From positions 1 to 64,000 of the forward strand of contig JAFXUD010000042.1 of NCBI GenBank assembly GCA_017535315.1: a stretch of DNA of 64,000 nt, written 5' to 3'. A program made the position numbers and the translations under genes. The stretch is from Victivallales bacterium (GTDB taxonomy: Bacteria > Verrucomicrobiota > Lentisphaeria > Oligosphaerales > Oligosphaeraceae). Position 1 is the first letter of the stretch, and each line of letters starts with the position of its first letter. The notes under the pieces were generated by a model that was not told the DNA's origin, did not search any database, and saw only the letters and a list, made by a program, of their open reading frames with translations. Below are positions 1 to 64,000 of this stretch, in pieces.

Positions 1-101
1 AGGGACGGGAGGGACGGGAGGGACAGAGCAGCTGAAAGAAATACTTGAAGCAATGCCGCTGTATCTCCCGTCCCTCCCGTTCCTCCTGTCCCGCAGGAAA
101 G
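1..101. repeat. 9-bp-period opposed-arm repeat, family A copy 1 (cut by window start)
   Basis: The left arm is tandem GGGACGGGA-type 9-mers (1-27). The right arm is its complement, CTCCCGTCC/CTCCCGTTC-type units (67-94). A loop of about 40 nt lies between. The loop shares GAAATACTTGAAGCAAT-like sequence with copy 2 at 8.4 kb. It lies just past the stop of the minus-strand hydrolase, so its transcript could fold into a long 3' hairpin. Function is unknown. Confidence 0.8.
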
Positions 102-118
102 TTGGTGTGGCACTCGTG

Positions 119-1159
119 CTACTCCTCGCAACCAAACTGCTTAAAAAACTCCAGAATATGCTGTAGGACGTTTTCGGGGACACGCAGGCCTGGGTGGGTG
201 GATGGCACGATGATGTGCTTCGTTTCGGCGTTGCCTGGCAGGTGGGTTTTGTCCAGTGGCACCTTGCCGTCATGTTCTCCTGCGATGATGCAGACAGGTG
301 GGAGGTAGGGGGGCGCGGGGATGGTCATCGTATGGGAATTTTCTTGGGGTGTCATGTCCCCCAGTGAGGAATTGAATTCATCGACAAAGGGGAGTTTGCC
401 CAGATAGGCGAGATAGGAGCCTTGGTTCGGGGGGCCGAGCATAACGATGGCGGTGATTCGTTTGCATTCTTCCTCGCTCATCTTGGCGAGAGCTGTGCGA
501 AGAAGGAGGCCTCCCATGCTGTGGGTTAGAAAGAAGAGTTTTTCATCCGACGGGAGTGTGGCAATTGTCTTCCGCAGGTTGTCAAGGAAGATGTCTGAAT
601 GTTCCTGGATGGTGTGTCGGGAGGTTGGGTAGTCGTAGTTGTAGGCATCGTAGCCATGTTCGGCCATCGCATTGGCAAGAGCCTGCATGGAGCGTTCGCG
701 TACGCCCCAGCCGTGGATGAGGAAAAGAGTCTTGCCAGTCGGGGCAGGGGAGGGAGTATGCGAGAAGGATTCGCCCTCGTCGAGGTAGTTTGCCAGAACG
801 GAGGTGGGTCTGTCTGCCAGAAAATCCGCCAGTTGCTCAAGGCTGGTGCCCCAGGCGAGGCGGATGTCGTTGTCATCAAGCACACGCCAGTTGCCGAAGA
901 CAGCGTTGATTTGCAGACGCCAGTTGCCTGCCTTGGTCGTTTCCCAGAAGAAGTGTCCACCGAGGGTTTGGGTGGATAGGTTGAAGGTCGTGCGTTTCAG
1001 CAACTTCTCGAAGGCACCGTCATTGACAAGTTGGACAAAGCGTTGTGTGAGTTCTTCCTTGGAGGGTTGCATGGGTGGTAGTCCCTCGGCTGTGTTTTCC
1101 CCGTGGCTAGGCAGGAAAAACAAGAGCGTCAAGAGCAAAACAAAAATGGCTTTTTTCAT
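119..1159 (-). CDS. Secreted alpha/beta hydrolase (esterase/lipase-like)
   Basis: This 346-residue protein starts with a signal peptide (about residues 1-20). The hydrolase core follows: oxyanion-type LIHGWG at 147-152, nucleophile elbow THSMGG with Ser214, a probable Asp297 in GEHDGKVP and a probable His322 in PSTHPG. The arrangement fits lipase/PGAP1-like serine hydrolases acting outside the cytoplasm on esters or lipids; the substrate cannot be told. Residues 30-130 form an N-terminal extension I do not recognise. The start is an ATG without a clear ribosome binding site. The gene stands alone, divergent from the ABC operon, and its stop lies next to a family A repeat. Confidence 0.75.
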   Translation of the reverse strand: MKKAIFVLLLTLLFFLPSHGENTAEGLPPMQPSKEELTQRFVQLVNDGAFEKLLKRTTFNLSTQTLGGHFFWETTKAGNWRLQINAVFGNWRVLDDNDIRLAWGTSLEQLADFLADRPTSVLANYLDEGESFSHTPSPAPTGKTLFLIHGWGVRERSMQALANAMAEHGYDAYNYDYPTSRHTIQEHSDIFLDNLRKTIATLPSDEKLFFLTHSMGGLLLRTALAKMSEEECKRITAIVMLGPPNQGSYLAYLGKLPFVDEFNSSLGDMTPQENSHTMTIPAPPYLPPVCIIAGEHDGKVPLDKTHLPGNAETKHIIVPSTHPGLRVPENVLQHILEFFKQFGCEE

Positions 1160-1165
1160 ATTAGG

Positions 1166-1210
1166 TTGCTAGAAGCTCTAGAAGCTCTAGATTATCTAGA
1201 TTATCTAGAG
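1166..1210. repeat. CTAG-rich 9-bp tandem repeat, family D copy 1
   Basis: About five 9-bp units of the type GCTCTAGAA / TATCTAGAT run in tandem just upstream of the minus-strand hydrolase start. CTAG is usually rare in bacterial genomes, so five in 45 bp stands out. Similar clusters occur at 13.29, 20.07 and 35.95 kb. Confidence 0.75.
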
Positions 1211-1266
1211 GTAAGAATTTAAGAGGTGAATAATATAACCTCAAAGACAAATTTGGCAATAGGGGG

Positions 1267-1295
1267 TTGAAAAGTCAAGAAGATAAAGCTATAGT
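1267..1295 (+). promoter_or_regulatory. Sigma-70-like promoter for the ABC-type operon
   Basis: TTGAAA (1267-1272), a 17-bp spacer and TATAGT (1290-1295) give a near-consensus promoter. It sits about 70 bp before the ATG at 1365. It is read from sequence only. Confidence 0.6.
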
Positions 1296-1364
1296 AGCGA
1301 AAACAGGTTTGTTTTTTTGCAAGGCTGCTCCACTGCGTTTTTGGTTTTGCTTTTCAGGTTTCAT

Positions 1365-3728
1365 ATGAAATACATTCACATATTCGTTGGGGTGTTTTTA
1401 TTGCTGTCGGCGGGGGTGGAAGGCAAGCCGCATCTTGTCAACTGTTCCATACGTCAGGGAAATGGCACTGTTCGCATCAATTCGATGGCAGCTCGTCTTG
1501 ACTGGGTACTGCGCAATCCAGATGAAACGGCAGCGAAAGTCACCCTGCAGGTGCGTCCGTCGTATGGAAACCTGGATGCAGTCTTTTCCAGGGACGTCAT
1601 CGTTCCGCCCAATATGGAAGTGGCTGGAAATGCAGAGATGGTTGCCATGGAAGGAACAGAATATCTGGTCGAACTCCTTCAGAATGGCGTCCGCATCGAG
1701 AAGGAGACCCTTCCCGTGCATACGAGTCACGCCCGATATTATCTGACTGCGGTTTTGACGGACAAAGTGGAGAAATTGGGTTTTAGCCAAATCCAGAAGA
1801 ACAGGGAGGTTAGTTCACGTATTGGAAACGTCATGTTCAACAGCAAGAACGTGCCTTCGCATTGGGGCGGGTTCTATGGGGTTTCCTCCATGATCCTTCT
1901 GACACCTTCCCTTTCGGCTTATTCGGAGGCGCAGCAGCAGGCACTGGTCGATTATGTGGCACAGGGGGGGACTCTCATTATTGGAGGGGCTGCCGCTGCC
2001 TTTGCCATGCAGGGGACGCTGCTGGAGACACTGCTTCCATACGTGCCAGCGGGAACCTACACAACAGACGAACTGGCGGGCCTTGCCAAGGCTTTCCAGG
2101 TCAAGAACCTGAAGGAGATACCTCCCTTTGACGAGGATGGCGTACCGACAGGAAGACCGTGCCTGACGCTTTTGAACGCTGTCCTGCAAAAGGATGCGAT
2201 GGAACTGATGCGATTGAATGCGCGGACGCTGGTGTCGCGGAGGTATTTTGGCAGAGGAACGGTGCTGGGGCTGGCCTTCAACCCCTTTGAACTGTGCATG
2301 GCAAACGAGCTCTTCATCCCTCCTGTTTGGAACATGCTCATTGTGAACACCCGCTTTGATTCCGTATTCAAGGCTTCGTATGACATCGGCTATGCGAACG
2401 AGGCTCTTCAGCTCATGCAAGGCTATTCCATACCATCTGTTTCTAGCATCGTGACCATCCTGCTGGTTTACATCATCGGAGCTGGTCTTATTCTTCTGGT
2501 CATGTTCCGTTTGAAGCGTCATAGCCAGGGGTGGCTTTTGGTCTGCCTTTACGGCGTGTGCGTCACGCTGTACGTCATGGGGCGTGCGCGGAATATCACG
2601 GGGACGACGGCTGATTTGTCGTTGGCGAATCTCCGCGTCTCCACCTGGGACGGTGCGCGCGGAGCGACGATGAACAATTCGCTTTTCCTGAGCCGAAAGG
2701 ACATGCAACCGCAGGTGACCGCTGACTTCGAGCAGGTTCTTCTACGGACGCAGCCCCAGAACACCAGTATTCTGAACCGCCAGGATTCCATGCCATCGAC
2801 TCCGACCTGGTTCAAGTCTGACGGAAAGACCAGTGGCATTGAAAAGTTCACGATGCAACAGATGCGTCCCCGTTCAATCACCTGGTTTGAAAAGGGACGG
2901 AACACGCTGGCGAATAGAGGTATCCTTCCCGAAGTCGGCTATGCTCCTTCTGGCATACGCCTCAAGGATTGGCGGCTGCCAGAGGAGCTTGCCAGCGCAA
3001 AGCGCGCGCTTCTTCTGATGCCGCACGGCCAGCGTACGCTCCATATCGCCGATGGAGTAGTGGTGGATTCAGGCGCAAACTCCCGAATCGAGGCGGACAC
3101 GCTTCTGACCTCCGCGATGCGTTATCTAGCCTCCATCCCCGTTCAGACAACGATGCTGGCACTTGTGATATCAACCTCATCAAATACGCCGCTGGCTTTG
3201 TCAGCCAGCTTTAGGGGGCAGCCAGCAAATGTGTATGACTACGACATTGTCTTTGTGAATGCGCGGATTCCGCAGGGGGAAAAGCCCGCCTTCATCGACC
3301 GCAATATGGTCAATTACGAGTTGCCTTCTGGTTCTGGGCTGAGGCTTAGCTTGAAAGATGGCAATTGGATGCCGATGCAGTACACGGGGATGGAAAGAGC
3401 TAGTTATGATGTCATATTCCACGTTCCCGAAGAGATGGCGGTCGCCTCGCCCGAAAAGGTGGTTCTGAATCTGGACGTGATGACGACGGGCACGGGGCTT
3501 GCTTTCAAGCCCGTCCTGGTCGCGTGCGACGGCACACGCATTGACTACATGGAGAAGCAGGGAAACGCCTTTACCTTCTATCCCGCTGGAAAGGTCGTTG
3601 TCTCTCCTGTCACCTCGCAGATTTATCTGGCGATTTACTTGAAATATGACGGAGTGCCAACAGGGGCGATGGCACGCTCCAACTTCTGGCAAATACACGA
3701 TATTTCAGCCGAAATACATAACAAGTAG
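1365..3728 (+). CDS. Large exported membrane-anchored protein of an ABC-type operon
   Basis: This 787-residue protein has a signal sequence (about 1-20). A beta-rich part follows, then a segment around 140-320 that looks like a glutamine-amidotransferase/ThuA-like fold (ALVDYVAQGGTLIIGG, about residue 195). Two membrane segments lie near 360-382 and 390-408, and a long beta-rich C-terminal part completes it. No catalytic residues are evident. It is followed after 14 bp by an ABC ATPase and then a permease. A role as the extracytoplasmic partner of that transporter, analogous to GldG beside GldA/GldF, is an inference from gene order. A TTG further upstream (1317) is open but would put charged residues before the signal peptide, so ATG 1365 is preferred. 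Confidence 0.65.
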   Translation: MKYIHIFVGVFLLLSAGVEGKPHLVNCSIRQGNGTVRINSMAARLDWVLRNPDETAAKVTLQVRPSYGNLDAVFSRDVIVPPNMEVAGNAEMVAMEGTEYLVELLQNGVRIEKETLPVHTSHARYYLTAVLTDKVEKLGFSQIQKNREVSSRIGNVMFNSKNVPSHWGGFYGVSSMILLTPSLSAYSEAQQQALVDYVAQGGTLIIGGAAAAFAMQGTLLETLLPYVPAGTYTTDELAGLAKAFQVKNLKEIPPFDEDGVPTGRPCLTLLNAVLQKDAMELMRLNARTLVSRRYFGRGTVLGLAFNPFELCMANELFIPPVWNMLIVNTRFDSVFKASYDIGYANEALQLMQGYSIPSVSSIVTILLVYIIGAGLILLVMFRLKRHSQGWLLVCLYGVCVTLYVMGRARNITGTTADLSLANLRVSTWDGARGATMNNSLFLSRKDMQPQVTADFEQVLLRTQPQNTSILNRQDSMPSTPTWFKSDGKTSGIEKFTMQQMRPRSITWFEKGRNTLANRGILPEVGYAPSGIRLKDWRLPEELASAKRALLLMPHGQRTLHIADGVVVDSGANSRIEADTLLTSAMRYLASIPVQTTMLALVISTSSNTPLALSASFRGQPANVYDYDIVFVNARIPQGEKPAFIDRNMVNYELPSGSGLRLSLKDGNWMPMQYTGMERASYDVIFHVPEEMAVASPEKVVLNLDVMTTGTGLAFKPVLVACDGTRIDYMEKQGNAFTFYPAGKVVVSPVTSQIYLAIYLKYDGVPTGAMARSNFWQIHDISAEIHNK

Positions 3729-3742
3729 AGGTGGTTGCAGAT

Positions 3743-4666
3743 ATGATACGGATTGAACATCTTACAAGGGACTTTGGCGGCGGGCGCGGCATCCACGACC
3801 TCTCCATGGAGATTCCCAAGGGCAAAATCTTCGGCTACATCGGCCCGAATGGCGCAGGGAAGTCAACGACCATCAAAATACTCTGCGGGCTCTATTCGCA
3901 GACTTCGGGCAGAGCCTTCATCAACAACCTGGAGGTTACGCCTGCCAACGCCAAGCGCATCAAGAAGATTGTCGGCTACATGCCCGACAACTTCGGCGTC
4001 TATGACAAGATGAGCGTCTGGGAATACCTTGATTTCTTCTGCGCGGCCTACCACATTCCTCCGAAGGCGCGGCAGAAGCGCGTGCAGGAGGTGTTGGCGC
4101 TGACCAATTCGCAGCACATGCTCGACTACCAGGTCGCCTCTCTCTCGAAGGGAATGACGCAGCGCATCGGCCTCGCGAAGACCCTTCTTCACGATCCCGA
4201 AGTGCTGATTTTGGACGAGCCAGCCTCAGGACTTGACCCATATGCGCGTATTGAGATGCGCCAGACCATCATGCGGCTACGGGACATCGGCAAGACCATC
4301 ATGCTTTCCTCGCATATTCTGCCTGAGCTTGCGGGCGTCTGCGACCTCATTGGCATCCTGGAGAAGGGGCGGCTTCTCGCCTTTGGGACTGTTGATGAGG
4401 TGACGCGCCAGGTCCAGGAGAACCTGAAGCTCTCTGTTTCAATTGTTTCTGGAATGGAGCGTGCGCAACAGGTGTTTGCCGATTTTCCCGAAGTACAGAA
4501 CCTGGAGTGCAACGGTAACGAGATGCATTTCCGCTTCAATGGTCCAAGGGGAAAACTGCCCGACATCCTCACGCGTCTGGTGGCGAATGGTGTTTCCGTT
4601 GCCGAGTTCCGCGAGGAGCACGCTGACCTGGAGGAGGTATTCCTCTCTGTAACCCACCACAACTGA
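3743..4666 (+). CDS. ABC transporter ATP-binding protein (ABC-2 type)
   Basis: This 307-residue nucleotide-binding subunit has Walker A GPNGAGKST (34-42), ABC signature LSKGM (about 134-138), Walker B VLILDEP (154-160) and an H-loop serine/histidine region LSSHILPE. The C-terminal extension past 220 resembles the regulatory tail of drug- and GldA-type ATPases. It would hydrolyse ATP to drive the permease encoded next. ATG 3743 is chosen because GAGGTGG lies 8 bp upstream; a GTG at 3731 is also open. It is the second gene of the operon. Confidence 0.9.
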   Translation: MIRIEHLTRDFGGGRGIHDLSMEIPKGKIFGYIGPNGAGKSTTIKILCGLYSQTSGRAFINNLEVTPANAKRIKKIVGYMPDNFGVYDKMSVWEYLDFFCAAYHIPPKARQKRVQEVLALTNSQHMLDYQVASLSKGMTQRIGLAKTLLHDPEVLILDEPASGLDPYARIEMRQTIMRLRDIGKTIMLSSHILPELAGVCDLIGILEKGRLLAFGTVDEVTRQVQENLKLSVSIVSGMERAQQVFADFPEVQNLECNGNEMHFRFNGPRGKLPDILTRLVANGVSVAEFREEHADLEEVFLSVTHHN

Positions 4667-4667
4667 C

Positions 4668-4698
4668 GTTTCCGTTCCATCGCTTCCATCGCTAACAA
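4668..4698. repeat. Short TTCCATCGC tandem repeat
   Basis: About 30 bp between the ABC ATPase and permease genes consist of TTCCATCGC-type 9-mers. The same unit fills the long array at 60.3 kb. It occupies the place where a ribosome binding site for the permease would be expected; none is obvious there. Confidence 0.6.
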
Positions 4699-4700
4699 CC

Positions 4701-6482
4701 ATGAACTTCATAAGCAATACCCTCCAAAACCCGATCATGAAGCGGGAGTTCCAAAGTGCGGCGCGCATGGGGAAGACCATTGCCTTCGCCGCGTTTGCCG
4801 TCTTCTCCCTGGCCTTCATCATTTTTGCGCTGTGGCCTCGAAGCGGTGTTTTCTCCGAAGCGAACAGCAACGAGCTTTTCACGATTTTCATGGGGGCGGA
4901 GCTGACCTTCATGCTGCTGATGACGGCAGGCTTCACCTCTAGCGCCATCACCTCGGAGCGGGAGCGCAACACCTTTGCGATGCTCCAGACAAGTCTGCTA
5001 TCGCCTGGGGAGATTTTATGGGGCAAGCTGGTCGGGGCTCTGGGCATTTCCTTCGTGCTTTTCTTCATTACATTGCCTGTGGCGAGCATCTGCGCCATGA
5101 GCGGCGGCATCAGTATGGCGACGTTAGGAAGCGCCCTGCTGATTGTGGCTTTCTCGACGCTTGTCTTTGGCCTGATGGGGCTGGCCGTCAGTGCGATTTG
5201 CAGGAAAACATACGTTTCCATCCTGCTGACCTACATCGGGGTGGCGGTGCTGGCGGGGGCCACCTGGCTCCCAGCCGCACTCTTTAACATCGAGATGCTG
5301 CGCCCCTTCTTCCTGAAGATGCGGGCCATCAGCCCATACGAGGCGTTGTTTGCGCTCCAGTTCACGGAGAGCTACGAGGTGCATGTTACAGGCGCCTCCG
5401 CGCACGCTGTCTTCAGCACCTTCGTCATTGCAATGTGTGTTCTCGGCTGCATCTTTTTCTTCATCTTCGCCAAGTACATCTTTGCGCCGCCAAACTTCAG
5501 TCGAAGCAAAACCGTGGAACAGTATGATGACAAGCGGACACTGCGCAAGCGTCGCCTGGGCTGGCCCTTCTACCTTATTGACCCGCTGAAGCGCAAGAAG
5601 CCGATACCCTCCTACCGCAATCCCGTCTTCGTGGCGGAGATTCGAAGCAAGATATTCGGGAACCCCAAATTCATCATCCGCGCGTTGAGCGTCTGCATCT
5701 GCATTAGCCTCTGCCTGCTGGTCGCAATTTTACAGCAGATTGGCGAAACCGATTTGGACAAGATTCGCGCGGTCGCCATCATCTTCCAACTGGGGCTGGT
5801 GGCGATCTTGGCTCCCACGGTCAGCAGCGGTAGCATCACGGACGAGAAGGTCAGCGACACCCTCCTGCTTCTGCGCCTTTCGCCGCTTACTTCCTTGAAT
5901 GTGGTCATCGGCAAGATGAAGGCCGCCATGATGTACGTGATTATCTTCCTCTTGAGCGGCATTCCCGTGCTGGTTGTCCTCGTCTTTCTGGAGACCTCCA
6001 TCAGTCCTGACTTCGGCGCGATGCTTCCTGCTGGCTTCTCGTTGGAAGCGTTCGGCAATGCGGAAAAGGCGATTGTGGATGGTATTGCGATATACTGGCG
6101 CGTTCTGGCCTGGAGCGGTGTTTTGCTGGTGACCTGTCTGCTGCTCACCTCGGCTGGCCTGTGCGCCTCCTGCTTTGCCCCCTCGACGGGTTTCGCGACT
6201 GCTGTCAGCTACGGTTTTGCGCTCGTGCTGACGGTCGGCTCACTTGCAGTGTTGCTTTTCGGCAGTCGTGTCAGCCCCGAGGTGCAGGCTTGGTTCCTGA
6301 TGTTCAATCCATTTGTTGCTGCGCTGGAAATCACCCTGGACAAGTCACTAGCAAGTGGCTTGCCTTCCATCTTCGGCAACAAACTTTGGGTGAACAACCT
6401 GTATATCTCCGTTGCTCTGACCGTTGTTCTGCTGGCGATTTCCGCCATAAAAGTCCACATCCTGTTCAAGGAACAGAAATAA
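4701..6482 (+). CDS. ABC-2 type permease, tandem duplication
   Basis: This 593-residue polytopic membrane protein has two halves with the same plan: a cytoplasmic start, a helix pair, a segment SxxITxExxxxTxxxLxxSPL near residues 75-100 and again near 375-400, then a block of four or five helices. Each half matches an ABC-2 permease subunit of about 260-300 residues, so the protein likely forms both membrane halves of one transporter. With the preceding ATPase it would make a complete ABC exporter or mechanotransmission-type unit. The stop overlaps the next start (TAATG), indicating translational coupling. The substrate is unknown. Confidence 0.82.
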   Translation: MNFISNTLQNPIMKREFQSAARMGKTIAFAAFAVFSLAFIIFALWPRSGVFSEANSNELFTIFMGAELTFMLLMTAGFTSSAITSERERNTFAMLQTSLLSPGEILWGKLVGALGISFVLFFITLPVASICAMSGGISMATLGSALLIVAFSTLVFGLMGLAVSAICRKTYVSILLTYIGVAVLAGATWLPAALFNIEMLRPFFLKMRAISPYEALFALQFTESYEVHVTGASAHAVFSTFVIAMCVLGCIFFFIFAKYIFAPPNFSRSKTVEQYDDKRTLRKRRLGWPFYLIDPLKRKKPIPSYRNPVFVAEIRSKIFGNPKFIIRALSVCICISLCLLVAILQQIGETDLDKIRAVAIIFQLGLVAILAPTVSSGSITDEKVSDTLLLLRLSPLTSLNVVIGKMKAAMMYVIIFLLSGIPVLVVLVFLETSISPDFGAMLPAGFSLEAFGNAEKAIVDGIAIYWRVLAWSGVLLVTCLLLTSAGLCASCFAPSTGFATAVSYGFALVLTVGSLAVLLFGSRVSPEVQAWFLMFNPFVAALEITLDKSLASGLPSIFGNKLWVNNLYISVALTVVLLAISAIKVHILFKEQK

Positions 6483-8350
6483 TGAATAGCCTGTTTGTGA
6501 CCGCTGCCATTTTCTTCCAGTTTTGGATGCCCATCTGGGAGGCTCGTCCCTTTGTGACTAAAGACCTTGCGTATGAAGCACGCCCTGTGATGGAGGAGAA
6601 GATGCTTGCGCCCATATCGGAGACGCTGAAGGTTGCGGATTCGCGTCTGCGCGGCGAGCTCTATGTTGCCTTGGCGGCGGCTCCCATCAGGGGAAACCAG
6701 CAGTTCCTGCTGGAGAAGTGCCTGCCTGCGGAAAAGGACGAGTTCCTGCGTGCAACCATCCTGCGGCAGATTGCCCGCATGGAGCCGCAGTCGATTCCCG
6801 CTGCCGCGATTGCGCCATACCTCAAGGAGACCTCCTTGCAGGTGGTGTTGGCGGCCATCCAATTGTATGGGAAGTTGCCCGATGCGGATCCGCGCCAGCT
6901 CGTCGGTTTTCTGGGCACGCCCGATGGAAAGGGAGGCCAGGAACTGCTGAGCCTGAAGTTGGCGGCATGGCGCTGCTTTGCGGAATCTCCACGCCTCGCC
7001 AACACGCTTGGCTCCAATTTCCTCACCTTCAAGGAGGCTTCGCCTCTGGAACTGCGCGGCCTCGTCCTGAAGACTGCTCTGGCACAGCAGAAACGCAAGC
7101 CCGAAACCACCGCCTGGCTCAAAGAGCTCTTGCAGGGACCCATCGCGATGCGGTTGATTGCCGCCATCGACGCCACGCCTGCCGATTTTGCTATTGCCGC
7201 AAAGTACCTTCAGGACAAAGAGCCTGCTGTTAGGCAGGTGGTTTGCGACACCGCACGTTTGCCTGGCTTTGTGGCTGTCCTGCCAGCCGCCCTCGGCGAC
7301 AAGGAGCCTGCGGTGCGTGTGGCGGCACTTCAGGCGCTGAAGCGGTGCTGTGAAGCACCCGATGAGGGGCTGCTCCGTCGGATTATGGCACTATTTACGG
7401 ACACTTCCCATCTCGTGCAGGAGGCTGCAGAGGAGACATTTGTCTATCTGGCAGGCAAAAATGGCAGTGCGCTTGCTTTGCTGGAGACGGCATTGTCCCC
7501 CAATAGTGCGCCTGACGCACACCGCCACGCGGCTAATGCTGCGCGTCTGCTAAAGGGCTATCGTCTGACGCCATCTATCGCATTGCTTTTGAAGGACGAG
7601 AAGTTGCCAAATGCGATTGCCGCTGAACTGGACGCAATTGCGCACCTTGCGAAAAACGGTGAATACGAGGTGGATGTGATGCCATTCACGCGACATGCGT
7701 CGCACTTGGTGCGCAGAATGGCCGTGCGCGTCATTGGACGACTGCAATACAAGGGACAGGAGGCGGAGGTCATTCGCCTCGCGAAAGACCGCACCGCCAC
7801 GGATGTCTGCATCGAGGCATACGAGGCGATGGGCCGTTTTCCCCAGCCAGTTTTCATTCCGACGATTATGGCGTGCTTGAAGGCACCTGGCAAGACTCTT
7901 TCTGAGGAACGAGCCTCCGCTCTCTGGGCGCTGGGTTACATCCAGCCTGTGACGCAGGAGGACAAGGCGCATTTCGCGGAGGCTGTCGAACGTCTGCGCA
8001 TCCACGCCACAGTGGCCATTGTTCCGACGGATGTTGGTCCCGCCTTCGAGGATGAGTCTGTAATAGCCAACGCGATGTATTCCCTGGGAAAGATTGCCAA
8101 GCGACAGGAGACACCAGAAGAGCAGCGAAATCACGCCAACTACGTGATTTCCCTCTACGATGTTTCACCCGAAAAAGACCGTGAGCTTCAGGACCAGGCC
8201 ACGGCTGCGGGCAAGGGACCAGGCGAAGTGCCACGCTCCGCCGTCACCTGGAGCCTTGCGCACCAACTGCGTCAATGGTTGGACGGCAGGCAAATCGAGA
8301 CGCAACCCATCCCCGACGTCACCTTGAGTTTCCCTGTCAAGGGGTTGTGA
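6482..8350 (+). CDS. Exported HEAT-repeat-like protein
   Basis: This 622-residue protein begins with a hydrophobic signal-like segment (residues 4-20). It continues as many alpha-helical repeats of about 35 residues, such as DKEPAVRQVVCDTARLPG and DKEPAVRVAALQALKRC near 240-300, typical of HEAT/PBS-lyase-like solenoids. Such scaffolds bind proteins rather than catalyse. The start ATG overlaps the permease stop, so it belongs to the same translational unit. It probably sits outside the membrane beside the 787-residue protein. An upstream in-frame opening reaching 6161 lies inside the permease gene and is not used here. Confidence 0.72.
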   Translation: MNSLFVTAAIFFQFWMPIWEARPFVTKDLAYEARPVMEEKMLAPISETLKVADSRLRGELYVALAAAPIRGNQQFLLEKCLPAEKDEFLRATILRQIARMEPQSIPAAAIAPYLKETSLQVVLAAIQLYGKLPDADPRQLVGFLGTPDGKGGQELLSLKLAAWRCFAESPRLANTLGSNFLTFKEASPLELRGLVLKTALAQQKRKPETTAWLKELLQGPIAMRLIAAIDATPADFAIAAKYLQDKEPAVRQVVCDTARLPGFVAVLPAALGDKEPAVRVAALQALKRCCEAPDEGLLRRIMALFTDTSHLVQEAAEETFVYLAGKNGSALALLETALSPNSAPDAHRHAANAARLLKGYRLTPSIALLLKDEKLPNAIAAELDAIAHLAKNGEYEVDVMPFTRHASHLVRRMAVRVIGRLQYKGQEAEVIRLAKDRTATDVCIEAYEAMGRFPQPVFIPTIMACLKAPGKTLSEERASALWALGYIQPVTQEDKAHFAEAVERLRIHATVAIVPTDVGPAFEDESVIANAMYSLGKIAKRQETPEEQRNHANYVISLYDVSPEKDRELQDQATAAGKGPGEVPRSAVTWSLAHQLRQWLDGRQIETQPIPDVTLSFPVKGL

Positions 8351-8354
8351 GGGA

Positions 8355-8572
8355 GTAGCGACGACGGCTCGCTAATGCTCCTGAATTAACGTCTAATGAG
8401 ACGGGAGCGACGGGAGAGACGGGAGCGACATAACGAAGTACTTGATGCCATTTCGCTGTCCCTTCCGTGTCTTCCGTGTCTCCCGTGTCTCCCGTGTCTC
8501 TCGTCCCTTCCGTCTCTCCTGTCCCTCCTGTCCCTTTCAGGTTAGGAGTATTAGTGTCTCGTCGTCGAGAAA
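8355..8572. repeat. Family A copy 2 with terminal inverted repeats
   Basis: The outer ends are imperfect inverted repeats of about 27 bp (8359-8386 and 8541-8567) carrying CGACGACG...CTAATGCTCCT. Inside is a short left arm of GACGGGAGC-type 9-mers and a longer right arm of TGTCTCCCG-type 9-mers (about 8455-8535). The middle shares GAAGTACTTGATGCCAT with copy 1. The ends make it look like a non-autonomous mobile element (MITE-like); no target duplication is evident. Apparent open frames through it encode only repeat-derived peptides. Confidence 0.75.
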
Positions 8573-8615
8573 CATGCCCACTCCCCAATGTTATGCCGCA
8601 CCGAAGGATAATCCT

Positions 8616-10430
8616 ATGTTGACAGACGACCAAGCCAAAACCTACCTAAAGAGAATCTTGTTTCTGGATTCTCCATTGCATGGGCTATTGCTGGTGTTCA
8701 GCCTGTGGTTTATGTGGGCGCCCGTAACGTTTTGCCTTGTCTTTTGCAAACTGTGCGGAGCTTCTTTTGAGGAAAGGGCCTACACCGCTTTTCTGTTTGC
8801 CGTCGTTGTATTCTGCGTACTTGTCATCTTGACTGCGGCAGCCAGTTATTCCATGGCCAGTTGGATAAAGGGAAGCAAGCCGTTTCGAATCTTTTCCTGC
8901 CTCTTCCTATCACTGTTTTGGGGATTGCTGGATTTGATTCTGCTGGTCGAGTGTTTTTGCAAGAAGCGTCTTTGGTCGTCGTTAGCGCTGCTTTTGGGGG
9001 CATTCGGTTTGTTCGCGCTGAAAGTCGTTTCAAAGTTTGTCCTGCTCAGATGGGTTGTCCGTTATGATACGGAATTGTGGATATGCTTCTATCTGCTGGC
9101 GGCGGCATCGGTGCTGATAGCCACTGGCTTGAGGCCAATTAGACGTACGCTTGTCGCCATAGCCCCTGCTGTCGTGGGAGTGGTTGCCATTCTCCTGCTT
9201 CATGTTCATTTCAATGCTGTCCGCCAATCCAATGCTCATTTGCGCAAGGATATCTCCGAATTGCTTGGGCGTTCTATCGAGATGGAAGAAGTTAGGAAGC
9301 GCATTGAGAGTGGCACGCCGCTTGATGTAGAGCCGCTGGCCAGTTGGATGAAGGCAGAGATTTCGAATAATCTTGATGTGTGGGAAGGTCAAACCTTTAA
9401 GCTTGAGAAGAAACGGGAGGCATTGCAGACTTTTATCGCTTCCAATTCCGAGTTTGTGGAAGCTGTTCATGCCTTAGCGTTGCAGCCTCTCCAGAAAGTG
9501 GCTCATTCGCTTAAGTGGGACGATGAGCCAATCGCCGCGCTTAAACTGCCTGAACTGGCCAAGTGTCGAGAAGCCGCTCGCTTTCTCTCATACGAGATGA
9601 TGGCGAATCCCCATGACAGAGAACTGGTGCGAAAGGACAATCAGGAAATAATTGCCCTTCGAAACATGCTTCTTCAAGGAAATACGCTTATTGAGAAGAT
9701 GGTTGCACTTGCCATAGAAAGTTTGAGAATAACAGCGCTCTGCGATACTCTTGGCAATTCCACCTATTCCGAGGAGGAGTGGAAAAAACTTCTGGAAGAT
9801 GAGGTGGATTGGATGCGCCAGTTTGCCTACGCCATGGGCGATGAAGCATACGCTTTTCAGGACAATTTGCTGTGGACGCTCAACCACGAGGGCGGAATGA
9901 AGGAGATGCTTGGGGAGGATAGATTGCCATACTTGCCTGCAGGGTTCATGCGGCTGTTTTTCGAGAAGGATTACAACTATGCCTTGCACTATTATAGGAG
10001 AATCATTGAAACCATGCTGTCGGAAAAACTCGATCACAGCGTTCTTGAAAAGATTGACGAGGAAGTCTTGGGCGTTGTGCGGAAGCACGGTGCCATTTTC
10101 TCTGCCATGCTGCTTCCTGCCATGTCAAAATGCGTTCAAAAGGCCGACCAGGGCAAAGACAAAAGACGGATGGCGATGCTTGCCTGGCAGGTGGCAGAGT
10201 ACAGGCAACGCAACGGACGCCTACCCGAAGCACTCACGGAGGTCTCAAGCGACCTTCTCGACAGCATTCACCAGAAGCCATTCATCCTTGAAACAGGCAT
10301 GCTCAAGGTCAAGATGAAAAAGGACGAAGTGGAGATTTTTGGCTTCCGAATCTCTGCCTGGCACGATGATTCCGAGACAGTACTAAACAGAAACGCCCCC
10401 AAGGTACTTGTGCCACTTGCGAAGAAGTAG
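8616..10430 (+). CDS. Membrane protein with long cytosolic-type C-terminal part, unknown
   Basis: This 604-residue protein has about six hydrophobic segments within residues 20-205 and then a mostly helical, charged part of some 390 residues. I recognise no catalytic motif. ATG 8616 is chosen because AAGGA lies 7 bp upstream; the longer opening to 8442 runs through a 9-bp repeat array and would add an Arg/Ser/Val-rich, repeat-derived peptide. The family A element separates it from the ABC operon, so shared transcription is uncertain. A second element follows its stop, before the convergent glycosidase-like gene. Confidence 0.6.
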   Translation: MLTDDQAKTYLKRILFLDSPLHGLLLVFSLWFMWAPVTFCLVFCKLCGASFEERAYTAFLFAVVVFCVLVILTAAASYSMASWIKGSKPFRIFSCLFLSLFWGLLDLILLVECFCKKRLWSSLALLLGAFGLFALKVVSKFVLLRWVVRYDTELWICFYLLAAASVLIATGLRPIRRTLVAIAPAVVGVVAILLLHVHFNAVRQSNAHLRKDISELLGRSIEMEEVRKRIESGTPLDVEPLASWMKAEISNNLDVWEGQTFKLEKKREALQTFIASNSEFVEAVHALALQPLQKVAHSLKWDDEPIAALKLPELAKCREAARFLSYEMMANPHDRELVRKDNQEIIALRNMLLQGNTLIEKMVALAIESLRITALCDTLGNSTYSEEEWKKLLEDEVDWMRQFAYAMGDEAYAFQDNLLWTLNHEGGMKEMLGEDRLPYLPAGFMRLFFEKDYNYALHYYRRIIETMLSEKLDHSVLEKIDEEVLGVVRKHGAIFSAMLLPAMSKCVQKADQGKDKRRMAMLAWQVAEYRQRNGRLPEALTEVSSDLLDSIHQKPFILETGMLKVKMKKDEVEIFGFRISAWHDDSETVLNRNAPKVLVPLAKK

Positions 10431-10443
10431 CGTAACCCATCAG

Positions 10444-10604
10444 CGATTGATATAAGCGACGACGAGACGCTAATGCTCCTAACTAAAAAGGGACATGAGG
10501 GACAGGAGGGACGGGAGGGACAGAGCAAAGTTCCTAACACAATTTGGCTGTCGCTCCCGTCGCTCATGTCCCACCCATCCCTTTTAGGGGAGCAGTCTCA
10601 CGAA
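10444..10604. repeat. Family A copy 3 between convergent genes
   Basis: CGACGACGAGACGCTAATGC...CTAAC (10457-10483) matches the ends of copy 2 at about 25 of 27 positions. It is followed by GGGACAGGA-type 9-mers, a short loop, complementary GTCGCTCCC-type units, and an imperfect inverted end (10582-10604). It lies between two convergent genes, where a bidirectional terminator would be expected. It starts with CGATTGATATAAGC, also found at the edge of the family B copy at 38.57 kb. Confidence 0.75.
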
Positions 10605-10617
10605 CAGGTCCAAACCT

Positions 10618-13242
10618 TTACTCCACCACTTCGAACACGGCGATTTCGTTCCAGTCGTCGAGCTTGACGATGGCCTGCCAGGCGCCTGGGGTACCTGTGA
10701 CGGTGATGTTAGAGGCGTCGGTGGGTATGCCGTAGCGGTTGAAATGGGCGATTTTGGGTTTGGCGTTGCCGCCCAGCTTGAAGGTACCAGAGATAACGGT
10801 GATGGTGCGCTCCTTGCCAGTCATCACGCCTTCGTCAATGCGGACGGGGGTGAAGGGGAAGAGCCAGTTGGCGACCTCGAAACTGCCCGCGTCGGGACCA
10901 GTCAGAGGTTGGGTAACTCCGTAGTAGTAGGGGAGCTGTGCGTTGCGGATGGCGGTGATGATGCCCTTGTTGAGGATGAGGGCACGCTTGTCCTGCTCGC
11001 CTGGCTGCGGGGTCTGGTAGCGTCCAGGGCGCAGGTTCAGGATGATGGGGGAGGTCAGGTGTCCGAGGGACTGGTAGCGGAATTCGGGGGGCTTTCTGTC
11101 AAGGAAGGGGAGGGGATTGCAGGAGTCGTTTTCCATCTCGGCGAAGCTAAGGCGTCCGCAGCTTTGTTCTTCGCGTGTGACGGGGTGTCCGTTGGTGAGG
11201 ACGTATTTGCCTGCGGAGGTGATGCGTTTGATGATTTCCATGCGGGCGGGGGAGCCGACGATGGCGTAGTTGTAGTATTTGGAGATGATTTTGCCTGTCT
11301 CATCCAGGACGACGCTGACACCGTCCCACTTGTCGTAGCTGATTCCGTCCTTGTAGGTGGGGTTGAACTGGTCGATGTAGATGCCGTCGAACTTGATTAT
11401 CTCCAGCAGGAAGTCAATCTGCTCCATCATCTGCTTGAAGCGGTAATTGCCTGGGGCGGGCTGTGGCATCATATTGATGAATGGCTTGTTGACGTAGGTG
11501 TAGTAACCGTCCATCATCACGTTTCCGTCCTTGTCGCAGAGGAGCGAATCGGCCATGGGGGTGGCGGCTTTCAATTTGGCGGAGAGTTCTGGCGAGAGGT
11601 AGAGACCGTATTTGGAGTTCGGGTGCTTGCGGTCGCCGTAGCCAAGTGGGAGCTGGTCGCCCCATGGGACGGTGCGCGCGTCGAATTTCACGAGGTTGGT
11701 CTCGATAAGGGCCATCAGGATGATGCCAGGGTAGTTCTTGCGCTGCTCTTCGATGACGGGGAGGACTTTGGCGCTGTATTCGTCACGGGTAAGCTCCTGT
11801 CCGTTGGAGTACTCGAACCAGGGGCCGACGCATGCGAAGCGCGGCTTCAGTCCAGGCAGATCCTTGGCACTGAAGAGGAAGGGGCCAGGGATGGTATCGT
11901 TGACGTTCCAGTCTATGCGCAGGCGGTTCACGAAGTCGAAGTAGCCGATATTCGGTGCCTGGAGGGGATAGATGCTCCATTCGATGGTGAGGGAGTTGCC
12001 TGGACCGATGCCGACGCCAGTGTTGCCCATCACGAGGGCGTTTCCCTGGAGTTGCATATTGATGAGGATGCGGCTGACGGTATCCTCTGCAACGATGCCC
12101 GCCGCGCATTCTCCGTCGGAGATATAGATGGTCGGGTTGGAGGCTGCCAGTACGCTGGCGCTTTCGCAGTTGGAGAGGCCTGCCAGACGCCATCCTGGGG
12201 CGGGCATCCTGTTGTCGAAGGCGGCCTCGTTGCGCCAGAGCAGTCCTCGGTCTTCCGAACCGAGGTTGGTGAAGGTATCGGTGACGCGGATGAAATGGCC
12301 CTTGGAAGCAATGACGCGCTTCAGTGTCAAGTCGGGGGTGGTCATTTCGACAACCACATCCTGGCCTTGCTGGGAGACCTTTGCCTGGATGCCAGGCATC
12401 CCTGTCACACTGTCAAGCGCCAGGCGGTTGTATTTCATAAAGGGGGATGCTGGATAACTGAAAGAGGATTCAAAATAGAGTTTGCGGTTTTCGCCCATCT
12501 GCAACTCCATGCCGCCGTAGGGTGAGACGTTCAGTTGGAAATTGTCGCCCTTGATGCTTCCCGCGGCGCTTTTTAGTCCCTCCGTCTTCCAGAATTTGAT
12601 GCCTTTCAGGGGGAAGAGTTCAGCGGTGGGGACGTAGCCCAGTTGGATATCCTTGGCGACCAAAGGGAGGTCAACGATGTGCTTGGACAATGCATTGAGG
12701 AAGCGGAATTTGTTCGGAGCATTGTTTTCAATGCGGTCGTCGGCACCGATGATGAGCTTGCTGACCATGTCATCCACATCGAAGTAGTATTCATAGCCAT
12801 ACTGGCTGTCAAGGATTTGGGGATTATTCTTCGTTTCATTTTCTGGGGCGAAAATGGTCAGCAGGAGGTTGTGCGAGCCTTCCCTCCAGTAGGGTACTAG
12901 TTTTTCGCGCGGATGAGTGGTGTGCATGATGGGGCCGCGCAGAAGGAGACGCGGGGTACCATTCGGGGCGGAACGGTTGATTTCATGGTCGTTGAGTTCG
13001 ATGGCACTCCAGTTGTTCCAGCCGCCAAAGGATTTGCAACCCATACGTAGATTGACCTTGAGCACGACGGATTTTCCAGGCTTCACAGGAACCGCTGGAA
13101 GCTGGACAACATCGGAGTAGGACTCAGGCTCGCCAGCAGGGACAATAACCTTTTCTATGGCGGGAAAGGCGGGTTCGAAGGGAATTTCCACTGCAAAAGC
13201 CAGTGAGGTGAGGATAATAGCGAGTAGAACGCGAATTTTCAT
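10618..13242 (-). CDS. Secreted glycosidase-like protein (TIM-barrel type), unassigned
   Basis: This 874-residue protein has a signal peptide (1-18). The first half is beta-rich (about 20-470, carbohydrate-binding-like). The second half looks like a (beta/alpha)8 hydrolase, with FDGIYIDQFNP near residue 620 and LTNGHPVTREE near 685, patterns typical of glycoside hydrolase barrels. A beta-rich end follows. Acid and nucleophile residues cannot be assigned by eye, and I do not place it in a numbered family; DUF6259-like proteins are a possible relation. ATG 13242 has AAGGA five bases upstream; longer openings run over the RNase HIII gene. It likely cleaves polysaccharide outside the cell. Confidence 0.65.
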   Translation of the reverse strand: MKIRVLLAIILTSLAFAVEIPFEPAFPAIEKVIVPAGEPESYSDVVQLPAVPVKPGKSVVLKVNLRMGCKSFGGWNNWSAIELNDHEINRSAPNGTPRLLLRGPIMHTTHPREKLVPYWREGSHNLLLTIFAPENETKNNPQILDSQYGYEYYFDVDDMVSKLIIGADDRIENNAPNKFRFLNALSKHIVDLPLVAKDIQLGYVPTAELFPLKGIKFWKTEGLKSAAGSIKGDNFQLNVSPYGGMELQMGENRKLYFESSFSYPASPFMKYNRLALDSVTGMPGIQAKVSQQGQDVVVEMTTPDLTLKRVIASKGHFIRVTDTFTNLGSEDRGLLWRNEAAFDNRMPAPGWRLAGLSNCESASVLAASNPTIYISDGECAAGIVAEDTVSRILINMQLQGNALVMGNTGVGIGPGNSLTIEWSIYPLQAPNIGYFDFVNRLRIDWNVNDTIPGPFLFSAKDLPGLKPRFACVGPWFEYSNGQELTRDEYSAKVLPVIEEQRKNYPGIILMALIETNLVKFDARTVPWGDQLPLGYGDRKHPNSKYGLYLSPELSAKLKAATPMADSLLCDKDGNVMMDGYYTYVNKPFINMMPQPAPGNYRFKQMMEQIDFLLEIIKFDGIYIDQFNPTYKDGISYDKWDGVSVVLDETGKIISKYYNYAIVGSPARMEIIKRITSAGKYVLTNGHPVTREEQSCGRLSFAEMENDSCNPLPFLDRKPPEFRYQSLGHLTSPIILNLRPGRYQTPQPGEQDKRALILNKGIITAIRNAQLPYYYGVTQPLTGPDAGSFEVANWLFPFTPVRIDEGVMTGKERTITVISGTFKLGGNAKPKIAHFNRYGIPTDASNITVTGTPGAWQAIVKLDDWNEIAVFEVVE

Positions 13243-13287
13243 AGTGTATCCTTGGTTATGTTTTAGTGAAATAATTGGCGATGGGCA

Positions 13288-13322
13288 GACTAGATACCCT
13301 AGATAATCTAGTAAATCTAGCC
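13288..13322. repeat. CTAG-rich 9-bp repeat, family D copy 2
   Basis: Four units of the type ACCCTAGAT / AATCTAGTA run in tandem between the glycosidase-like gene and RNase HIII. The TAG stop codon of RNase HIII (13317-13319) lies inside one of the CTAG motifs. Confidence 0.75.
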
Positions 13323-14243
13323 CTGTTTTATGGTTTCCGTGATAGAGAAATGCAGCTTGGCTACCTTTTGGAGGGCATCCTCGCCGCCGTTGCGGTAGAT
13401 GGTGGTGGCGGTCTGTGTGACAGCGGGGCCTGCCCCCTTCGGGAGGACGAGGGTGATGGAATCGCCCAGTTGTTTCATGATTCGTACGAAAGCTGCTCGT
13501 GCAAGGATGGAAGCGGCGGCGACGGCGACGTCGGCTTCTGCCTTCGGGTGTTGCTCCAGCGTGATGGTCCGTCCGCGTGCCTGAAGGGCGTTTCTCACGG
13601 TTTGTTCCGTCTTGGCGAACTGGTCGGAGATGGCGCGCGTGCAGGTCGGCACCAGTTTGAGCAGTTCCTCCAGAGCTTTGGCGTGCCCCCATGCCAACAA
13701 TCGGTTCAGGTTGCCAAAGGAGGCATAGAGCCTGTTGTAGGCTTCTGGCCTCACAGTGATGAGCGAGAATTTTCCTGCGCATTCCTTGCGTATGAGGGTG
13801 TCCAGTTGAAGTATCTTGGCATCGGAGGAGATTTTCTTGGAATCGGTGACGCCAGCGTCCAGGAGGTTTTGGGCAATCGTGCCGTCCGTATAGGCACAGG
13901 CGATGACGAGGGGGCCGAAGTAGTCGCCTTTTCCGCTTTCGTCGATGCCTGCGTGAGGCTCGAACATCTGCGGATTTTCGATTTTTGCCAGTTCCGTCTC
14001 GTATCCGAAGCGTGCCTCCTTGAGTACCTCGGGCTCTAGTGTGAACTGCACGAAATCCGTCGTGCCAGGCCCTTGGATGGTCAACTTACCCGATTCGTAG
14101 GCGACGATGGTCAGCTTGTTTTGGCGGGCACGCCAGAGCGAGTATGGGATTTGGTCCAAATCGTAGCCTTTCTGCTCCAGAATTGTTTTGAGCTGAAGGG
14201 CTTGTTCAGGGGTGATGGTGCAGACGTAGTTCTTGGTTAACAT
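13317..14243 (-). CDS. rnhC: Ribonuclease HIII
   Basis: This 308-residue enzyme cuts the RNA strand of RNA-DNA hybrids. It has the HIII-type N-terminal substrate-binding domain (about 1-90, TBP-like) and the catalytic core beginning with GIDESGKGDYFGP at 99-111, with active-site Asp101 and Glu102; the block VTDSKK at 132-137 is also conserved. The length fits the family. Type HIII is typical of Firmicutes and some other phyla including PVC members. It is followed upstream (6 bp) by prepilin peptidase, probably cotranscribed. The stop codon lies in a CTAG repeat. Confidence 0.92.
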   Translation of the reverse strand: MLTKNYVCTITPEQALQLKTILEQKGYDLDQIPYSLWRARQNKLTIVAYESGKLTIQGPGTTDFVQFTLEPEVLKEARFGYETELAKIENPQMFEPHAGIDESGKGDYFGPLVIACAYTDGTIAQNLLDAGVTDSKKISSDAKILQLDTLIRKECAGKFSLITVRPEAYNRLYASFGNLNRLLAWGHAKALEELLKLVPTCTRAISDQFAKTEQTVRNALQARGRTITLEQHPKAEADVAVAAASILARAAFVRIMKQLGDSITLVLPKGAGPAVTQTATTIYRNGGEDALQKVAKLHFSITETIKQG

Positions 14244-14249
14244 ATTGGG

Positions 14250-15428
14250 TCATGAAAGAATAAGGAAGGCGATGTTGCCGAAGAGCATCCAGAGCAGTGT
14301 CGCGATGGCCAGAAAGGGGCCGAAGGGGAGGGAGGGGATGAATCTGCGGTGAAAGAGCATCGATGCGATTGCATAGAAGATGGCCAACAGAGCCGCTGTC
14401 AGGAGAATGTAGATGGTGGCATCTGCGCCAAGGAATGCGCCAATCATCGCAAGTAGCTTGACATCGCCGTAGCCAATGACGTCGCGCGTGGTGGCGATGC
14501 GTTCAATTTTTATCTCCTTTTTTGAAGTTGCCTCCCAGGGACTGGACTTCCCGTCGATGGAGAAACCTTTGGCGTTTGCCGTGATTTTAGCAATGTTTTT
14601 TTCACTGGGGAGGGTCCCGTGGATGATGAGGGTGTCGCCGATGGAATCGAGCACATCCTCCCAGGCACGGAAAGTGTTATGGAGGCGGATGCCTTCTTTC
14701 GTGATGGTGGCAGGCACTGGTTTTCTGAAGGATTTGCTGACATTACCGAAAAGGCGTCTGGTGGACCAGGCGAAGAGTGCGAGAATTGCGTATCCCATGG
14801 CAGCTCCCAGAGTACAGTCGATGAGCGCGGTCGTGAGAGGATGAGGCGTGAGGTCAAAGCGCCAGTTGAGGAGCATCGTTTTGACTCCAGTGAAGATGAG
14901 CGTGCCCGCGTGTGGATTTGGTTGCGGGAGCAGGGCGAGGCGTCCAGACGGCAAGACAATGGCCATAAGCAAGGCGAAAAGGATGCCGCTGTAGGTGACC
15001 TGGTCGGGAATGAATCGGTGTTCAGCGTCGATAAGTGCGGCGGCCAGCAGGGCACCGCCTAGGAAAAAGAAGGTTGGGATGCATTCCAGCGGAAGTCCGC
15101 GCTGGAAGATGCGCATCCAGAGGAAGGCGAACAACAAGCCTGTTGCTCCTTCGCCCAGAGGGTATTTGATGGAGATGGGCAGGTGGCAGTTGGAGCAGCG
15201 TGCCTTTAGGCAGAGCCAGCTGATAATGGGGATGTTTTCCCACGGTCTGATGGCATGACCGCATTTGGGGCAGTGGCTTGGGGGATAGAGCAGGGATTCT
15301 CCGCGTGGAAGCCGCCATACGACTACGTTCATAAAGCTGCCGATGCAACTGCCCAGGATGAACGAAAAGGCGCTGAAGAGCCAAAACACTGATTTAATAT
15401 CGATGGTGTCGGTGAACATCTTATTCAT
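14250..15428 (-). CDS. pilD: Type IV prepilin peptidase with central insert
   Basis: This 392-residue inner-membrane aspartic protease cleaves and methylates type IV pilin-like leader peptides. It shows the zinc-binding pairs C53/C56 and C78/C81, catalytic Asp134 in LIDAEHRFIPD and Asp322 in GYGDVK. Hydrophobic helices surround these. Between about 222 and 315 there is a soluble insert of some 90 residues not present in the usual 250-290-residue enzymes. No pilin or secretion genes are near, so its substrates are elsewhere. The start could be ATG 15428 or the fourth codon. Confidence 0.92.
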   Translation of the reverse strand: MNKMFTDTIDIKSVFWLFSAFSFILGSCIGSFMNVVVWRLPRGESLLYPPSHCPKCGHAIRPWENIPIISWLCLKARCSNCHLPISIKYPLGEGATGLLFAFLWMRIFQRGLPLECIPTFFFLGGALLAAALIDAEHRFIPDQVTYSGILFALLMAIVLPSGRLALLPQPNPHAGTLIFTGVKTMLLNWRFDLTPHPLTTALIDCTLGAAMGYAILALFAWSTRRLFGNVSKSFRKPVPATITKEGIRLHNTFRAWEDVLDSIGDTLIIHGTLPSEKNIAKITANAKGFSIDGKSSPWEATSKKEIKIERIATTRDVIGYGDVKLLAMIGAFLGADATIYILLTAALLAIFYAIASMLFHRRFIPSLPFGPFLAIATLLWMLFGNIAFLILS

Positions 15429-15583
15429 ATTGCTTAAGGAATGACCTTGCTTGAAACATAATTCGATAATATAATGTATTTTTGCCTTTTCTGGAAAGTT
15501 GCTTTTGAAGAAAAGACTATTTTCAATAAAAAAGAGAGAAAAATGGTCAATTTACAAAAAAAATGAGGGGTGATGGTTTGCAT

Positions 15584-15613
15584 TTGTCATTTTACCAATT
15601 AATTTGTTATAAT
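15584..15613 (+). promoter_or_regulatory. Sigma-70-like promoter
   Basis: TTGTCA (15584-15589), an 18-bp spacer and TATAAT (15608-15613) lie in an AT-rich divergent gap of 270 bp. It would serve the coiled-coil membrane protein, lipoprotein and murG genes downstream. Confidence 0.65.
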
Positions 15614-15698
15614 ATTTTGTCTTGTATTGTGTACATGACAGAATCTTCAAGGCTGAATAAAACAATTAAAATAACCATTAAAGAGAAACGGAGTAATT

Positions 15699-16955
15699 AT
15701 GGGCAAATTGGCTAAGATACTGTCTCCATTGGTAGCAGTTCTCGCAATTGCGGCAGCGGTTTTTAGTTTTCTCATATATAGCGGTCTAAAACCATATCAG
15801 GCCCGTGCATCGAAGATGGCGAAAGGTCTTTCGGAGACGGCGAAGAAACTGGATACGGATACGAATACTGGCAAAAGCGGCAAGTTGGACTATAAGGAAC
15901 CGCAGCCTGGCGTCAAGGAAAGCGGCGCGTTTGCGTATGTGAAATACAAGGAGAATCCCAGCGAATTCGAAAAGAATGTCAATGAAGTCGGTGCAATTGC
16001 CAGCACGGTGATTACCCAGCGCAATGAACTGGCGGAGACTATTGTCAGCTTGTCCAAGAATTTGGGCATAGAAGAGGGCACCATTCTTGACGAGGATTTG
16101 AAGGCTAGCGGGACATACGCAGGGAAGCTTTCTCTTCCAGTGACTTATTCCAAGGCTGTCAAGGATCGTGAGCTCGATATGCTGGATGGAATCAAGCTGG
16201 TTTCCCGCAAACTCAAGGTCGGGGGGGCTGATAGCCTTGATTCCTCCATTGGCATTGAGACTGGCGAGGACGATACCATGACTGCCAAGTACAATGGCTC
16301 CGAGGGGCTGTTTGACAAGATGGGCAAGTGTGTTGATGAAATGAACAGCACCATTGATACATACGAAAAATGGCTGAAAGGGCTGACGGGCTATGTGAAA
16401 AACTACAAATGGACTGCCAAGACGGCTTCCATTGATTCCAAGAGCGCCAGAGGTATCTTGGACACCGCCAAGAAAGATATGGAAGGTATTAATGGCAAGT
16501 TGGTTGAACTGGTTCGCGTGAAAAGTGAACTGGAGGAAAAGCTCGAAGAACTGAAAAAACGCGAGGATGAAATCGCCAAGCTGAAAGAGGAATGCGAAAA
16601 CCTCGCGAAAGACAATGAGAAGCTCAAAAAGGAAAACCGAGAGTTGGGCGGGGATCGCGACGACAGACCTATTCTTGAATCCATTGACCAGATCAATACC
16701 AAGGTTGTCGGCTATGTGTTGCTGGACAATTCCGAGTGGAACTACGTCATCACCGATTTGAGCAACAAGGATATTGTGAAAGGTGTCACCGTTGTCATCT
16801 CCGATGAAACAGGCAAATTCCTGGCGTCTGGTAATGTTTCAAAGGCGGAAGACAAGATTAGTCTCATTGAGATTACCAGACGTTCGGGCAGTATTCCCCA
16901 GGGAGCAAAAGTCTTCATGGGGGCTGATGTCAGCAGTGGTAGTGATGATGATTAA
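15699..16955 (+). CDS. Membrane-anchored coiled-coil protein, unknown
   Basis: This 418-residue protein has one N-terminal membrane segment (about residues 8-28), a helical middle part and a clear coiled coil near 275-320 (heptads of Leu, Glu, Lys). A small beta-rich C-terminal domain (about 330-410) contains VVGYVLLDNSEWNYV. The topology suggests an envelope protein with its bulk in the periplasm. GGAG sits about 7 bp before ATG 15699. Its last codons overlap the small lipoprotein gene, and murG follows, so a link with envelope assembly is possible but only by context. Confidence 0.65.
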   Translation: MGKLAKILSPLVAVLAIAAAVFSFLIYSGLKPYQARASKMAKGLSETAKKLDTDTNTGKSGKLDYKEPQPGVKESGAFAYVKYKENPSEFEKNVNEVGAIASTVITQRNELAETIVSLSKNLGIEEGTILDEDLKASGTYAGKLSLPVTYSKAVKDRELDMLDGIKLVSRKLKVGGADSLDSSIGIETGEDDTMTAKYNGSEGLFDKMGKCVDEMNSTIDTYEKWLKGLTGYVKNYKWTAKTASIDSKSARGILDTAKKDMEGINGKLVELVRVKSELEEKLEELKKREDEIAKLKEECENLAKDNEKLKKENRELGGDRDDRPILESIDQINTKVVGYVLLDNSEWNYVITDLSNKDIVKGVTVVISDETGKFLASGNVSKAEDKISLIEITRRSGSIPQGAKVFMGADVSSGSDDD

Positions 16956-17103
16956 GATTCAAGGCATACTAGTACTGGTCCTGGTTGCCATGATGGCCGT
17001 TTTGCTTGCCAGTTGCGTGAGCGTGGGGGATAACGACTCCAAGGATTTGCCCTGGAGTGCTCCTGCAGGCTGGGAAAACTCAACGCTCGGCGTGCCGATG
17101 TAG
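16948..17103 (+). CDS. Mini lipoprotein of 51 residues
   Basis: The reading frame gives a signal peptide with a lipobox LASC (residues 20-23), predicting lipidation at Cys23 and a mature chain of only 29 residues that ends with LPWSAPAGWENS followed by a few residues. It starts inside the end of the preceding coiled-coil gene (4-bp-type overlap; ATG 16945 is an alternative) and ends just before a terminator-like hairpin. No enzymatic role is possible at this size. The Pro-Trp...Pro-x-x-Trp-Glu tail may be a recognition motif; that is a guess. Confidence 0.65.
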   Translation: MIKIQGILVLVLVAMMAVLLASCVSVGDNDSKDLPWSAPAGWENSTLGVPM

Positions 17104-17129
17104 GTGTCAAGTCGCATTGGTGCTGGATG

Positions 17130-17167
17130 AAAAAACGGCTGCTCACATCAGGGAGGGGCCGTTTTTT
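17130..17167. terminator. Terminator-like hairpin, bidirectional
   Basis: AAAAAACGGC (17130-17139) pairs with GCCGTTTTTT (17158-17167) around an 18-nt loop. It ends in a T run on the plus strand and lies just after the mini lipoprotein stop. It could separate that transcript from murG. Confidence 0.6.
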
Positions 17168-17173
17168 GCTACT

Positions 17174-17202
17174 TGAGGTAATTTCTTTGCGAAATTACCT
17201 CA
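17174..17202. promoter_or_regulatory. 12-bp inverted repeat before murG
   Basis: TGAGGTAATTTC and GAAATTACCTCA pair perfectly around a 5-nt loop. It lies 15 bp before the murG ATG and ends right before the GAGGA ribosome binding site. It may be an operator or a leader hairpin. Confidence 0.45.
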
Positions 17203-17216
17203 CTTATGAGGATAGA

Positions 17217-18332
17217 ATGGCAGAAAAAAAACATTTGGCGATAGCATGCGGCGGGACAGGGGGGCATTTTTACCCGACCCTGGCCATTGCGCGTGAGTTT
17301 TGTAATTTGGGCAACCGAGTCACGTTACTGGTCGCGGGCAAGCATGCACCCGAGCAGTTGGAACTTGCTGAAAAATCAGGGTTGCCAGCAGTGGAGATGC
17401 CATTTATCACAGCACCCCAGGGGATTGGTGGGCTTTTTTCCTTGCCATTTAAATTTTGGAATGGGTGGACAAAGGCGAAGGTAATATTGAAGGAAGTCGC
17501 GCCCGATGTCGTGCTGGGCATGGGGAGCTATGCCTCTTGGTTGACCTGCTGGACGGTACCGAAGAGCATTCCGCTGGTGCTGCATGAGGGCAATGCTTTC
17601 ATGGGGCGTGCGAACAGGATGCTCATCACAAGGGCGAGAGGTATTGGCCTTTCACTTCCACTACGCGACGAAGGGCAACTTAAAGGCACGCCTTCAAAAT
17701 GCTTGGGGATGCCTTTGCGCGACACGCTTATCAAGGCGGCGCTGAATCCCGTCAAGGATGAGGGCTTTTTGCCCTCTTTGGGATTGGAGAATGGCATTCC
17801 TACTATATTGGTATTTGGTGGAAGCCAGGGTGCTCGCCGCATCAACGAGCTTTTCACAGAAATGGCAGGCCTGATGGACGGTTTTGCGGGCAAGGTGCAG
17901 TTCATGCATCTTACTGGGACAGATGACAATGCAGCGTTGACGGAGGCCTATAGGGCTTCTGGCGTGAAGGCTTCCATACGTCGTGCAGATTCCTCCATTG
18001 AAAAATGCTATTTGGCTTCAGACCTGGTTATTTGCCGTGGCGGAGCTTCCAGCCTGTGCGAACTGGCTCTGTTCGAGAAGCCAGCTGTCATCATACCCCT
18101 GCCGACGGCGGCGGACGACCACCAGACGGTCAATGCGAAGTTGGCGGAGAGCGTCGGGGGCGCTATTCATTTGCCGCAGGCAACCGCGACAGCAGCGGGT
18201 CTGAAAGAGATAGTTACCAGTTTGCTGGCGGACAGCGCGAAATTCAAGGCGATGGGCGAAAGGCTCAAGGTGCTGGCGCACCCCGATGCTGCAAAGGAAA
18301 TGGCGGCTTTCATCGCGGAACTGGCAGATTAG
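17217..18332 (+). CDS. murG: UDP-GlcNAc:undecaprenyl-PP-MurNAc-pentapeptide transferase
   Basis: This 371-residue GT-B glycosyltransferase makes lipid II at the inner face of the membrane. It shows the N-terminal glycine-rich CGGTGGHFYP (about 10-19), the linker-region FGGSQGARRIN near 200, and the donor-site block RGGASSLCELALFEKPA with PTAADDHQTVNA near 275-310. The length is typical. ATG 17217 has GAGGA just upstream; an in-frame start further up runs through the terminator and inverted repeat and is less likely. It stands apart from the usual mur/fts cluster. Confidence 0.93.
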   Translation: MAEKKHLAIACGGTGGHFYPTLAIAREFCNLGNRVTLLVAGKHAPEQLELAEKSGLPAVEMPFITAPQGIGGLFSLPFKFWNGWTKAKVILKEVAPDVVLGMGSYASWLTCWTVPKSIPLVLHEGNAFMGRANRMLITRARGIGLSLPLRDEGQLKGTPSKCLGMPLRDTLIKAALNPVKDEGFLPSLGLENGIPTILVFGGSQGARRINELFTEMAGLMDGFAGKVQFMHLTGTDDNAALTEAYRASGVKASIRRADSSIEKCYLASDLVICRGGASSLCELALFEKPAVIIPLPTAADDHQTVNAKLAESVGGAIHLPQATATAAGLKEIVTSLLADSAKFKAMGERLKVLAHPDAAKEMAAFIAELAD

Positions 18333-18356
18333 TGGCTAGTGGATAATGGTCAAGCA

Positions 18357-18450
18357 CCATAGGCGCGAAGGAAGCCACGGGCGAGGCAATACCACCCTCT
18401 TTTTGGGGCCGTGCCGCGTAGCGCAGCGAAGCTGCACGGCGCAGAAAACC
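18357..18450. repeat. REP-like repeat, family B copy 1
   Basis: The hairpin GCCGTGCCGCGTAGC...GCTGCACGGCGC (18408-18443) is the same design as the GCCTTGCCGCATAGCG...CGGCAAGGCGCA stems at 23.5 and 38.7 kb. The second hairpin of the family is degenerate here. It lies between murG and thrC. Confidence 0.65.
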
Positions 18451-18465
18451 AAGCGACAATCAATA

Positions 18466-18556
18466 GAGGTTTTTTCAAAACTAGCGCGAAATGCGCGTTG
18501 ACATGAACACATTGGCGTTGGCAACGCGCATTTCGCGCTAGTTTTGAAAATACCTC
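18466..18556. repeat. 35-bp near-perfect inverted repeat before thrC
   Basis: Arms 18466-18500 and 18522-18556 are reverse complements with one mismatch, around a 21-nt loop. The stem includes CTAGCGCGAAATGCGCGTT. It ends 21 bp before the thrC ATG, close to its ribosome binding site. The transcript would form a very stable hairpin in the leader. Confidence 0.9.
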
Positions 18557-18577
18557 AATAAATTACAGGAACATTAG

Positions 18578-19966
18578 ATGGAAAAACCTTTGTATATCAG
18601 CACCCGTGGCGGTGTTTCACCCGTTGATTTCAATGCAGCCGTGATGATGGGGCTGGCGGATGATGGTGGCCTGCTAATCCCTGCCGAGATTCCTGACGTC
18701 ACCTCGAAGCTGTCTGCATGGCGCAAACTCTCTTACCCAGAGCTTGCATTTGAGGTGCTTCACTGCTTTATCGGCGATGCCGTGCCGTCAAACGACTTGA
18801 AAAATCTGGTGAAGAGGAGCTACAGCACCTTTTCTGTCCCAGAGGTGGTTCCCGTCAAAGCCGTCGGAACGGTTTACATCTGCGAACTATTCCATGGACC
18901 GACGCTGGCATTCAAGGACATTGCCCTCCAGTTTTTGGGTAACATGTTTGAGTATCTTCTGGCCTGCACAAAGGGTAAATTGAATATCATCGGAGCAACC
19001 AGCGGTGATACGGGAAGTGCAGCCATCCATGGTGTGCGAGGTAAGGCGGGGATCGACATTTTCATCATGTTTCCCGAGGGACGCGTCTCCCCCTTGCAGG
19101 AACGGCAGATGACGAGCGTCCCTGACGCCAATGTCCACTGTATCGCCATCAACGGTACCTTTGACGATGGACAGCGGGTGCTTAAGGAGCTCTTCAATGA
19201 TATGGCATTTAAGAGGGACTACCACCTGGGGGCTGTGAACTCCGTCAACTGGGCTCGCGTGCTGGCGCAGATAGTTTATTATTTCTGGAGTGCATTCCGC
19301 GTGACGGAGGAGACAGGCTCTTCTGCAGTGCAGGTTTCTGTGCCGACTGGCAATTTTGGGGACATTTTTGCGGGATATATGGCGAAACGGATGGGTGCCC
19401 CCATCTCGCGCCTTATTCTGGCGACCAACGAGAACGATATTTTGAGCCGTTTCTTCAACACGGGTGAGTATAGCCTTGGCAAGGTTGTCCCGACGTTGAG
19501 CCCAAGCATGGACATACAGGTCGCCAGCAATTTTGAGCGTTACCTTTATTATCGTCTAGGGCAGGACACCGTAAAAGTGAGGGCGACAATGGACGAGTTT
19601 GCCAAATGCAAACGGATTGTCGTGCCAGGAAAAGACGGTGAGTTTGCTGCTGGACGGGGTGATACGGCCACGACAATTGACACGATTCAGCGGTATTATC
19701 GCCAGCATGGCTACCTGCTTGACCCACATACCGCTGTGGGAGTGGCGGTTGCCGAGCAGAACGCCTGCGAGGGGATTCCGACGGTTTGCCTTGCCACTGC
19801 CCATCCCGCCAAGTTTGCGGCGACCATTGAGAAGGCTTTGGAGCCTGGGTTGGCTGTCCATCCCACCTTGGAGGCTCTTAAGACGCTGCCGACGCGCAAG
19901 GTTCTGCTTGACCCCTTGAAGGAGGTTGTCAAGGGATATGTGGCTGAGACGCTTGCAGGAAAGTGA
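18578..19966 (+). CDS. thrC: Threonine synthase
   Basis: This 462-residue pyridoxal-phosphate enzyme converts O-phosphohomoserine to threonine. The PLP lysine lies in GPTLAFKDIALQF (about Lys113), and the phosphate-binding block GATSGDTGSAA is near residue 140. The length and the N-terminal TRGG motif match the E. coli/yeast-type long form. It carries no neighbouring homoserine genes. Its leader holds a long hairpin, so hairpin-dependent control is possible. Confidence 0.95.
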   Translation: MEKPLYISTRGGVSPVDFNAAVMMGLADDGGLLIPAEIPDVTSKLSAWRKLSYPELAFEVLHCFIGDAVPSNDLKNLVKRSYSTFSVPEVVPVKAVGTVYICELFHGPTLAFKDIALQFLGNMFEYLLACTKGKLNIIGATSGDTGSAAIHGVRGKAGIDIFIMFPEGRVSPLQERQMTSVPDANVHCIAINGTFDDGQRVLKELFNDMAFKRDYHLGAVNSVNWARVLAQIVYYFWSAFRVTEETGSSAVQVSVPTGNFGDIFAGYMAKRMGAPISRLILATNENDILSRFFNTGEYSLGKVVPTLSPSMDIQVASNFERYLYYRLGQDTVKVRATMDEFAKCKRIVVPGKDGEFAAGRGDTATTIDTIQRYYRQHGYLLDPHTAVGVAVAEQNACEGIPTVCLATAHPAKFAATIEKALEPGLAVHPTLEALKTLPTRKVLLDPLKEVVKGYVAETLAGK

Positions 19967-20065
19967 TGAGGTATTACGATGGTATTTTTGCTTTTCGTAA
20001 AAAGATTGTAAAAAGAGTTTGCAGAGTTGCCAAAGTGGCTATAGATTATAAAGGTGCTCCCTAGG

Positions 20066-20092
20066 GCATCAAGACTATCTAGTCAATCTAGA
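20066..20092. repeat. CTAG-rich 9-bp repeat, family D copy 3
   Basis: CAAGACTATCTAGTCAATCT-type sequence carries two CTAG motifs 9 bp apart. It lies between thrC and the tRNA gene, next to the tRNA terminator. Confidence 0.55.
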
Positions 20093-20119
20093 AAAAAACC
20101 GCAACGTTCGTTGCGGTTT
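20092..20119 (-). terminator. Terminator of tRNA-Arg
   Basis: On the minus strand an 11-bp stem (AAACCGCAACG / CGTTGCGGTTT) with a 2-nt centre is followed by a run of T. It lies 8 bp past the tRNA 3' end. Confidence 0.8.
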
Positions 20120-20127
20120 GAAGAAAG

Positions 20128-20204
20128 TGGCGGTCCGGGGGCGACTCGAACGCCCGACCTACGGCTTAGAAGGCAGTTGCTCTGTCCAGCTGAGCTACCG
20201 GACC
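20128..20204 (-). tRNA. tRNA-Arg (anticodon TCT), CCA encoded
   Basis: The 77-nt cloverleaf has a perfect acceptor stem GGTCCGG/CCGGACC, D stem GCTC/GAGC, anticodon loop CTTCTAA, five-base variable loop AGGTC and T stem GGGCG/CGCCC with loop TTCGAGT. The 3' CCA is in the gene. The anticodon stem ACTGC/GCCGT contains one T29-C41 mismatch. It reads AGA and probably AGG codons. Confidence 0.93.
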
Positions 20205-20217
20205 TCGTCTAACATTT

Positions 20218-20245
20218 AATATAATGCAATATGCCGATTTTGCAA
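20218..20245 (-). promoter_or_regulatory. Promoter of tRNA-Arg
   Basis: On the minus strand TTGCAA, a 16-bp spacer and TATATT lie 14 bp before the tRNA 5' end, a normal distance for a short leader. Confidence 0.55.
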
Positions 20246-20288
20246 TGGAAATCAAAGCAAAAGTGGCGATGGTTTGAGAGGCTGATAG

Positions 20289-21236
20289 ATGAAATTGCTA
20301 TTGTTGATTATATTAGGGTGTGTGTTATGCCATGCGCAGAACAAGAGCCAGGGGGATTTTCCTGCATTGGAAGAATATGAAAAGCGCAGCGCAGTCTTGA
20401 AGATTCGCGAGATGCTTTTGAATGAAACGGATTCAAAGGAGAAGCGAGACAAAAACGTCCAGAAAATCGAGGCTTCTTTCTATACGGCGCAGCGCATGGC
20501 GGATTCGGATGCCCAGCTTGCAGAATATATCAGAATTCGGCATGCCGTTCAAGATGTCCTGGAAGATATGAAGGATTCGACAGGACGGCAAGTGGAGTTG
20601 TCTGGCCTGATAGACAAGGCGATGGCCGCTGGTGGTTTGCTGCCCCAGGTTTCGGATTATTTGGTTGAGGCGCGAACTCAGTTGCGGGGCATGGGGATAG
20701 CACAGGACAATTTGTCAAAGCGGATGCAGGGATTGCTTGGTCGCATTAAGGTTTCCATTCAGAATGTCCCGCCGCCACGTCTTTTTACCAGCCGCACTGG
20801 GATTGAGTTTCAGCTTATTCCAGCGGGCAAGAATGCCTTTTATGTCAGTTCCAAGCCCATTAGCGAAGGGAATGTCACGTTGGACGAAGCATATTTCTAT
20901 GCAAGGGATTTTAGCCAGCGGGAAAAAGCCGTTTACAAGTTGCCGACGATGGCGGAGATGAAGTTGATGAACCAGGCGGGATTCAAGCCGATATGCGCAA
21001 TATGGTCCATCCAGCCATGGGGGACGGAGGATGCGGATGTTGTGCGGATGACCGACCGCTTCGGCGTCAAGATGTACTGGATATGGGATCCAGCGTGCAA
21101 ACTGGGGCGTCAACCTACATTTGGTGAGCTAAAGTTCGCAAAATATCCAGCCCTTGGCTACTATCTGGTGACAAGCGCCAGGACGGGTTGGCAGAACCGT
21201 TGGGATAAAATTGTCGCTGAGATGGCAAAGCAATAG
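20289..21236 (+). CDS. Exported protein with divergent FGE/SUMF1-like domain
   Basis: This 315-residue protein has a signal peptide ending near HA-QNK (about 16). A helical stretch of about 130 residues follows, then a region from about 170 that recalls the formylglycine-generating-enzyme-like (SUMF1) fold: FQLIPAGKNAFYV, a TLDEAYFYARDF helix, YKLPTMAEMKLM, and later WSIQPW. The catalytic cysteines of true FGE are not apparent, so a structural or binding role is likelier. It is 8 bp from the next exported protein gene, suggesting cotranscription. Confidence 0.55.
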   Translation: MKLLLLIILGCVLCHAQNKSQGDFPALEEYEKRSAVLKIREMLLNETDSKEKRDKNVQKIEASFYTAQRMADSDAQLAEYIRIRHAVQDVLEDMKDSTGRQVELSGLIDKAMAAGGLLPQVSDYLVEARTQLRGMGIAQDNLSKRMQGLLGRIKVSIQNVPPPRLFTSRTGIEFQLIPAGKNAFYVSSKPISEGNVTLDEAYFYARDFSQREKAVYKLPTMAEMKLMNQAGFKPICAIWSIQPWGTEDADVVRMTDRFGVKMYWIWDPACKLGRQPTFGELKFAKYPALGYYLVTSARTGWQNRWDKIVAEMAKQ

Positions 21237-21244
21237 GCGGGAAT

Positions 21245-22201
21245 ATGATGAGAAGAATACTGGGTGTTTTGATGGCGATAGCAGCGTTCACAACTCTGTT
21301 GAACGCGCAGACGAAGGAACCCAGACGCGGCAAATACCTGCGTACTGAGATTCGTAAGACCGATCGTAAGGAGGATTTTGCTTTCACATTGGTGGAAAGC
21401 AGTGCTTCTCTGCCGTGCTTTTCCTTTCGGTACAAGACCATCTTGACGCACCATGAGGTACGCATTTATGAGATGCTTATGGAGGTGGTCAGGGAGAACG
21501 CAGGAAACCCATCTGAACGCACGCTTGTTGATTACATCCTAGTGCCAGATCAGGTGTTTGAAGGGGAAAAATCCACGCGCGAGGAAGTGGTTGACGGGGG
21601 TCCCATGGTTAATAAGAAAATCTCGTTTGACAATAAGACTGTGAACACAGATGCGAAGGGTTTCTATTTTGACAGCCGTCAGGAGATAGTCACGAAGTTT
21701 GATGATCTGAGGGTAAAGGAGGTGCGTGTTGTCGCAGGGTGCGATGAATTGGGCGTCAAGAATCTGACCATCACTCGGAACATGATTCGTCGTGAAGTGG
21801 CAAAACTCCCAGGCGTGGTGGTTGAAGAGACCCCTGATCTGCTGGATGCATTCGGCTTGGATTTCCATCAGCCGAAGCAGTCTTCGCCTGATGGAGTGAG
21901 CATCAAGGTCACAGCGCCTGCGCAGGCGAAGGCAGGAGATATAGTCTCCATCACGGTTGAGGTGTCCAACGCGGGACCGAAGCCAGTCGGAAATCTGCTT
22001 GCGCGCAGTTTTTCCGCAGAGGGAGCCATCAGTGACAAGATGTTCTATTTTGGAAACATACAGCCTGGCAAAAAGGTTTCCTTCATGCGACTTGTCACGT
22101 TGCCTGAACGAGCCGGTACCATCTTCTATGCGCTAGGCTTTTGGAGTGTGCTCGGCCCTGCGCCGAAGCTGGAGCAACAGTTGTCGATTATCACAGAATG
22201 A
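21245..22201 (+). CDS. Exported protein with C-terminal Ig/CARDB-like domain, unknown
   Basis: This 318-residue protein has a signal peptide (MMRRILGVLMAIAAFTTLLNA). The middle part is mixed alpha/beta and unrecognised. Residues about 215-318 look like an immunoglobulin-type CARDB module: VKAGDIVSITVEVSNAG-like wording, a Gly/Pro hinge and FGNIQPGKKV. Such modules mediate binding outside the cell. It is probably the second gene of a pair with the SUMF1-like protein; start may be the second Met (21248). Confidence 0.55.
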   Translation: MMRRILGVLMAIAAFTTLLNAQTKEPRRGKYLRTEIRKTDRKEDFAFTLVESSASLPCFSFRYKTILTHHEVRIYEMLMEVVRENAGNPSERTLVDYILVPDQVFEGEKSTREEVVDGGPMVNKKISFDNKTVNTDAKGFYFDSRQEIVTKFDDLRVKEVRVVAGCDELGVKNLTITRNMIRREVAKLPGVVVEETPDLLDAFGLDFHQPKQSSPDGVSIKVTAPAQAKAGDIVSITVEVSNAGPKPVGNLLARSFSAEGAISDKMFYFGNIQPGKKVSFMRLVTLPERAGTIFYALGFWSVLGPAPKLEQQLSIITE

Positions 22202-22300
22202 TGATTTTGGTCAGACGAGATCATTGTATTGAGTTTATAGAACGCATAAGAAGGCTTGAAGGCCTGATTAATAGTATATTAAATCCAAAAGGAGACACGA

Positions 22301-23341
22301 ATGAGCAGCAGTTCTTCGAGCGGCGGCACCGTAAAGGTCGCTGTAGTTGGGGCTGGCGGCATTGCGAGAAGCGTGCATCTGCCTTCTTTGAGCGAAATGG
22401 AAGACGTCCAGCTGGTCGCCATCTGCGACCTTATTCCAGAGCGCGCTAAGGAACAGGCGGAGAAATGGGGCATCCCCAAGACATACACGCTGATGCGCGA
22501 TATGTTTGCCAACGAGGAGATTGACGCCGTGTATTGCCTGGTTGAGCCAGGCAGTATGTTCCACGTCGCCAGTCTTGCAATCGAACATGGATACCACACC
22601 TTTATGGAGAAACCCCCGGGCATCACCGCCTATCAGGCGGATTCCCTGGCACGCAAGGCAGACAAAACAGGGAAAAACGTGATGGTCGCGTTCAATCGCC
22701 GTTTTATTCCCGTCGTGCGGAAGACGAAGGAGATAGTCAAGGCCTCCACGGACAAGATTACCCAGGTCGAAGGCTGTTTCTTCAAATTTGGCGACGCCGC
22801 ATTTGACAAGGGATCCCTTCCCTCCTTTGTTTCGGATACGATTCATTCTGTCGATTTGATGCGTTATCTTTCTGACGGCAATGAGGCGGTCAAGGCCGCG
22901 ATGGTGGTCAACCGCTATGACAGTGAGGTTGATAATGCCTGGAACGGTATCTGCGTCTTCGACAATGGTGCAACTGGCATCATCAAGGCAAACTACCGTG
23001 TCGGTGGTCGTGTCCACCAGTTCCAGATGCACGGCGTTGGCGTGAGCGCCTTCATCGACCTGGGCATGGGTGCGCAGATTGACGTGAAGAGCCGCATTCT
23101 CACGCATACGGGTGCCATCAGCTACTCCTTGGCCGCCACGGGGGCTGCTAAGGAGGAGAGCGTTGTTCTGGATGGGCGCGAGTTGGCAGGTAGCGACAAG
23201 TTCTTCAAGTTCTATGGCTACTATTTTGAGGACAGGCATTTCATCGACTGCATCAAGTCGGGCGAAACTCCTGAAACCTGCATCCAGGATGCCCGCTTGA
23301 GCGTGCATCTTGTAGAGAAGTTCCTCGCCAGCCAGTTCTAA
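22301..23341 (+). CDS. Gfo/Idh/MocA family oxidoreductase
   Basis: This 346-residue NAD(P)-dependent sugar or cyclitol dehydrogenase has the Rossmann start VAVVGAGGIARSVHLP (about 8-23), an acidic residue CD after beta-2 (about 46) and the EKPPG block near 105 with the family lysine. The C-terminal alpha/beta half follows. AAAAGGAGA precedes the ATG. Families of this type act on glucose, inositol, rhamnose-like or uronic derivatives; substrate cannot be read from sequence. The TIM-barrel isomerase-like gene downstream suggests a two-step sugar conversion. Confidence 0.88.
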   Translation: MSSSSSSGGTVKVAVVGAGGIARSVHLPSLSEMEDVQLVAICDLIPERAKEQAEKWGIPKTYTLMRDMFANEEIDAVYCLVEPGSMFHVASLAIEHGYHTFMEKPPGITAYQADSLARKADKTGKNVMVAFNRRFIPVVRKTKEIVKASTDKITQVEGCFFKFGDAAFDKGSLPSFVSDTIHSVDLMRYLSDGNEAVKAAMVVNRYDSEVDNAWNGICVFDNGATGIIKANYRVGGRVHQFQMHGVGVSAFIDLGMGAQIDVKSRILTHTGAISYSLAATGAAKEESVVLDGRELAGSDKFFKFYGYYFEDRHFIDCIKSGETPETCIQDARLSVHLVEKFLASQF

Positions 23342-23389
23342 AAAAGGGAATTATTTACTTTAGTTGCCGAACAGACTTCACCAACAGAG

Positions 23390-23550
23390 AAGAGCCGCGT
23401 AAGCGACGGCAGGAGCATAGCCGTGGGTGGAGCGAAGCCGCGACAGCGGCGAAGTGCAACCCACGGTCAGATGCCCCCCAAAGTCCCCGTGCGCCTTGCC
23501 GCATAGCGTAGCGAAGCGGCAAGGCGCATCCTGGCCATCGACCAGTGAGG
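23390..23550. repeat. REP-like repeat, family B copy 2
   Basis: Two hairpins lie in a row: CCGTGGGTGGAGCGAAGC...CAACCCACGG (23421-23466) and TGCGCCTTGCCGC...GCGGCAAGGCGCA (23490-23528). They are preceded by GAGCCGCG...GGAGCATAG, conserved at 38.6 kb. They fill most of the 375-bp gap between two sugar-metabolism genes. Confidence 0.85.
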
Positions 23551-23637
23551 GACAATGTCATCAGGAAACTCAAGTATATACTTTCCCTAAAAAAGACGCG
23601 ATTCCAAAAATGTAACAGGTGTATCTGCATCTGGAGA

Positions 23638-23680
23638 ATAATCCTCGTTTCCGCGAATTATTCGCGGAAACGAGGATTAT
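23638..23680. repeat. 20-bp perfect hairpin
   Basis: ATAATCCTCGTTTCCGCGAA and its exact complement surround a TTA loop. There is no T run after it, so a simple terminator is unlikely. It lies 38 bp before the ATG at 23718 and may fold in the leader or bind a dimeric protein. Confidence 0.85.
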
Positions 23681-23717
23681 GTTCTAGGGTTTTGCAATTC
23701 CATCAAAAGGAAAAAAC

Positions 23718-24539
23718 ATGAAAATCGGAACGATGAGTTCATTGAATCCCAACAAACTGGATTGTCTCTTCGACAGAATCCAGGGCTTGGGATTACATCA
23801 GACACAATTGACGGGCTGGGATGTTAGCCTGTTTACAGACGAGAACGCGGAAAGGGTAATTGAGCAGAGCAAAAGGACGGATGTGCGCGTCTGCGCCTTC
23901 TGGGCAGGTTACTGTGCCCCCCGTGAATGGAATTTCACGGGTGGCCCCATTACCTTAGGACTGGTTCCGAAACAATATCGCCAGCAGCGCATCGGTGAAC
24001 TGAAGAAGGGTGCCGATTTTGCAAAGAAGATTGGTGCCCCTGCCATTATTACCCACTGCGGTTTCATCCCTGAGAATATGACGGATCCCGAGTATGCGCC
24101 TGTTCGTGACGCCATCGCGGAGGTTGCGCTATACTGCAAATCGCTGGGGCTTGGTTTCTGGTTTGAGACTGGGCAGGAGACGCCAGTTGTCCTACTGCGT
24201 GTCATCGAGGAGATTGCCAGCGGCAACATGGGCATCAACCTGGATCCCGCCAACCTGATTCTCTACGGCAAGGGCAATCCCGTTGATGCTGTGGCGGTCT
24301 TTGGCAAATATGTCCGCAATATGCACGTCAAGGACGGCTTGCCGCCCACGGATGGCATGAAGCTGGGGCGCGAAGTGCAGGTGGGCAAAGGCTTTGTCAA
24401 TTTCCCGCGTCTGTTGCCTCGCCTCAAGGAGATAGGCTTCGATGGTGAGTTCATTATCGAACGCGAAATCCAAGAGAATGATGAGCAGAAGCGCGACATT
24501 CTAGAGACCGTTGCGAACTTGCAGAAGTGGTGGCAGTAA
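23718..24539 (+). CDS. Sugar phosphate isomerase/epimerase-like TIM-barrel protein
   Basis: This 273-residue protein fits the AP-endonuclease-2/xylose-isomerase-like superfamily. Probable metal ligands are in FETGQE (about Glu155), INLDPANL (about Asp178), MHVKDG (His/Asp near 200) and the terminal IIERE (about Glu252). Such proteins isomerise or epimerise sugars or break down inositol derivatives in the cytoplasm. It follows the Gfo/Idh/MocA gene in the same direction, though the repeats between them could split the transcript. AAAAGGAAAAAAC precedes the ATG. Confidence 0.85.
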   Translation: MKIGTMSSLNPNKLDCLFDRIQGLGLHQTQLTGWDVSLFTDENAERVIEQSKRTDVRVCAFWAGYCAPREWNFTGGPITLGLVPKQYRQQRIGELKKGADFAKKIGAPAIITHCGFIPENMTDPEYAPVRDAIAEVALYCKSLGLGFWFETGQETPVVLLRVIEEIASGNMGINLDPANLILYGKGNPVDAVAVFGKYVRNMHVKDGLPPTDGMKLGREVQVGKGFVNFPRLLPRLKEIGFDGEFIIEREIQENDEQKRDILETVANLQKWWQ

Positions 24540-24544
24540 CCAGG

Positions 24545-24655
24545 GACTTTGACCTTGGTACTCTGCACTTCAGTGCCGAGTACAGAACAGGTAGGTCTCC
24601 TTTCTTAGCCTCAGGACGCGGCACTGAAGCACCGCGCACAGAACAGACAGTCTTT
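24545..24655. repeat. Stem-loop repeat, family C copy 1
   Basis: GTACTCTGCACT...AGTGCCGAGTAC (24557-24582) forms a hairpin. A second one carries GCGGCACTGAAGCACCGC, and GCACAGAACAG follows. The TCTGTGC / GCACAGA words recur at 30.6, 34.5 and 47.4 kb. Confidence 0.65.
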
Positions 24656-24698
24656 TTTCCTCTGACGAACCCATAATCCCCAAAAACAGGAGGTCAAG

Positions 24699-25334
24699 AT
24701 GGCAGTGAAGGAAAGTGGCAAAAGGGAACTGGAGATTCTGCTGAACAGCGTTGAACTCTCTACATCGACGTTTGGAAATGGAGCCTGCAAGCGGATGGTC
24801 ACCGTCGAGTTGATTTGGCCGCGAATGCAGGTGGCTTCGAAGAGTTCAGTGAAATTGCTTCCCTTCACAAAGGGGATGTCTGTTCCAACTGGCTGGATAA
24901 AGCGTATCCTCTTCAAGGAGAGCGTCGAGTCCCGCTTTGGCATTGCCGTGCATGTCACGGAGACGGTCAAGGCGACCGCCGTGCGCAAGTTCTTCCGCAG
25001 CATGGCGGGCGCGATGTTCGGCATTGCAGGTGACTTTGCCGATGATGCTATGCCCAACAAGTATGCGGGCGATGCCATCTCCGCCCCATTCGATTATGTT
25101 GCGAAGGAGCTCAAGGCCGCCTATACTGCGGAAATTGTAGCCGAGGGCAGCATTGACATGCTCTCGACTGAGATAACCCCCGATATGTTTGTCGAAATTC
25201 CTCTAGGCATCACCAAGAGCATTTACAAGACCGTGGAGGGACATGGTCCCCACAACGTCTCCCACGGCAAAAAGCTCATCACTGCTGAAGGCACCGTGGT
25301 CGGAAAGGCCGTAATCCAACTGAATACGCTTTAG
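24699..25334 (+). CDS. Conserved-looking protein of unknown function
   Basis: This 211-residue protein has no signal peptide or membrane segment. It begins with a beta-rich part, has a helix around FRSMAGAMFGIAG (about 107-118) and ends in mixed alpha/beta. I recognise no family. The ribosome binding site AGGAGGT six bases before the ATG is the strongest in the window, suggesting high expression. Its TAG stop overlaps the TAA stop of the convergent GH115-like gene (25331-25334), leaving no room for a terminator. Confidence 0.6.
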   Translation: MAVKESGKRELEILLNSVELSTSTFGNGACKRMVTVELIWPRMQVASKSSVKLLPFTKGMSVPTGWIKRILFKESVESRFGIAVHVTETVKATAVRKFFRSMAGAMFGIAGDFADDAMPNKYAGDAISAPFDYVAKELKAAYTAEIVAEGSIDMLSTEITPDMFVEIPLGITKSIYKTVEGHGPHNVSHGKKLITAEGTVVGKAVIQLNTL

Positions 25335-27292
25335 CCTTGGAGTAGGAGCAGGTTTTCCATTAACTCAAGTACTGGCTTGTAGCCTACTTTGAGGTTGCCG
25401 TCATACCAATGCTCGAATTCCCCCGTGATATAGGCTGGCAATAGCTTCTCATAATCCTTTAGGGCTGCGTACGCGGCGGCAAGGTGGTGCTTCATATCGG
25501 CAATCTGGTGTTTTTTGAAAGCCTGGTGTGCCAATTGGCTGTGCCGTGCGCTTTGGCAGAAACAGTGGTTGAGCCCGGAAGGATAGACAAGTTGCGCGTA
25601 AAAGAAGGGGTGTTCATCGCGAGGCAACTCCTTCTGGATACTCAACGCTTTCTTATGGATGTAGGCCATATTTTGCTCTTGCCTAGTTAGAATATGGAGT
25701 AGCTCCCCTGGGGGGCTGACTTCGGGGAACATGTCTGTCAGAGAGGCAAGGAACAGGCTTTTGGAGGGTGTTTGGTCGTCTGATTGATGGTCGCGTATCC
25801 TGCGAAGCGCTTGGACGGTACGGTTCAGCAGGAGGCCGTCGTTGAAAAGGGCGACTCCGCGTGAATTCTTTTCAAAGGCGGCAAAATACGCCTTATAGCA
25901 CGCACTGATTTCATCATGCATGGTTGAAAAGTGGGATGCAACCCATTGATGCAAATACTGTTCGGGCGAAAAGCCCGTGGAATGCCTTGTGATTTTGGCG
26001 GTTGCTGCCAAACCGTAGATGAATTCGCGGATGTTGGCAGCGTTGAAGATGGCATAGCGCAGTTTGCGAGTGGTCATTGCATTTGTGAGTACTTTGTAGA
26101 AATCGGCCACGCCAATGGCCTGTGCCAGATGCGTACCGAGCATAATGGCATGATGACAATAGATGCCGTATGAGGCGTTGGGGGTGTTGGGAGACTGATA
26201 GAAGTCATCCTGAAGACGCCAACCCGCGCAGTTGTCTGAAAAGACTGTGATGATGTCGTTGGGAATACTCATCAGGCCGTGGCTGTTGAAGAGGGACCCC
26301 TCCCCCCAAAGCGTTGTGGAAAAGAGTGGATTGGTGGCATGGGTCATCTTCTTGACCATCTCTTTCTGCTCTTGGATAGCGTGGCAAATCAGAGCGGCGC
26401 GCTCCGCATCGCTTTCTGGGGCGAGCCCTTCCTCCCAGAAGGGCTTGTCGCCGCGTCCACGTAGGCCAAGCTGCCATATCACCTCTGGGTATTTGGACCA
26501 TCTGCGTATCGAATCGCGCCAAACCTCACGGAGCGCATCCGCATCGGAGAAATATGAGAATTTCCTTTCCTGGCCGCGTGACTTCCAGTAGTTGTCGAAG
26601 CCGAAGGCGCTTACGCCAAGCGGCTCGACGTGGTGCATGGTCAGGATTAGCCCCCTGCGGGAGAACTCTTCCAGTAGCATCTCCTCCTCTGGGTTGCGGA
26701 TATCGACAAAACTGGCAGGAATGGCGAGGTTGTAGCCCATTCGGATGATTGTTTCTGCCAGCTTGCGGGCCGTGTTGCGTGAAATGACCGTGTGGTAGTA
26801 CTTGTAGGTCGTATGGCGCGGACCACCGATTTCCCATCCTGTCAGCAAATCCTCGTCGTTGATAAAGACGCCTCTGTAACGAATGTCAGGATTGCCGGAA
26901 GCATAGTGGATTTCAGACCATTGGAAGGAAGCAAGCGGCCTTATGGGCAACTGGTTCCAGAGGTAGTCGGGTGGAATATGCAGCCATTGTTCGCAGAATG
27001 TGTATATCCCGTAGATGGCTCCTCGCATGTCGGAGCCGTCTATGCAGAGCAGGTTATTTGCATCTGAATGCAGACGGAAGTTCTCAAAAGCCTCCTTGGA
27101 AAACTCACCTGGTACAATTCGTACGATGATGCCATTGAAAACAGGCGGATTATCTGCCAGTTTTGCCTTGACAGCCTGGCCTGTTGCCACTTGGATGTCT
27201 TCTGTCAAATCGCGTACAGCCAAAATCAACGGTTCTGGCGATTCCTTGGCAACAAAGACTTGAAGGGATTGTACGAGTTCAAACGTATGCAT
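25331..27292 (-). CDS. GH115-like alpha-glucuronidase
   Basis: This 653-residue protein resembles family GH115 xylan alpha-1,2-(4-O-methyl)glucuronidase. Family-like blocks are SDMRGAIYGIYTF near 93, YRGVFINDEDL near 138, HVEPLGVSAFGFDNYW near 222 and WQLGLRGRGDKPFW near 270. Full family members are usually 800-1,000 residues with a C-terminal module that is missing here. No signal peptide is seen, so it probably works on imported fragments. It lies 7 bp after the GH39-like gene, in one operon. Confidence 0.75.
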   Translation of the reverse strand: MHTFELVQSLQVFVAKESPEPLILAVRDLTEDIQVATGQAVKAKLADNPPVFNGIIVRIVPGEFSKEAFENFRLHSDANNLLCIDGSDMRGAIYGIYTFCEQWLHIPPDYLWNQLPIRPLASFQWSEIHYASGNPDIRYRGVFINDEDLLTGWEIGGPRHTTYKYYHTVISRNTARKLAETIIRMGYNLAIPASFVDIRNPEEEMLLEEFSRRGLILTMHHVEPLGVSAFGFDNYWKSRGQERKFSYFSDADALREVWRDSIRRWSKYPEVIWQLGLRGRGDKPFWEEGLAPESDAERAALICHAIQEQKEMVKKMTHATNPLFSTTLWGEGSLFNSHGLMSIPNDIITVFSDNCAGWRLQDDFYQSPNTPNASYGIYCHHAIMLGTHLAQAIGVADFYKVLTNAMTTRKLRYAIFNAANIREFIYGLAATAKITRHSTGFSPEQYLHQWVASHFSTMHDEISACYKAYFAAFEKNSRGVALFNDGLLLNRTVQALRRIRDHQSDDQTPSKSLFLASLTDMFPEVSPPGELLHILTRQEQNMAYIHKKALSIQKELPRDEHPFFYAQLVYPSGLNHCFCQSARHSQLAHQAFKKHQIADMKHHLAAAYAALKDYEKLLPAYITGEFEHWYDGNLKVGYKPVLELMENLLLLQG

Positions 27293-27299
27293 GATTCCG

Positions 27300-28841
27300 T
27301 CAGTCTGCCAGGGAATGGATTACAATCATTTCGACGGAGTTGGGGGTGAGCAGGGTTTCGGCTGTGAGTTTATGCGAGCCCAATTCGTCGGGGCGTGGTT
27401 TTTCGAGGCGGGCGTGGCGCGAGATGAGTTCGCGCTCCCACACAGTGGGTGTGGAGGGCGAGCCGAGCCTGCTCCAGGCGGTGAAGGGATTGCTGAAGAG
27501 CTCGTCGATGCGATAGCGCTCCACTGTGAAGCTTGCGGGGAGGTTATCGATTTTGACCGTGACAGGGAGGCTGTCGCCTGATTGCCCGAAATCAGAGACG
27601 TGGTTGTAGAGTGCGATTTGGATGTCGCCGTTTTCAGTGCGTGTGGCAAAGGCTCCGAGATTCTGCGGGAGGGCATCTGTACCTTCCAGAGGCAGACACG
27701 TTTCGCCGAGTTTGGCGGCCAGCTGGAATGCGGAGCGGATGGGCTTTGCCCAGCCGCGCGCGGTGAAGAAGGTGCGGTGCCCGTCGAAATCCACGCTGTT
27801 GTGGTCTTGTCCCGAGAGGCAGATCATCATGCGTTCTGGCGGTATGGGAAGCTGTGCCATCAGGTCGATGAGCTTGAAGTAGAAGGCGGCGTAGTATTCG
27901 GACTCGCGGAACTGGAAGCGCGGGTATTCCTTGATGCCCAGGTAGCCTTCGGCGGCGGCGGCCCATTCGTCAATGACGGCTGGCAGCTCGCCAAGTCCGT
28001 GTTTTTCCATCAATCCGCGATAGACTTTGTACTGGTTGACGATGCTTTCTGGGCAGATTTTAAAGCGCAGCGGGTCATTGACATCCTGCGGGATGGAGCT
28101 GTAGCAGTGCATGCTGACAAAGTCGATGCGCGTGCCGACTTTTCCTGTCACGTAGTTGGTGCCTTTTGTGACATGCTCCAGCACTTTGTCAACGAAAACC
28201 TTGTAATGGCCGCATGAGGGGCCGCCGACCCGCAGTTTCGGCGAGGCCCTGTGGATACCTGTCTCGAAGTAGTCGTATAGCTTGCAGTATTCCGTGATTT
28301 TGTATTCCTGCTTTTCTGGCGGGAGTTCAAAAAAGAACTCAGGATAGATCCAGAAGCCAAGGTCGGGCTCGTTCCAGCAGTGGAAAAGCCATTGAGAGAC
28401 GGTTTCCAGACCGTAGCGGTCGATGAGGTGCTGTGCCTGTGCATGGCAAAGTTGTTCCCATTCATGGTAGTCGGCTGGGTTGGAGCGGCAGAAGCGCTTG
28501 TCCTTGTATCGCTGACCACTGAGTTCATTAGGCGACTTAGCCATTGCGACTGACATGAAATTAAAACAAAGGAGCAGTTTATAGCCAGCGGCGACCATGT
28601 AGTCGAAGCGTTTGTCCTGCTCGGAGAAGTCAAATTGGAGGGTGCCATCCTCATTACGTGTCACCACGTCCTCGAACATTGTGTAGAGGCGGATGTAGCG
28701 TGCGGAGCCATCGCGGAGTTTTTCAAGTATCTCGTGGCCCCAGAGATCCTCCACGGCGTCTGTTGGGTGAAAGTGGATGTTGTTCCAGAAGTTTGGTTTG
28801 GATATGCCTTCTATGCGGGCGTTCAGTTGGATGGTTGTCAT
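27300..28841 (-). CDS. GH39-like beta-xylosidase/glycosidase
   Basis: This 513-residue cytosolic-type retaining glycosidase has the acid/base glutamate in HCWNEPDLGFW (about 158) and the probable nucleophile in AVIDEWAA (about 290), with SMHCYSS and the C-terminal beta part as in family GH39 (beta-xylosidase, alpha-L-iduronidase). The length matches. With GH115 it could finish degradation of glucuronoxylan fragments: glucuronic acid side chain removal, then xylose release. No transporter for these is next to it. Confidence 0.8.
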   Translation of the reverse strand: MTTIQLNARIEGISKPNFWNNIHFHPTDAVEDLWGHEILEKLRDGSARYIRLYTMFEDVVTRNEDGTLQFDFSEQDKRFDYMVAAGYKLLLCFNFMSVAMAKSPNELSGQRYKDKRFCRSNPADYHEWEQLCHAQAQHLIDRYGLETVSQWLFHCWNEPDLGFWIYPEFFFELPPEKQEYKITEYCKLYDYFETGIHRASPKLRVGGPSCGHYKVFVDKVLEHVTKGTNYVTGKVGTRIDFVSMHCYSSIPQDVNDPLRFKICPESIVNQYKVYRGLMEKHGLGELPAVIDEWAAAAEGYLGIKEYPRFQFRESEYYAAFYFKLIDLMAQLPIPPERMMICLSGQDHNSVDFDGHRTFFTARGWAKPIRSAFQLAAKLGETCLPLEGTDALPQNLGAFATRTENGDIQIALYNHVSDFGQSGDSLPVTVKIDNLPASFTVERYRIDELFSNPFTAWSRLGSPSTPTVWERELISRHARLEKPRPDELGSHKLTAETLLTPNSVEMIVIHSLAD

Positions 28842-28914
28842 GGGAGTTTAGGGTAGTGGTTTGCCGTGGTGGCTGTAGAAAGAGGGGAAAACGTTGGGGC
28901 TTTAAAAAGATTCT

Positions 28915-30585
28915 TTATTTATCGTTCTTTTTGTGGGCATTTTTTTTAATTTCGAGCATTATCAGTGGAGGAGGGTTAGAGCGTTGTGGAAGCGAGAGGT
29001 CGAAGAGCCATCCATCGATGCAGTCGTAGATACAAGGAAAACCACTCTTCCAAAAATGTTCTGCCTCACGATACTCATCTTGGTAAAAGAAGAAATAATT
29101 AGTGCCATAGACTTCCATATAGTCTCGCGGTTCATGGATGATTCCGTTCTGAAGGTCGGCCATGAGTCGAGCGACGTCAGGTGCCTTTTCCCAGGAGAAG
29201 GCAGGATCAAGCCCCCAGGTGAACCTGTATTCTGGAAGTGAATAATAAAGCATGGGGAAGGAAGACCAAATCGTATTTGCAATGATGGTTCCCTTGGGAA
29301 TATTCTTTTCTTCAATCCAATCAGCAAGGGAAACGCAGGGATATTGTCCCATGCCATGGGAGGGGATGTTGAAAATCTGTATGTAGGAGCAGATTGCACA
29401 AAGCGCAGTGATGATACCTGCGTAAAGGGTGGAGAAGTCGATGCGCCGTTTGGCGGAGTTTGGGGATGAGATTTGCTCCTTCGGTTCCTTTGCCTTCAGA
29501 CCTTGCTGAATTCTTGAAAGGATAACGGCTAGGGCAAAGCATTGCGGAACAATGGAATATTCGGTGAATCGGAAGATTTTATAACTGATGGCTGTGAGGC
29601 TGATGGTTAGAAGCAACAACCCATTGAAGATGCTGTCTTTCTGCCAGTCTTTTGGAAAAAGCTGTTTTCTGAAAACAAACGAAAGAACAAGGATGGATAA
29701 AACAAGCAGGGGATAGCAGTAGAAGCCTATTGAAATGAAATAGAGTGTACTGGCATAAAACTCGTTGCCGCCCATGATTGGAATATCCTTGACATGCAGG
29801 AAAAAGGCAAGGATGACATCAATGCACTGTTCCTTGAAAATGATGAAACTGTTGGGAAATTGCGGGTGGATTGTAAGACCCAGCAAAATGCCCACCAAAA
29901 ACGAGCCTGGTGTGAGGAAAAGGGGAAGCCATTTTCGGTCGGCTAGAAAGTCTGCGCAAACAAAGGGCAGAATCATGAAAAGAAGCAGATGAGGGGAACT
30001 ATAGCACCAACTGGCGGCAAAGCCAAGGCTACCTAGAAGCGCAAAACGCCACCGCCTGGTTCGGAAACTCTTTTCCATGAACAAGATCAGGATAAGAGTT
30101 GATAGGCTCATGGAAAGAAGATAGGCACGCAGGGAAAGCAGACGATAGGTTATGGGGAGAAAGGCCGTGACGAGGAGTATATTGTATAGCCAGGCTGGTT
30201 TGATTTTTTGCCGTAAAAGGAGGAGATTGAATAAAAACAGCAAAATGGCGTCAAAGAAGAGTACCTGAAGATGAAAGGGGTATTCGTTGGTCAGGCCAAA
30301 CAGTTTTCCAATGCGAATGAAGCCCCACAGCAGAAAGTGGAAACCTAGCTCTTTGTCGCTAAAAGTGTCTGCCCAGGAGGACTTTGTCAGCCAGGGAAAC
30401 GTTTTTGCGCAGAAGACGGACGGTCCCTGCTCGGCAATCCGTGCATGGAAAAAGCAGTCTGGCTCGTATTCGCCTCCAGTACAAAGGAACCCCCAGCGAA
30501 TCCAAAACAGAATTGCCAAGGCCAAGAGCATTCCGAGCAAGTAAGGAAGGTATTGCTTGTAGTGTTTCATGGTGGTATTCGCCAC
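28915..30585 (-). CDS. GT-C-like polytopic membrane protein
   Basis: This 556-residue protein has about eleven membrane helices between residues 10 and 420, with a C-terminal soluble part. After the first helix comes YEPDCFFHARIAEQG (near 40-54), in the place where lipid-linked sugar transferases of the GT-C fold (STT3, PMT, ArnT) carry an acidic metal-binding motif. A role in moving sugar from polyprenyl carriers to envelope targets is plausible, not proven. The start is GTG 30585; ATG at codon 6 (30570) is an alternative. The stop is followed by the GH39 gene start after about 70 bp. Confidence 0.6.
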   Translation of the reverse strand: MANTTMKHYKQYLPYLLGMLLALAILFWIRWGFLCTGGEYEPDCFFHARIAEQGPSVFCAKTFPWLTKSSWADTFSDKELGFHFLLWGFIRIGKLFGLTNEYPFHLQVLFFDAILLFLFNLLLLRQKIKPAWLYNILLVTAFLPITYRLLSLRAYLLSMSLSTLILILFMEKSFRTRRWRFALLGSLGFAASWCYSSPHLLLFMILPFVCADFLADRKWLPLFLTPGSFLVGILLGLTIHPQFPNSFIIFKEQCIDVILAFFLHVKDIPIMGGNEFYASTLYFISIGFYCYPLLVLSILVLSFVFRKQLFPKDWQKDSIFNGLLLLTISLTAISYKIFRFTEYSIVPQCFALAVILSRIQQGLKAKEPKEQISSPNSAKRRIDFSTLYAGIITALCAICSYIQIFNIPSHGMGQYPCVSLADWIEEKNIPKGTIIANTIWSSFPMLYYSLPEYRFTWGLDPAFSWEKAPDVARLMADLQNGIIHEPRDYMEVYGTNYFFFYQDEYREAEHFWKSGFPCIYDCIDGWLFDLSLPQRSNPPPLIMLEIKKNAHKKNDK

Positions 30586-30587
30586 GC

Positions 30588-30683
30588 TGAAGCGTTGCGC
30601 ACAGGACAGGCGGTTTTGCCGCGCTTAAACACGGTGCGCAGGGTAGGAAGGACTGTTTTGTGCCTAGCGCTTTAGCACAGAGT
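30588..30683. repeat. Stem-loop repeat, family C copy 2
   Basis: It contains GCGTTGCGCACAGGACAGGC and TTTTGTGCCTAGCGCTTTAGC-type words shared with the copies at 34.5 and 47.4 kb. It lies between the GT-C-like gene and the PFOR terminator. Confidence 0.6.
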
Positions 30684-30698
30684 AGAGGGTTAAGTGAA

Positions 30699-30742
30699 GA
30701 AAAAGGCGCCTGCCTTTGCGAGAAGGCAGGCGCCTTGTTTTT
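30699..30742. terminator. Terminator of PFOR, bidirectional
   Basis: A 14-bp perfect stem AAGGCGCCTGCCTT / AAGGCAGGCGCCTT (30703-30716, 30723-30736) has T runs on both sides. It lies 16 bp past the PFOR stop. Confidence 0.85.
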
Positions 30743-30757
30743 AGGCTGCCATGATGA

Positions 30758-33700
30758 TTACATCATCTTGCCGACGGTCTGGATGAACTCCATGCGTGCG
30801 GCGGCGTCAGCCTCGGCCTGCTTGAAGAGGGCTTCGGCTTCCTTCGGGTTGGCCTTGAGCAGCAGTTTGTAGCGGCCTTCGGACTGGAGGAACTCCTGGA
30901 AGGTACCATTGGCGGCTGCCTTGACATCCCAGCTGAAGCGAGCATCGCCTTCGCCAGCGGGGTTGAAGCGATAGACGGGGTAGTAGCCCGCCTCAACGGC
31001 GCGCTTCTGCTCGGTCTGGGTCTTGCTCATGTCGATGGTGTGGGCGATGCAGGGTGCATACGCGAAGATGATGGACGGGCCGTTGTAGGCTTCGGCCTCC
31101 TGGAAGGCCTTGAGGGTCTGTGCGCGGTCGTAGCCGAGGGCGACGGACGCGACATAGACATAGCCGTAGCTCATGCACATGAAGCCCATATTCTTCTTGT
31201 AGGTCTTCTTGCCGCCTGCCGCAAACTTGGCAACAGCCGCGGTCGGAGTCGATTTGGAGGCCTGGCCACCTGTGTTGGAGTAAACCTCGGTGTCGAGGAC
31301 CAGGATGTTGACGTTGCGGTTCTGGGCGACCACGTGGTCGATACCGCCGTAGCCGATATCGTTGGCCCAGCCGTCACCACCGATGATCCAGACGGACTTG
31401 TCGGTGAAGTAGTCTTGGAGCTCGATGACCTTAGCAACGTTCGGGCAGCCGCAGCCAGCGTACTTGGCGAGGACGGCCTTGACGGCGTTCTGGGCGGCGA
31501 TGGCCTCGTCGCACTTGGAGTTGTCCCAGTAGGCGAGGGCGGCGTTGATGGCGTCCTTGAGGTCGGCTGGGGTGTTGGCGTCGGCGAGGAGTCTGCCGCA
31601 GTAGTCTTTCAAGGTGACGCGGTTGGAGTCGATGGCCAAGCGCATGCCGAGACCGAATTCCGCGTTGTCCTCAAAGAGGGAGTTTGCCCATGCGGGGCCG
31701 CGTCCGCTCTTGCCCTTCGCATACGGGATGGTCGGGAAGGTGCCAGAGTAGATGGAGGAGCAACCCGTCGCGTTGGCGACGACCATGTTTTCGCCGAAGA
31801 GCTGGCTGACCAGCTTGACATACGGGGTTTCACCGCAGCCTGCGCAGGCACCAGAGAACTCGAAGAGCGGTGTGCGGAGCATGGCACCCTTGAGGGTGGT
31901 GGGTTTGTTGGCGCCGAGGATATTGTCCTCGGTGGAGCCGAAGAACGCCTCGTTGGCGTTTTCGCCAGCGGCGCGCTCGGCCTCCAGCGTGGACCAGGCC
32001 AGGGCGGGTGCTTTCTTGATGGAGCCGTCTTCGTTCTTCTGCTCCTTGACGGGGCACTGATCAAGGCAGACGCCGCAGCCCATGCAGTCTTCGATATAGA
32101 CCTGGACTTTGAACTTCAGGCCTTCAGCCTTCGGAATCGGATCCTTGACAGTGAAGGATGCAGGTGCCTTGGCGAGGTCATCGACCTTGAAGAGTTTGGT
32201 GCGGATGGCGGCGTGCGGGCAGCTGGAAGCGCAGATACCGCACTGGATGCAGGAGGCCGCGTTCCACTTCGGAACCTTCGGGGCGAAACCGCGCTTTTCG
32301 AGGGCGGCGGTGCCAGTGGGCAGGGTGCCGTCCAGGGACATGGCGGAAACGGGGATAGAATCGCCGTTGTTGCGCATCGAGGGTTCGATGATCTTCTTGG
32401 CGAAGTCGTCGGCATCATCGGGGATGAGCTTGAGCATTTCTGCGTGCTTGACACCGTCGAGGGAGGCGGGAACCTTGACCTGGACGCATGCGTCGGCGGC
32501 GGCGTCAACCAGCTCGTTGTTCATGTCGATGACAGCCTGGCCCTTCTTGGCGAAGGTCTTGGCGTTCAACATTTTCATCTCCTTGGCGGCATCTTCGAAG
32601 GGGACGATGCCAGAGACTTTGAAGTAGGCGACCATCATGACGGTGTTGGCACCCTTGCCGCGGAGGCCAGGTTTGGTCTTCACGATCTGCTCGGCGTTCA
32701 CGTTGTAGAACTTGATGTCGTTGGCGATGATGTATTCCTGCATGTCACGAGTGAGGTGCTCGAAGACCTCATCGTTGCTGTAGTGGCTATTCAGCAGGAA
32801 GGTACCGCCCTTCTTCAGGCCCTTCAGCAGGTCATAGCGGCCAATGTAGGCGGCGCAGGAGCAGGAGACCAGGTCGGGGCTGGTGATGAGGTAGGTGGAT
32901 TTGATGGGGCTGTCGGAGAAGCGCAGATGCGAGCAGGTCAGACCGAAGGACTTCTTGGAGTCGTAGGCGAAGTAAGCCTGTGCGTCCTTGTTGGTGAGGT
33001 GGCCGATGACCTTGATGGTGGTCTTGTTTGCGCCGACGGTGCCGTCGCCGCCGAGGCCGTAGAACATGCAGGCGGTGGTGCCCGCAGGCTCGGTGGTGAT
33101 ATGCTCGTCAATCTTCAGGGACTTGTTGGTCACATCGTCGTCGATACCGACGGTGAAGCCGTGGAAGCCGCCCTTTTCAAGGTGCTTGTAGATGGCGAGG
33201 ATCATAGAAGGTGTGAAGTCCTTGCTGGAGAGGCCGTAGCGTCCACCGATGACGGTGATCTTCGGGTCGTTGATGGCGACCTTGACATCCATGTAGAGAG
33301 GCTCGCCGATGGCGCCTGGCTCTTTGGTGCGGTCGAGGACGGCGATGCGCTTGACGCTCTTGGGCAGGGCGGCCAGGAACTTGTCCGCATAGAAGGGGCG
33401 ATAGAGGCGGACCTTGACGAGGCCGTACTTGGTGCCGCGGTTGGCGTTGAGGTAGTCGATGGTTTCTTCGATGGCCTCGCAGCCAGAGCCGATGCAGACG
33501 ATGACGTCTGTGGCGTCGGGGGCGCCGACGTAGTCGAAGAGATGGTACTGGCGGCCCGTCACCTTGGCGACGGCATCCATCTTGGCCTGGACGATGTCGC
33601 CCACGGCGTCATAGTACTTGTTGACGGTCTCACGGCCCTGGAAATAGACGTCGCCGTTCTGGGCACCGACCTTCGTGACAGGCTTTTCGGGGCGGAGGCT

Positions 33701-34318
33701 GCGGGAGCGGAACTCCTCGACGGCCTTGATGTCAACCAACTTGGCAATCTCTTCGTATGGGATTTCCTCGTATTTGTGGACTTCGTGGGAGGTGCGGAAA
33801 CCATCGAAGAACTGGAGGAACGGAACCTTGGAGGGGTAGGTGGAGAGGTGGGCGACCAGTGCCATGTCCATCTCTTCCTGGACGGAGTTGGCGGCCAGCA
33901 TGGCAAAGCCCGTGTTGCGGCAGGCCATTACGTCAGAGTGGTCGCCGAAGATGGCGAGGGACTGGCAGGCCAGCGAACGCGCTGTCACGTGGAAGACGGT
34001 CGGCAGCATTTCGCCCGCGATTTTGTACATGTTCGGGATCATCAGCAGGAGGCCCTGTGAGGCCGTGTAGGTGGTGGTCAGCGAGCCAGCGGCCAGCATT
34101 CCGTGGACGGCGCCCGCTGCGCCTGCTTCGGACTGCATTTCCACGACGGAAACCTGCTTGCCCCAGATGTTCCTCTTGTCTTCAGCGGCCCACTGGTCAA
34201 CCCATTCGCCCATGGTCGAAGAGGGGGTGATCGGGTAGATAGCGGCGGTTTCGCTCAGTGCATAAGCGACATACGCGGCAGCATAGTTGCCGTCTTGAGT
34301 GTTGATGTTTCCAGACAT
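30758..34318 (-). CDS. nifJ: Pyruvate:ferredoxin (flavodoxin) oxidoreductase
   Basis: This 1,186-residue homodimer-type enzyme oxidises pyruvate to acetyl-CoA and CO2, passing electrons to ferredoxin. All parts are present: N-terminal pyruvate site with YPITPSS (about 28-34), two 4Fe-4S motifs QCGICASSCP (about 693) and DCMGCGVCLDQCP (about 744), the proximal-cluster CAGCGET (about 824) and TPP-binding GDGWANDIGYGG (about 983). The length is typical. It marks anaerobic metabolism. AGGAG precedes the ATG by 11 bp; a strong terminator follows. A small GGTCG/CGACC inverted repeat lies upstream (34373-34395). Confidence 0.97.
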   Translation of the reverse strand: MSGNINTQDGNYAAAYVAYALSETAAIYPITPSSTMGEWVDQWAAEDKRNIWGKQVSVVEMQSEAGAAGAVHGMLAAGSLTTTYTASQGLLLMIPNMYKIAGEMLPTVFHVTARSLACQSLAIFGDHSDVMACRNTGFAMLAANSVQEEMDMALVAHLSTYPSKVPFLQFFDGFRTSHEVHKYEEIPYEEIAKLVDIKAVEEFRSRSLRPEKPVTKVGAQNGDVYFQGRETVNKYYDAVGDIVQAKMDAVAKVTGRQYHLFDYVGAPDATDVIVCIGSGCEAIEETIDYLNANRGTKYGLVKVRLYRPFYADKFLAALPKSVKRIAVLDRTKEPGAIGEPLYMDVKVAINDPKITVIGGRYGLSSKDFTPSMILAIYKHLEKGGFHGFTVGIDDDVTNKSLKIDEHITTEPAGTTACMFYGLGGDGTVGANKTTIKVIGHLTNKDAQAYFAYDSKKSFGLTCSHLRFSDSPIKSTYLITSPDLVSCSCAAYIGRYDLLKGLKKGGTFLLNSHYSNDEVFEHLTRDMQEYIIANDIKFYNVNAEQIVKTKPGLRGKGANTVMMVAYFKVSGIVPFEDAAKEMKMLNAKTFAKKGQAVIDMNNELVDAAADACVQVKVPASLDGVKHAEMLKLIPDDADDFAKKIIEPSMRNNGDSIPVSAMSLDGTLPTGTAALEKRGFAPKVPKWNAASCIQCGICASSCPHAAIRTKLFKVDDLAKAPASFTVKDPIPKAEGLKFKVQVYIEDCMGCGVCLDQCPVKEQKNEDGSIKKAPALAWSTLEAERAAGENANEAFFGSTEDNILGANKPTTLKGAMLRTPLFEFSGACAGCGETPYVKLVSQLFGENMVVANATGCSSIYSGTFPTIPYAKGKSGRGPAWANSLFEDNAEFGLGMRLAIDSNRVTLKDYCGRLLADANTPADLKDAINAALAYWDNSKCDEAIAAQNAVKAVLAKYAGCGCPNVAKVIELQDYFTDKSVWIIGGDGWANDIGYGGIDHVVAQNRNVNILVLDTEVYSNTGGQASKSTPTAAVAKFAAGGKKTYKKNMGFMCMSYGYVYVASVALGYDRAQTLKAFQEAEAYNGPSIIFAYAPCIAHTIDMSKTQTEQKRAVEAGYYPVYRFNPAGEGDARFSWDVKAAANGTFQEFLQSEGRYKLLLKANPKEAEALFKQAEADAAARMEFIQTVGKMM

Positions 34319-34459
34319 GTTTAGATTGTCTCCTAACAGATTGTTGGGTATTTCCTTTCATCCCCTAGGGTGGTCGAACGCCTGAGGGGCGACCTAAAAA
34401 AGTTACAATTAACTAATATAAACGAAAAAAACGAGATTACAAGTATGGTGGGGAAGTAT

Positions 34460-34597
34460 TTCAGGAGCACTCCTGTGCTGTGTCCAGCGCTTTGCGCTGG
34501 GGCTAAAAAGTTCAAGGGACGGGGGGCTGTGCCCCCCGCGCCCCCCTGCGGCTCAAGCCTGTTCTGTGCCCAGCGCTTCAGTGCTGGGGCGTGAAGT
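34460..34597. repeat. Stem-loop repeat, family C copy 3
   Basis: Three stems lie in a row: CCAGCGCTTTGCGCTGG, GGGGGGCTGTGCCCCCC and CCCAGCGCTTCAGTGCTGGG, with TTCTGTGCCCAGCGC shared by the family. It reaches past the stop of the FAD oxidoreductase (34578), so the last codons of that gene come from the repeat. Confidence 0.75.
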
Positions 34598-35921
34598 TTG
34601 GCAGGAAGGCGCCGATGTCTTGGAGCTTCTCAAGGAGGGTGGGTACGGGGACACCACGGGTGTCGGTGTTGAGGGTGGCGGCGATGGAGGCGGCCATTCC
34701 AGCGGCCTGGCCCGTAATGTAGCAGCCAGGCATGACGCGGAGGGATCCTTCCATCTTGTAGTCGGTGCTGACGCAGCGTCCCGTCACCAGAACATTGCTA
34801 AGACCTTTGGGAAGGAGGATACGGTATGGGATGCCGTAGCTTTCGCCCTTGGCATAGCGGAACTTCTTGCGGAATTCGTCAAGGAACTTGGCGTAGGTTT
34901 CGGCGCTGGGGTGGCGTGGATGCATGTCAATGGGGTAGCAGTAGCGCCCGATTTCATCGTCGAAGACGGAGCGTTCCAGGAAGTCATCAGCTGTCAACTG
35001 ATAGTCTCCTGTAATGCGGCGTCCTTCGCGTATGCCCAGCAGGGCGCCAGAGGAGACGAGGTCTGCCTGCTCGAAGCCAGGGATGTATTTGCGGTAGAAG
35101 CGGCGGAACTCCATAAGTCCCTTGCGTCCATCGACGAGGTACTTGGTGAGGGAGCGTTCATCGTCGGGATCGACGCCGAAGGCGTGGCCGAAGTTGCCGC
35201 CGCCCGTGTGCTTGCCGACGCGCCATACGCCTGGGTGGTGCGGGTCGTTGACGGTGAAGATGCCGTCTTCGAAGGCCTTGTGGAGGGCGTCCCTGAATGC
35301 GTTTGGCGAGGAGCGTCGGAATTCATAATAGCGATCGAAGTCAATGTCGGCCCAGATGCTGCAGAGAGTGCCTGGCATCATCTCGCCGTCTTCATTTCCC
35401 TTTTCGAAAGAGGCTCCTGCAAACACGGCGAGGTCGCCGTCGCCTGTTCCGTCAATGAACATCTTGGCTTTTATGGCGAAGAAACCGCTTTTTGCATTGC
35501 AGATGGCGGCTTCGACCTTGCCGCCCTTGACCACCACATCGACGAGTGTGGTGTGGAAGGAGAACTCGATGCCCGCTTCAATGAGCATCTGGTCGTAGAG
35601 ACGCTTGAGGTCCTCCATGGCGATGCTCATTGGGTAATCCTTCATTACGCCTTCGCGGGTCTCGTTCAGGCGGTCATAGACCTCCTGACCGATTCCTCCA
35701 GCCAGGAAGTTGACGCCATCGCCGAACATCATGAAGGCGGGCACTTCGCCCGAGGTACCCATGCCGCCCAGGCAAGCCTGCCCTTCTGCCAGAAAGACCT
35801 TTTTCCCCTGGCGCGCTGCGACCAGCGCGGCTGCCACGCCTGCAGGACCTCCTCCCGCCACAAACACATCAACATCTTCACGGACTGGAATCGATTTTGT
35901 GTACTGGATACTTTCTGACAT
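34578..35921 (-). CDS. FAD-dependent oxidoreductase
   Basis: This 447-residue protein has the dinucleotide-binding VFVAGGGPAGVAAALVAARQ (about 19-38), an ARQGKKVFLAE FAD-ribose Glu near 46, CLGGMGTSG near 50-58 and the second FAD block FIDGTGDGDLAV (about 155). It fits the FAD_oxidored group often found beside carbohydrate enzymes; the substrate is unknown. GGAGAG precedes the ATG. The C-terminal tail (PQH) is encoded by a family C repeat, which may have replaced an older end. Confidence 0.8.
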   Translation of the reverse strand: MSESIQYTKSIPVREDVDVFVAGGGPAGVAAALVAARQGKKVFLAEGQACLGGMGTSGEVPAFMMFGDGVNFLAGGIGQEVYDRLNETREGVMKDYPMSIAMEDLKRLYDQMLIEAGIEFSFHTTLVDVVVKGGKVEAAICNAKSGFFAIKAKMFIDGTGDGDLAVFAGASFEKGNEDGEMMPGTLCSIWADIDFDRYYEFRRSSPNAFRDALHKAFEDGIFTVNDPHHPGVWRVGKHTGGGNFGHAFGVDPDDERSLTKYLVDGRKGLMEFRRFYRKYIPGFEQADLVSSGALLGIREGRRITGDYQLTADDFLERSVFDDEIGRYCYPIDMHPRHPSAETYAKFLDEFRKKFRYAKGESYGIPYRILLPKGLSNVLVTGRCVSTDYKMEGSLRVMPGCYITGQAAGMAASIAATLNTDTRGVPVPTLLEKLQDIGAFLPNFTPQH

Positions 35922-35949
35922 GTTGCTCTCCTTGGATGGGGAAATTTAG

Positions 35950-36004
35950 GCCTACTAAATCTAGATTGGAATCTAGATAATCGAGTTTTAACTAGATTCC
36001 CTAG
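35950..36004. repeat. CTAG-rich repeat, family D copy 4
   Basis: Five CTAG or near-CTAG words (AAATCTAGATT, AATCTAGATAA, AACTAGATTCCCTAGG) fill the gap between the ClpX-like gene and the FAD oxidoreductase. The last CTAG holds the TAG stop of the ClpX-like gene (36001-36003). Confidence 0.7.
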
Positions 36005-37716
36005 GCCTTCATAGCCTCTTTGATCATTTGGTCGATATGGGCTTCAGGAGCCTTGATGAACTCCTGGGTGACGGTGAATGGCGTATCTTGCGGGTGGTGG
36101 ATGAGATGAAGGGCGTGGGGAAGGTTGGCAAGGGCTTGCTTGAAGTAGTCAATTGGCTGCATGCGCGCATCGGCTGCGGCTGAAAATGCATCGAAGATTG
36201 TAAATTCAGGAACTTCAAGGGTGAAGCCATATTCCTTGGTGAATTCGTCACAGTAGGCCTTGACCTCCTCTGTAAAGCGATCGCAGCGGGCGTCAAGCTC
36301 CTCTGCGATGAGATTCATTTTATACTCGTCAAGACACTGCGCCAACGCCGCTTTCGGGTCCTTGACGGCATTGGCGTCGATATCAAGCGACTTGACCTCC
36401 AAATCTGGGAGTTCATATTTGAAGTCGCGGAAAGTTCGTTCAAGGACTGTGAGGAGGCCACGGGCTCCAGTCTTTTCCTCTGCGGCCTGTTTGGCTATCT
36501 CCTGGATGGCGTCTGAAGAGACGTTTAGTTGGATGCCATAGCCGTTGAAAGCCTCTTGATACTGCTGGATGTAGTTGTTGGAGACACCTGTCAGAATCTT
36601 CTCCAAATCTTCCTGGCAAAGGTCCTTGAGAGCGACACGGACGGGGAGACGGCCTATGAATTCGGGTTCAAAACCGTATTCAACCAGGTCATGCGTCTGG
36701 ACTTCGGCAAGTATTTCCGCGTCAGATCGGCTAAGGGATTCCGTTTGCTGGTGTCCAAAGCCGATGACCGACTTGCCCAGACGTTTACGGATAATGTCGC
36801 CGAGTTTGTCAAAGGCTCCGCTAACGATAAAGAGGATGTTTTTGGTGCGGATGGTAGTGGGCATGTCGGAACGCTCCATGGCCATTCGCATCTGTCCCAT
36901 CATGTCGGTCTGCGAGATGACTTTGACCTCCGTGTCCTCCATCAGTTTCAGCAGGTTTACCTGGACTCCACGCCCCGAAACATCCTTGTGTCCTTCTGAA
37001 CCTTTTCCAGCAAGCTTGTCAATTTCATCGATATAGACAATGCCGTACTGGGCAATACGAACATTGCCGTTGGCGGCCTTTATAAGGTCGCGGATGATGT
37101 CCTCGACATCGTAGCCGACATAGCCCGTCTCTGAGTATTTGGTGGCGTCCGCCTTCACGAATGGCACACCGATAAGCTGCGCAAGGCAGCGCATGATATA
37201 AGTTTTGCCGACGCCAGTCGGCCCCATCATCAGAACATTGTGCTTCGCATGGTTGATGTCTGCGGCATCATCGATTTCCCCGTTGATGCATCGTCTGATA
37301 TAGTTGTAGTGGTCGCAGACGGCGACTGCAAGCGCGCGTTTCGCCTGGTCCTGGGAGACGACGAAGCGGTCCAGGTAGTCATGTATCTGGCGTGGTGTCA
37401 GGCTGAACTCCTTGATTTTCTTCAAGGTATTGGCCTCTTCCTTTTTGCTGGCGCCGCTAGTGCGTCTCCGTTCACGCTGTGGCTGAGGCGGGGGCGGTCC
37501 TGCCATAAATGTCTCCACATGGACGTCACCTGAGGAGATCATGTCCCGAAGATTGTTGAGGAAGTCGGAAAAGCTATTTCTGCCTTTGGCGTCCTTCTTG
37601 TCATCGGGGATGCCTGGTTGTGTATCGTCAGTGGAGTTGGCGGTAGTATCAGGGGAAGTTTTTGCTTCTTCCTCTTGGTTATTCAGATTGTCGTCTTTGA
37701 TATCATCGTTTGCCAT
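36001..37716 (-). CDS. ClpX-like AAA+ unfoldase without zinc finger
   Basis: This 571-residue protein has an acidic, disordered-looking N-terminus (about 1-95) in place of the ClpX zinc domain, then the AAA+ module: Walker A GPTGVGKT (165-172), pore loop GYVG (198-201), Walker B VYIDEIDK (227-234) and IGF (318-320), the loop that docks on ClpP. A longer C-terminal part (about 440-571) is extra. It would unfold substrates for ClpP or an unknown peptidase. True ClpX is about 420 residues, so this is a side branch or paralog. It lies 36 bp after the unknown gene. ATG 37716 is preferred over the longer TTG/ATG opening. Confidence 0.85.
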   Translation of the reverse strand: MANDDIKDDNLNNQEEEAKTSPDTTANSTDDTQPGIPDDKKDAKGRNSFSDFLNNLRDMISSGDVHVETFMAGPPPPQPQRERRRTSGASKKEEANTLKKIKEFSLTPRQIHDYLDRFVVSQDQAKRALAVAVCDHYNYIRRCINGEIDDAADINHAKHNVLMMGPTGVGKTYIMRCLAQLIGVPFVKADATKYSETGYVGYDVEDIIRDLIKAANGNVRIAQYGIVYIDEIDKLAGKGSEGHKDVSGRGVQVNLLKLMEDTEVKVISQTDMMGQMRMAMERSDMPTTIRTKNILFIVSGAFDKLGDIIRKRLGKSVIGFGHQQTESLSRSDAEILAEVQTHDLVEYGFEPEFIGRLPVRVALKDLCQEDLEKILTGVSNNYIQQYQEAFNGYGIQLNVSSDAIQEIAKQAAEEKTGARGLLTVLERTFRDFKYELPDLEVKSLDIDANAVKDPKAALAQCLDEYKMNLIAEELDARCDRFTEEVKAYCDEFTKEYGFTLEVPEFTIFDAFSAAADARMQPIDYFKQALANLPHALHLIHHPQDTPFTVTQEFIKAPEAHIDQMIKEAMKA

Positions 37717-37752
37717 AATTAACCTGTGGTGGTCCTTCTGATGCAAAAATCT

Positions 37753-38436
37753 TCAGCAGAATCTGCCGTAAAGTTCGAAGAATCGGTTTTCGTATTCGTC
37801 AAAGATGCCATAGTCGCGGAGTTTTGCGCCGAGCCTGTCTGCCTGTTCCTTGGTGACGGCAGCAGCGAAGTCCTGTTCAATCTCATTGCAAATAGCCATT
37901 GGAACTCCGTTGCGGAGTGAAAAGAGCCCGCGGTTGTTCATCTCTCGTGTGTTGTAGGGGACCGACTGCGCGACCAGGAGTTTCAGGAAGAAGACCAGTG
38001 CGATTTCCCAGTAGTCTTCGCTGCCGATAAGCACGCCGCGGGTTTCCGTCAGGTTGTCCTGAGCATCCTTGGCAAGTTGCTCTGCGACTTCGTTGATGTT
38101 ACCGCCGATGTCCTCCTCTGAATGGTCCTCCTTCTGGAAGGCAAGACCGTATTCCAGAATCACTGCGCCTTCTTTGCGGGAGAGTAAGTCGTCAAAGTAG
38201 TTTTGCGCCTCCTCACCGAAATTCTCCAGTGCCTGAGTGCGCAAATAGTGTGGGGTGACAATGCGTGGACGTGCTGCCTTGACGACCCCTGTGCGAAGGC
38301 GCAGGCGGCTGTCATCAAGTTGCGTGAGAAGCCGATACTGGACGGAACTTTCCCCGAAGGTTTCCAGTAGCTTGTGGGGCATATAGACGATACGCGTCTT
38401 GAGGGCAGCGTACCATAGCTCGTTGATGTTTGCCAT
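37753..38436 (-). CDS. Unknown soluble protein upstream of ClpX-like ATPase
   Basis: This 227-residue protein has no signal or membrane segment and no family I recognise. Secondary structure appears mostly helical; RxGxx-free, with a conserved-looking centre GVLIGSEDYWEIALVFFLKLLVAQ (split view: GSEDYWEIAL at about 148). It shares a transcript with the ClpX-like gene 36 bp downstream, so an adaptor or substrate role is possible by context. ATG 38436 starts the protein MANINELW; a longer opening would add a membrane-like peptide over the promoter region. Confidence 0.55.
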   Translation of the reverse strand: MANINELWYAALKTRIVYMPHKLLETFGESSVQYRLLTQLDDSRLRLRTGVVKAARPRIVTPHYLRTQALENFGEEAQNYFDDLLSRKEGAVILEYGLAFQKEDHSEEDIGGNINEVAEQLAKDAQDNLTETRGVLIGSEDYWEIALVFFLKLLVAQSVPYNTREMNNRGLFSLRNGVPMAICNEIEQDFAAAVTKEQADRLGAKLRDYGIFDEYENRFFELYGRFC

Positions 38437-38569
38437 GTTATATGGTAGATATATGGAAGGATTGCATTTGGAACTTGGCGAAAAAACTACTATATACCAA
38501 AATCCAAAAATGCAAGCCGAAGAGGTGATAAAAGGAATTAAAACACCCAAAAAGACAGTAATCCCTCAC

Positions 38570-38745
38570 CGATTGATATGAGCCGCGTTAACGGCGGTAA
38601 GAGCATAGCCGTGGGTGGAGCGAGCGCCTCTGGCGCGAGTGAAGCCCATGGGATTAGCAGTCATATAGTTCCTTTGCGCCATGCCGCATAGCATAGCGGA
38701 GCGGCAAGGCGCAGAAATGTCAGCGAACCTTATCAACCGATAAGG
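38570..38745. repeat. REP-like repeat, family B copy 3
   Basis: It has the same two-hairpin order as copy 2: CGTGGGTGGAGCGA...AAGCCCATGGG (38610-38652) and TGCGCCATGCCGCATAGC...GCGGCAAGGCGCA (38675-38713), then CCTTATC...GATAAGG (38728-38745). The edge CGATTGATATGAGC (38570-38583) matches family A copy 3. It fills much of the 400-bp gap. Confidence 0.85.
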
Positions 38746-38837
38746 TATTATATAAAGACATAAAGGACGTAAATAACCTAGACGACGTTAGTGGTATAGC
38801 CCAGGCTTTAAGATGCCCAATTCCCGCGTCCCAAGTC

Positions 38838-39032
38838 CTATTTGGTCTCTTCCTTGTCCGATTGCGTCTCTTCTGTTAGCTCTTTGCCTTCCTCGGCAAT
38901 TTCATTTTTTGCCTTCTTGAATTCACTGGAGGCCTTGCCGAGGGCACGTGCGATTTCAGGGATGCGTTTGGCACCGAAGATGAGAATGATGACAAGGAAG
39001 ATGAGGATGAGTTCAGTATAGCCGATGGACAT
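38838..39032 (-). CDS. tatA: Twin-arginine translocase subunit TatA/E
   Basis: This 64-residue protein has an N-terminal membrane helix (about 6-20), the conserved FGAKRIPEIARALGK amphipathic segment (19-33) with Phe-Gly, and an acidic tail. TatA forms the pore part of the Tat system that exports folded proteins. No tatB or tatC is adjacent. AAGGAGA precedes the ATG. Confidence 0.93.
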   Translation of the reverse strand: MSIGYTELILIFLVIILIFGAKRIPEIARALGKASSEFKKAKNEIAEEGKELTEETQSDKEETK

Positions 39033-39072
39033 GGTGTGTGATCTCCTTATTCCAATTCTAAATCAATTGGAA

Positions 39073-40278
39073 TTATTCTATTGCGTTTTCCAGCGTGTCT
39101 GCATAGTTGCTGCGGCAGATGTTCAAGACCAGTCCGACGCACATCATCACGGAGATGATGCTGGAGCCGCCGTAGCTGACAAGAGGGGCGGTTACGCCTG
39201 TGGTAGGGCCAAGACCACATACGACGCAGAGGTTGTAGAGTGCCTGGAACAGGATGTAGATGCCGACCGCCATGGTGATGAGTGCCCCCTGCCTGTTTGG
39301 ACATTGTCGTGAAATCTTGAAGGCCAGCAGGGTGAAAGCGAGGTAGAGGCCCAGACCGAACAGGATGCCCAGAAAACCGAATTCCTCACCGATAACGGCA
39401 AAGATGAAGTCGGTCTGTGACTCGGGGATACGGGAGTTTTTAAGCCTTCCTTTCCCTAAGCCCATACCTGTGAGTCCACCAGAACCCAGTGCACAGATGG
39501 AGCGCAGGAGCTGGTGATTGTCCGCCTTGATTTCACCCGTAGTGCTGGTTTTGACCTGCTGGTCTTTGTAGATGTAGTTGATGATGCGCTGCCGCCGATA
39601 GGAGGAGAGGGAAATGCCCAGGATGACAAGGATGATCCCCAGGAAAGCGGAGAAGGCAAGATATTTCATCCTCACACCTGCCAGGAACATAATGGAGAAG
39701 ACGATGGTGGCGGTGATGATGGTATTGCTCATGGATTTCCCCAGGAAAATAAGTACCAGAAGGACGGCTGAGTAGCAGAGAGGGATGAGGAATCCCTCCT
39801 TCAGCGATTCAATTTTCATGGTGTCGCGCATTCCATAATAGGTGCAGAGAAACAGGATGATGGCGAACTTCCCGAATTCGGAGGGCTGTATGGTCATGGC
39901 CCCCAGTCGAAGCCATCGTGCCGCCCCTTTGCTGTAAACGACCATAGGCATGTATCTCGCAAGCGAGGAACCTGTCATTCCTGTAAGCTTTGAAAGGATT
40001 CCGATGCTTACAGAGGCAACCGTGAGATAGGTGAGCGGAATGAAGACAAGAAGCAGAATCAGTTTGGAGTATTTGGAAAGTATGCGCGGGGGAACCATCG
40101 AGAGTGCAGCAGCAGAAAACAATCCAAGTAGAATCCAGGTGAGCTGCCTGTAAAGGAACTCGTTTTCGGAGGCGGCATATGTGGTTGAGTAAATCGCCAG
40201 AATCCCGAGAAGGAGCAGCAGAATGACATTCAGGGTAAAGAATGTGCTGGTAAGGCGTATTTCAAGGAGTTTCTTCAT
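39073..40278 (-). CDS. FtsW/RodA/SpoVE family peptidoglycan polymerase
   Basis: This 401-residue protein has ten membrane helices and SEDS-family motifs: QLTWILLG near 40, ARWLRLGAMTIQPSEFGK near 125-142, and VSYGGSSII near 370. SEDS proteins polymerise lipid II into glycan strands for division (FtsW) or elongation (RodA). The PLVSYGGSS wording leans to FtsW; I cannot decide. The ATG (40276-40278) overlaps the TGA of the upstream esterase (ATGA), so the start at 40278 is preferred to the upstream ATG at 40296. Confidence 0.88.
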   Translation of the reverse strand: MKKLLEIRLTSTFFTLNVILLLLLGILAIYSTTYAASENEFLYRQLTWILLGLFSAAALSMVPPRILSKYSKLILLLVFIPLTYLTVASVSIGILSKLTGMTGSSLARYMPMVVYSKGAARWLRLGAMTIQPSEFGKFAIILFLCTYYGMRDTMKIESLKEGFLIPLCYSAVLLVLIFLGKSMSNTIITATIVFSIMFLAGVRMKYLAFSAFLGIILVILGISLSSYRRQRIINYIYKDQQVKTSTTGEIKADNHQLLRSICALGSGGLTGMGLGKGRLKNSRIPESQTDFIFAVIGEEFGFLGILFGLGLYLAFTLLAFKISRQCPNRQGALITMAVGIYILFQALYNLCVVCGLGPTTGVTAPLVSYGGSSIISVMMCVGLVLNICRSNYADTLENAIE

Positions 40279-41195
40279 GGTTTTATTGTGACCCATTCGG
40301 CCAGCCTGTCAATCCAGGAGTCGATGGCGAGACCGCGGACTCTCATGCCATAGCCATGGCCGCCTTCTGGGTAGATGTGCATCTCGGCTGGGACTTTGTT
40401 CTTCAGGCAGGCGGCATAGTAGTTGAGGGAGTTGAGGGGGTGGACTGCATCATCCTCCGTGAGGGCCAGGAAAACAGGAGGTGTCTCTGGCGTGACCTGC
40501 TTCTCTGCAGAGTATTTCTTCAGCAGGTCGATGGACGGGGAAAGCCCCAGAAGGTTATGGCGTGAACCGAGGTGGCAGTAGCCTTCATAGAGGGAGATGA
40601 CCGCGTAGATGAGGATGCTGAAGTCAGGCCGCGCGGAAAGGGCGTTCAGCGTTGGATTGGGGTCTTCCAACGAATCGTAGAGCGTGGAGGCCGTGGCGGC
40701 GACATGTCCGCCTGATGAGAAGCCCATGACGCCGATTTTGTTTGGGTCGATGCCATACTGCGCGGCGCGGGAGCGCACGAGGCGGATGGAGCGGAGGGCA
40801 TCCGACAGGGGCCCTTCACGCCAGAGGCCGTGCCGTCCGTCTGGTGCGGGGCAGCGATACTTCAGTATGAAGGCGGAGATGCCCAGGCTGTTGAAGAAAC
40901 GTGCGATGTCGTAGCCCTCATGGTCGATGGCGACTCCTGAATAACCACCGCCAGGGCAGACGACCACCGCTTTGCCCGTGTTGTTCTCAGCCTTTGCGGG
41001 GAAAGCGGTCAGAGATGGAATGCGGATGTTTGAGATGAATCGGCAGTAGATTTTCTCTCCGCGTTCCTTCACGACAGGAGTATTGTTGCCGTCAGGCTCA
41101 AAGCCAGGCACGCCCTCTGGCCAGATGAACTCTTCTTCAGGGATGTCATATGGAGCGTCGTGGTTTAGCGCAAATCTGGAAGGTATGTCTGACAT
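40275..41195 (-). CDS. Alpha/beta hydrolase, acetyl-xylan-esterase-like
   Basis: This 306-residue protein resembles BD-FAE/AXE-type carbohydrate esterases. The oxyanion region is VVCPGGGYSG (78-87), the nucleophile Ser160 is in GFSSGGH, the acid is probably Asp in LTEDDAVHP (about 246) and the base is His in EGGHGYGM (about 277). No signal peptide is seen, so it may deacetylate oligosaccharides taken up by the cell. Its stop overlaps the start of the SEDS gene, an odd pairing of carbohydrate enzyme and cell-wall polymerase. Confidence 0.82.
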   Translation of the reverse strand: MSDIPSRFALNHDAPYDIPEEEFIWPEGVPGFEPDGNNTPVVKERGEKIYCRFISNIRIPSLTAFPAKAENNTGKAVVVCPGGGYSGVAIDHEGYDIARFFNSLGISAFILKYRCPAPDGRHGLWREGPLSDALRSIRLVRSRAAQYGIDPNKIGVMGFSSGGHVAATASTLYDSLEDPNPTLNALSARPDFSILIYAVISLYEGYCHLGSRHNLLGLSPSIDLLKKYSAEKQVTPETPPVFLALTEDDAVHPLNSLNYYAACLKNKVPAEMHIYPEGGHGYGMRVRGLAIDSWIDRLAEWVTIKP

Positions 41196-41279
41196 GATGG
41201 TTGACCTTGGTGAATGTTAATTGTTTGGTACGTTTTTTTCAAGATAGTCTAGAATCGTTATCTTCTAAACGCATCAGGT

Positions 41280-43214
41280 TTAGGAAATAATGAGCGGTTT
41301 GAGCCATTTGAGGAGTTTTTCAGTGGATTCTTCCAGTGAAGAGTTGGTTGTGTCGAGTGTGTATTCTGGTTTTTCTGGCGGCTCGTATGGAGCATCTAAA
41401 CCTGTAAATCCCGTGATTTCCCCCTTGCGCGCCTTTTGATAAAGCCCTTTCGGGTCACGTTGTTCGCAGGTATCTAGCGGCGTGCTGAGATAGACCTCGG
41501 AGAAGCGGTCGGTTCCGATAGTCGCTCGTGCTGCCATTCTGTCCTTGATAAACGGGGAGATGAAAGCGGTGATGACGATGATGCCTGCATCGTTCATTAG
41601 TTTGGCGACTTCGGCTATGCGGCGGATGTTTTCCTTGCGGTCTTCGTTGGAAAAGCCGAGGTCCTTGTTCAGGCCATAGCGGATGTTGTCGCCATCCAGG
41701 ATGAAGGCAAGCATCCCTTCTTGGATCAGCCTCTTCTCAAGAGCTTTGGCAATGGTTGATTTGCCAGAGCCGCTCAATCCAGTGAGCCAGATGGTGCGCG
41801 GCTTGTGCCCCAGGAGTCTGACACGTTCCTCTGGAAGGACATTGGACGAGACCTTTGTAATGTTGTTTGATTTCGGCTTGGTCGCCTGATCCTCCGCGCT
41901 TGGCTTGTCCAGAATCATCCCAGCTGCCACCGTTGCGTTGGTAAGGCGGTCTATGAGGATGAAGGCGCCCGTCGCATGGTTCTTTGCAAACGGGTCGTAG
42001 GCGATTTGGCGGTGAAGAACCATTTTGATACGGGCGATGCTGTTCAGCTTAAGCTCAATTTTACCATCTCGCGGCTTTTTTCGCATGGTGTTCACATCGA
42101 CTTCATAGCGGATCTTGTCCAAAGTGGCAGGAATCATGGAGCAGCAGTGCTTGATGAGGTAGTGGGAGGATTCTTGGGCAGGTGTTTCCGACATCCATAC
42201 CAGCATTGCGTCAAACTCGCTGTTCACCTTCGGAAGGTTGTTGACGGGGACGAGCATGTCCCCGCGGGAAACATCGACCTCGTCTGAAAGCGTGACGACA
42301 ATGGGCATGGGGGGAAAGGCATACTCCAGTTTGCCGCTCCAGTTCTGGACGGTGGCGACGGTGGTGGTCTGCCTGGAGGGGAGCACCATCACCTTGTCCC
42401 CTGGGCGTATGACACCCGAGGCCATAGTGCCCGCGAAGCCGCGGAAGTTCAAGTCGGGGCGCATGACCATCTGCACGGGGAAGCGCATGTCGATATAGTT
42501 CTTGTGGGAGGAGATGTTGACGTGTTCCAGATGGTGGAGAAGGGTAGGCCCCTTGTACCAGGGCATCTTCTCTGACTTGTCAACCACGTTATCCCCTTTC
42601 AGCGCGGAGATGGGAATGAAGTGGATGTCCTTGAAGAAGAGTCTGGCGCTGAAGGAGTTGTACTCCTGTCGAATCTGCTCGTAAACCTCTTCGGACCAAT
42701 CCATGAGATCCATTTTGTTGATGGCGATGATGACGTGTCCGATGCCCAGCAGGGAGACGATGAAGCTGTGGCGCTTTGTCTGCACGGTGATACCGTGACG
42801 TGCATCGACGAGGATAATGGCCAGTTCGCAGTTGGATGCGCCCGTTGCCATGTTGCGGGTGTACTGTTCGTGTCCAGGCGTGTCTGCAATGATGAACTTT
42901 CGCTTGGATGTGGAGAAATAGCGGTAGGCGACATCAATGGTGATGCCTTGCTCGCGCTCTGCCTTTAGTCCGTCTGTGAGCAGGGCGGGGTCGAAGTCGG
43001 TGCCAGTGGTTCCATGTATTTTCGAGTCTTTTCGGACTGCGGCCAGCTGGTCTTCGTAAATCATCTTGGAATCGTAGAGGAGGCGTCCGATGAGGGTCGA
43101 TTTGCCGTCATCGACGCTACCGCAGGTCAGGAAGCGTAGCAAATCCTTGTTCCTGTGCTGTTCCAGATATGCGTCGATGTCTTTTTCGATAAGCTCTTGG
43201 TCGGGGATAATCAT
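41280..43214 (-). CDS. cysNC: CysNC: sulfate adenylyltransferase GTPase subunit fused to APS kinase
   Basis: This 644-residue fusion has the elongation-factor-like GTPase CysN first: CGSVDDGKST (31-40), DTPGHEQYTRNM near 118, NKMDLMDW near 175. APS kinase follows with GLSGSGKST (about 472-480) and DGDNIRYGLN. CysN works with CysD to make APS and APS kinase yields PAPS. No cysD is adjacent. It follows a HAD phosphatase by 17 bp in a sugar-activation cluster, so PAPS for sulfation of a glycan, or assimilation, are both open. Start ATG 43214 gives the family length. Confidence 0.95.
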   Translation of the reverse strand: MIIPDQELIEKDIDAYLEQHRNKDLLRFLTCGSVDDGKSTLIGRLLYDSKMIYEDQLAAVRKDSKIHGTTGTDFDPALLTDGLKAEREQGITIDVAYRYFSTSKRKFIIADTPGHEQYTRNMATGASNCELAIILVDARHGITVQTKRHSFIVSLLGIGHVIIAINKMDLMDWSEEVYEQIRQEYNSFSARLFFKDIHFIPISALKGDNVVDKSEKMPWYKGPTLLHHLEHVNISSHKNYIDMRFPVQMVMRPDLNFRGFAGTMASGVIRPGDKVMVLPSRQTTTVATVQNWSGKLEYAFPPMPIVVTLSDEVDVSRGDMLVPVNNLPKVNSEFDAMLVWMSETPAQESSHYLIKHCCSMIPATLDKIRYEVDVNTMRKKPRDGKIELKLNSIARIKMVLHRQIAYDPFAKNHATGAFILIDRLTNATVAAGMILDKPSAEDQATKPKSNNITKVSSNVLPEERVRLLGHKPRTIWLTGLSGSGKSTIAKALEKRLIQEGMLAFILDGDNIRYGLNKDLGFSNEDRKENIRRIAEVAKLMNDAGIIVITAFISPFIKDRMAARATIGTDRFSEVYLSTPLDTCEQRDPKGLYQKARKGEITGFTGLDAPYEPPEKPEYTLDTTNSSLEESTEKLLKWLKPLIIS

Positions 43215-43231
43215 ATTGGTGAAAAACTCTT

Positions 43232-43918
43232 CTATGCGAGAAGGGAGAAGGAGAATGATTCCAGGTCGTCTAACGACAAATCTGGTTGGCAATGTTCGTT
43301 GTCTGATGATTCTGTCTTTTCGGCTTTGTGGTTGGATGTGCGGGTCAGCGCCACGCAGATCATGCCCGCGTTCTTGGCGGAGGCGATGCCCGCGGGCGCG
43401 TCCTCGAAGACGATGCATTGTGAGGGGTGGGCGCCTAGCAACCGTGCGCCCGCGAGGTAGCCGTCTGGTGCTGGTTTCCCATTCGGATAGTCGTCACCTC
43501 CAACGTATCCTGCCACCAACGAGCGAATGCCCAGCTTGTCGATGACGGCGGCAATGCGCTCCCGTGTGGAGCCTGATACAATTCCAATGGTATATCCCTC
43601 GTTTGCCAATCGTTTCAGCAAGGAGACGGAACCTTGGATGGAGATGTCCCGCGTCGCCGTTACCTTCTCGTAGTAGGGGACGGTGAAGGCTTCCATTTCC
43701 TGGATGGTCGTATAGACTTCGGGCCAGCATGTGTGAATATCATGGAAGATATCCTTCCAGGCGCGTCCATATTCGATACGGGTAATCTCCTCGGTCGAGA
43801 GGGCAATGCCTTTGGCGGCAAGGGCGGCTTGTATGGCTTCGATCCAGATGGTTTCCGAATCGATGAGGGTACCATCCATGTCAAAGAGGACTGTGGTTAT
43901 TGCGTCAGAACGGTGCAT
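43232..43918 (-). CDS. HAD-superfamily sugar phosphatase/phosphoglucomutase-like
   Basis: This 228-residue protein has motif I FDMDGTLID (about 12-20), motif II VSGST (about 111), the lysine in NGKPAPDGY (about 145) and motif III VFEDAPAG (about 164). The cap region resembles beta-phosphoglucomutase. It dephosphorylates or isomerises sugar phosphates. It overlaps the nucleotidyltransferase gene by 14 bp and precedes cysNC, so it belongs to the same pathway. The ATG at 43918 is used; longer openings run over the neighbour gene. Confidence 0.85.
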   Translation of the reverse strand: MHRSDAITTVLFDMDGTLIDSETIWIEAIQAALAAKGIALSTEEITRIEYGRAWKDIFHDIHTCWPEVYTTIQEMEAFTVPYYEKVTATRDISIQGSVSLLKRLANEGYTIGIVSGSTRERIAAVIDKLGIRSLVAGYVGGDDYPNGKPAPDGYLAGARLLGAHPSQCIVFEDAPAGIASAKNAGMICVALTRTSNHKAEKTESSDNEHCQPDLSLDDLESFSFSLLA

Positions 43919-44642
43919 GATAGGAATGTTGCGCAAAGTCGTAACTTTCGAGATTGCCGATGTCGTAGCGCCGACCAGGCATCTCCATGGCGTGTACGGG
44001 TGAGACGGTGCTGAGCCAGGCGATGTAGCTTCCAGGTGCATCATAGCCGCAGCCTGCCGCCAGACCTTCCTTGACCTTCGCCACATCTTCCTTCACAAAG
44101 TAGTAGAATGGAGGACAGCACCAGTGGCTGGCGGGTTCTGCAGGCTTCTCCGTCATGGAGATGATTCTGTCGTTTGCGTTGATGGTGGCGACACCTGATT
44201 TGCGCAGGCGGGCGATGTCTGCCTCCCAGTAACGCATCACGCAGGAGGTCTTCTTGCGACGTGTATAGTCGAGGAAGGTTTGTAGGCTGAAATCGAGGAG
44301 ATTGTCTCCCGCGACGACGAGTAGTTCTTCGTCTAGCTTGTACGTCTCAATGGCGAGTGCGATGTCGCGCACGGCACCGATGCGATTTTCGTTGGAAGTG
44401 GTGCCGTCATCGATGATGGCGATGGCACCGTTGTGGTGCATCGTGGACCAGTCATGAAAATGGTGGGCGAACTTGTGGTTTGAGACGGCGATGAATTGGT
44501 CAATGATGCCACTACGCTTCAAGTCGTCGATAAGCCAGTCGAGAATGCTTTTCCCTTGTATTTCCAGAAGGGGCTTCGGGAAGTTTTCCGTGAGAGGGTA
44601 GAGGCGGGTTGCATAGCCTGCGGCAAGGAAGAGGCATTTCAT
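43905..44642 (-). CDS. NDP-sugar pyrophosphorylase-like nucleotidyltransferase
   Basis: This 245-residue enzyme has the nucleotidyltransferase signature LFLAAGYATRLYPLTENFPK (4-23), VAGDNLLDF (about 102) and WDPxx-less end with DIGNLESYD (about 232). It would join NTP and a sugar 1-phosphate. The kinase gene upstream encodes a likely sugar-1-kinase, so the product may be a UDP-sugar. AGGAAAAC precedes ATG 44642. It overlaps the HAD gene. Confidence 0.88.
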   Translation of the reverse strand: MKCLFLAAGYATRLYPLTENFPKPLLEIQGKSILDWLIDDLKRSGIIDQFIAVSNHKFAHHFHDWSTMHHNGAIAIIDDGTTSNENRIGAVRDIALAIETYKLDEELLVVAGDNLLDFSLQTFLDYTRRKKTSCVMRYWEADIARLRKSGVATINANDRIISMTEKPAEPASHWCCPPFYYFVKEDVAKVKEGLAAGCGYDAPGSYIAWLSTVSPVHAMEMPGRRYDIGNLESYDFAQHSYHAPF

Positions 44643-44749
44643 TTTTAGTTTTCCTGTTGGTAGGTAGTTCCAATTATTGTTCAAATAGATGCTATTCCAA
44701 CATTATGATGGCTGCCTTCGGGTAGCTCACCCTGAAACTGGACTAGAAA

Positions 44750-45937
44750 TCAATTTGAACCATAATTGGAATTGAGACCGTCGGCTGTGTCACAGATGTG
44801 GACAGAGAACTTGCCTGTCAGTTCGGGATAGACTTTCAAGTACTCGTGTGTGAGCTTCTCTGCGATGCTTGCTGCGGCGTCAGGGCAGATGATGGCCATG
44901 CAACAGCCCTTGAAGCCCGCACCCGAAAAACGTCCGCCGAGGATGCCCTCTGTCTTTACCATGATGTCATAGATGGTTTTCATTTGAGGGCATCCCGTTT
45001 CCCAGTAGTCGATGGTGGAGCGTCCGCTCTCGAAGCAGATTCTGCCGAACTCTTCGATGTCGCCCTTTTTCCAGGCGGCGACGGCCTGTTCGACGCGATT
45101 CATCTCGCCATAACAGTGCTCGGCGCGGCGTCGCCAGGGAAGTGGGAGGCGGTCTTTGTACGCATCGAACACCTCCTGCGGGATGTCGCGCAGGTTGGTT
45201 TCGACTAGATTGCCGTATGGAAGCCCTGCGTATGCGAGCAGTGCATAACCAGCGCTGCGGCACTCATCGACACGCATGTTGTACCGTGTGCCCGCGAGTG
45301 CCCTGTCGAGCCCAGAGAAGAAGATGGCGATTTTGAAGGGATGCATGTTGGCAGGGCGTGGGAAGTTCATCCAGACGGAGGTTTTGGTGTCAAGCCAGAG
45401 CAGGTTGTCCTTTTTGCAGAGGACTTCGCAACTTTGGTCAAGCGTACCGCAGTTGACTCCGACGTACTGGTTTTCGGCCTTTTGCGCCAGCTCAATCATC
45501 GTGCCTGGTGGGATTTGCAGCTCGTTCACGCGGCAGAGTGCCTGCAAGAACGCGAGGATGACGGCGGCGGAGGAGGATATCCCACCCGTGGGCAGTGTCC
45601 CCTCTATGACACCTGTCAGACCACGCTTCAACGGATAGTGTTTGTTCAGCACGAGAGCGGCTCCGCGAAGGTGGTCTGCCCAGTCGTTCTGCTTTTGCTT
45701 GGGTATTTCCGAAATGCGGAACTGGTAGGGAGTGTCGAAGTTCAGCGACTGCAATTCAATCGTATCGTCGCTTTGCGGGGTGTACGCAACATGTATTCCT
45801 CGGTCAAGCGCAAAGCCTGTCACCTTGCCGCGTTGGTGGTCGATATGCGCTCCCACGGGACAGACACGGTAGGGACAAAAGGAGATGCTCTCTGGTTCTG
45901 TATGGTAGAGCTCTTTGTATTTTTCTGTCGCGTTCAT
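44750..45937 (-). CDS. Galacturonokinase-like GHMP sugar kinase
   Basis: This 395-residue kinase is of the galactokinase branch: LPTGGISSSAA (115-125) is the GHMP ATP loop and the catalytic Asp167 lies in NCGTLDQS. The sugar-site motif is CPYRVCPVGAHIDHQ (21-35), not the galactokinase GRVNLIGEHTDY. The form YRxCPxGAHIDHQ is what I recall from plant galacturonokinase; hence D-galacturonate, rather than galactose, is the suggested substrate, giving GalA-1-phosphate. That memory is not checked. The next genes would turn it into an NDP-sugar. Confidence 0.72.
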   Translation of the reverse strand: MNATEKYKELYHTEPESISFCPYRVCPVGAHIDHQRGKVTGFALDRGIHVAYTPQSDDTIELQSLNFDTPYQFRISEIPKQKQNDWADHLRGAALVLNKHYPLKRGLTGVIEGTLPTGGISSSAAVILAFLQALCRVNELQIPPGTMIELAQKAENQYVGVNCGTLDQSCEVLCKKDNLLWLDTKTSVWMNFPRPANMHPFKIAIFFSGLDRALAGTRYNMRVDECRSAGYALLAYAGLPYGNLVETNLRDIPQEVFDAYKDRLPLPWRRRAEHCYGEMNRVEQAVAAWKKGDIEEFGRICFESGRSTIDYWETGCPQMKTIYDIMVKTEGILGGRFSGAGFKGCCMAIICPDAAASIAEKLTHEYLKVYPELTGKFSVHICDTADGLNSNYGSN

Positions 45938-45975
45938 TTGGATAAAAAGGGAGGTAAGCTCAAAGTTTGATGGGC

Positions 45976-46740
45976 TTACTTTTTAAGATTGGCCAAGAAG
46001 GTTTGTGTGCGTGGGTTTTGGGGATGCAGGATGACATCATCAGGTTTGCCTTCCTCCACAATGACGCCGCCAGCCATGAAAATCACCCTGTCAGCCACGT
46101 TTCGAGCAAACTCGATTTCGTGCGTGACAATCATCATGGTGATGCGGAGGGAGGCAAGCTTGCGTATGGTCTTCAATATTTCATTGGTGAGTTCGGGGTC
46201 CAATGCGGAGGTCGGCTCGTCGAAGAAGACCATTTCGGGCTTGTTGATGAGGGCGCGTGCGATGGAGACGCGCTGTTGCTGGCCGCCTGAGAGTTGGTAG
46301 GGATAGGCGTTCTCCTTGTCCGCCAGGCCTATCTCGCGCAGTAGATTTCGTGCCTCTTCGATGACGGCCTGCTTGTCGCGCTTCTGGACGCAGATGGGGG
46401 CGTCGGTGATGTTCTTGAGGACGGTATAGTGCGGAAAGAGATTGAAGTTCTGGAAGACCAGCCCGAACATCCTGCGCAGGTCACGAAGTTTTTGTTGGGA
46501 GGCATAGACGCTTTTGTTGAGGCTTGCATCATGCTGGCAGACGTATTCCCCGCAATAGGAGAGGGAACCAGTGTCCATGGTTTCAAGCATGGTTGCGCAG
46601 CGTAGCAAGGTGGATTTCCCCGAGCCTGAAGGGCCGATGACGGCGACGATTTCGCCTTTGGAGACTTTCAGCGAGATATCCTTCAGGACACTCAGGGAGC
46701 CAAAGCTTTTGGAGAGGTGTTCAATGGTCAGGACGTTCAT
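45976..46740 (-). CDS. Polar amino acid ABC transporter ATPase
   Basis: This 254-residue ATPase has Walker A GPSGSGKST (33-41), signature LSGGQQQRVSIARAL (about 147-161) and Walker B MVFFDEPTSALDPE (about 168-181), as in GlnQ/HisP-type importers. It powers uptake by the permease (11 bp upstream) and binding protein of the same set. Confidence 0.93.
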   Translation of the reverse strand: MNVLTIEHLSKSFGSLSVLKDISLKVSKGEIVAVIGPSGSGKSTLLRCATMLETMDTGSLSYCGEYVCQHDASLNKSVYASQQKLRDLRRMFGLVFQNFNLFPHYTVLKNITDAPICVQKRDKQAVIEEARNLLREIGLADKENAYPYQLSGGQQQRVSIARALINKPEMVFFDEPTSALDPELTNEILKTIRKLASLRITMMIVTHEIEFARNVADRVIFMAGGVIVEEGKPDDVILHPQNPRTQTFLANLKK

Positions 46741-46751
46741 GCTTGCCTCCG

Positions 46752-47387
46752 TTATCTGTAGTAGTTCAACGCTTTTTCCAACTGCTCCATAAGATAGGCA
46801 ACGATGAAGTTGAAAACATAGTAGAAGATGCCAGCTGCGATGAGAGGCATCATAGAGGTCTGCGCCGAGGAGAGCTGTCTGGCGATGGTGAACATCTCAA
46901 GCACGGAGATGGTGGAGGAGAGGGAGGTGTCTTTTACAAGCGTGATGACCTCGTTGGTAACTGGCGGGATAATGCGCTTGATGACCTGGGGCATGATGAT
47001 CTTGAAGAAGGTCTGGCATTTGGTGTAGCCCAGAACATGCGCTGCCTCATACTGGCCAATCGGAATGGATTCGATGCCCGCACGATAGATTTCCGCAAAA
47101 TAAGCGGCGTAGTTGATGGAGAAGGCAATGATGACCGCTATGAAACGGTAGTTGCTGGAGAGTGGTATCTTGAAGATATAATAGGGGCCGAAATAGACCA
47201 CCATGATCTGGAGCATCAGCGGCGTACCACGCATGATGGAGATGAATATCTTGGTGGGGATGTTCAAGAAACCTCGCTTGGACATGCGGCCTAAAGATAT
47301 CACCAGCCCAAGCGGCAGCGCAAACACCAGGGTCAGCAGGAAGATGGCGATGGAGGTGACAAGACCAGAGAGCAGATCCAGTAGCAT
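46752..47387 (-). CDS. Polar amino acid ABC transporter permease
   Basis: This 211-residue permease has five helices and the EAA-type loop EAAHVLGYTKCQTFFKIIMPQV (split: EAAHVLGYTK near 122, FFKIIMPQ near 133). It fits the HisM/GlnP family, with one subunit forming a homodimer. The gap to the binding-protein gene is filled by a family C repeat. Confidence 0.9.
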   Translation of the reverse strand: MLLDLLSGLVTSIAIFLLTLVFALPLGLVISLGRMSKRGFLNIPTKIFISIMRGTPLMLQIMVVYFGPYYIFKIPLSSNYRFIAVIIAFSINYAAYFAEIYRAGIESIPIGQYEAAHVLGYTKCQTFFKIIMPQVIKRIIPPVTNEVITLVKDTSLSSTISVLEMFTIARQLSSAQTSMMPLIAAGIFYYVFNFIVAYLMEQLEKALNYYR

Positions 47388-47404
47388 TGTAGGAAACAGG
47401 GAAA

Positions 47405-47530
47405 GGAGGGTAGGGGGACTGTTCTGTGCCCGCCGCTCTTAGCGGCGGGGGTTAACCGCAGGGCTAGGCCCTGCGCACAGGACAGGGGGCTAGGGTGGCC
47501 AGTTCCTTGCCTGCCGCTAAGCGGCATGGA
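47405..47530. repeat. Stem-loop repeat, family C copy 4
   Basis: Three stems: CCGCCGCTCTTAGCGGCGG, CGCAGGGCTAGGCCCTGCG and TGCCGCTAAGCGGCA, with TTCTGTGCCCGCCGCT and GCGCACAGGACAG words of the family. It lies inside the transporter operon between binding protein and permease, so it could lower permease expression relative to the binding protein. Confidence 0.85.
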
Positions 47531-47537
47531 GAGCTTG

Positions 47538-48317
47538 TCAGGGCTTGATGATGAGGACATCCTTGCCGTCGAAGTACTTCTTGGAGATTTCGACGGCAGC
47601 ACCGTCGGCGACCATACCCTTCAATGTGCTCTGAACCTTATCGCGGAGGGCGGTGTTACCCTTCTTGAAGCCGATGCCATATTGTTCGGACATGATGTTC
47701 TCGTCAAGGATGGCAAACTTGTCGCCCGTATCGGCGATTTTTGCCTTGGCAACGCCGATGTCAACGGCGACGGCGTCAACGGCGCCGCTTTCCAGCTCCA
47801 TCATCGCGGAGACGTAGTTGCTGGAGATGACAATCTTCTTGAAGGTCTTACCGAGGTCAGCTTTGTCACCGCCTTCCTGGAGGGCTTTGAGGACGGGGGT
47901 GTCGGTCTGGGCAGCAACAACCTTGCCTGCGAGGTCGGCGAGGGTCTTGACGGGGGAGTCCTTCTTGACCATCACGACCTGGGAGTTGTCAACATAGGCC
48001 TCGGTCCATTCATACTCGTTTTCGCGGCCATTGATGGTGAAGCCGTTCCAGATGCAGTCGATGGAACCAGAGTTGAGTTCCATGTCTTTGCTGTCCCAGT
48101 TAATGGGCTTCTTCACGAGAGTCCAGCCATTGCGTTTGGCAACTTCTTCGGCCAGTTCCAAGTCGAAGCCAGTGTATTCACCTGTCTTCTCGTCCTTGAA
48201 ACCGTAGGGTGGGAACTCGGCGTCGAAGCCTACTGTGAAGGTGTTCGATTGTTTTTTTGCGCATCCTGTGAAGGTGCAGAGAAGTGCCAGGGCGACAACT
48301 GCGAGGAGCTTTTTCAT
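47538..48317 (-). CDS. Amino acid ABC transporter substrate-binding lipoprotein
   Basis: This 259-residue lipoprotein has a signal peptide with lipobox FTGC (Cys about 19) and the SBP_bac_3 fold: FTVGFDAEFPPYGF near 27-40, YTGFDLELAEEVA near 48, and GSIDCIWNGFTI near 80. Acidic/aromatic site residues suit a polar amino acid. ATG 48317 has AAGGA 10 bp upstream; an ATG two codons earlier is too close to it. Confidence 0.92.
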   Translation of the reverse strand: MKKLLAVVALALLCTFTGCAKKQSNTFTVGFDAEFPPYGFKDEKTGEYTGFDLELAEEVAKRNGWTLVKKPINWDSKDMELNSGSIDCIWNGFTINGRENEYEWTEAYVDNSQVVMVKKDSPVKTLADLAGKVVAAQTDTPVLKALQEGGDKADLGKTFKKIVISSNYVSAMMELESGAVDAVAVDIGVAKAKIADTGDKFAILDENIMSEQYGIGFKKGNTALRDKVQSTLKGMVADGAAVEISKKYFDGKDVLIIKP

Positions 48318-48356
48318 GATCATTCCTTATTTTATGGTTTACTTGATGTAAAAATC

Positions 48357-48908
48357 CTATATTTCGTTTGTTTTGCTAAAGATTGCCTGGTGGCGGAGTT
48401 CCACAGTTAAGCCATACTCTTCCATGGCGATTTGGAGGCCCTTCTTGAGCTTGGCGACGTTGGTTCCGTCGGGCAGCTTCACGAGAAACATCATGATGTA
48501 GTTGCCCTGGTCGTTTTTGGAGGCCAAGTCGATGATGTTTATCTGTTTGAGCTTCAGATAGCTGGAGAGGGCGGCGACCAGGCCGACGTCATCGGGGCCT
48601 GTGGCGGTGAGGACGTAGAGGTTCGAGGAGTCCTCGTGGTCATCGGGTGCATTGTCTGTGTTTTCGTAGGGGAGCACGCCGATTTCAAAGGAGGATAGGC
48701 CCTTCACTGCATGGAGAGCCTTGCGCAGGGCCTCCTCCTCGGTCCCGTCTGGGAAGGTGGCTAGAAGCAACATGGTGAAGTAACCCTTCATAACGGTCTG
48801 GCTTAGGTCTTCCAGATTGCCATGAAGGGATTTGATGGCCCCCGTCACATCGGCAATGATGCCGACGCGGTCGTGGGACATGACGGATATCATGTAGGGT
48901 TTGGACAT
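48357..48908 (-). CDS. Double-ACT-domain protein (GcvR-like)
   Basis: This 183-residue protein has two ACT domains (about 5-80 and 97-175): YMISVMSHDRVGIIADVTGAI and LYVLTATGPDDVGLVAALSSYL are the ligand-binding starts of each. Proteins of this shape resemble GcvR and bind amino acids to control transcription or enzyme activity; no DNA-binding part is visible. It lies between L-rhamnose isomerase (7 bp) and the amino-acid binding protein, so it may sense amino acids for either. Confidence 0.8.
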   Translation of the reverse strand: MSKPYMISVMSHDRVGIIADVTGAIKSLHGNLEDLSQTVMKGYFTMLLLATFPDGTEEEALRKALHAVKGLSSFEIGVLPYENTDNAPDDHEDSSNLYVLTATGPDDVGLVAALSSYLKLKQINIIDLASKNDQGNYIMMFLVKLPDGTNVAKLKKGLQIAMEEYGLTVELRHQAIFSKTNEI

Positions 48909-48915
48909 GATGCAA

Positions 48916-50208
48916 TCAGCGTTTCTTAATGACCTTGCGGTCGTAGTCAATCATATCGTTCAGCCAGGCGGCGCCAGCGGGGACGCCCTGCGAGAGGCAG
49001 AACATGTTCCAGACGGCTCCCAACGGATAGGTCTTGAGCTCTTCCAGGAGGGCGAGCTTGACAGCGCCATCGTTGGCGGCCTCGTAGTCGGCCATGAGCT
49101 TGGAGGGTTCCAGGAGGGCGGCCAGGATTGCTTTCTGGGTGGCGCGCGTGCCAATCACCCATGCGGCGATGCGGTTGATGCTGGCATCAAAGAAGTCGAG
49201 GGCGATGTTGACGCTCTTCAGGAAGTTGCCGCGGACAACCTGCTGGAAGAGGCAGCGCAGATCATCGTTCAGGATGACGACGTGGTCGGAATCCCAGCGG
49301 ATGCCGCGGCTGACATGGAGCAGAAGCTCTTTCTTGAAGTTGAGGATGGAGGAAATCTTGTCGTAGATGTTTTCGGTAGGGTGGAAGTGGCCCATGTCCA
49401 GGCAGACCATGATGTCTTTGTGTGTCATGGCATAGCCCATGAAGAACTCATGGGAGCCGACCACGTAGTCTTCGGAGCCAAGACCGAAAAGCTTGGATTC
49501 AACGGCGTCCTTGCAATATTTGGGGTTGACCTTCTCCACGAAGATTTCATCAAGGGATTGAGCCATAAGCTTGCGTGGGGTGAGCCTGTCGATGGGCTGG
49601 TCCTTGGCACCGTCTGGCATCCAGTGGTTGACGACGGCAGGGCAGCCCTGGTTCTTGCCAAACGCCTCGGCGATGCGGCGGCAGGCCTTGTCGTGGTTAA
49701 TCCAGAACTTGCGGATTTCGGGGTCGGGGTTGGAGAGGGTGTAGCCTGAGTTGGCTTTCGGGTGTGCAAAGAAGGTGGGGTTGAAGTCGAGTGCGACCTT
49801 GTTGGCTTTCGACCATTTCATCCACTTGGTGAAGTGCTTGGGTGCGATGGCGTCGCGGTCAACGACCTTGCCGTCGGTCTCCGCATAGATGGCATGAAGG
49901 TTGAAGCGCTTCGTGCCAGGGATGAGGGAGAGTGCCTTCTCTGCGTCCTTTCGGAGCATGTCGGCGTTCATGGCGGGACCTGGGTAGTTGCCAATGGCCA
50001 TGATGCCGCCGCCAGAGACTTCGCCTTCGTGGACTTCAAAGCCCTTGACGTCGTCGCCCTGCCAGCAGTGCAGGGAGATAGGGGTGGCCTGGAGGGTGGC
50101 GATGGCCTTGTCGGTGTCAATGCCCAGCACTTTGTATTGCGCCTTTGCACAATCGTATGCTTTTTCAATCTGTTCTTTCGTCGGAGCCGTGAATGGGGCT
50201 TTTGCCAT
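48916..50208 (-). CDS. rhaA: L-rhamnose isomerase
   Basis: This 430-residue metal enzyme converts L-rhamnose to L-rhamnulose. It has the family start SLHCWQGDDVKGFE (46-59), the metal-site run near KVALDFNPTFFAHPKANSGYTLSNPD (split: ALDFNPTFFAHPK near 137), DMGHFHPTE near 271 and SRGIRWDSDHVV near 301. The length fits the E. coli type. No rhaB or rhaD is adjacent; the PHP-like gene is upstream by 112 bp. Start is ATG with GGAACACC upstream. Confidence 0.95.
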   Translation of the reverse strand: MAKAPFTAPTKEQIEKAYDCAKAQYKVLGIDTDKAIATLQATPISLHCWQGDDVKGFEVHEGEVSGGGIMAIGNYPGPAMNADMLRKDAEKALSLIPGTKRFNLHAIYAETDGKVVDRDAIAPKHFTKWMKWSKANKVALDFNPTFFAHPKANSGYTLSNPDPEIRKFWINHDKACRRIAEAFGKNQGCPAVVNHWMPDGAKDQPIDRLTPRKLMAQSLDEIFVEKVNPKYCKDAVESKLFGLGSEDYVVGSHEFFMGYAMTHKDIMVCLDMGHFHPTENIYDKISSILNFKKELLLHVSRGIRWDSDHVVILNDDLRCLFQQVVRGNFLKSVNIALDFFDASINRIAAWVIGTRATQKAILAALLEPSKLMADYEAANDGAVKLALLEELKTYPLGAVWNMFCLSQGVPAGAAWLNDMIDYDRKVIKKR

Positions 50209-50295
50209 AGTGGTGTTCCTGTTGGTTTTTATGTGAAAGATTGTGGAAGACAGTTCCTTGGGTGATTTGATTGTTGCGGTTACCCCCGTTTTTCG

Positions 50296-50315
50296 ACGAC
50301 GTGGCCGTCGTCGTT
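50296..50315. terminator. Hairpin after PHP-like gene
   Basis: CGACGACG/CGTCGTCG forms an 8-bp stem with TGGC loop and then an A-rich/T-rich end. It lies just after the stop of the PHP-like gene. A partial terminator before rhaA is possible. Confidence 0.45.
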
Positions 50316-50320
50316 ACCCC

Positions 50321-51664
50321 CTAGTCCCAAGAACCTTGTGCTGCTGCGTAGCTGATGGTGGAGAAGGCTTTTTCTGGACCCATCTCCTTCAGATCGTCAA
50401 GTTGCTTCAAGGTCGGGCAGGGGAGGGCTCCTACGGAGGCGAAGAAGCTGTTGCGAGCCTTCTTGTTCTTGAATATAGTGTCGCATTTGGCATCTGTCAA
50501 GGAAAGGTCTGCAAAACGGAGGAGGCGCGTATGGCCGACGAAGACGGCGGCATCGTGGTTGAAGAGCTGGAGGTAAGGGGAGAGTTCGGGGCTGTCGAAG
50601 CCATCGACGAGGCGCTGGCCAGGCTTGTTGCCTTCCGTGCCGACGTTGATGGGCATGTCCAGAGCCTGCGCGGCCTTGACATACGCGGCGAGAGCAGCGG
50701 TCTTGCGTGCTTTGACGGCATCGTCCTTGAAATTCCAGTTGCGGTCAGGGATGATGTTGACAGCCTGCACACCCTTGGCTGCGAGGCATTCCAACTGAGC
50801 GACGGGATCTTTTTCGCCGTCGCTGTCGCCGTCGAGCCAGGCGGTCATGGGGATAGCACGGCAGTCGAGGATGAAGCGGATGACGGTTTCCAGGGGCGGG
50901 AAGGAAGCCTCTGTTGGCTTTTCGTAGCCGATGCCACCGCGCTTGATGAGCTTGCCACGCAGGAATTCATTGAAGGCATTGGTGTTTTGCGCTTTGGCGA
51001 CGGTTTCCGCGATGTCAGTGCCGAAGAGCGCTGCCCAGGCTTGGGCAGCCTTTTCAACAGAACCGCAGGCTTTGACGGCGAGTGCGTTGTAGGCGGCGAT
51101 GATATGGCGCTCTGTGGCATTGCCCTTGGGCGTCAACGGCAGCACGTCTCGATCATAGTCCAACTGGAATTCCGTAAGCTTGGCGTTGATGCGCTGGATG
51201 ACGGCCCTATTGCGTGCGTGCGAGGAGGTGAGCATGGCAGAGAGCGTCTTTTCAGCGTCCGAGCCAGGCGTTGGCCTGTTGACGAAGCCCATCCCCATAA
51301 AGTAGAAGACGCCGTTTTCACCAGGGGAATTGATGTCGCAGTTGGCGTATTCCTTGAAGAATACGCGGCTTTCCATGGCGACGGCGGAGCGGAGGCGGAA
51401 GAGGTCGGCGGCCTCCAGGAACTCCTCCATGCCCTCCAGAACATCAAAGTCGCAGATGGCTGCGGAGTAGAGGCCAAGCTTCTTCATCTCGTAGGCGATG
51501 CGGGAGGGGGACCACCCCTCGCCATTGTAGGAGAAGAAGGTGTGCAGGTGCATGTTCACCCACTGGTTTTCAGCGGGAAACGCAGCTATAGATGCGAGCT
51601 GCTCACGGGCGTCCTTACGTTCCGCTGGATTAAAGGAGGACAATGTTTCAACGAGTTCTGCCAT
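50321..51664 (-). CDS. PHP-domain-like protein with altered metal motif
   Basis: This 447-residue protein has a PHP-like start NMHLHTFFSYNGEGWSP (37-52) with His39 and His41. The second motif reads AICDFDVLEG (69-78), where PHP proteins usually have a DHD; here Phe73 replaces His. Glu98 in VAMESRVF would be the third ligand. The C-terminal 270 residues are mixed alpha/beta. PHP enzymes hydrolyse phosphoesters; loss of the His could change or end that. It lies upstream of rhaA, so a role in sugar phosphate handling is possible. Confidence 0.7.
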   Translation of the reverse strand: MAELVETLSSFNPAERKDAREQLASIAAFPAENQWVNMHLHTFFSYNGEGWSPSRIAYEMKKLGLYSAAICDFDVLEGMEEFLEAADLFRLRSAVAMESRVFFKEYANCDINSPGENGVFYFMGMGFVNRPTPGSDAEKTLSAMLTSSHARNRAVIQRINAKLTEFQLDYDRDVLPLTPKGNATERHIIAAYNALAVKACGSVEKAAQAWAALFGTDIAETVAKAQNTNAFNEFLRGKLIKRGGIGYEKPTEASFPPLETVIRFILDCRAIPMTAWLDGDSDGEKDPVAQLECLAAKGVQAVNIIPDRNWNFKDDAVKARKTAALAAYVKAAQALDMPINVGTEGNKPGQRLVDGFDSPELSPYLQLFNHDAAVFVGHTRLLRFADLSLTDAKCDTIFKNKKARNSFFASVGALPCPTLKQLDDLKEMGPEKAFSTISYAAAQGSWD

Positions 51665-51713
51665 AATTGGGTTCCTGGGGGATTATATGGAACGTAGATA
51701 CAGTGCAAAGGCG

Positions 51714-51800
51714 AAAAGACGGGCGGGACAAGCGGGACAAGCGGGACAGAACAAGGTGCTGTCGCTCTTGTCGCTCTCGTCGCGCCCGTCCTTTTACGCA
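51714..51800. repeat. Family A copy 4
   Basis: GACAAGCGG-type 9-mers (51719-51746) face TGTCGCTCT-type units (51760-51795) around the short loop GAACAAGGTGC. Terminal inverted repeats as in copies 2 and 3 are not seen. It lies between an EF-G-like gene and the PHP-like gene. Confidence 0.7.
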
Positions 51801-51882
51801 GGTGCTGTCACGCAAGCCTAGTGCAAGCACTAGAGGCAATAGCAAGATGTTTTTGCAACAGCCTCTATGTATTTGAAGAGGG

Positions 51883-53904
51883 CTATTCCTCGTCCTCGTC
51901 TTCGGCGGCCATGGCAGCCTGGATCTTGTCGGCAATGGCCTTTGGAACGGGGTCTCTTCTCTCGAACTTCATTTCGAAGGAACCGCGTCCCTGGGTCATG
52001 GAGCGGAGCTGCATCGGGTAGCTATAGACCTCGGCCAGCGGCACTTCCGCGTTCACAACCTGGAGACCGTCTTCGCGGTCCATGCCGAGGATGCGTCCGC
52101 GGCGCGAGTTCAAGTCGCCAGAGATGGCACCCATATAGACTTCGGGGAAGATGATTTTAAGTGTCATGATTGGCTCAAGCAGCATCGGTTTTGCCTTGGC
52201 CATGGCATCGCGGAAGGCACGGCGCGTCGCGATCTTGAACGCCATTTCAGAGGAGTCAACGGGGTGGTATTTGCCATCAAAGACGACCGCCTTGAAGTTG
52301 GTGACCATGGAGCCTGAGAGCGGTCCGTTCAGACGGGTTTCGTTGACGCCCTTTTCAATGGCGGGAATGAAGTTCTTGGGAATGTTGCCGCCGACGACTT
52401 CGCTGGCAAAGACGAAATCAGGCTCGCCTTCAGCGGGCTCGTAGGGCTCCAGCCTCATCTGGACTTCGGCGAACTGGCCGTGGCCACCAGACTGCTTCTT
52501 GTGGCGATAGACGGCGGAACCCGTCATGGTGATGGTCTCGCGGTACGGAATCTTCGGGGTTTCAAGGGTCACTTCCACCTTGGATTCGTTCTTCAGGCGG
52601 TCAACGATGAGGTTGATCTGCTGGTCGCCCATGCCGCTGAGAATGGTCTGCTTGGTCTCTGTGTCGCGGACGATGCTGATGGTCGGGTCTTCAGCCGCCA
52701 GCTTGGCCAGGCCCTGCGCCAGCTTGTCCTCTTCACCCTTCTTCGTGGCGGAGGCTGCATAGATGGTGGTGGGCTGCGGATAGACGATGGCGGAGAACTT
52801 CGCGCTGACAGGCTTGCTGCCTAGTACGTCGTTCAGACCTGTATTCTTCAGCTTGGCGATGGCGATGAACTCGCCAGGCCCCGCGTTTTCGACGACGGCC
52901 TGGTCCTTGCCTTGAATCTGGAGCAGGTTGCCGATGCGCTCGTTACCAGACTTGGTGCTGTTCACCAGTTCGCTATTGGAGGCGAAGGTGCCGCTGATGA
53001 TGCGGATGTAGTTCATCTGGCCAATGAAGGAATCGTTGACGGATTTGAAGACATAGCCGACGGAATCGGCTGCGGTACGGTCGATTTCGCCTTCGTCCAG
53101 GCGGAACGGAACGGGGTCGAGCGGTGTGGGGCCAAGTTCCATGATGGCGTCCATCAGTTCGGCAACGCCGATGTCTTTGGCAGAGCTGCCGCAGAAGATG
53201 GGGAAGAGTTCACCAGCCATGAGGCCTTTGCGGAAACCCTTGACCAACTCTTCGGCGCTGAGTTCGCCTGCATCGAGGTACTTCTCCATGAGCTCCTCGT
53301 CGCTTTCCGCAATGGCGTCGGTAAGTTCCTGCTTGTAGTTGGCTGCGTCACCCGATGCATCGTCGCTGAGGACCTTGGAGACGGCGGAGAACTGCGCCTT
53401 TTCACCGACGGGAACCGTGCAGGGGATGCATTTGGTCTTGCCATAGCTTTCGCGAAGGATCTCGACGAGACCAGCGACGTCGGCTTGGTCGCGGTCGCAG
53501 CCGTTGATGAAGATCATGCGGGGGAGTTTGCGCTCTTCCGCGTGCTTCCAGGCGCGGATGGTGCCAGGGCCAATACCGAGGTTGGCGTCAATGACCAGAA
53601 TCATCATGTCAGAGATGTTGATGGCATTGATGGCTTCGCCGCAGAAGTCGGAGTTTCCAGGAGTGTCCAGGAAGAAGAAGTGGCCGTCCTTCCAAGGGAG
53701 GTGGAGAACGCTGGTGTAGATACTGCTCTTCTTTTCCTGCTCTTCCTTGCGGAAGTCAGAGACGCTGGTACCATTGTCAACGCTTCCCTGGCGCCCGACT
53801 ATGCCAGCCTTGAACAGCATCAAATCCGCAAGTGTTGTCTTTCCAGAACCTGCATGGCCAGCCAATACAAAATTTCTAATCTTTTCGGGTGCACAGTTTT
53901 TCAC
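51883..53904 (-). CDS. EF-G-like translational GTPase (EF-G2 type)
   Basis: This 673-residue protein has G1 GHAGSGKT (16-23), G3 DTPGNSDF (80-87) and the five-domain layout of elongation factor G, including VTLETPKIPYRETIT near 430. G4 reads NGCD (134-137) instead of NKxD, so the guanine-contact lysine is absent. It is shorter than canonical EF-G (about 700) and matches the EF-G2/EF-G-like group that can act in ribosome recycling or stress. Start codon is GTG with GGAG eight bases upstream. It stands after the isc genes. Confidence 0.88.
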   Translation of the reverse strand: MKNCAPEKIRNFVLAGHAGSGKTTLADLMLFKAGIVGRQGSVDNGTSVSDFRKEEQEKKSSIYTSVLHLPWKDGHFFFLDTPGNSDFCGEAINAINISDMMILVIDANLGIGPGTIRAWKHAEERKLPRMIFINGCDRDQADVAGLVEILRESYGKTKCIPCTVPVGEKAQFSAVSKVLSDDASGDAANYKQELTDAIAESDEELMEKYLDAGELSAEELVKGFRKGLMAGELFPIFCGSSAKDIGVAELMDAIMELGPTPLDPVPFRLDEGEIDRTAADSVGYVFKSVNDSFIGQMNYIRIISGTFASNSELVNSTKSGNERIGNLLQIQGKDQAVVENAGPGEFIAIAKLKNTGLNDVLGSKPVSAKFSAIVYPQPTTIYAASATKKGEEDKLAQGLAKLAAEDPTISIVRDTETKQTILSGMGDQQINLIVDRLKNESKVEVTLETPKIPYRETITMTGSAVYRHKKQSGGHGQFAEVQMRLEPYEPAEGEPDFVFASEVVGGNIPKNFIPAIEKGVNETRLNGPLSGSMVTNFKAVVFDGKYHPVDSSEMAFKIATRRAFRDAMAKAKPMLLEPIMTLKIIFPEVYMGAISGDLNSRRGRILGMDREDGLQVVNAEVPLAEVYSYPMQLRSMTQGRGSFEMKFERRDPVPKAIADKIQAAMAAEDEDEE

Positions 53905-53941
53905 GGCGTTTTCTCCAAAATACCAGTTTTAGGGAACATAA

Positions 53942-53978
53942 CCCACCAAAGGCACTAGTGCATCACTAGCCTTGGTGG
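53942..53978. terminator. Hairpin after the Fe-S gene cluster
   Basis: CCACCAAAGGC...GCCTTGGTGG is an imperfect 14-bp stem with CACTAG/CTAGTG inside. It lies between the IscR-like gene and the EF-G-like gene. Confidence 0.4.
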
Positions 53979-54087
53979 AACGAGTTAAAAGACGTAAAAC
54001 AACAATGTAATACGATAATCACTAATTTCAAGTCGAAAAGGTGTTTTCCGATCTCTTATACCCAAATATTATTTTATCAATTTGACA

Positions 54088-54534
54088 TCAGATACAGTAG
54101 TCGAAAACACCCTCTTTTGCGGTGCCCTTGCGGTATTCCTCGATAATTTGTTCAAAGGTGATGCTGCGCATCAGCTCGCGTATGCCGTCGTTGAGCTTTT
54201 GCCAGATGCCTCGCGCGGTGCAATCCGCGTTGTGCGCGCATTTTTCGGGGGCCATGACGCAATCGACGATGGAGAGGGTGCCTTCCATTGTCTCCAGAAT
54301 GTCCAGCAGAGTGATTTCTTTCGGGGAACGCGCCAGGAAGAAACCGCCCTTTACCCCACGTACGGAACGTACAAGGCGCGCACGCCGCAAGTCGATGATC
54401 AGGCGGCTGATGTACTTCTCCGATATCTGCTGGGATTCGGCGATGTCACGGACTAGACGCGGCTTCTGCGCGTCATGGGTCGCCAGGTCTATCAGGATTC
54501 GCAGACCATATCTGCCTTTTGTCGAGATTTTCAT
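54088..54534 (-). CDS. iscR: Rrf2-family regulator (IscR-like)
   Basis: This 148-residue protein has an N-terminal winged helix (about 1-65) and three cysteines at 92, 99 and 105, placed like those that bind a 2Fe-2S cluster in IscR. It likely represses or activates the Fe-S genes according to cluster supply. It is third in the nifU-nifS-iscR order, 18 bp after nifS; AGGAG precedes the ATG. A DNA site was not identified. Confidence 0.88.
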   Translation of the reverse strand: MKISTKGRYGLRILIDLATHDAQKPRLVRDIAESQQISEKYISRLIIDLRRARLVRSVRGVKGGFFLARSPKEITLLDILETMEGTLSIVDCVMAPEKCAHNADCTARGIWQKLNDGIRELMRSITFEQIIEEYRKGTAKEGVFDYCI

Positions 54535-54552
54535 GCGTCTCCTATTGTCTTG

Positions 54553-55731
54553 CTATTGCTTTTGACGGCTTCCCCAGTAGGGGGAGATTTCACGCAACCT
54601 TTCGATGATGGGGGGCAGTTTCTCGAGGACAAAATCGACCTCGTTTTGGGTGTTGTAGCGGGAGAGGCTAAAGCGGATGGCGCCGTGGGCGGCGGTGTAG
54701 GGAAGGCTCATCGCGCGCAGGACGTGGGATGGCTCCAGGCTGCCTGTCGTGCATGCGCTGCCACTGGATGCGCAGATGCCGTGCTGGTCGAGAAGCATCA
54801 GGATGGATTCGCCCTCGATGTACTCGAAGGAGATATTAGTGGTATTGGGCAGGCGATGCTCGACATCGCCGTTGATGCGGGTTTTCGGCACGTTGGCCAC
54901 GATGCCGTTCTCCAGACGGTCGCGCAGGGCGCGCACCTGGCTGTTTTCACGCTCGATGTTCTTGGAGGCGAGCTCGGCAGCCATGCCCAGTCCCACGACG
55001 GAGGCGACGTTTTCCGTGCCCGCGCGCCTGCCAGTCTCCTGATGGCCACCCAATACAAAGGGGTGGAAGCGCACACCGCGCCTCACATAGAGGGCACCGA
55101 CGCCCTTCGGGGCGTGCAGCTTGTGGCCAGAGAGGCTCAGAAAATCGACCCACCCCTCGGAGAGGTCCATCGGAACTTTGCCGACGGCCTGCACGGCGTC
55201 AGTGTGGAAGAGTGCTCCGTGCTTGTGCGCAAGGTCGGCGAGCTCTTTTACGGGCTGTATGTTGCCCGTCTCGTTGTTGGCCCACATCACGGAGACGATG
55301 GCGGTGCGGTCGTCGATGAACTCTTGCGCCTTTTCCATGTCCAGACGCCCATTGGCATCGACGGGTATGCGCTCCACGCGGTAGCCTTGCCGCTCAAGGT
55401 CGAGGGCCACGTTCAGGATTGCGGGGTGCTCCACGACGGAGATGACCAGCTTGTCCCGCTGGGGATTGGTGTAGAGGGCACTGCGGAGGGCGGCGTTGTC
55501 GCTCTCCGTTCCGCAGGATGTGAAGACGAGCTCCGAAGGCTGCGCACCGAGCAGGGCGGCTAGGCGTTCGCGTGCGGTGTCGATATGCGCCATTACCTGC
55601 CCGCCGAAGGTGTGGATGCTGGAGGGGTTGCCGTAGAGCGTCGTCAGGAAGGGGGTCATCGCCTCGAACACCTCGGGCGCGACCGCCGTAGTGGCGTTGT
55701 TGTCAAAATAGACAGTTCTAGCTTCGGACAT
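54553..55731 (-). CDS. nifS: Cysteine desulfurase (NifS/IscS)
   Basis: This 392-residue PLP enzyme takes sulfur from cysteine for Fe-S clusters. The PLP lysine is in SLSGHKLHAPKG (near 203) and the reactive cysteine in SSGSACTTGS (near 325), with the NNATT start near 12. The length fits NifS/IscS. It lies 3 bp from nifU and 18 bp from the iscR-like gene. Confidence 0.95.
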   Translation of the reverse strand: MSEARTVYFDNNATTAVAPEVFEAMTPFLTTLYGNPSSIHTFGGQVMAHIDTARERLAALLGAQPSELVFTSCGTESDNAALRSALYTNPQRDKLVISVVEHPAILNVALDLERQGYRVERIPVDANGRLDMEKAQEFIDDRTAIVSVMWANNETGNIQPVKELADLAHKHGALFHTDAVQAVGKVPMDLSEGWVDFLSLSGHKLHAPKGVGALYVRRGVRFHPFVLGGHQETGRRAGTENVASVVGLGMAAELASKNIERENSQVRALRDRLENGIVANVPKTRINGDVEHRLPNTTNISFEYIEGESILMLLDQHGICASSGSACTTGSLEPSHVLRAMSLPYTAAHGAIRFSLSRYNTQNEVDFVLEKLPPIIERLREISPYWGSRQKQ

Positions 55732-55734
55732 GGC

Positions 55735-56622
55735 CTATGCCTCCTTCACGGTGATTTTCAGGGAGACCAGTTCGCGCAGTTTCTTTTCCACGAGGTTCTT
55801 CAGTGTGGCGGAAGCGCAGACGCAGTGGCCGCAGTGGCCCTGCAGGCGGACAATGGCTGTGTCGCCATCCAAATCAACGAGTTCGATGCCGCCGCCGTCC
55901 CGCTCCAGCAGGGGGCGAATTTCCCGCGTGATGATGTCGTTGAGAAGGAAGATCTTCCGCACGGGGGAGAGGGCATCGTAGGCAGCGGTGTCGGGCGCAG
56001 TGGGCGCAGGTGCGGCAGCAGGGGCTGCGGTAGATTGTTCGCGCCAGAGGTCGTCGAGGATGGTCTGAATCTCGTCGAGGCAGCGTCCGCAGGCGCCGCC
56101 CGCCTTGGTGTAGTCGGTGATTTGGGCGACGGTGTGGAGATTGTTCGCCAGGGCGACCTTGCGGATTTTGGCATCGGTCACGTTGAAGCACTTGCAGACG
56201 ATGCGCCCCTCGTGGGTGTCGTCCTCTTCAACGGCGTCGGTGGCGAGGCCATGGCGTTTCTTGTAGTCTGCGATGGCGGCCTGCATGGCCTCCATGCCCA
56301 TCACGGAGCAGTGCATCTTCTCCTCGGGGAGGGAACCTAGCAGGGCGACGATGTCCTGATTGGTGACTTTCGACGCCTCGTCGAGGGTCTTGCCCTTGAT
56401 GAGCTCGGTCAGCGCGGAGGAGGAGGCGATGGCACTGGCGCAGCCGAAGGTCTTGAACTTCGCGTCGGCGATTTTACCGTCGGCATCCAGCTTCAGGTAG
56501 AGTTTCAGCGCGTCGCCGCAGGTGAGGTTTCCCACCTCTGCCACAGCGTCCGCATCCTCGATTTCACCCACGTTGCGAGGGTTCAGAAAATGGTCTTTAA
56601 CCTTGTCAGTGTAGTCCCACAT
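55735..56622 (-). CDS. nifU: NifU Fe-S scaffold, three-domain form
   Basis: This 295-residue protein has IscU-type domain with Cys35, Cys61 and Cys105, a central 2Fe-2S domain with Cys143, Cys145, Cys178 and Cys181, and a C-terminal Nfu domain with a GHCGHC motif near 255. This full form is usual in nitrogen fixers and some anaerobes; no nitrogenase gene is near, so general Fe-S assembly (for example PFOR) is likely. It is first of the operon; AGGAG precedes the ATG. Confidence 0.96.
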   Translation of the reverse strand: MWDYTDKVKDHFLNPRNVGEIEDADAVAEVGNLTCGDALKLYLKLDADGKIADAKFKTFGCASAIASSSALTELIKGKTLDEASKVTNQDIVALLGSLPEEKMHCSVMGMEAMQAAIADYKKRHGLATDAVEEDDTHEGRIVCKCFNVTDAKIRKVALANNLHTVAQITDYTKAGGACGRCLDEIQTILDDLWREQSTAAPAAAPAPTAPDTAAYDALSPVRKIFLLNDIITREIRPLLERDGGGIELVDLDGDTAIVRLQGHCGHCVCASATLKNLVEKKLRELVSLKITVKEA

Positions 56623-56667
56623 GGAAAAACTCCTATAAAAATACGATTATTTTTGTTGTCATTATAT

Positions 56668-56696
56668 AATATATCCTTTTTGGTGCATTTAGGCAA
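56668..56696 (-). promoter_or_regulatory. Promoter of the nifU-nifS-iscR operon
   Basis: On the minus strand TTGCCT, a 17-bp spacer and TATATT lie about 50 bp before the nifU ATG. No clear IscR site is seen. Confidence 0.55.
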
Positions 56697-56805
56697 GTGG
56701 TTTTGTCAAATTCTGGGAAGCAAGTGGTCCTAAGCTACAACGAAGCCTCAAAAACGCCTTTTTCAAAAAAAATAACAAAAAATCAACTTTTTTAGTAGCC
56801 TTTAT

Positions 56806-56833
56806 TTGACAAGCTGATTTTAGGGTGTATATT
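56806..56833 (+). promoter_or_regulatory. Promoter of the DUF3034-like gene
   Basis: TTGACA (56806-56811), a 16-bp spacer and TATATT (56828-56833) lie in the 370-bp divergent AT-rich gap. Nearby, AACTACT/AGTAGTT (56853-56871) is a small inverted repeat that could be an operator. Confidence 0.6.
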
Positions 56834-56993
56834 AATTTGCGTTGAACAAAAAAACTACTAATTCAGTAGTTGATTTAAAAGACAAGAACCAATAAAGGAG
56901 AATGAAGCGATGAAGAGATGTCGAATGAATGGCGAGCAGGGTGAGTTTCGTGTGAATGGCAACAAGTCGGTTTTGAAAATTGGAGAAGGCATT

Positions 56994-57830
56994 ATGAAGA
57001 AAAGCAATTTTGTAAGGGCGAGCATTTTGGTTTTGGTGATTTGGGCAGTTGGCGCGGTGCATGGCGGCGTGCCCTTGAACAGTCTGGACGGGACGGGCGG
57101 CATAGCGTTCAATCCGCTGGCCTTCACATCGGGTCTGGATATCGAAGGGAACGAGTGGATAAGCAAGCCGCAGATTGGCGCATGGTATGTGCAACTGTCG
57201 GAGAGCAACATCAAGTGGAGTTCCTACAGTCTGTCGCTGAGCGTCGCGAAGCGAGTCGAGCTAAGCTATGCGTTCAACCTGGTCAACGCGAAGGACTATG
57301 GCGACAACAACATCGAGGCGAACACGGTGGGCCTGAAGATCCGCCTTCTGGACGAGAACGCCTTTGATTCCAATTGGGTGCCCGCAGTTGCCATCGGTGT
57401 GAAATACCGCCACACGGACAGCAACACCACTGACCTTTTCGGGCTTGACGATGCTGGCTTCAACTATTATATTGTAGCAAGCAAACTCATCACGCAACTG
57501 CCCTTGCCTGTGCTGGTTTCGGCTGGCGTGCAGCGCAGCGACGAGGTGGTCTATGGCGTGGTCGGGCACAACCACTACGGCACGGGGGTGTTTGCGAACA
57601 TCGATGTGCTGCCCAGCGAGAACGTGGCCATTGGCGTGGAATACCGCCAGGGCGTCAAGGTCGGCGACGGCATCGAGAATGCGGACTACTGGAACGGCCA
57701 CGTTGCCTGGTTCGTGACCAAGCAGCTCACTCTGGTAGGCGCCTACGTGAACACGGGCAATAAGGACAAGGGATTTGGCGACCTCGGCGTAGGCGACGGC
57801 TTCGTCCTGAGCGCACAGTTCCAGTTCTAG
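56994..57830 (+). CDS. DUF3034-like outer-membrane barrel protein
   Basis: This 278-residue protein has a signal peptide (about 1-24) and a barrel-like chain of alternating strands ending in aromatic FQF. The start GGVPLNSLDGTGGIAFNPLA (near 25-44) matches what I recall of DUF3034 proteins. Function unknown. GGAGAAGG precedes ATG 56994; an in-frame ATG at 56910 would add a hydrophilic stretch before the signal, so it is not used. The stop lies in a 7-bp repeat that ends just before cysK. Confidence 0.75.
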   Translation: MKKSNFVRASILVLVIWAVGAVHGGVPLNSLDGTGGIAFNPLAFTSGLDIEGNEWISKPQIGAWYVQLSESNIKWSSYSLSLSVAKRVELSYAFNLVNAKDYGDNNIEANTVGLKIRLLDENAFDSNWVPAVAIGVKYRHTDSNTTDLFGLDDAGFNYYIVASKLITQLPLPVLVSAGVQRSDEVVYGVVGHNHYGTGVFANIDVLPSENVAIGVEYRQGVKVGDGIENADYWNGHVAWFVTKQLTLVGAYVNTGNKDKGFGDLGVGDGFVLSAQFQF

Positions 57831-57961
57831 TGGTTAGTGGTTAGTTAATTAGCTATTAGCAATTAGCAAACTGACCACCGACCACCGATAACCGCCCACT
57901 GACAACTGACAACTGACAACTGACAACTAACTAACCACTAATCACTAACCACTAATCACTA
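57829..57961. repeat. 7-bp-period tandem array, about 19 units
   Basis: The stretch is readable as consecutive 7-mers: AGTGGTT twice, then AGTTAAT, TAGCTAT..., CTGACAA four times, and ACCACTA/ATCACTA alternating to the end. The left AGTGGTTAGTGGTTAG complements the right CTAACCACTA. It contains the stop of the upstream gene and ends at the cysK ribosome binding site. It resembles STRR heptamer repeats known in cyanobacteria. Confidence 0.9.
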
Positions 57962-57974
57962 AGGAGAAATGACC

Positions 57975-58901
57975 ATGACAAAGATTTACAACAACATTCT
58001 TGAAAAAGTTGGCCGCACGCCGTTGGTTCGCATCAATCGTTTGAACGAAGGCAAGGCGACTGTTCTGGCAAAAGTTGAGTTCTTCAATCCTGCGCAGTCC
58101 GTGAAGGACCGTATCGCGAAGGGAATGATCGAGGATGCGGAGAAACGCGGGCTTCTGCAGCCTGGCGGCCTCATCATCGAGCCGACAAGCGGCAACACGG
58201 GCGTTGGACTGGCGCTGGTGGCGGCGGTGAAAGGGTACCGCTTGATTCTGACCATGCCCGATTCGATGTCCGTTGAACGCCGCAAGCTGCTTGCCGCCTT
58301 TGGTGCGGAACTGGTGCTCACGCCTGGTGCGCAGGGCATGAAGGGTGCCGTTGACAAGGCGCTGGAACTCCAGAAGGAGAACCCTGGTTCGTTCATCCCG
58401 CAGCAGTTCGAGAATCCTGCCAACTCAGCGACGCACCGCGAAACCACCGCCGAGGAGATTTGGGAGGACACTGACGGCCAGGTTGATGCCTTTGTGGGCG
58501 GCGTCGGCACGGGCGGTACTGTGACAGGCGTCGGCCAGGTGCTCAAGGCGCGCAGGCCAGGCTTCAAGCTGTTCGCCGTGGAGCCCGACGTCTCCCCCAT
58601 CCTGCAGGGTGGCAAGCCTGGACCGCACAAAATCCAAGGCATCGGTGCGAACTTCATCCCGAAGGTGCTGGATTTGTCCATTGTTGACCAGGTGATTGGC
58701 GTCTCCGCTGAAAACGCAGGGAACACGGCACGCCGTGCTGCGAAGGAGGAGGGCCTGTTTGTTGGCATCTCCTCTGGCGCAGCCCTGTGGGCGGCCCTGG
58801 AGCTTTCGAAGAAGCCTGAGTTCGCGGGCAAGACCATCGTGGCGCTGCTGCCTGACTCTGGCGACCGCTACCTCTCCACCTGGCTCTTCGAGAACCTGTA
58901 A
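57975..58901 (+). CDS. cysK: Cysteine synthase A
   Basis: This 308-residue PLP enzyme makes cysteine from O-acetylserine and sulfide. The PLP lysine is Lys44 in [12 protein letters not shown], and GTSGNTG-type phosphate loop appears as [11 protein letters not shown] near 70. The length is typical. ATG 57975 sits 8 bp from AAGGAG; the ATG two codons before is too close. The metY gene follows after a hairpin. Confidence 0.96.
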
Positions 58902-58912
58902 AGAGCAATCAC

Positions 58913-58936
58913 GGCTGCACGCCTGAGCGTGCAGCC
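58913..58936 (+). terminator. Hairpin between cysK and metY
   Basis: A perfect 10-bp stem GGCTGCACGC/GCGTGCAGCC with a CTGA loop follows the cysK stop by 11 bp. A T run is absent, so it may slow or protect mRNA rather than terminate. Confidence 0.5.
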
Positions 58937-58980
58937 ACCCCCATCACGAATAACACTATTTAACTATAGGAGAGCCGCTT

Positions 58981-60267
58981 ATGACCGAAAATACCAAACA
59001 ATACAGATTTGACACCATCGCCGTGCATGGCGGCTGGAAGGGCGACCCCGCCACCGATTCGACCGCAGTCCCCGTGTACCGCACCACGGCCTTCAACTTC
59101 CAGAACGCGCAGGACGGCGCCGACCGCTTCGCACTCAAGAAGGCCGCCAACATCTATGCGCGGTTGATGAACCCCACGGAGGACGTTTTGGAGAAGCGTC
59201 TGGCGGCTCTGGAGGGCGGTGTGGCCGCATTGGCGCTCTCCTCTGGCACGGCTGCCATCTACTTCTCCGTGACCAACATCGTGGCCACTGGGCAGAACTT
59301 GGTTGCCGCCTCCAACCTCTACGGTGGCACCTACACCCAGTTCGACGCCATCCTGCCGCAGAGCAACAACATCCACGCCAAATTTGTGAAGGTCAATGAC
59401 TTCGCCGCAACCGACGCTGCCATCGATGCCTACACGCGCGCCATCTTCGTGGAGGCCATCGGCAATCCAGGGCTGGATGTCGCCGACATCGAGGGCTACG
59501 CAGCCGTTGCGAAGAAGCACCACCTGCCGCTCATCGTCGATGCCACCTTCGCCACTCCCGCCCTTGAGAGCCCGATTAAGTATGGCGCGAATGTGGTCAT
59601 CCACTCGCTCTCTAAGTGGATTGGCGGACACGGTGCGGGCATCGGCGGCGTTGCCATCGACGCAGGCAACTTCGATTGGACCGACCCGAAGTTCTCGCTC
59701 TACAACGAGCCTGACCGCGGCTACCACGGCATCGTCTGGTCAACGCTTGGCGCAGCGGCCTTTGCCACACGCCTGCGGACTGTTGCCCTGCGCAACCAAG
59801 GGCCGACCCTTTCGCCTGATGCCGCGTGGATTTTCTTGCAAGGCGTGGAATCGCTGCCGCTCCGCATGGCTCGCCATTCGGAGAACGCGCAGAAGGTGGC
59901 GGAGTTCCTGGCTGCCCACCCGAAGGTGGCGTGGGTGCGCTATCCAGGCTTGAAGGATGACCCATCCTACGCGCTGGCGCAGAAGTATCTGCCTGGCGGC
60001 AAGGGCGGCATGGTGGTCTTCGGTGTCAAGGGCGGCGCAGCGGAAGGCAAGGCCGCCGTCGATGGCCTACAGCTCTTCCTGCAACTGGCCAACGTCGGCG
60101 ATGCGCGCAGTTTAGCCATCCACCCCGCCTCCACCACCCACTCGCAGCTTAGCGAGGAGCAACAGCGTGCGGCGGGGCTCGCACCCGAGCTCATCCGCCT
60201 CTCCATCGGCATCGAAGACCCGCAGGACATCATCGACGACCTTGCGCAGGCGTTGGCGGGGATCTGA
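58981..60267 (+). CDS. metY: O-acetylhomoserine sulfhydrylase
   Basis: This 428-residue PLP enzyme of the Cys/Met metabolism family joins sulfide and O-acetylhomoserine to homocysteine. The PLP lysine is about Lys211 in HSLSKWIGGHG, with YARLMNPT near 60 and ALSSGTAAI near 86. The length marks it as MetY rather than MetB/MetC. AGGAG precedes the ATG. With cysK it forms a direct sulfhydrylation pair. Confidence 0.95.
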   Translation: MTENTKQYRFDTIAVHGGWKGDPATDSTAVPVYRTTAFNFQNAQDGADRFALKKAANIYARLMNPTEDVLEKRLAALEGGVAALALSSGTAAIYFSVTNIVATGQNLVAASNLYGGTYTQFDAILPQSNNIHAKFVKVNDFAATDAAIDAYTRAIFVEAIGNPGLDVADIEGYAAVAKKHHLPLIVDATFATPALESPIKYGANVVIHSLSKWIGGHGAGIGGVAIDAGNFDWTDPKFSLYNEPDRGYHGIVWSTLGAAAFATRLRTVALRNQGPTLSPDAAWIFLQGVESLPLRMARHSENAQKVAEFLAAHPKVAWVRYPGLKDDPSYALAQKYLPGGKGGMVVFGVKGGAAEGKAAVDGLQLFLQLANVGDARSLAIHPASTTHSQLSEEQQRAAGLAPELIRLSIGIEDPQDIIDDLAQALAGI

Positions 60268-60282
60268 TAGGGCTGTTGGTTA

Positions 60283-60442
60283 ACAAGCGATAAAAGGGAT
60301 AAAAGCGATGGAAGCGATAGGGCCTGGGGCTTTATCGCTTCCATCGCTTTTATCGCTTCCATCGCTTTTATCGCTTCCATCGCTTTTATCGCTTTTATCG
60401 CTTCCATCGCTTTTATCCCTTCTGGTATCGCTTTTATCGCTT
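60283..60442. repeat. 9-bp-period array of TTCCATCGC/TTTTATCGC
   Basis: A short left arm (GATAAAAGC, GATGGAAGC) and a long right arm of TTCCATCGC and TTTTATCGC units, twelve or so, are reverse complements around GGGCCTGGGGC. The unit also occurs at 4.68 kb. It follows the metY stop. Frames through it give only low-complexity peptides. Confidence 0.88.
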
Positions 60443-60518
60443 AGTTCTTGCAATCTCTCGCAACCTGCTATATATTAACGCAAAATGAACCCAAGCAAAT
60501 CAGGTGACGAGGTGTGGT

Positions 60519-63500
60519 ATGCGAGTAAGGCAAGTTTTGGCGTTGATGATGATTGCTGCTGTTTGCCTGTTGGCGGCGGAAAGCCCCTACGCAACGGCGA
60601 AGAAGCTGTTTGACGACGGCAACTACAAGGAGGCATACGAGCTATACAAAAGCATTTTGCTTGGTGATGCGGTGCGGGACGAGGCATACTCCCAGGCGGT
60701 GAGATCGTGCGTCTCGGCGATGCGGCAGTGTGGAAAAATCGTCGAGGTGGATGAGTTGCTCGAAAGCATCCTCGCCACGAAATGCAACTGGCGGGCAGCG
60801 AAGGCGGTTGCAGTTTGCTATGGCATTTTTCCCTTGCCTCATTATGGCTGCTTGCAGAATAACCGTTTTCAGCGTGGCATCGTGCGGGGAGAGCGGCTTG
60901 GAACAGCGGAGAGGGACAGGATACGCGCGTTGCAGATTCTAATTGCCAACTTGCCCTCAATGGAGGCGGAGGCCAAGGACAACGATCGCGCAGAGTATTG
61001 GCTTACGATTGCACAGCTTCTGATACACAGGCAGAAAGGGCAGTTGCAGTTGTTGAGCAACTTGTCGGAGCTTCCCGACTATTCAAGAGAAGATGAGTAT
61101 TACAGGTATGACAATTCGAAGGCATTATTTCTGCCCGTAGTACCTGAATCCTGGGATGCCGCGAAAAACGACGGTGAACGCTGGCGCTGGGCGTTGAAAC
61201 GGGCTGATTGCAGCCCTGAAGGGCATTATAAGGCGCAGTTGCAGTTTGCCGACTACGTGCGGGGGTGTTTCCCTCGGAATTACTACAACCGTGACAGTTT
61301 TGGCATCTCTTCACCTGCCTTTGATGAACTGCTGGAAAACCTTCCTGAAGACGAGTATCTGGATGCCGAAGGCAACAGGGTGAAGGCCCCCAAGGAGTTC
61401 AGTTATTTCCACATCCTGTTCAACCTGTACGATTATTCTTTGGAGCACAAGCTGAATGTGCAGGTGGTTTTGGAGCGCATTGTGGGCGCGTATTGGGAGC
61501 GCAAGCAATATTCGAAGGCACTTGAGTGGATTCGCAAGATGCCTGACGAAAAGCAAAGGAAGCATTATGAGGAGAGCATCACGGGGGCATACGTGGCGTT
61601 CGAGCTAGTTGGTACGATTTTATTCGACGACGAGGCGTCATCGGAAAACCGTGTGAAGTTGGTCTATCGCAATGCGGAGAAGATATCCTGCACGGCCAGG
61701 CGCTTTGATGTACGCCGTGTCTATGAGGATTATTGCAGTCGTATTATCGACCCAAAGGCAAAACCTGATAAATATACCATGGGGGCACGCCACATTGACT
61801 TGGACTTATCGATGGTGTTGAACAACTTGGTTCAAAAGGCGAAGCATGAGGCGTTTTTGCAGGAGGGGGAAATAACTTGGGAGCAGTCTCTTGAGCCAGT
61901 GAAGAACTACCACAATGGGGAGGCCTTCTTGGAATTTCCCAAGCTCAAGCCTGGGTTCTACCTGATCGAAGGCACTGTGCCACAGGGAAATGTGGCCCGC
62001 ACGGTGGTTTGCGTAGAAGCCGTGAAGCTGGTCTATAAGATGTATCGTGACGGGCATTTCTGGCAGCTTTTGGATGCAGCCACGGGAAAGCCTCTTCCTA
62101 ATCAGGATGTTGGGATTTTAACCTGGGGCGAGGGAGAGCTTCTGCCGAAAAGAGGCGAAAAACAGGAGGATAATTGGTTTGTTGGAGGTGCCCCGAAGGA
62201 GCAGAAGGATGAAGGGATGGTTGACGAGGTGCCTGGTCAAAGGCGCAAGTTGTTCTGGAAGAAGCTAACACGAAAGACGGACGGCGATGGCTTTGCGTTT
62301 GTGAAGAGGGAGGAGTGCCTGCTGAAAAAGGAGGACAGGCTGGCATATGATGTCCATTTCTGCAACTTCATGGCGTTTGTGTCTATAGCGGACAAAGGCG
62401 AGTTGTTTCTTCGCAGTGGTGGTAATATTTTCATCAAAGGTACGGATTACCAATCCAACCGTCAAGTGGGATATGTGGTCACGGACCGTCCCGTCTATCG
62501 TCCAGGGGATGTCGTGCATCTCAAGGCATGGTCCACATACGTGTCATACAACGACCAGGAGAAGCTGCCAGAGGTCGAAGGGAAGGACCAACGCATCCAT
62601 ATTTATCCGCCAGGCGGGGAGGTGTTGCAGTTTGAGGAACTAAAACGCGACAAATACGGGGCAGTGGAACTGGAGTGGAGAATCCCCGATGACGCCAAGT
62701 TGGGGCGGTATAATGTGAGCCTGGGTGGAATGCGTCTAGCCGCTTTTCGAGTGGAGGAGTATAAAAAGCCAGAGGTGGAGGTGACCGTCGAGGTGCCGAA
62801 AGAGCCTTGCCAGCCAGGGGAGAAGTTGCCTGTGACGGTGAAGGCGGAATACTATTTCGGCGGCGGAGTCGCCGATGGCGAAGTGGATGTGACGGTGCGG
62901 CGCAGCATGTACTATTTCAGGTGGAATCCGCCGTGGCGCTGGGGATGGCTGTATGGCTATGATCAGTGGTGGCCGTGTGGCGCCTATTCATGGTATCCTG
63001 GATGGCGCAAATGGGCTTGGGGATGCAACTGGCATTATGGTGGCAATTCCACGGGCGAGGTCGTTTATCGGACAAAGGGGCGGTTGGACGGAAACGGCCG
63101 CTACTCCTTTGAGTTTGACACGCAGGATGCCGTGCGGCTTTATGGCGATGGCGACTGCCAATATGTCGTGACGGCAGAGGTGCGGGACAGCTCGCGGCGA
63201 ACAGTTGTCGGAGAGGGGATTGTGCTGGCCTTGAAGACGCCGTTTGACGTTCATGTCTGGGGTGAACGTGGCTTCTATTGGGCTGGAAAGTCTGCTGATT
63301 TCAAGTGCAGCGTGGATCGGTGCGATGGGAAGCCATTTGTCGGCCAGGGGGGGGCGCGCCTCTATGCCATCGACTATTCCGACGGAGGCATGCCTGTGGA
63401 GCGGCTGGTGGAGAGCAGGCCGTTGCCGTTGGCAGGCACGGAATGCACTCTGAGCTTTGCCGCATTGAAGGCAGGCCAGTATCGGCTGTCGTGCGAAGTG

Positions 63501-64000
63501 ACGGATGAAAAGGGGCGCACCAAAGAGGGTGCTTGCATCTTCAATGTGCTTGAGGAGGGGAAGACTCTCGACAAGTGCCGCTTTAACAGCTTGGAGCTGA
63601 TTCCTGAAAAGCGGGAGTATGCGCCTGGCGAGACGCTGCGGCTGCTTGTCAATACGATGAGGCCTGACAGCACGGTGATGCTGTTTGTGCGCTGTGAAAA
63701 CAGTTGGGCACCCTATCCGCGTGTCTTGCATTTGACGGGAAAATCTACCCTTGTCGATATTCCAGTTCTGCCATCCGACTACCCAAATTTCATCATCGAT
63801 GCCTATATGGTGGCGAATGGGGAGCTGTTTCAACATCGACAGAGCATAGCTGTTCCGCCAGCCAGCAAGGTGCTGACGGTGGAGGTCGCCTCGCCTCGTC
63901 AGGTGAAGCCAGGCGAGGAGTGCGAGATGGAGATAAGGGTGACGGATGCAAATGGAAAACCCATGCAGGGTGAGCTGGCCGTGAGCGTCTATGACCGAAG
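60519..64000 (+). CDS. Alpha-2-macroglobulin-like protein, 3' end outside window
   Basis: The frame opens at ATG 60519 (GAGG six bases upstream) and stays open to the window end, about 1,160 codons. A signal peptide (about 1-20) precedes a TPR-like helical part (YATAKKLFDDGNYKEAYELYK near 24). Macroglobulin domains follow: TDRPVYRPGDVVHLKAW near 660 is the typical MG signature, then EEYKKPEVEV near 748, a Trp/Tyr-rich insert near 800-850 and REYAPGETLRLLV near 1035. A thioester motif would lie beyond the window. Bacterial A2Ms trap or shield against proteases at the envelope. No stop inside the window. Confidence 0.85.
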   Translation, partial: MRVRQVLALMMIAAVCLLAAESPYATAKKLFDDGNYKEAYELYKSILLGDAVRDEAYSQAVRSCVSAMRQCGKIVEVDELLESILATKCNWRAAKAVAVCYGIFPLPHYGCLQNNRFQRGIVRGERLGTAERDRIRALQILIANLPSMEAEAKDNDRAEYWLTIAQLLIHRQKGQLQLLSNLSELPDYSREDEYYRYDNSKALFLPVVPESWDAAKNDGERWRWALKRADCSPEGHYKAQLQFADYVRGCFPRNYYNRDSFGISSPAFDELLENLPEDEYLDAEGNRVKAPKEFSYFHILFNLYDYSLEHKLNVQVVLERIVGAYWERKQYSKALEWIRKMPDEKQRKHYEESITGAYVAFELVGTILFDDEASSENRVKLVYRNAEKISCTARRFDVRRVYEDYCSRIIDPKAKPDKYTMGARHIDLDLSMVLNNLVQKAKHEAFLQEGEITWEQSLEPVKNYHNGEAFLEFPKLKPGFYLIEGTVPQGNVARTVVCVEAVKLVYKMYRDGHFWQLLDAATGKPLPNQDVGILTWGEGELLPKRGEKQEDNWFVGGAPKEQKDEGMVDEVPGQRRKLFWKKLTRKTDGDGFAFVKREECLLKKEDRLAYDVHFCNFMAFVSIADKGELFLRSGGNIFIKGTDYQSNRQVGYVVTDRPVYRPGDVVHLKAWSTYVSYNDQEKLPEVEGKDQRIHIYPPGGEVLQFEELKRDKYGAVELEWRIPDDAKLGRYNVSLGGMRLAAFRVEEYKKPEVEVTVEVPKEPCQPGEKLPVTVKAEYYFGGGVADGEVDVTVRRSMYYFRWNPPWRWGWLYGYDQWWPCGAYSWYPGWRKWAWGCNWHYGGNSTGEVVYRTKGRLDGNGRYSFEFDTQDAVRLYGDGDCQYVVTAEVRDSSRRTVVGEGIVLALKTPFDVHVWGERGFYWAGKSADFKCSVDRCDGKPFVGQGGARLYAIDYSDGGMPVERLVESRPLPLAGTECTLSFAALKAGQYRLSCEVTDEKGRTKEGACIFNVLEEGKTLDKCRFNSLELIPEKREYAPGETLRLLVNTMRPDSTVMLFVRCENSWAPYPRVLHLTGKSTLVDIPVLPSDYPNFIIDAYMVANGELFQHRQSIAVPPASKVLTVEVASPRQVKPGEECEMEIRVTDANGKPMQGELAVSVYDR

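Follow-up and report, generated by a model that had tools for sequence, protein, structure and literature searches.

Repeat copies in the window

The window, that is, the whole stretch of 64,000 nucleotides analysed here, starts at base 1 of contig C80 of the MAG G000, which has 4.9 Mb in 96 contigs and is 95.6% complete. The best named relatives of the EF-G-like protein encoded at 51883–53904 come from Victivallales, Oligosphaeraceae, and further Lentisphaeria MAGs, which assigns the window to a Lentisphaerota MAG. Tandem arrays of 9-bp units with complementary arms were located by direct reading and TRF at 1–92, 8400–8532, 10489–10581, 51723–51783, and 60285–60442. An earlier note on this DNA had described them as an intergenic, hairpin-forming repeat family of one design; all five full copies were confirmed, and the description was borne out genome-wide. 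The RNA folds of the five copies were better than all 200 dinucleotide shuffles (z −6.1 to −9.5). In the genome about 100 such hairpin-shaped repeats, built of 9- or 7-letter tandem units, lie just downstream of genes. Rfam at gathering score gave a tRNA as the sole match in the window and no family for the hairpins.

The full element at 8360–8566 on the forward strand starts 10 bp past the stop codon at 8350. Outer CGACGACG palindrome arms and the inner ends TAATGCTCCTGA and TTAGGAGTATTA enclose a purine-rich 9-mer arm of three units of GACGGGAGC/A (8400–8429), the conserved core ACATAACGAAGTACTTGATGCCATTTCGCTGTC (8428–8460), and a pyrimidine-rich complementary arm (8460–8535) which exceeds the purine arm in length (z −7.7 for 8358–8569). 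The copy at 1–101, its left end truncated by the contig start, is an array hairpin with a core (GACAGAGCAGC...GCCGCTGTA) lying 3′ of gene 119–1159 on the reverse strand (z −9.5; covariance model match at C80:3–82). The element at 10454–10600 on the forward strand has an outer CGACGACGAGACG end, 9-mer arms, and a core also matched by the covariance model (z −8.3 for the copy at 10444), and it sits between the convergent genes 8615–10430 (forward) and 10618–13242 (reverse). An array hairpin without the core lies at 51714–51800, 3′ of the reverse-strand EF-G-like gene (z −6.1), and its position is kept in the sister species G001. The copy at 60283–60442, an AT-rich variant (GATAAAAGC/GATGGAAGC) with three units on the left and nine formula units on the right, begins 16 bp beyond the stop codon of the forward gene 58981–60267 (z −9.2). 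A small piece at 4668–4698 had been listed as a further copy. It does hold two 9-mer units of AGCGATGGA (4677–4693, reverse strand), but it lies as a single-arm fragment in a 34-bp gap between genes and no complementary arm for it was found.

Two kinds of array had been overlooked. A hairpin of a sister class with 7-bp units (TTAGTGR, AACTGAC) occupies 57826–57965 on the forward strand (z −5.0); gene 56924–57830 has its stop codon in the first TAG of this hairpin, the start of which, TAGTGGTTAG, is kept in G001. CTAG-anchored 9-bp arrays (CTAGAAGCT, CTAGATTAT, CTAGACAAT) are found at 1169–1209 of the window and at C88:162042–162241 and C7:17540–17760; G001 has dozens of places like these, and comparable arrays occur in G012 and G028.

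Periods, unit formula, and arms

Detailed reading covered 1.24 Mb of the one MAG, about a quarter of its bases. These were scanned without bias for tandem arrays of period 5–21 whose reverse-complement partner lies no more than 250 bp away. Such a partner was found for 36 of 45 arrays of period 7 and 40 of 65 of period 9, for 7 of 16 at period 14, which is a multiple of 7, for 2 of 12 at period 18, and for one array each at 19 and 21; none of the arrays of periods 8, 10, 11, 12, 13, 15, 16, 17, and 20 in the 1.24 Mb had a complementary arm. The reversed-arm control yielded two at period 7 and two at period 9. As the complementary arms are concentrated at periods 7 and 9, there are two hairpin classes and not one. 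The earlier note had named a restriction of the arrays to the window, or a lack of conserved complementarity between their arms, as refuting its description; neither was observed. The doubled unit GGGACGGGA (GGGACGGGA twice) occurs 508 times in the genome with up to two mismatches, compared to 2 times for its reversed control.

The 9-mers follow the formula GAY-NN-RAG-V, the ninth base being G in 63, C in 62, A in 43, and T in 1. The unit sequences had been reported to differ between copies; their letters do vary, but GACGGGAGN, GACAAGCGG-like, and GATAAAAGC units all fit this one formula. An exception is the left arm of the 51714 copy (GACAAGCGG), the right arm of which fits. Three consecutive formula units were matched 407 times in G000 and once in the control. 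They were also matched in 19 relatives, 18 of which belong to the same order, each of them with an NN preference of its own: the favoured unit is GACTCAAGG in G042 and G046, GACCAAAGG in G047, a CCGGAG-containing unit in G044, and GATAAAAGC in G001. For period 7, three consecutive TTAGTGR units gave 83 matches in G000 and 413 in G001.

The purine-rich arm comes first in all 27 period-7 hairpins and in 25 of the 31 period-9 hairpins (52 of 58 together). Five of the six period-9 exceptions pair neighbouring copies of the element, and the remaining one is a CTAG palindrome array. The purine-first order is identical on both strands; it therefore belongs to the element itself and does not follow the replication strand. 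At the variable NN bases the two arms of an element match each other in 0.853 of cases as compared to 0.722 for shuffled partners (p ≤ 0.001). The ninth base showed no such matching between arms (0.587 versus 0.558 shuffled, p = 0.34); it is paired in 57% of the folded copies, the conserved bases in 93–99%. The arrays differ in length by whole units. The suggestion that the length of the hairpins changes by 9-bp slippage has to be modified in that slippage is not matched between the arms, the unit numbers of which often differ (r = −0.05).

Core, element ends, and dispersal

Most 9-bp copies share a core of about 30 nt, GACAGAGCAGAGTACCTAACGCAATTTCGCTGTC, despite differing arms. A covariance model of this core (R1) had at least 82 matches in G000, which give at least 75 distinct full-length copies after merging of strand duplicates. 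Relatives yielded at most 13 matches each, all under 45 bits, and their arms follow the same kind of grammar without the G000 core. The core alignment yielded 10 pairs in RNAalifold with no double change in any of them, and hence no covariation support.

Directional ends, TAATACTCCTAA... and TCAGGAGTATTA, are seen in a subset of copies. Clear paired TAATACTCCTRA ends were present in 5 of 38 core copies, one of these being the interrupted copy described below; single or decayed ends were seen in others. Elements with both ends recognised measure about 130–200 bp. In a few copies (8355, C1:23507, C78:105292) the ends are nested inside CGACGACG (CGACG) palindromes. A loose test for CGACG palindromes beside the core copies remained near background, with 12 of 38 on the left, 22 of 38 on the right, and 8 of 38 on both sides compared to 27%, 29%, and 9%; a convincing association is seen only in copies with a CGACG arm directly beside the element end. 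Six whole elements stand in tandem at C78:126150–126860. The core copy at C49:159574–159851 is split by another repeat with the ends GTAACTATTCAG and CTGAATAGTTAC and a GCAATT duplication. No clear target duplication of the 9-bp element itself was seen, an empty CGACG..CTAG..CGTCG site was looked for and not found, no autonomous copy bearing the ends of the 9-bp element was present in 864 kb, and no transposase for the 9-bp class was identified.

A core of its own (GAGTGAATGCTGTTCTCCATAGGTGAATA) is present in the 7-bp class with AATTAGC units. Several copies of this class start with GTAATCCCTCACTGATTGA, an end which in G000 and G001 delimits repeats without arrays as well. Two unrelated sequence families are thus built on one plan of ends, arms of tandem units, and a core. 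The shared end GTAATCCCTCACTGATTGA occurs at C7:37538, C7:43924, C88:77128, C78:105053, C80:38558, and other places with differing interiors, which are AATTAGC arrays plus core in some and RAYT-type palindromes in others.

Position relative to genes

Genes were called with a purpose-written dicodon gene finder. None of 34 period-9 loci and none of 23 period-7 loci was centred in a gene. The statement that length changes would always be in frame has no meaning here, as the arrays are untranslated (0 of 57 loci). The median distance to the neighbouring 3′ end was 16 bp for period 9 and 3 bp for period 7, compared to 157 and 105 bp to the neighbouring 5′ end. A 3′ end lay no more than 60 bp away from 28 of 35 period-9 and 21 of 21 period-7 loci, a 5′ end from 6 of 32 and 10 of 24 (3′ versus 5′, p = 6e-7 for period 9 and 1e-5 for period 7). 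Selection against insertions into promoters could also produce this bias. An enrichment between convergent genes, apparent at first, was not significant in a larger set (p = 0.20). TTAGTGR hairpin arrays beginning at or providing a TAG stop codon were noted at 57826–57965 of the window and at C1:1811, C1:65661, C78:43044, and C78:115112.

Termination and mRNA protection had been put forward as possible functions. Termination found no support, as a T-tract after the 3′ arm is absent in most copies and array-bearing gene ends are not more terminator-like than others: hairpins with a T-run occur at 4 of 32 period-9 and 1 of 20 period-7 array-bearing ends and at 38 of 384 other ends, and neither the 8355 nor the 10444 element showed a terminator-like site. 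mRNA protection is possible from the 3′-end position, but among codirectional cases the sense strand folded more stably in just 9 of 21 for period 9 and 7 of 15 for period 7, which lends no support to RNA-level selection on this strand.

Comparison with related genomes

The sister species G001 has syntenic contigs that are mostly 77–98% identical to those of G000. At five of the six sites readable in G001, an incomplete MAG which allows a comparison at the species level and has some of these sites at contig ends, the array is absent and short CGACG-type palindromes are present instead. These are the sites 8355, C7:51986, C7:59629, C78:118642, and C78:106406, with palindromes of the CGACGACG type. 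The two species thus differ at five of six readable sites, though other repeats occupy those sites in G001. The sixth site is that of the 51714 element, which is kept in G001 with a left arm shorter by one unit and with one stem pair changed on both sides from A-U to G-C, a compensatory change.

In G002 a different hairpin repeat lies in the intergenic stretch that follows the EF-G-like gene on its 3′ side. The regions directly 3′ of the 58981–60267 orthologues were read by eye. G000 has the 9-mer hairpin there and G002 a hairpin of 8-mers (CGCRRAGR); arrays of the 7-mer YWATGGC follow the gene in G028 and of the 7-mer AATTAAC in G026. G012 has an ordinary terminator at this place, and in G003 and G008 no array was evident.

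Origin and maintenance of the arrays

With moderate confidence the arrays are regarded as non-autonomous, MITE- or REP-like interspersed palindromes with stems made of short tandem units (9 bp of the formula GAY-NN-RAG-V, 7 bp in the sister class), which are tolerated downstream of genes. The whole palindrome would spread in trans by transposition or recombination through some enzyme, the arms would then gain or lose whole units by replication slippage, and part of their complementarity may be kept by descent, another part by template switching or by selection that acts on the folded strand. The accumulation downstream of stop codons would mainly reflect removal of insertions elsewhere, and a role as mRNA 3′-end hairpin, if any, would be secondary. 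The MITE trait of dispersed short non-coding copies with a shared sequence is found in the at least 75 core copies. Recombination, which the earlier note had also considered, or mobility gains indirect support from the conserved core in so many places, from presence and absence between the sister species, from the tandem clusters, and from the nested insertions. As the arm grammar is shared by relatives that lack the core, the phenomenon as a whole cannot be explained by the dispersal of a single element.

It is unlikely that the hairpins are RNA structures under selection at the 3′ ends of mRNAs, protecting from 3′ exonucleases or terminating transcription in both directions, with arms kept complementary by selection. 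The strong 3′-end bias, the very stable folds, the matching of the NN bases between arms, and the compensatory change that kept the 51714 fold in G001 speak for such structures, and the quadruplex-capable repeats of Xanthomonas are enriched at transcript ends (PMC4692102). Most copies, however, lack the T-tract, the sense strand is not stabler than the antisense strand, the ninth base of the unit is left unmatched between arms and is often unpaired, the hairpin is absent at several sites of the sister species, and the convergent-gene enrichment was not significant. A pure slippage process in situ, by which 3′ ends acquire arrays de novo and the arrays obtain inverted partners by template switching with no mobile unit, would agree with the differing unit numbers of the arms and with the unrelated arrays at the 3′ ends of the 58981–60267 orthologues in G000, G002, G026, and G028. 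It is considered quite improbable in view of the core common to at least 75 places, the near-universal purine-first polarity, and the numerous complementary arms at periods 7, 9, and multiples as opposed to none at 8, 10, 11, and 13.

That the elements act as G-quadruplexes, the role proposed for the heptamers of Xanthomonas and Nostoc, is very unlikely. A G3N1-7 motif is present in 22 of 34 period-9 loci, but in just 6 of 23 period-7 loci and in none of the 8355, 60283, and 57826 copies, and AT-rich units retain the hairpin yet cannot form a quadruplex; this reading is weakened as the shared feature is the hairpin and not the G-tracts. We give hardly any credence to mobilisation as REPs by the RAYT (Y1 tyrosine) transposases of the genome. 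Three Y1_Tnp genes do exist (C78:90597–90938, C47:71592–71945, C58:17290–17631), each near palindromes of its own, but these palindromes differ from the arrays, being GTGGGT..ACCCAC at C78 and C58 and GCGCCCGCAAGGGCGC at C47, no 9-mer arrays stand around any of the three genes, and G014 has 36 formula matches and no Y1_Tnp match. The 9-bp elements were not found to flank a RAYT gene, the three RAYTs having their own REPs.

Relation to known repeats

Among described systems, the inverted GGGAATC heptamers of Xanthomonas and the P6b repeats of the Nostoc trnL intron come closest. Xanthomonas genomes carry about 70 inverted pairs of GGGAATC heptamers each, always convergent and near or overlapping stop codons (PMC4692102). 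Like these, the present arrays consist of short tandem units in intergenic positions with the purine arm first and with unit numbers varying between species, and tandem units, convergent inverted pairs, and proximity to stop codons are found in both; the 7-bp unit is not found in the 9-bp class. The Xanthomonas repeats have period 7, one nearly fixed unit, no reported conserved core, and a quadruplex interpretation, whereas a 9-bp period and a core are found here, and 83% of them stay in the same gene context between two genomes (PMC4692102), as opposed to the frequent turnover seen here. The P6b stem of the Nostoc trnL(UAA) intron is built of 7-nt repeats of class I (TDNGATT) or class II (NNTGAGT), and it shares with the present arrays the repeat-built stem, free unit positions, insertion and deletion of whole units, and unrelated classes swapping at one site (PMC4476775). 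It has period 7, however, and occupies a single place inside a group I intron (PMC4476775), whereas the arrays described here are dispersed. The TAACTGA heptamers of Beggiatoaceae, Cyanobacteria, and Bacteroidetes are likewise abundant intergenic short tandem arrays, but they are direct repeats, not hairpins, and stand mostly just upstream of start codons in the best-studied genome (PMC4679880).

MITEs and REPs, including GTAG/CGTC-tagged palindromes, are dispersed short intergenic palindromes with clustered and nested copies as well; tandem arrays do not make up their stems, which in REPs measure 5–13 bp (PMC3733652), and in the present case no dedicated transposase was linked to the repeats. 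One might also regard period-7/9 purine-first hairpin arrays at stop codons as a general bacterial class which arose repeatedly, in Xanthomonas, Nostoc, and several genera of this order, by a shared process preferring a length of 7 or 9, and in which the array at a given gene end is exchanged for an unrelated one; we hold this to be rather doubtful.

Literature on such repeats in Lentisphaerota was not found, and the 9-bp period, the unit formula with its free dinucleotide, the core, and the turnover appear to be new. With these results a little-studied type of repeat, the intergenic inverted array of short tandem units, is extended to a phylum new for it and to units of 9 bp, and a unit grammar is added whose free positions match between arms. 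Turnover is fast, the array missing at most readable sites of the sister species and unrelated arrays standing at one same gene end in other genera. The repeats thus offer a testable system for the questions of how palindromes with tandem arms come into being, spread, and retain their symmetry, and of why a period of 7 or 9 is preferred.

Other palindromic repeats

Short CGACGACG-N-CGTCGTCG palindromes were noted at 50294–50312 of the window, at C78:46116, and at C78:160557. Their density is 10.8 per 100 kb in the G001 contigs read, which were partly picked around such sites, and 0.5 per 100 kb in G000, a difference of about 20-fold. A palindromic repeat of about 155 bp at C78:110705–110864 (L162:10705–10864) has more than 20 copies of about 86–95% identity in G001 and is likely a recently active MITE.
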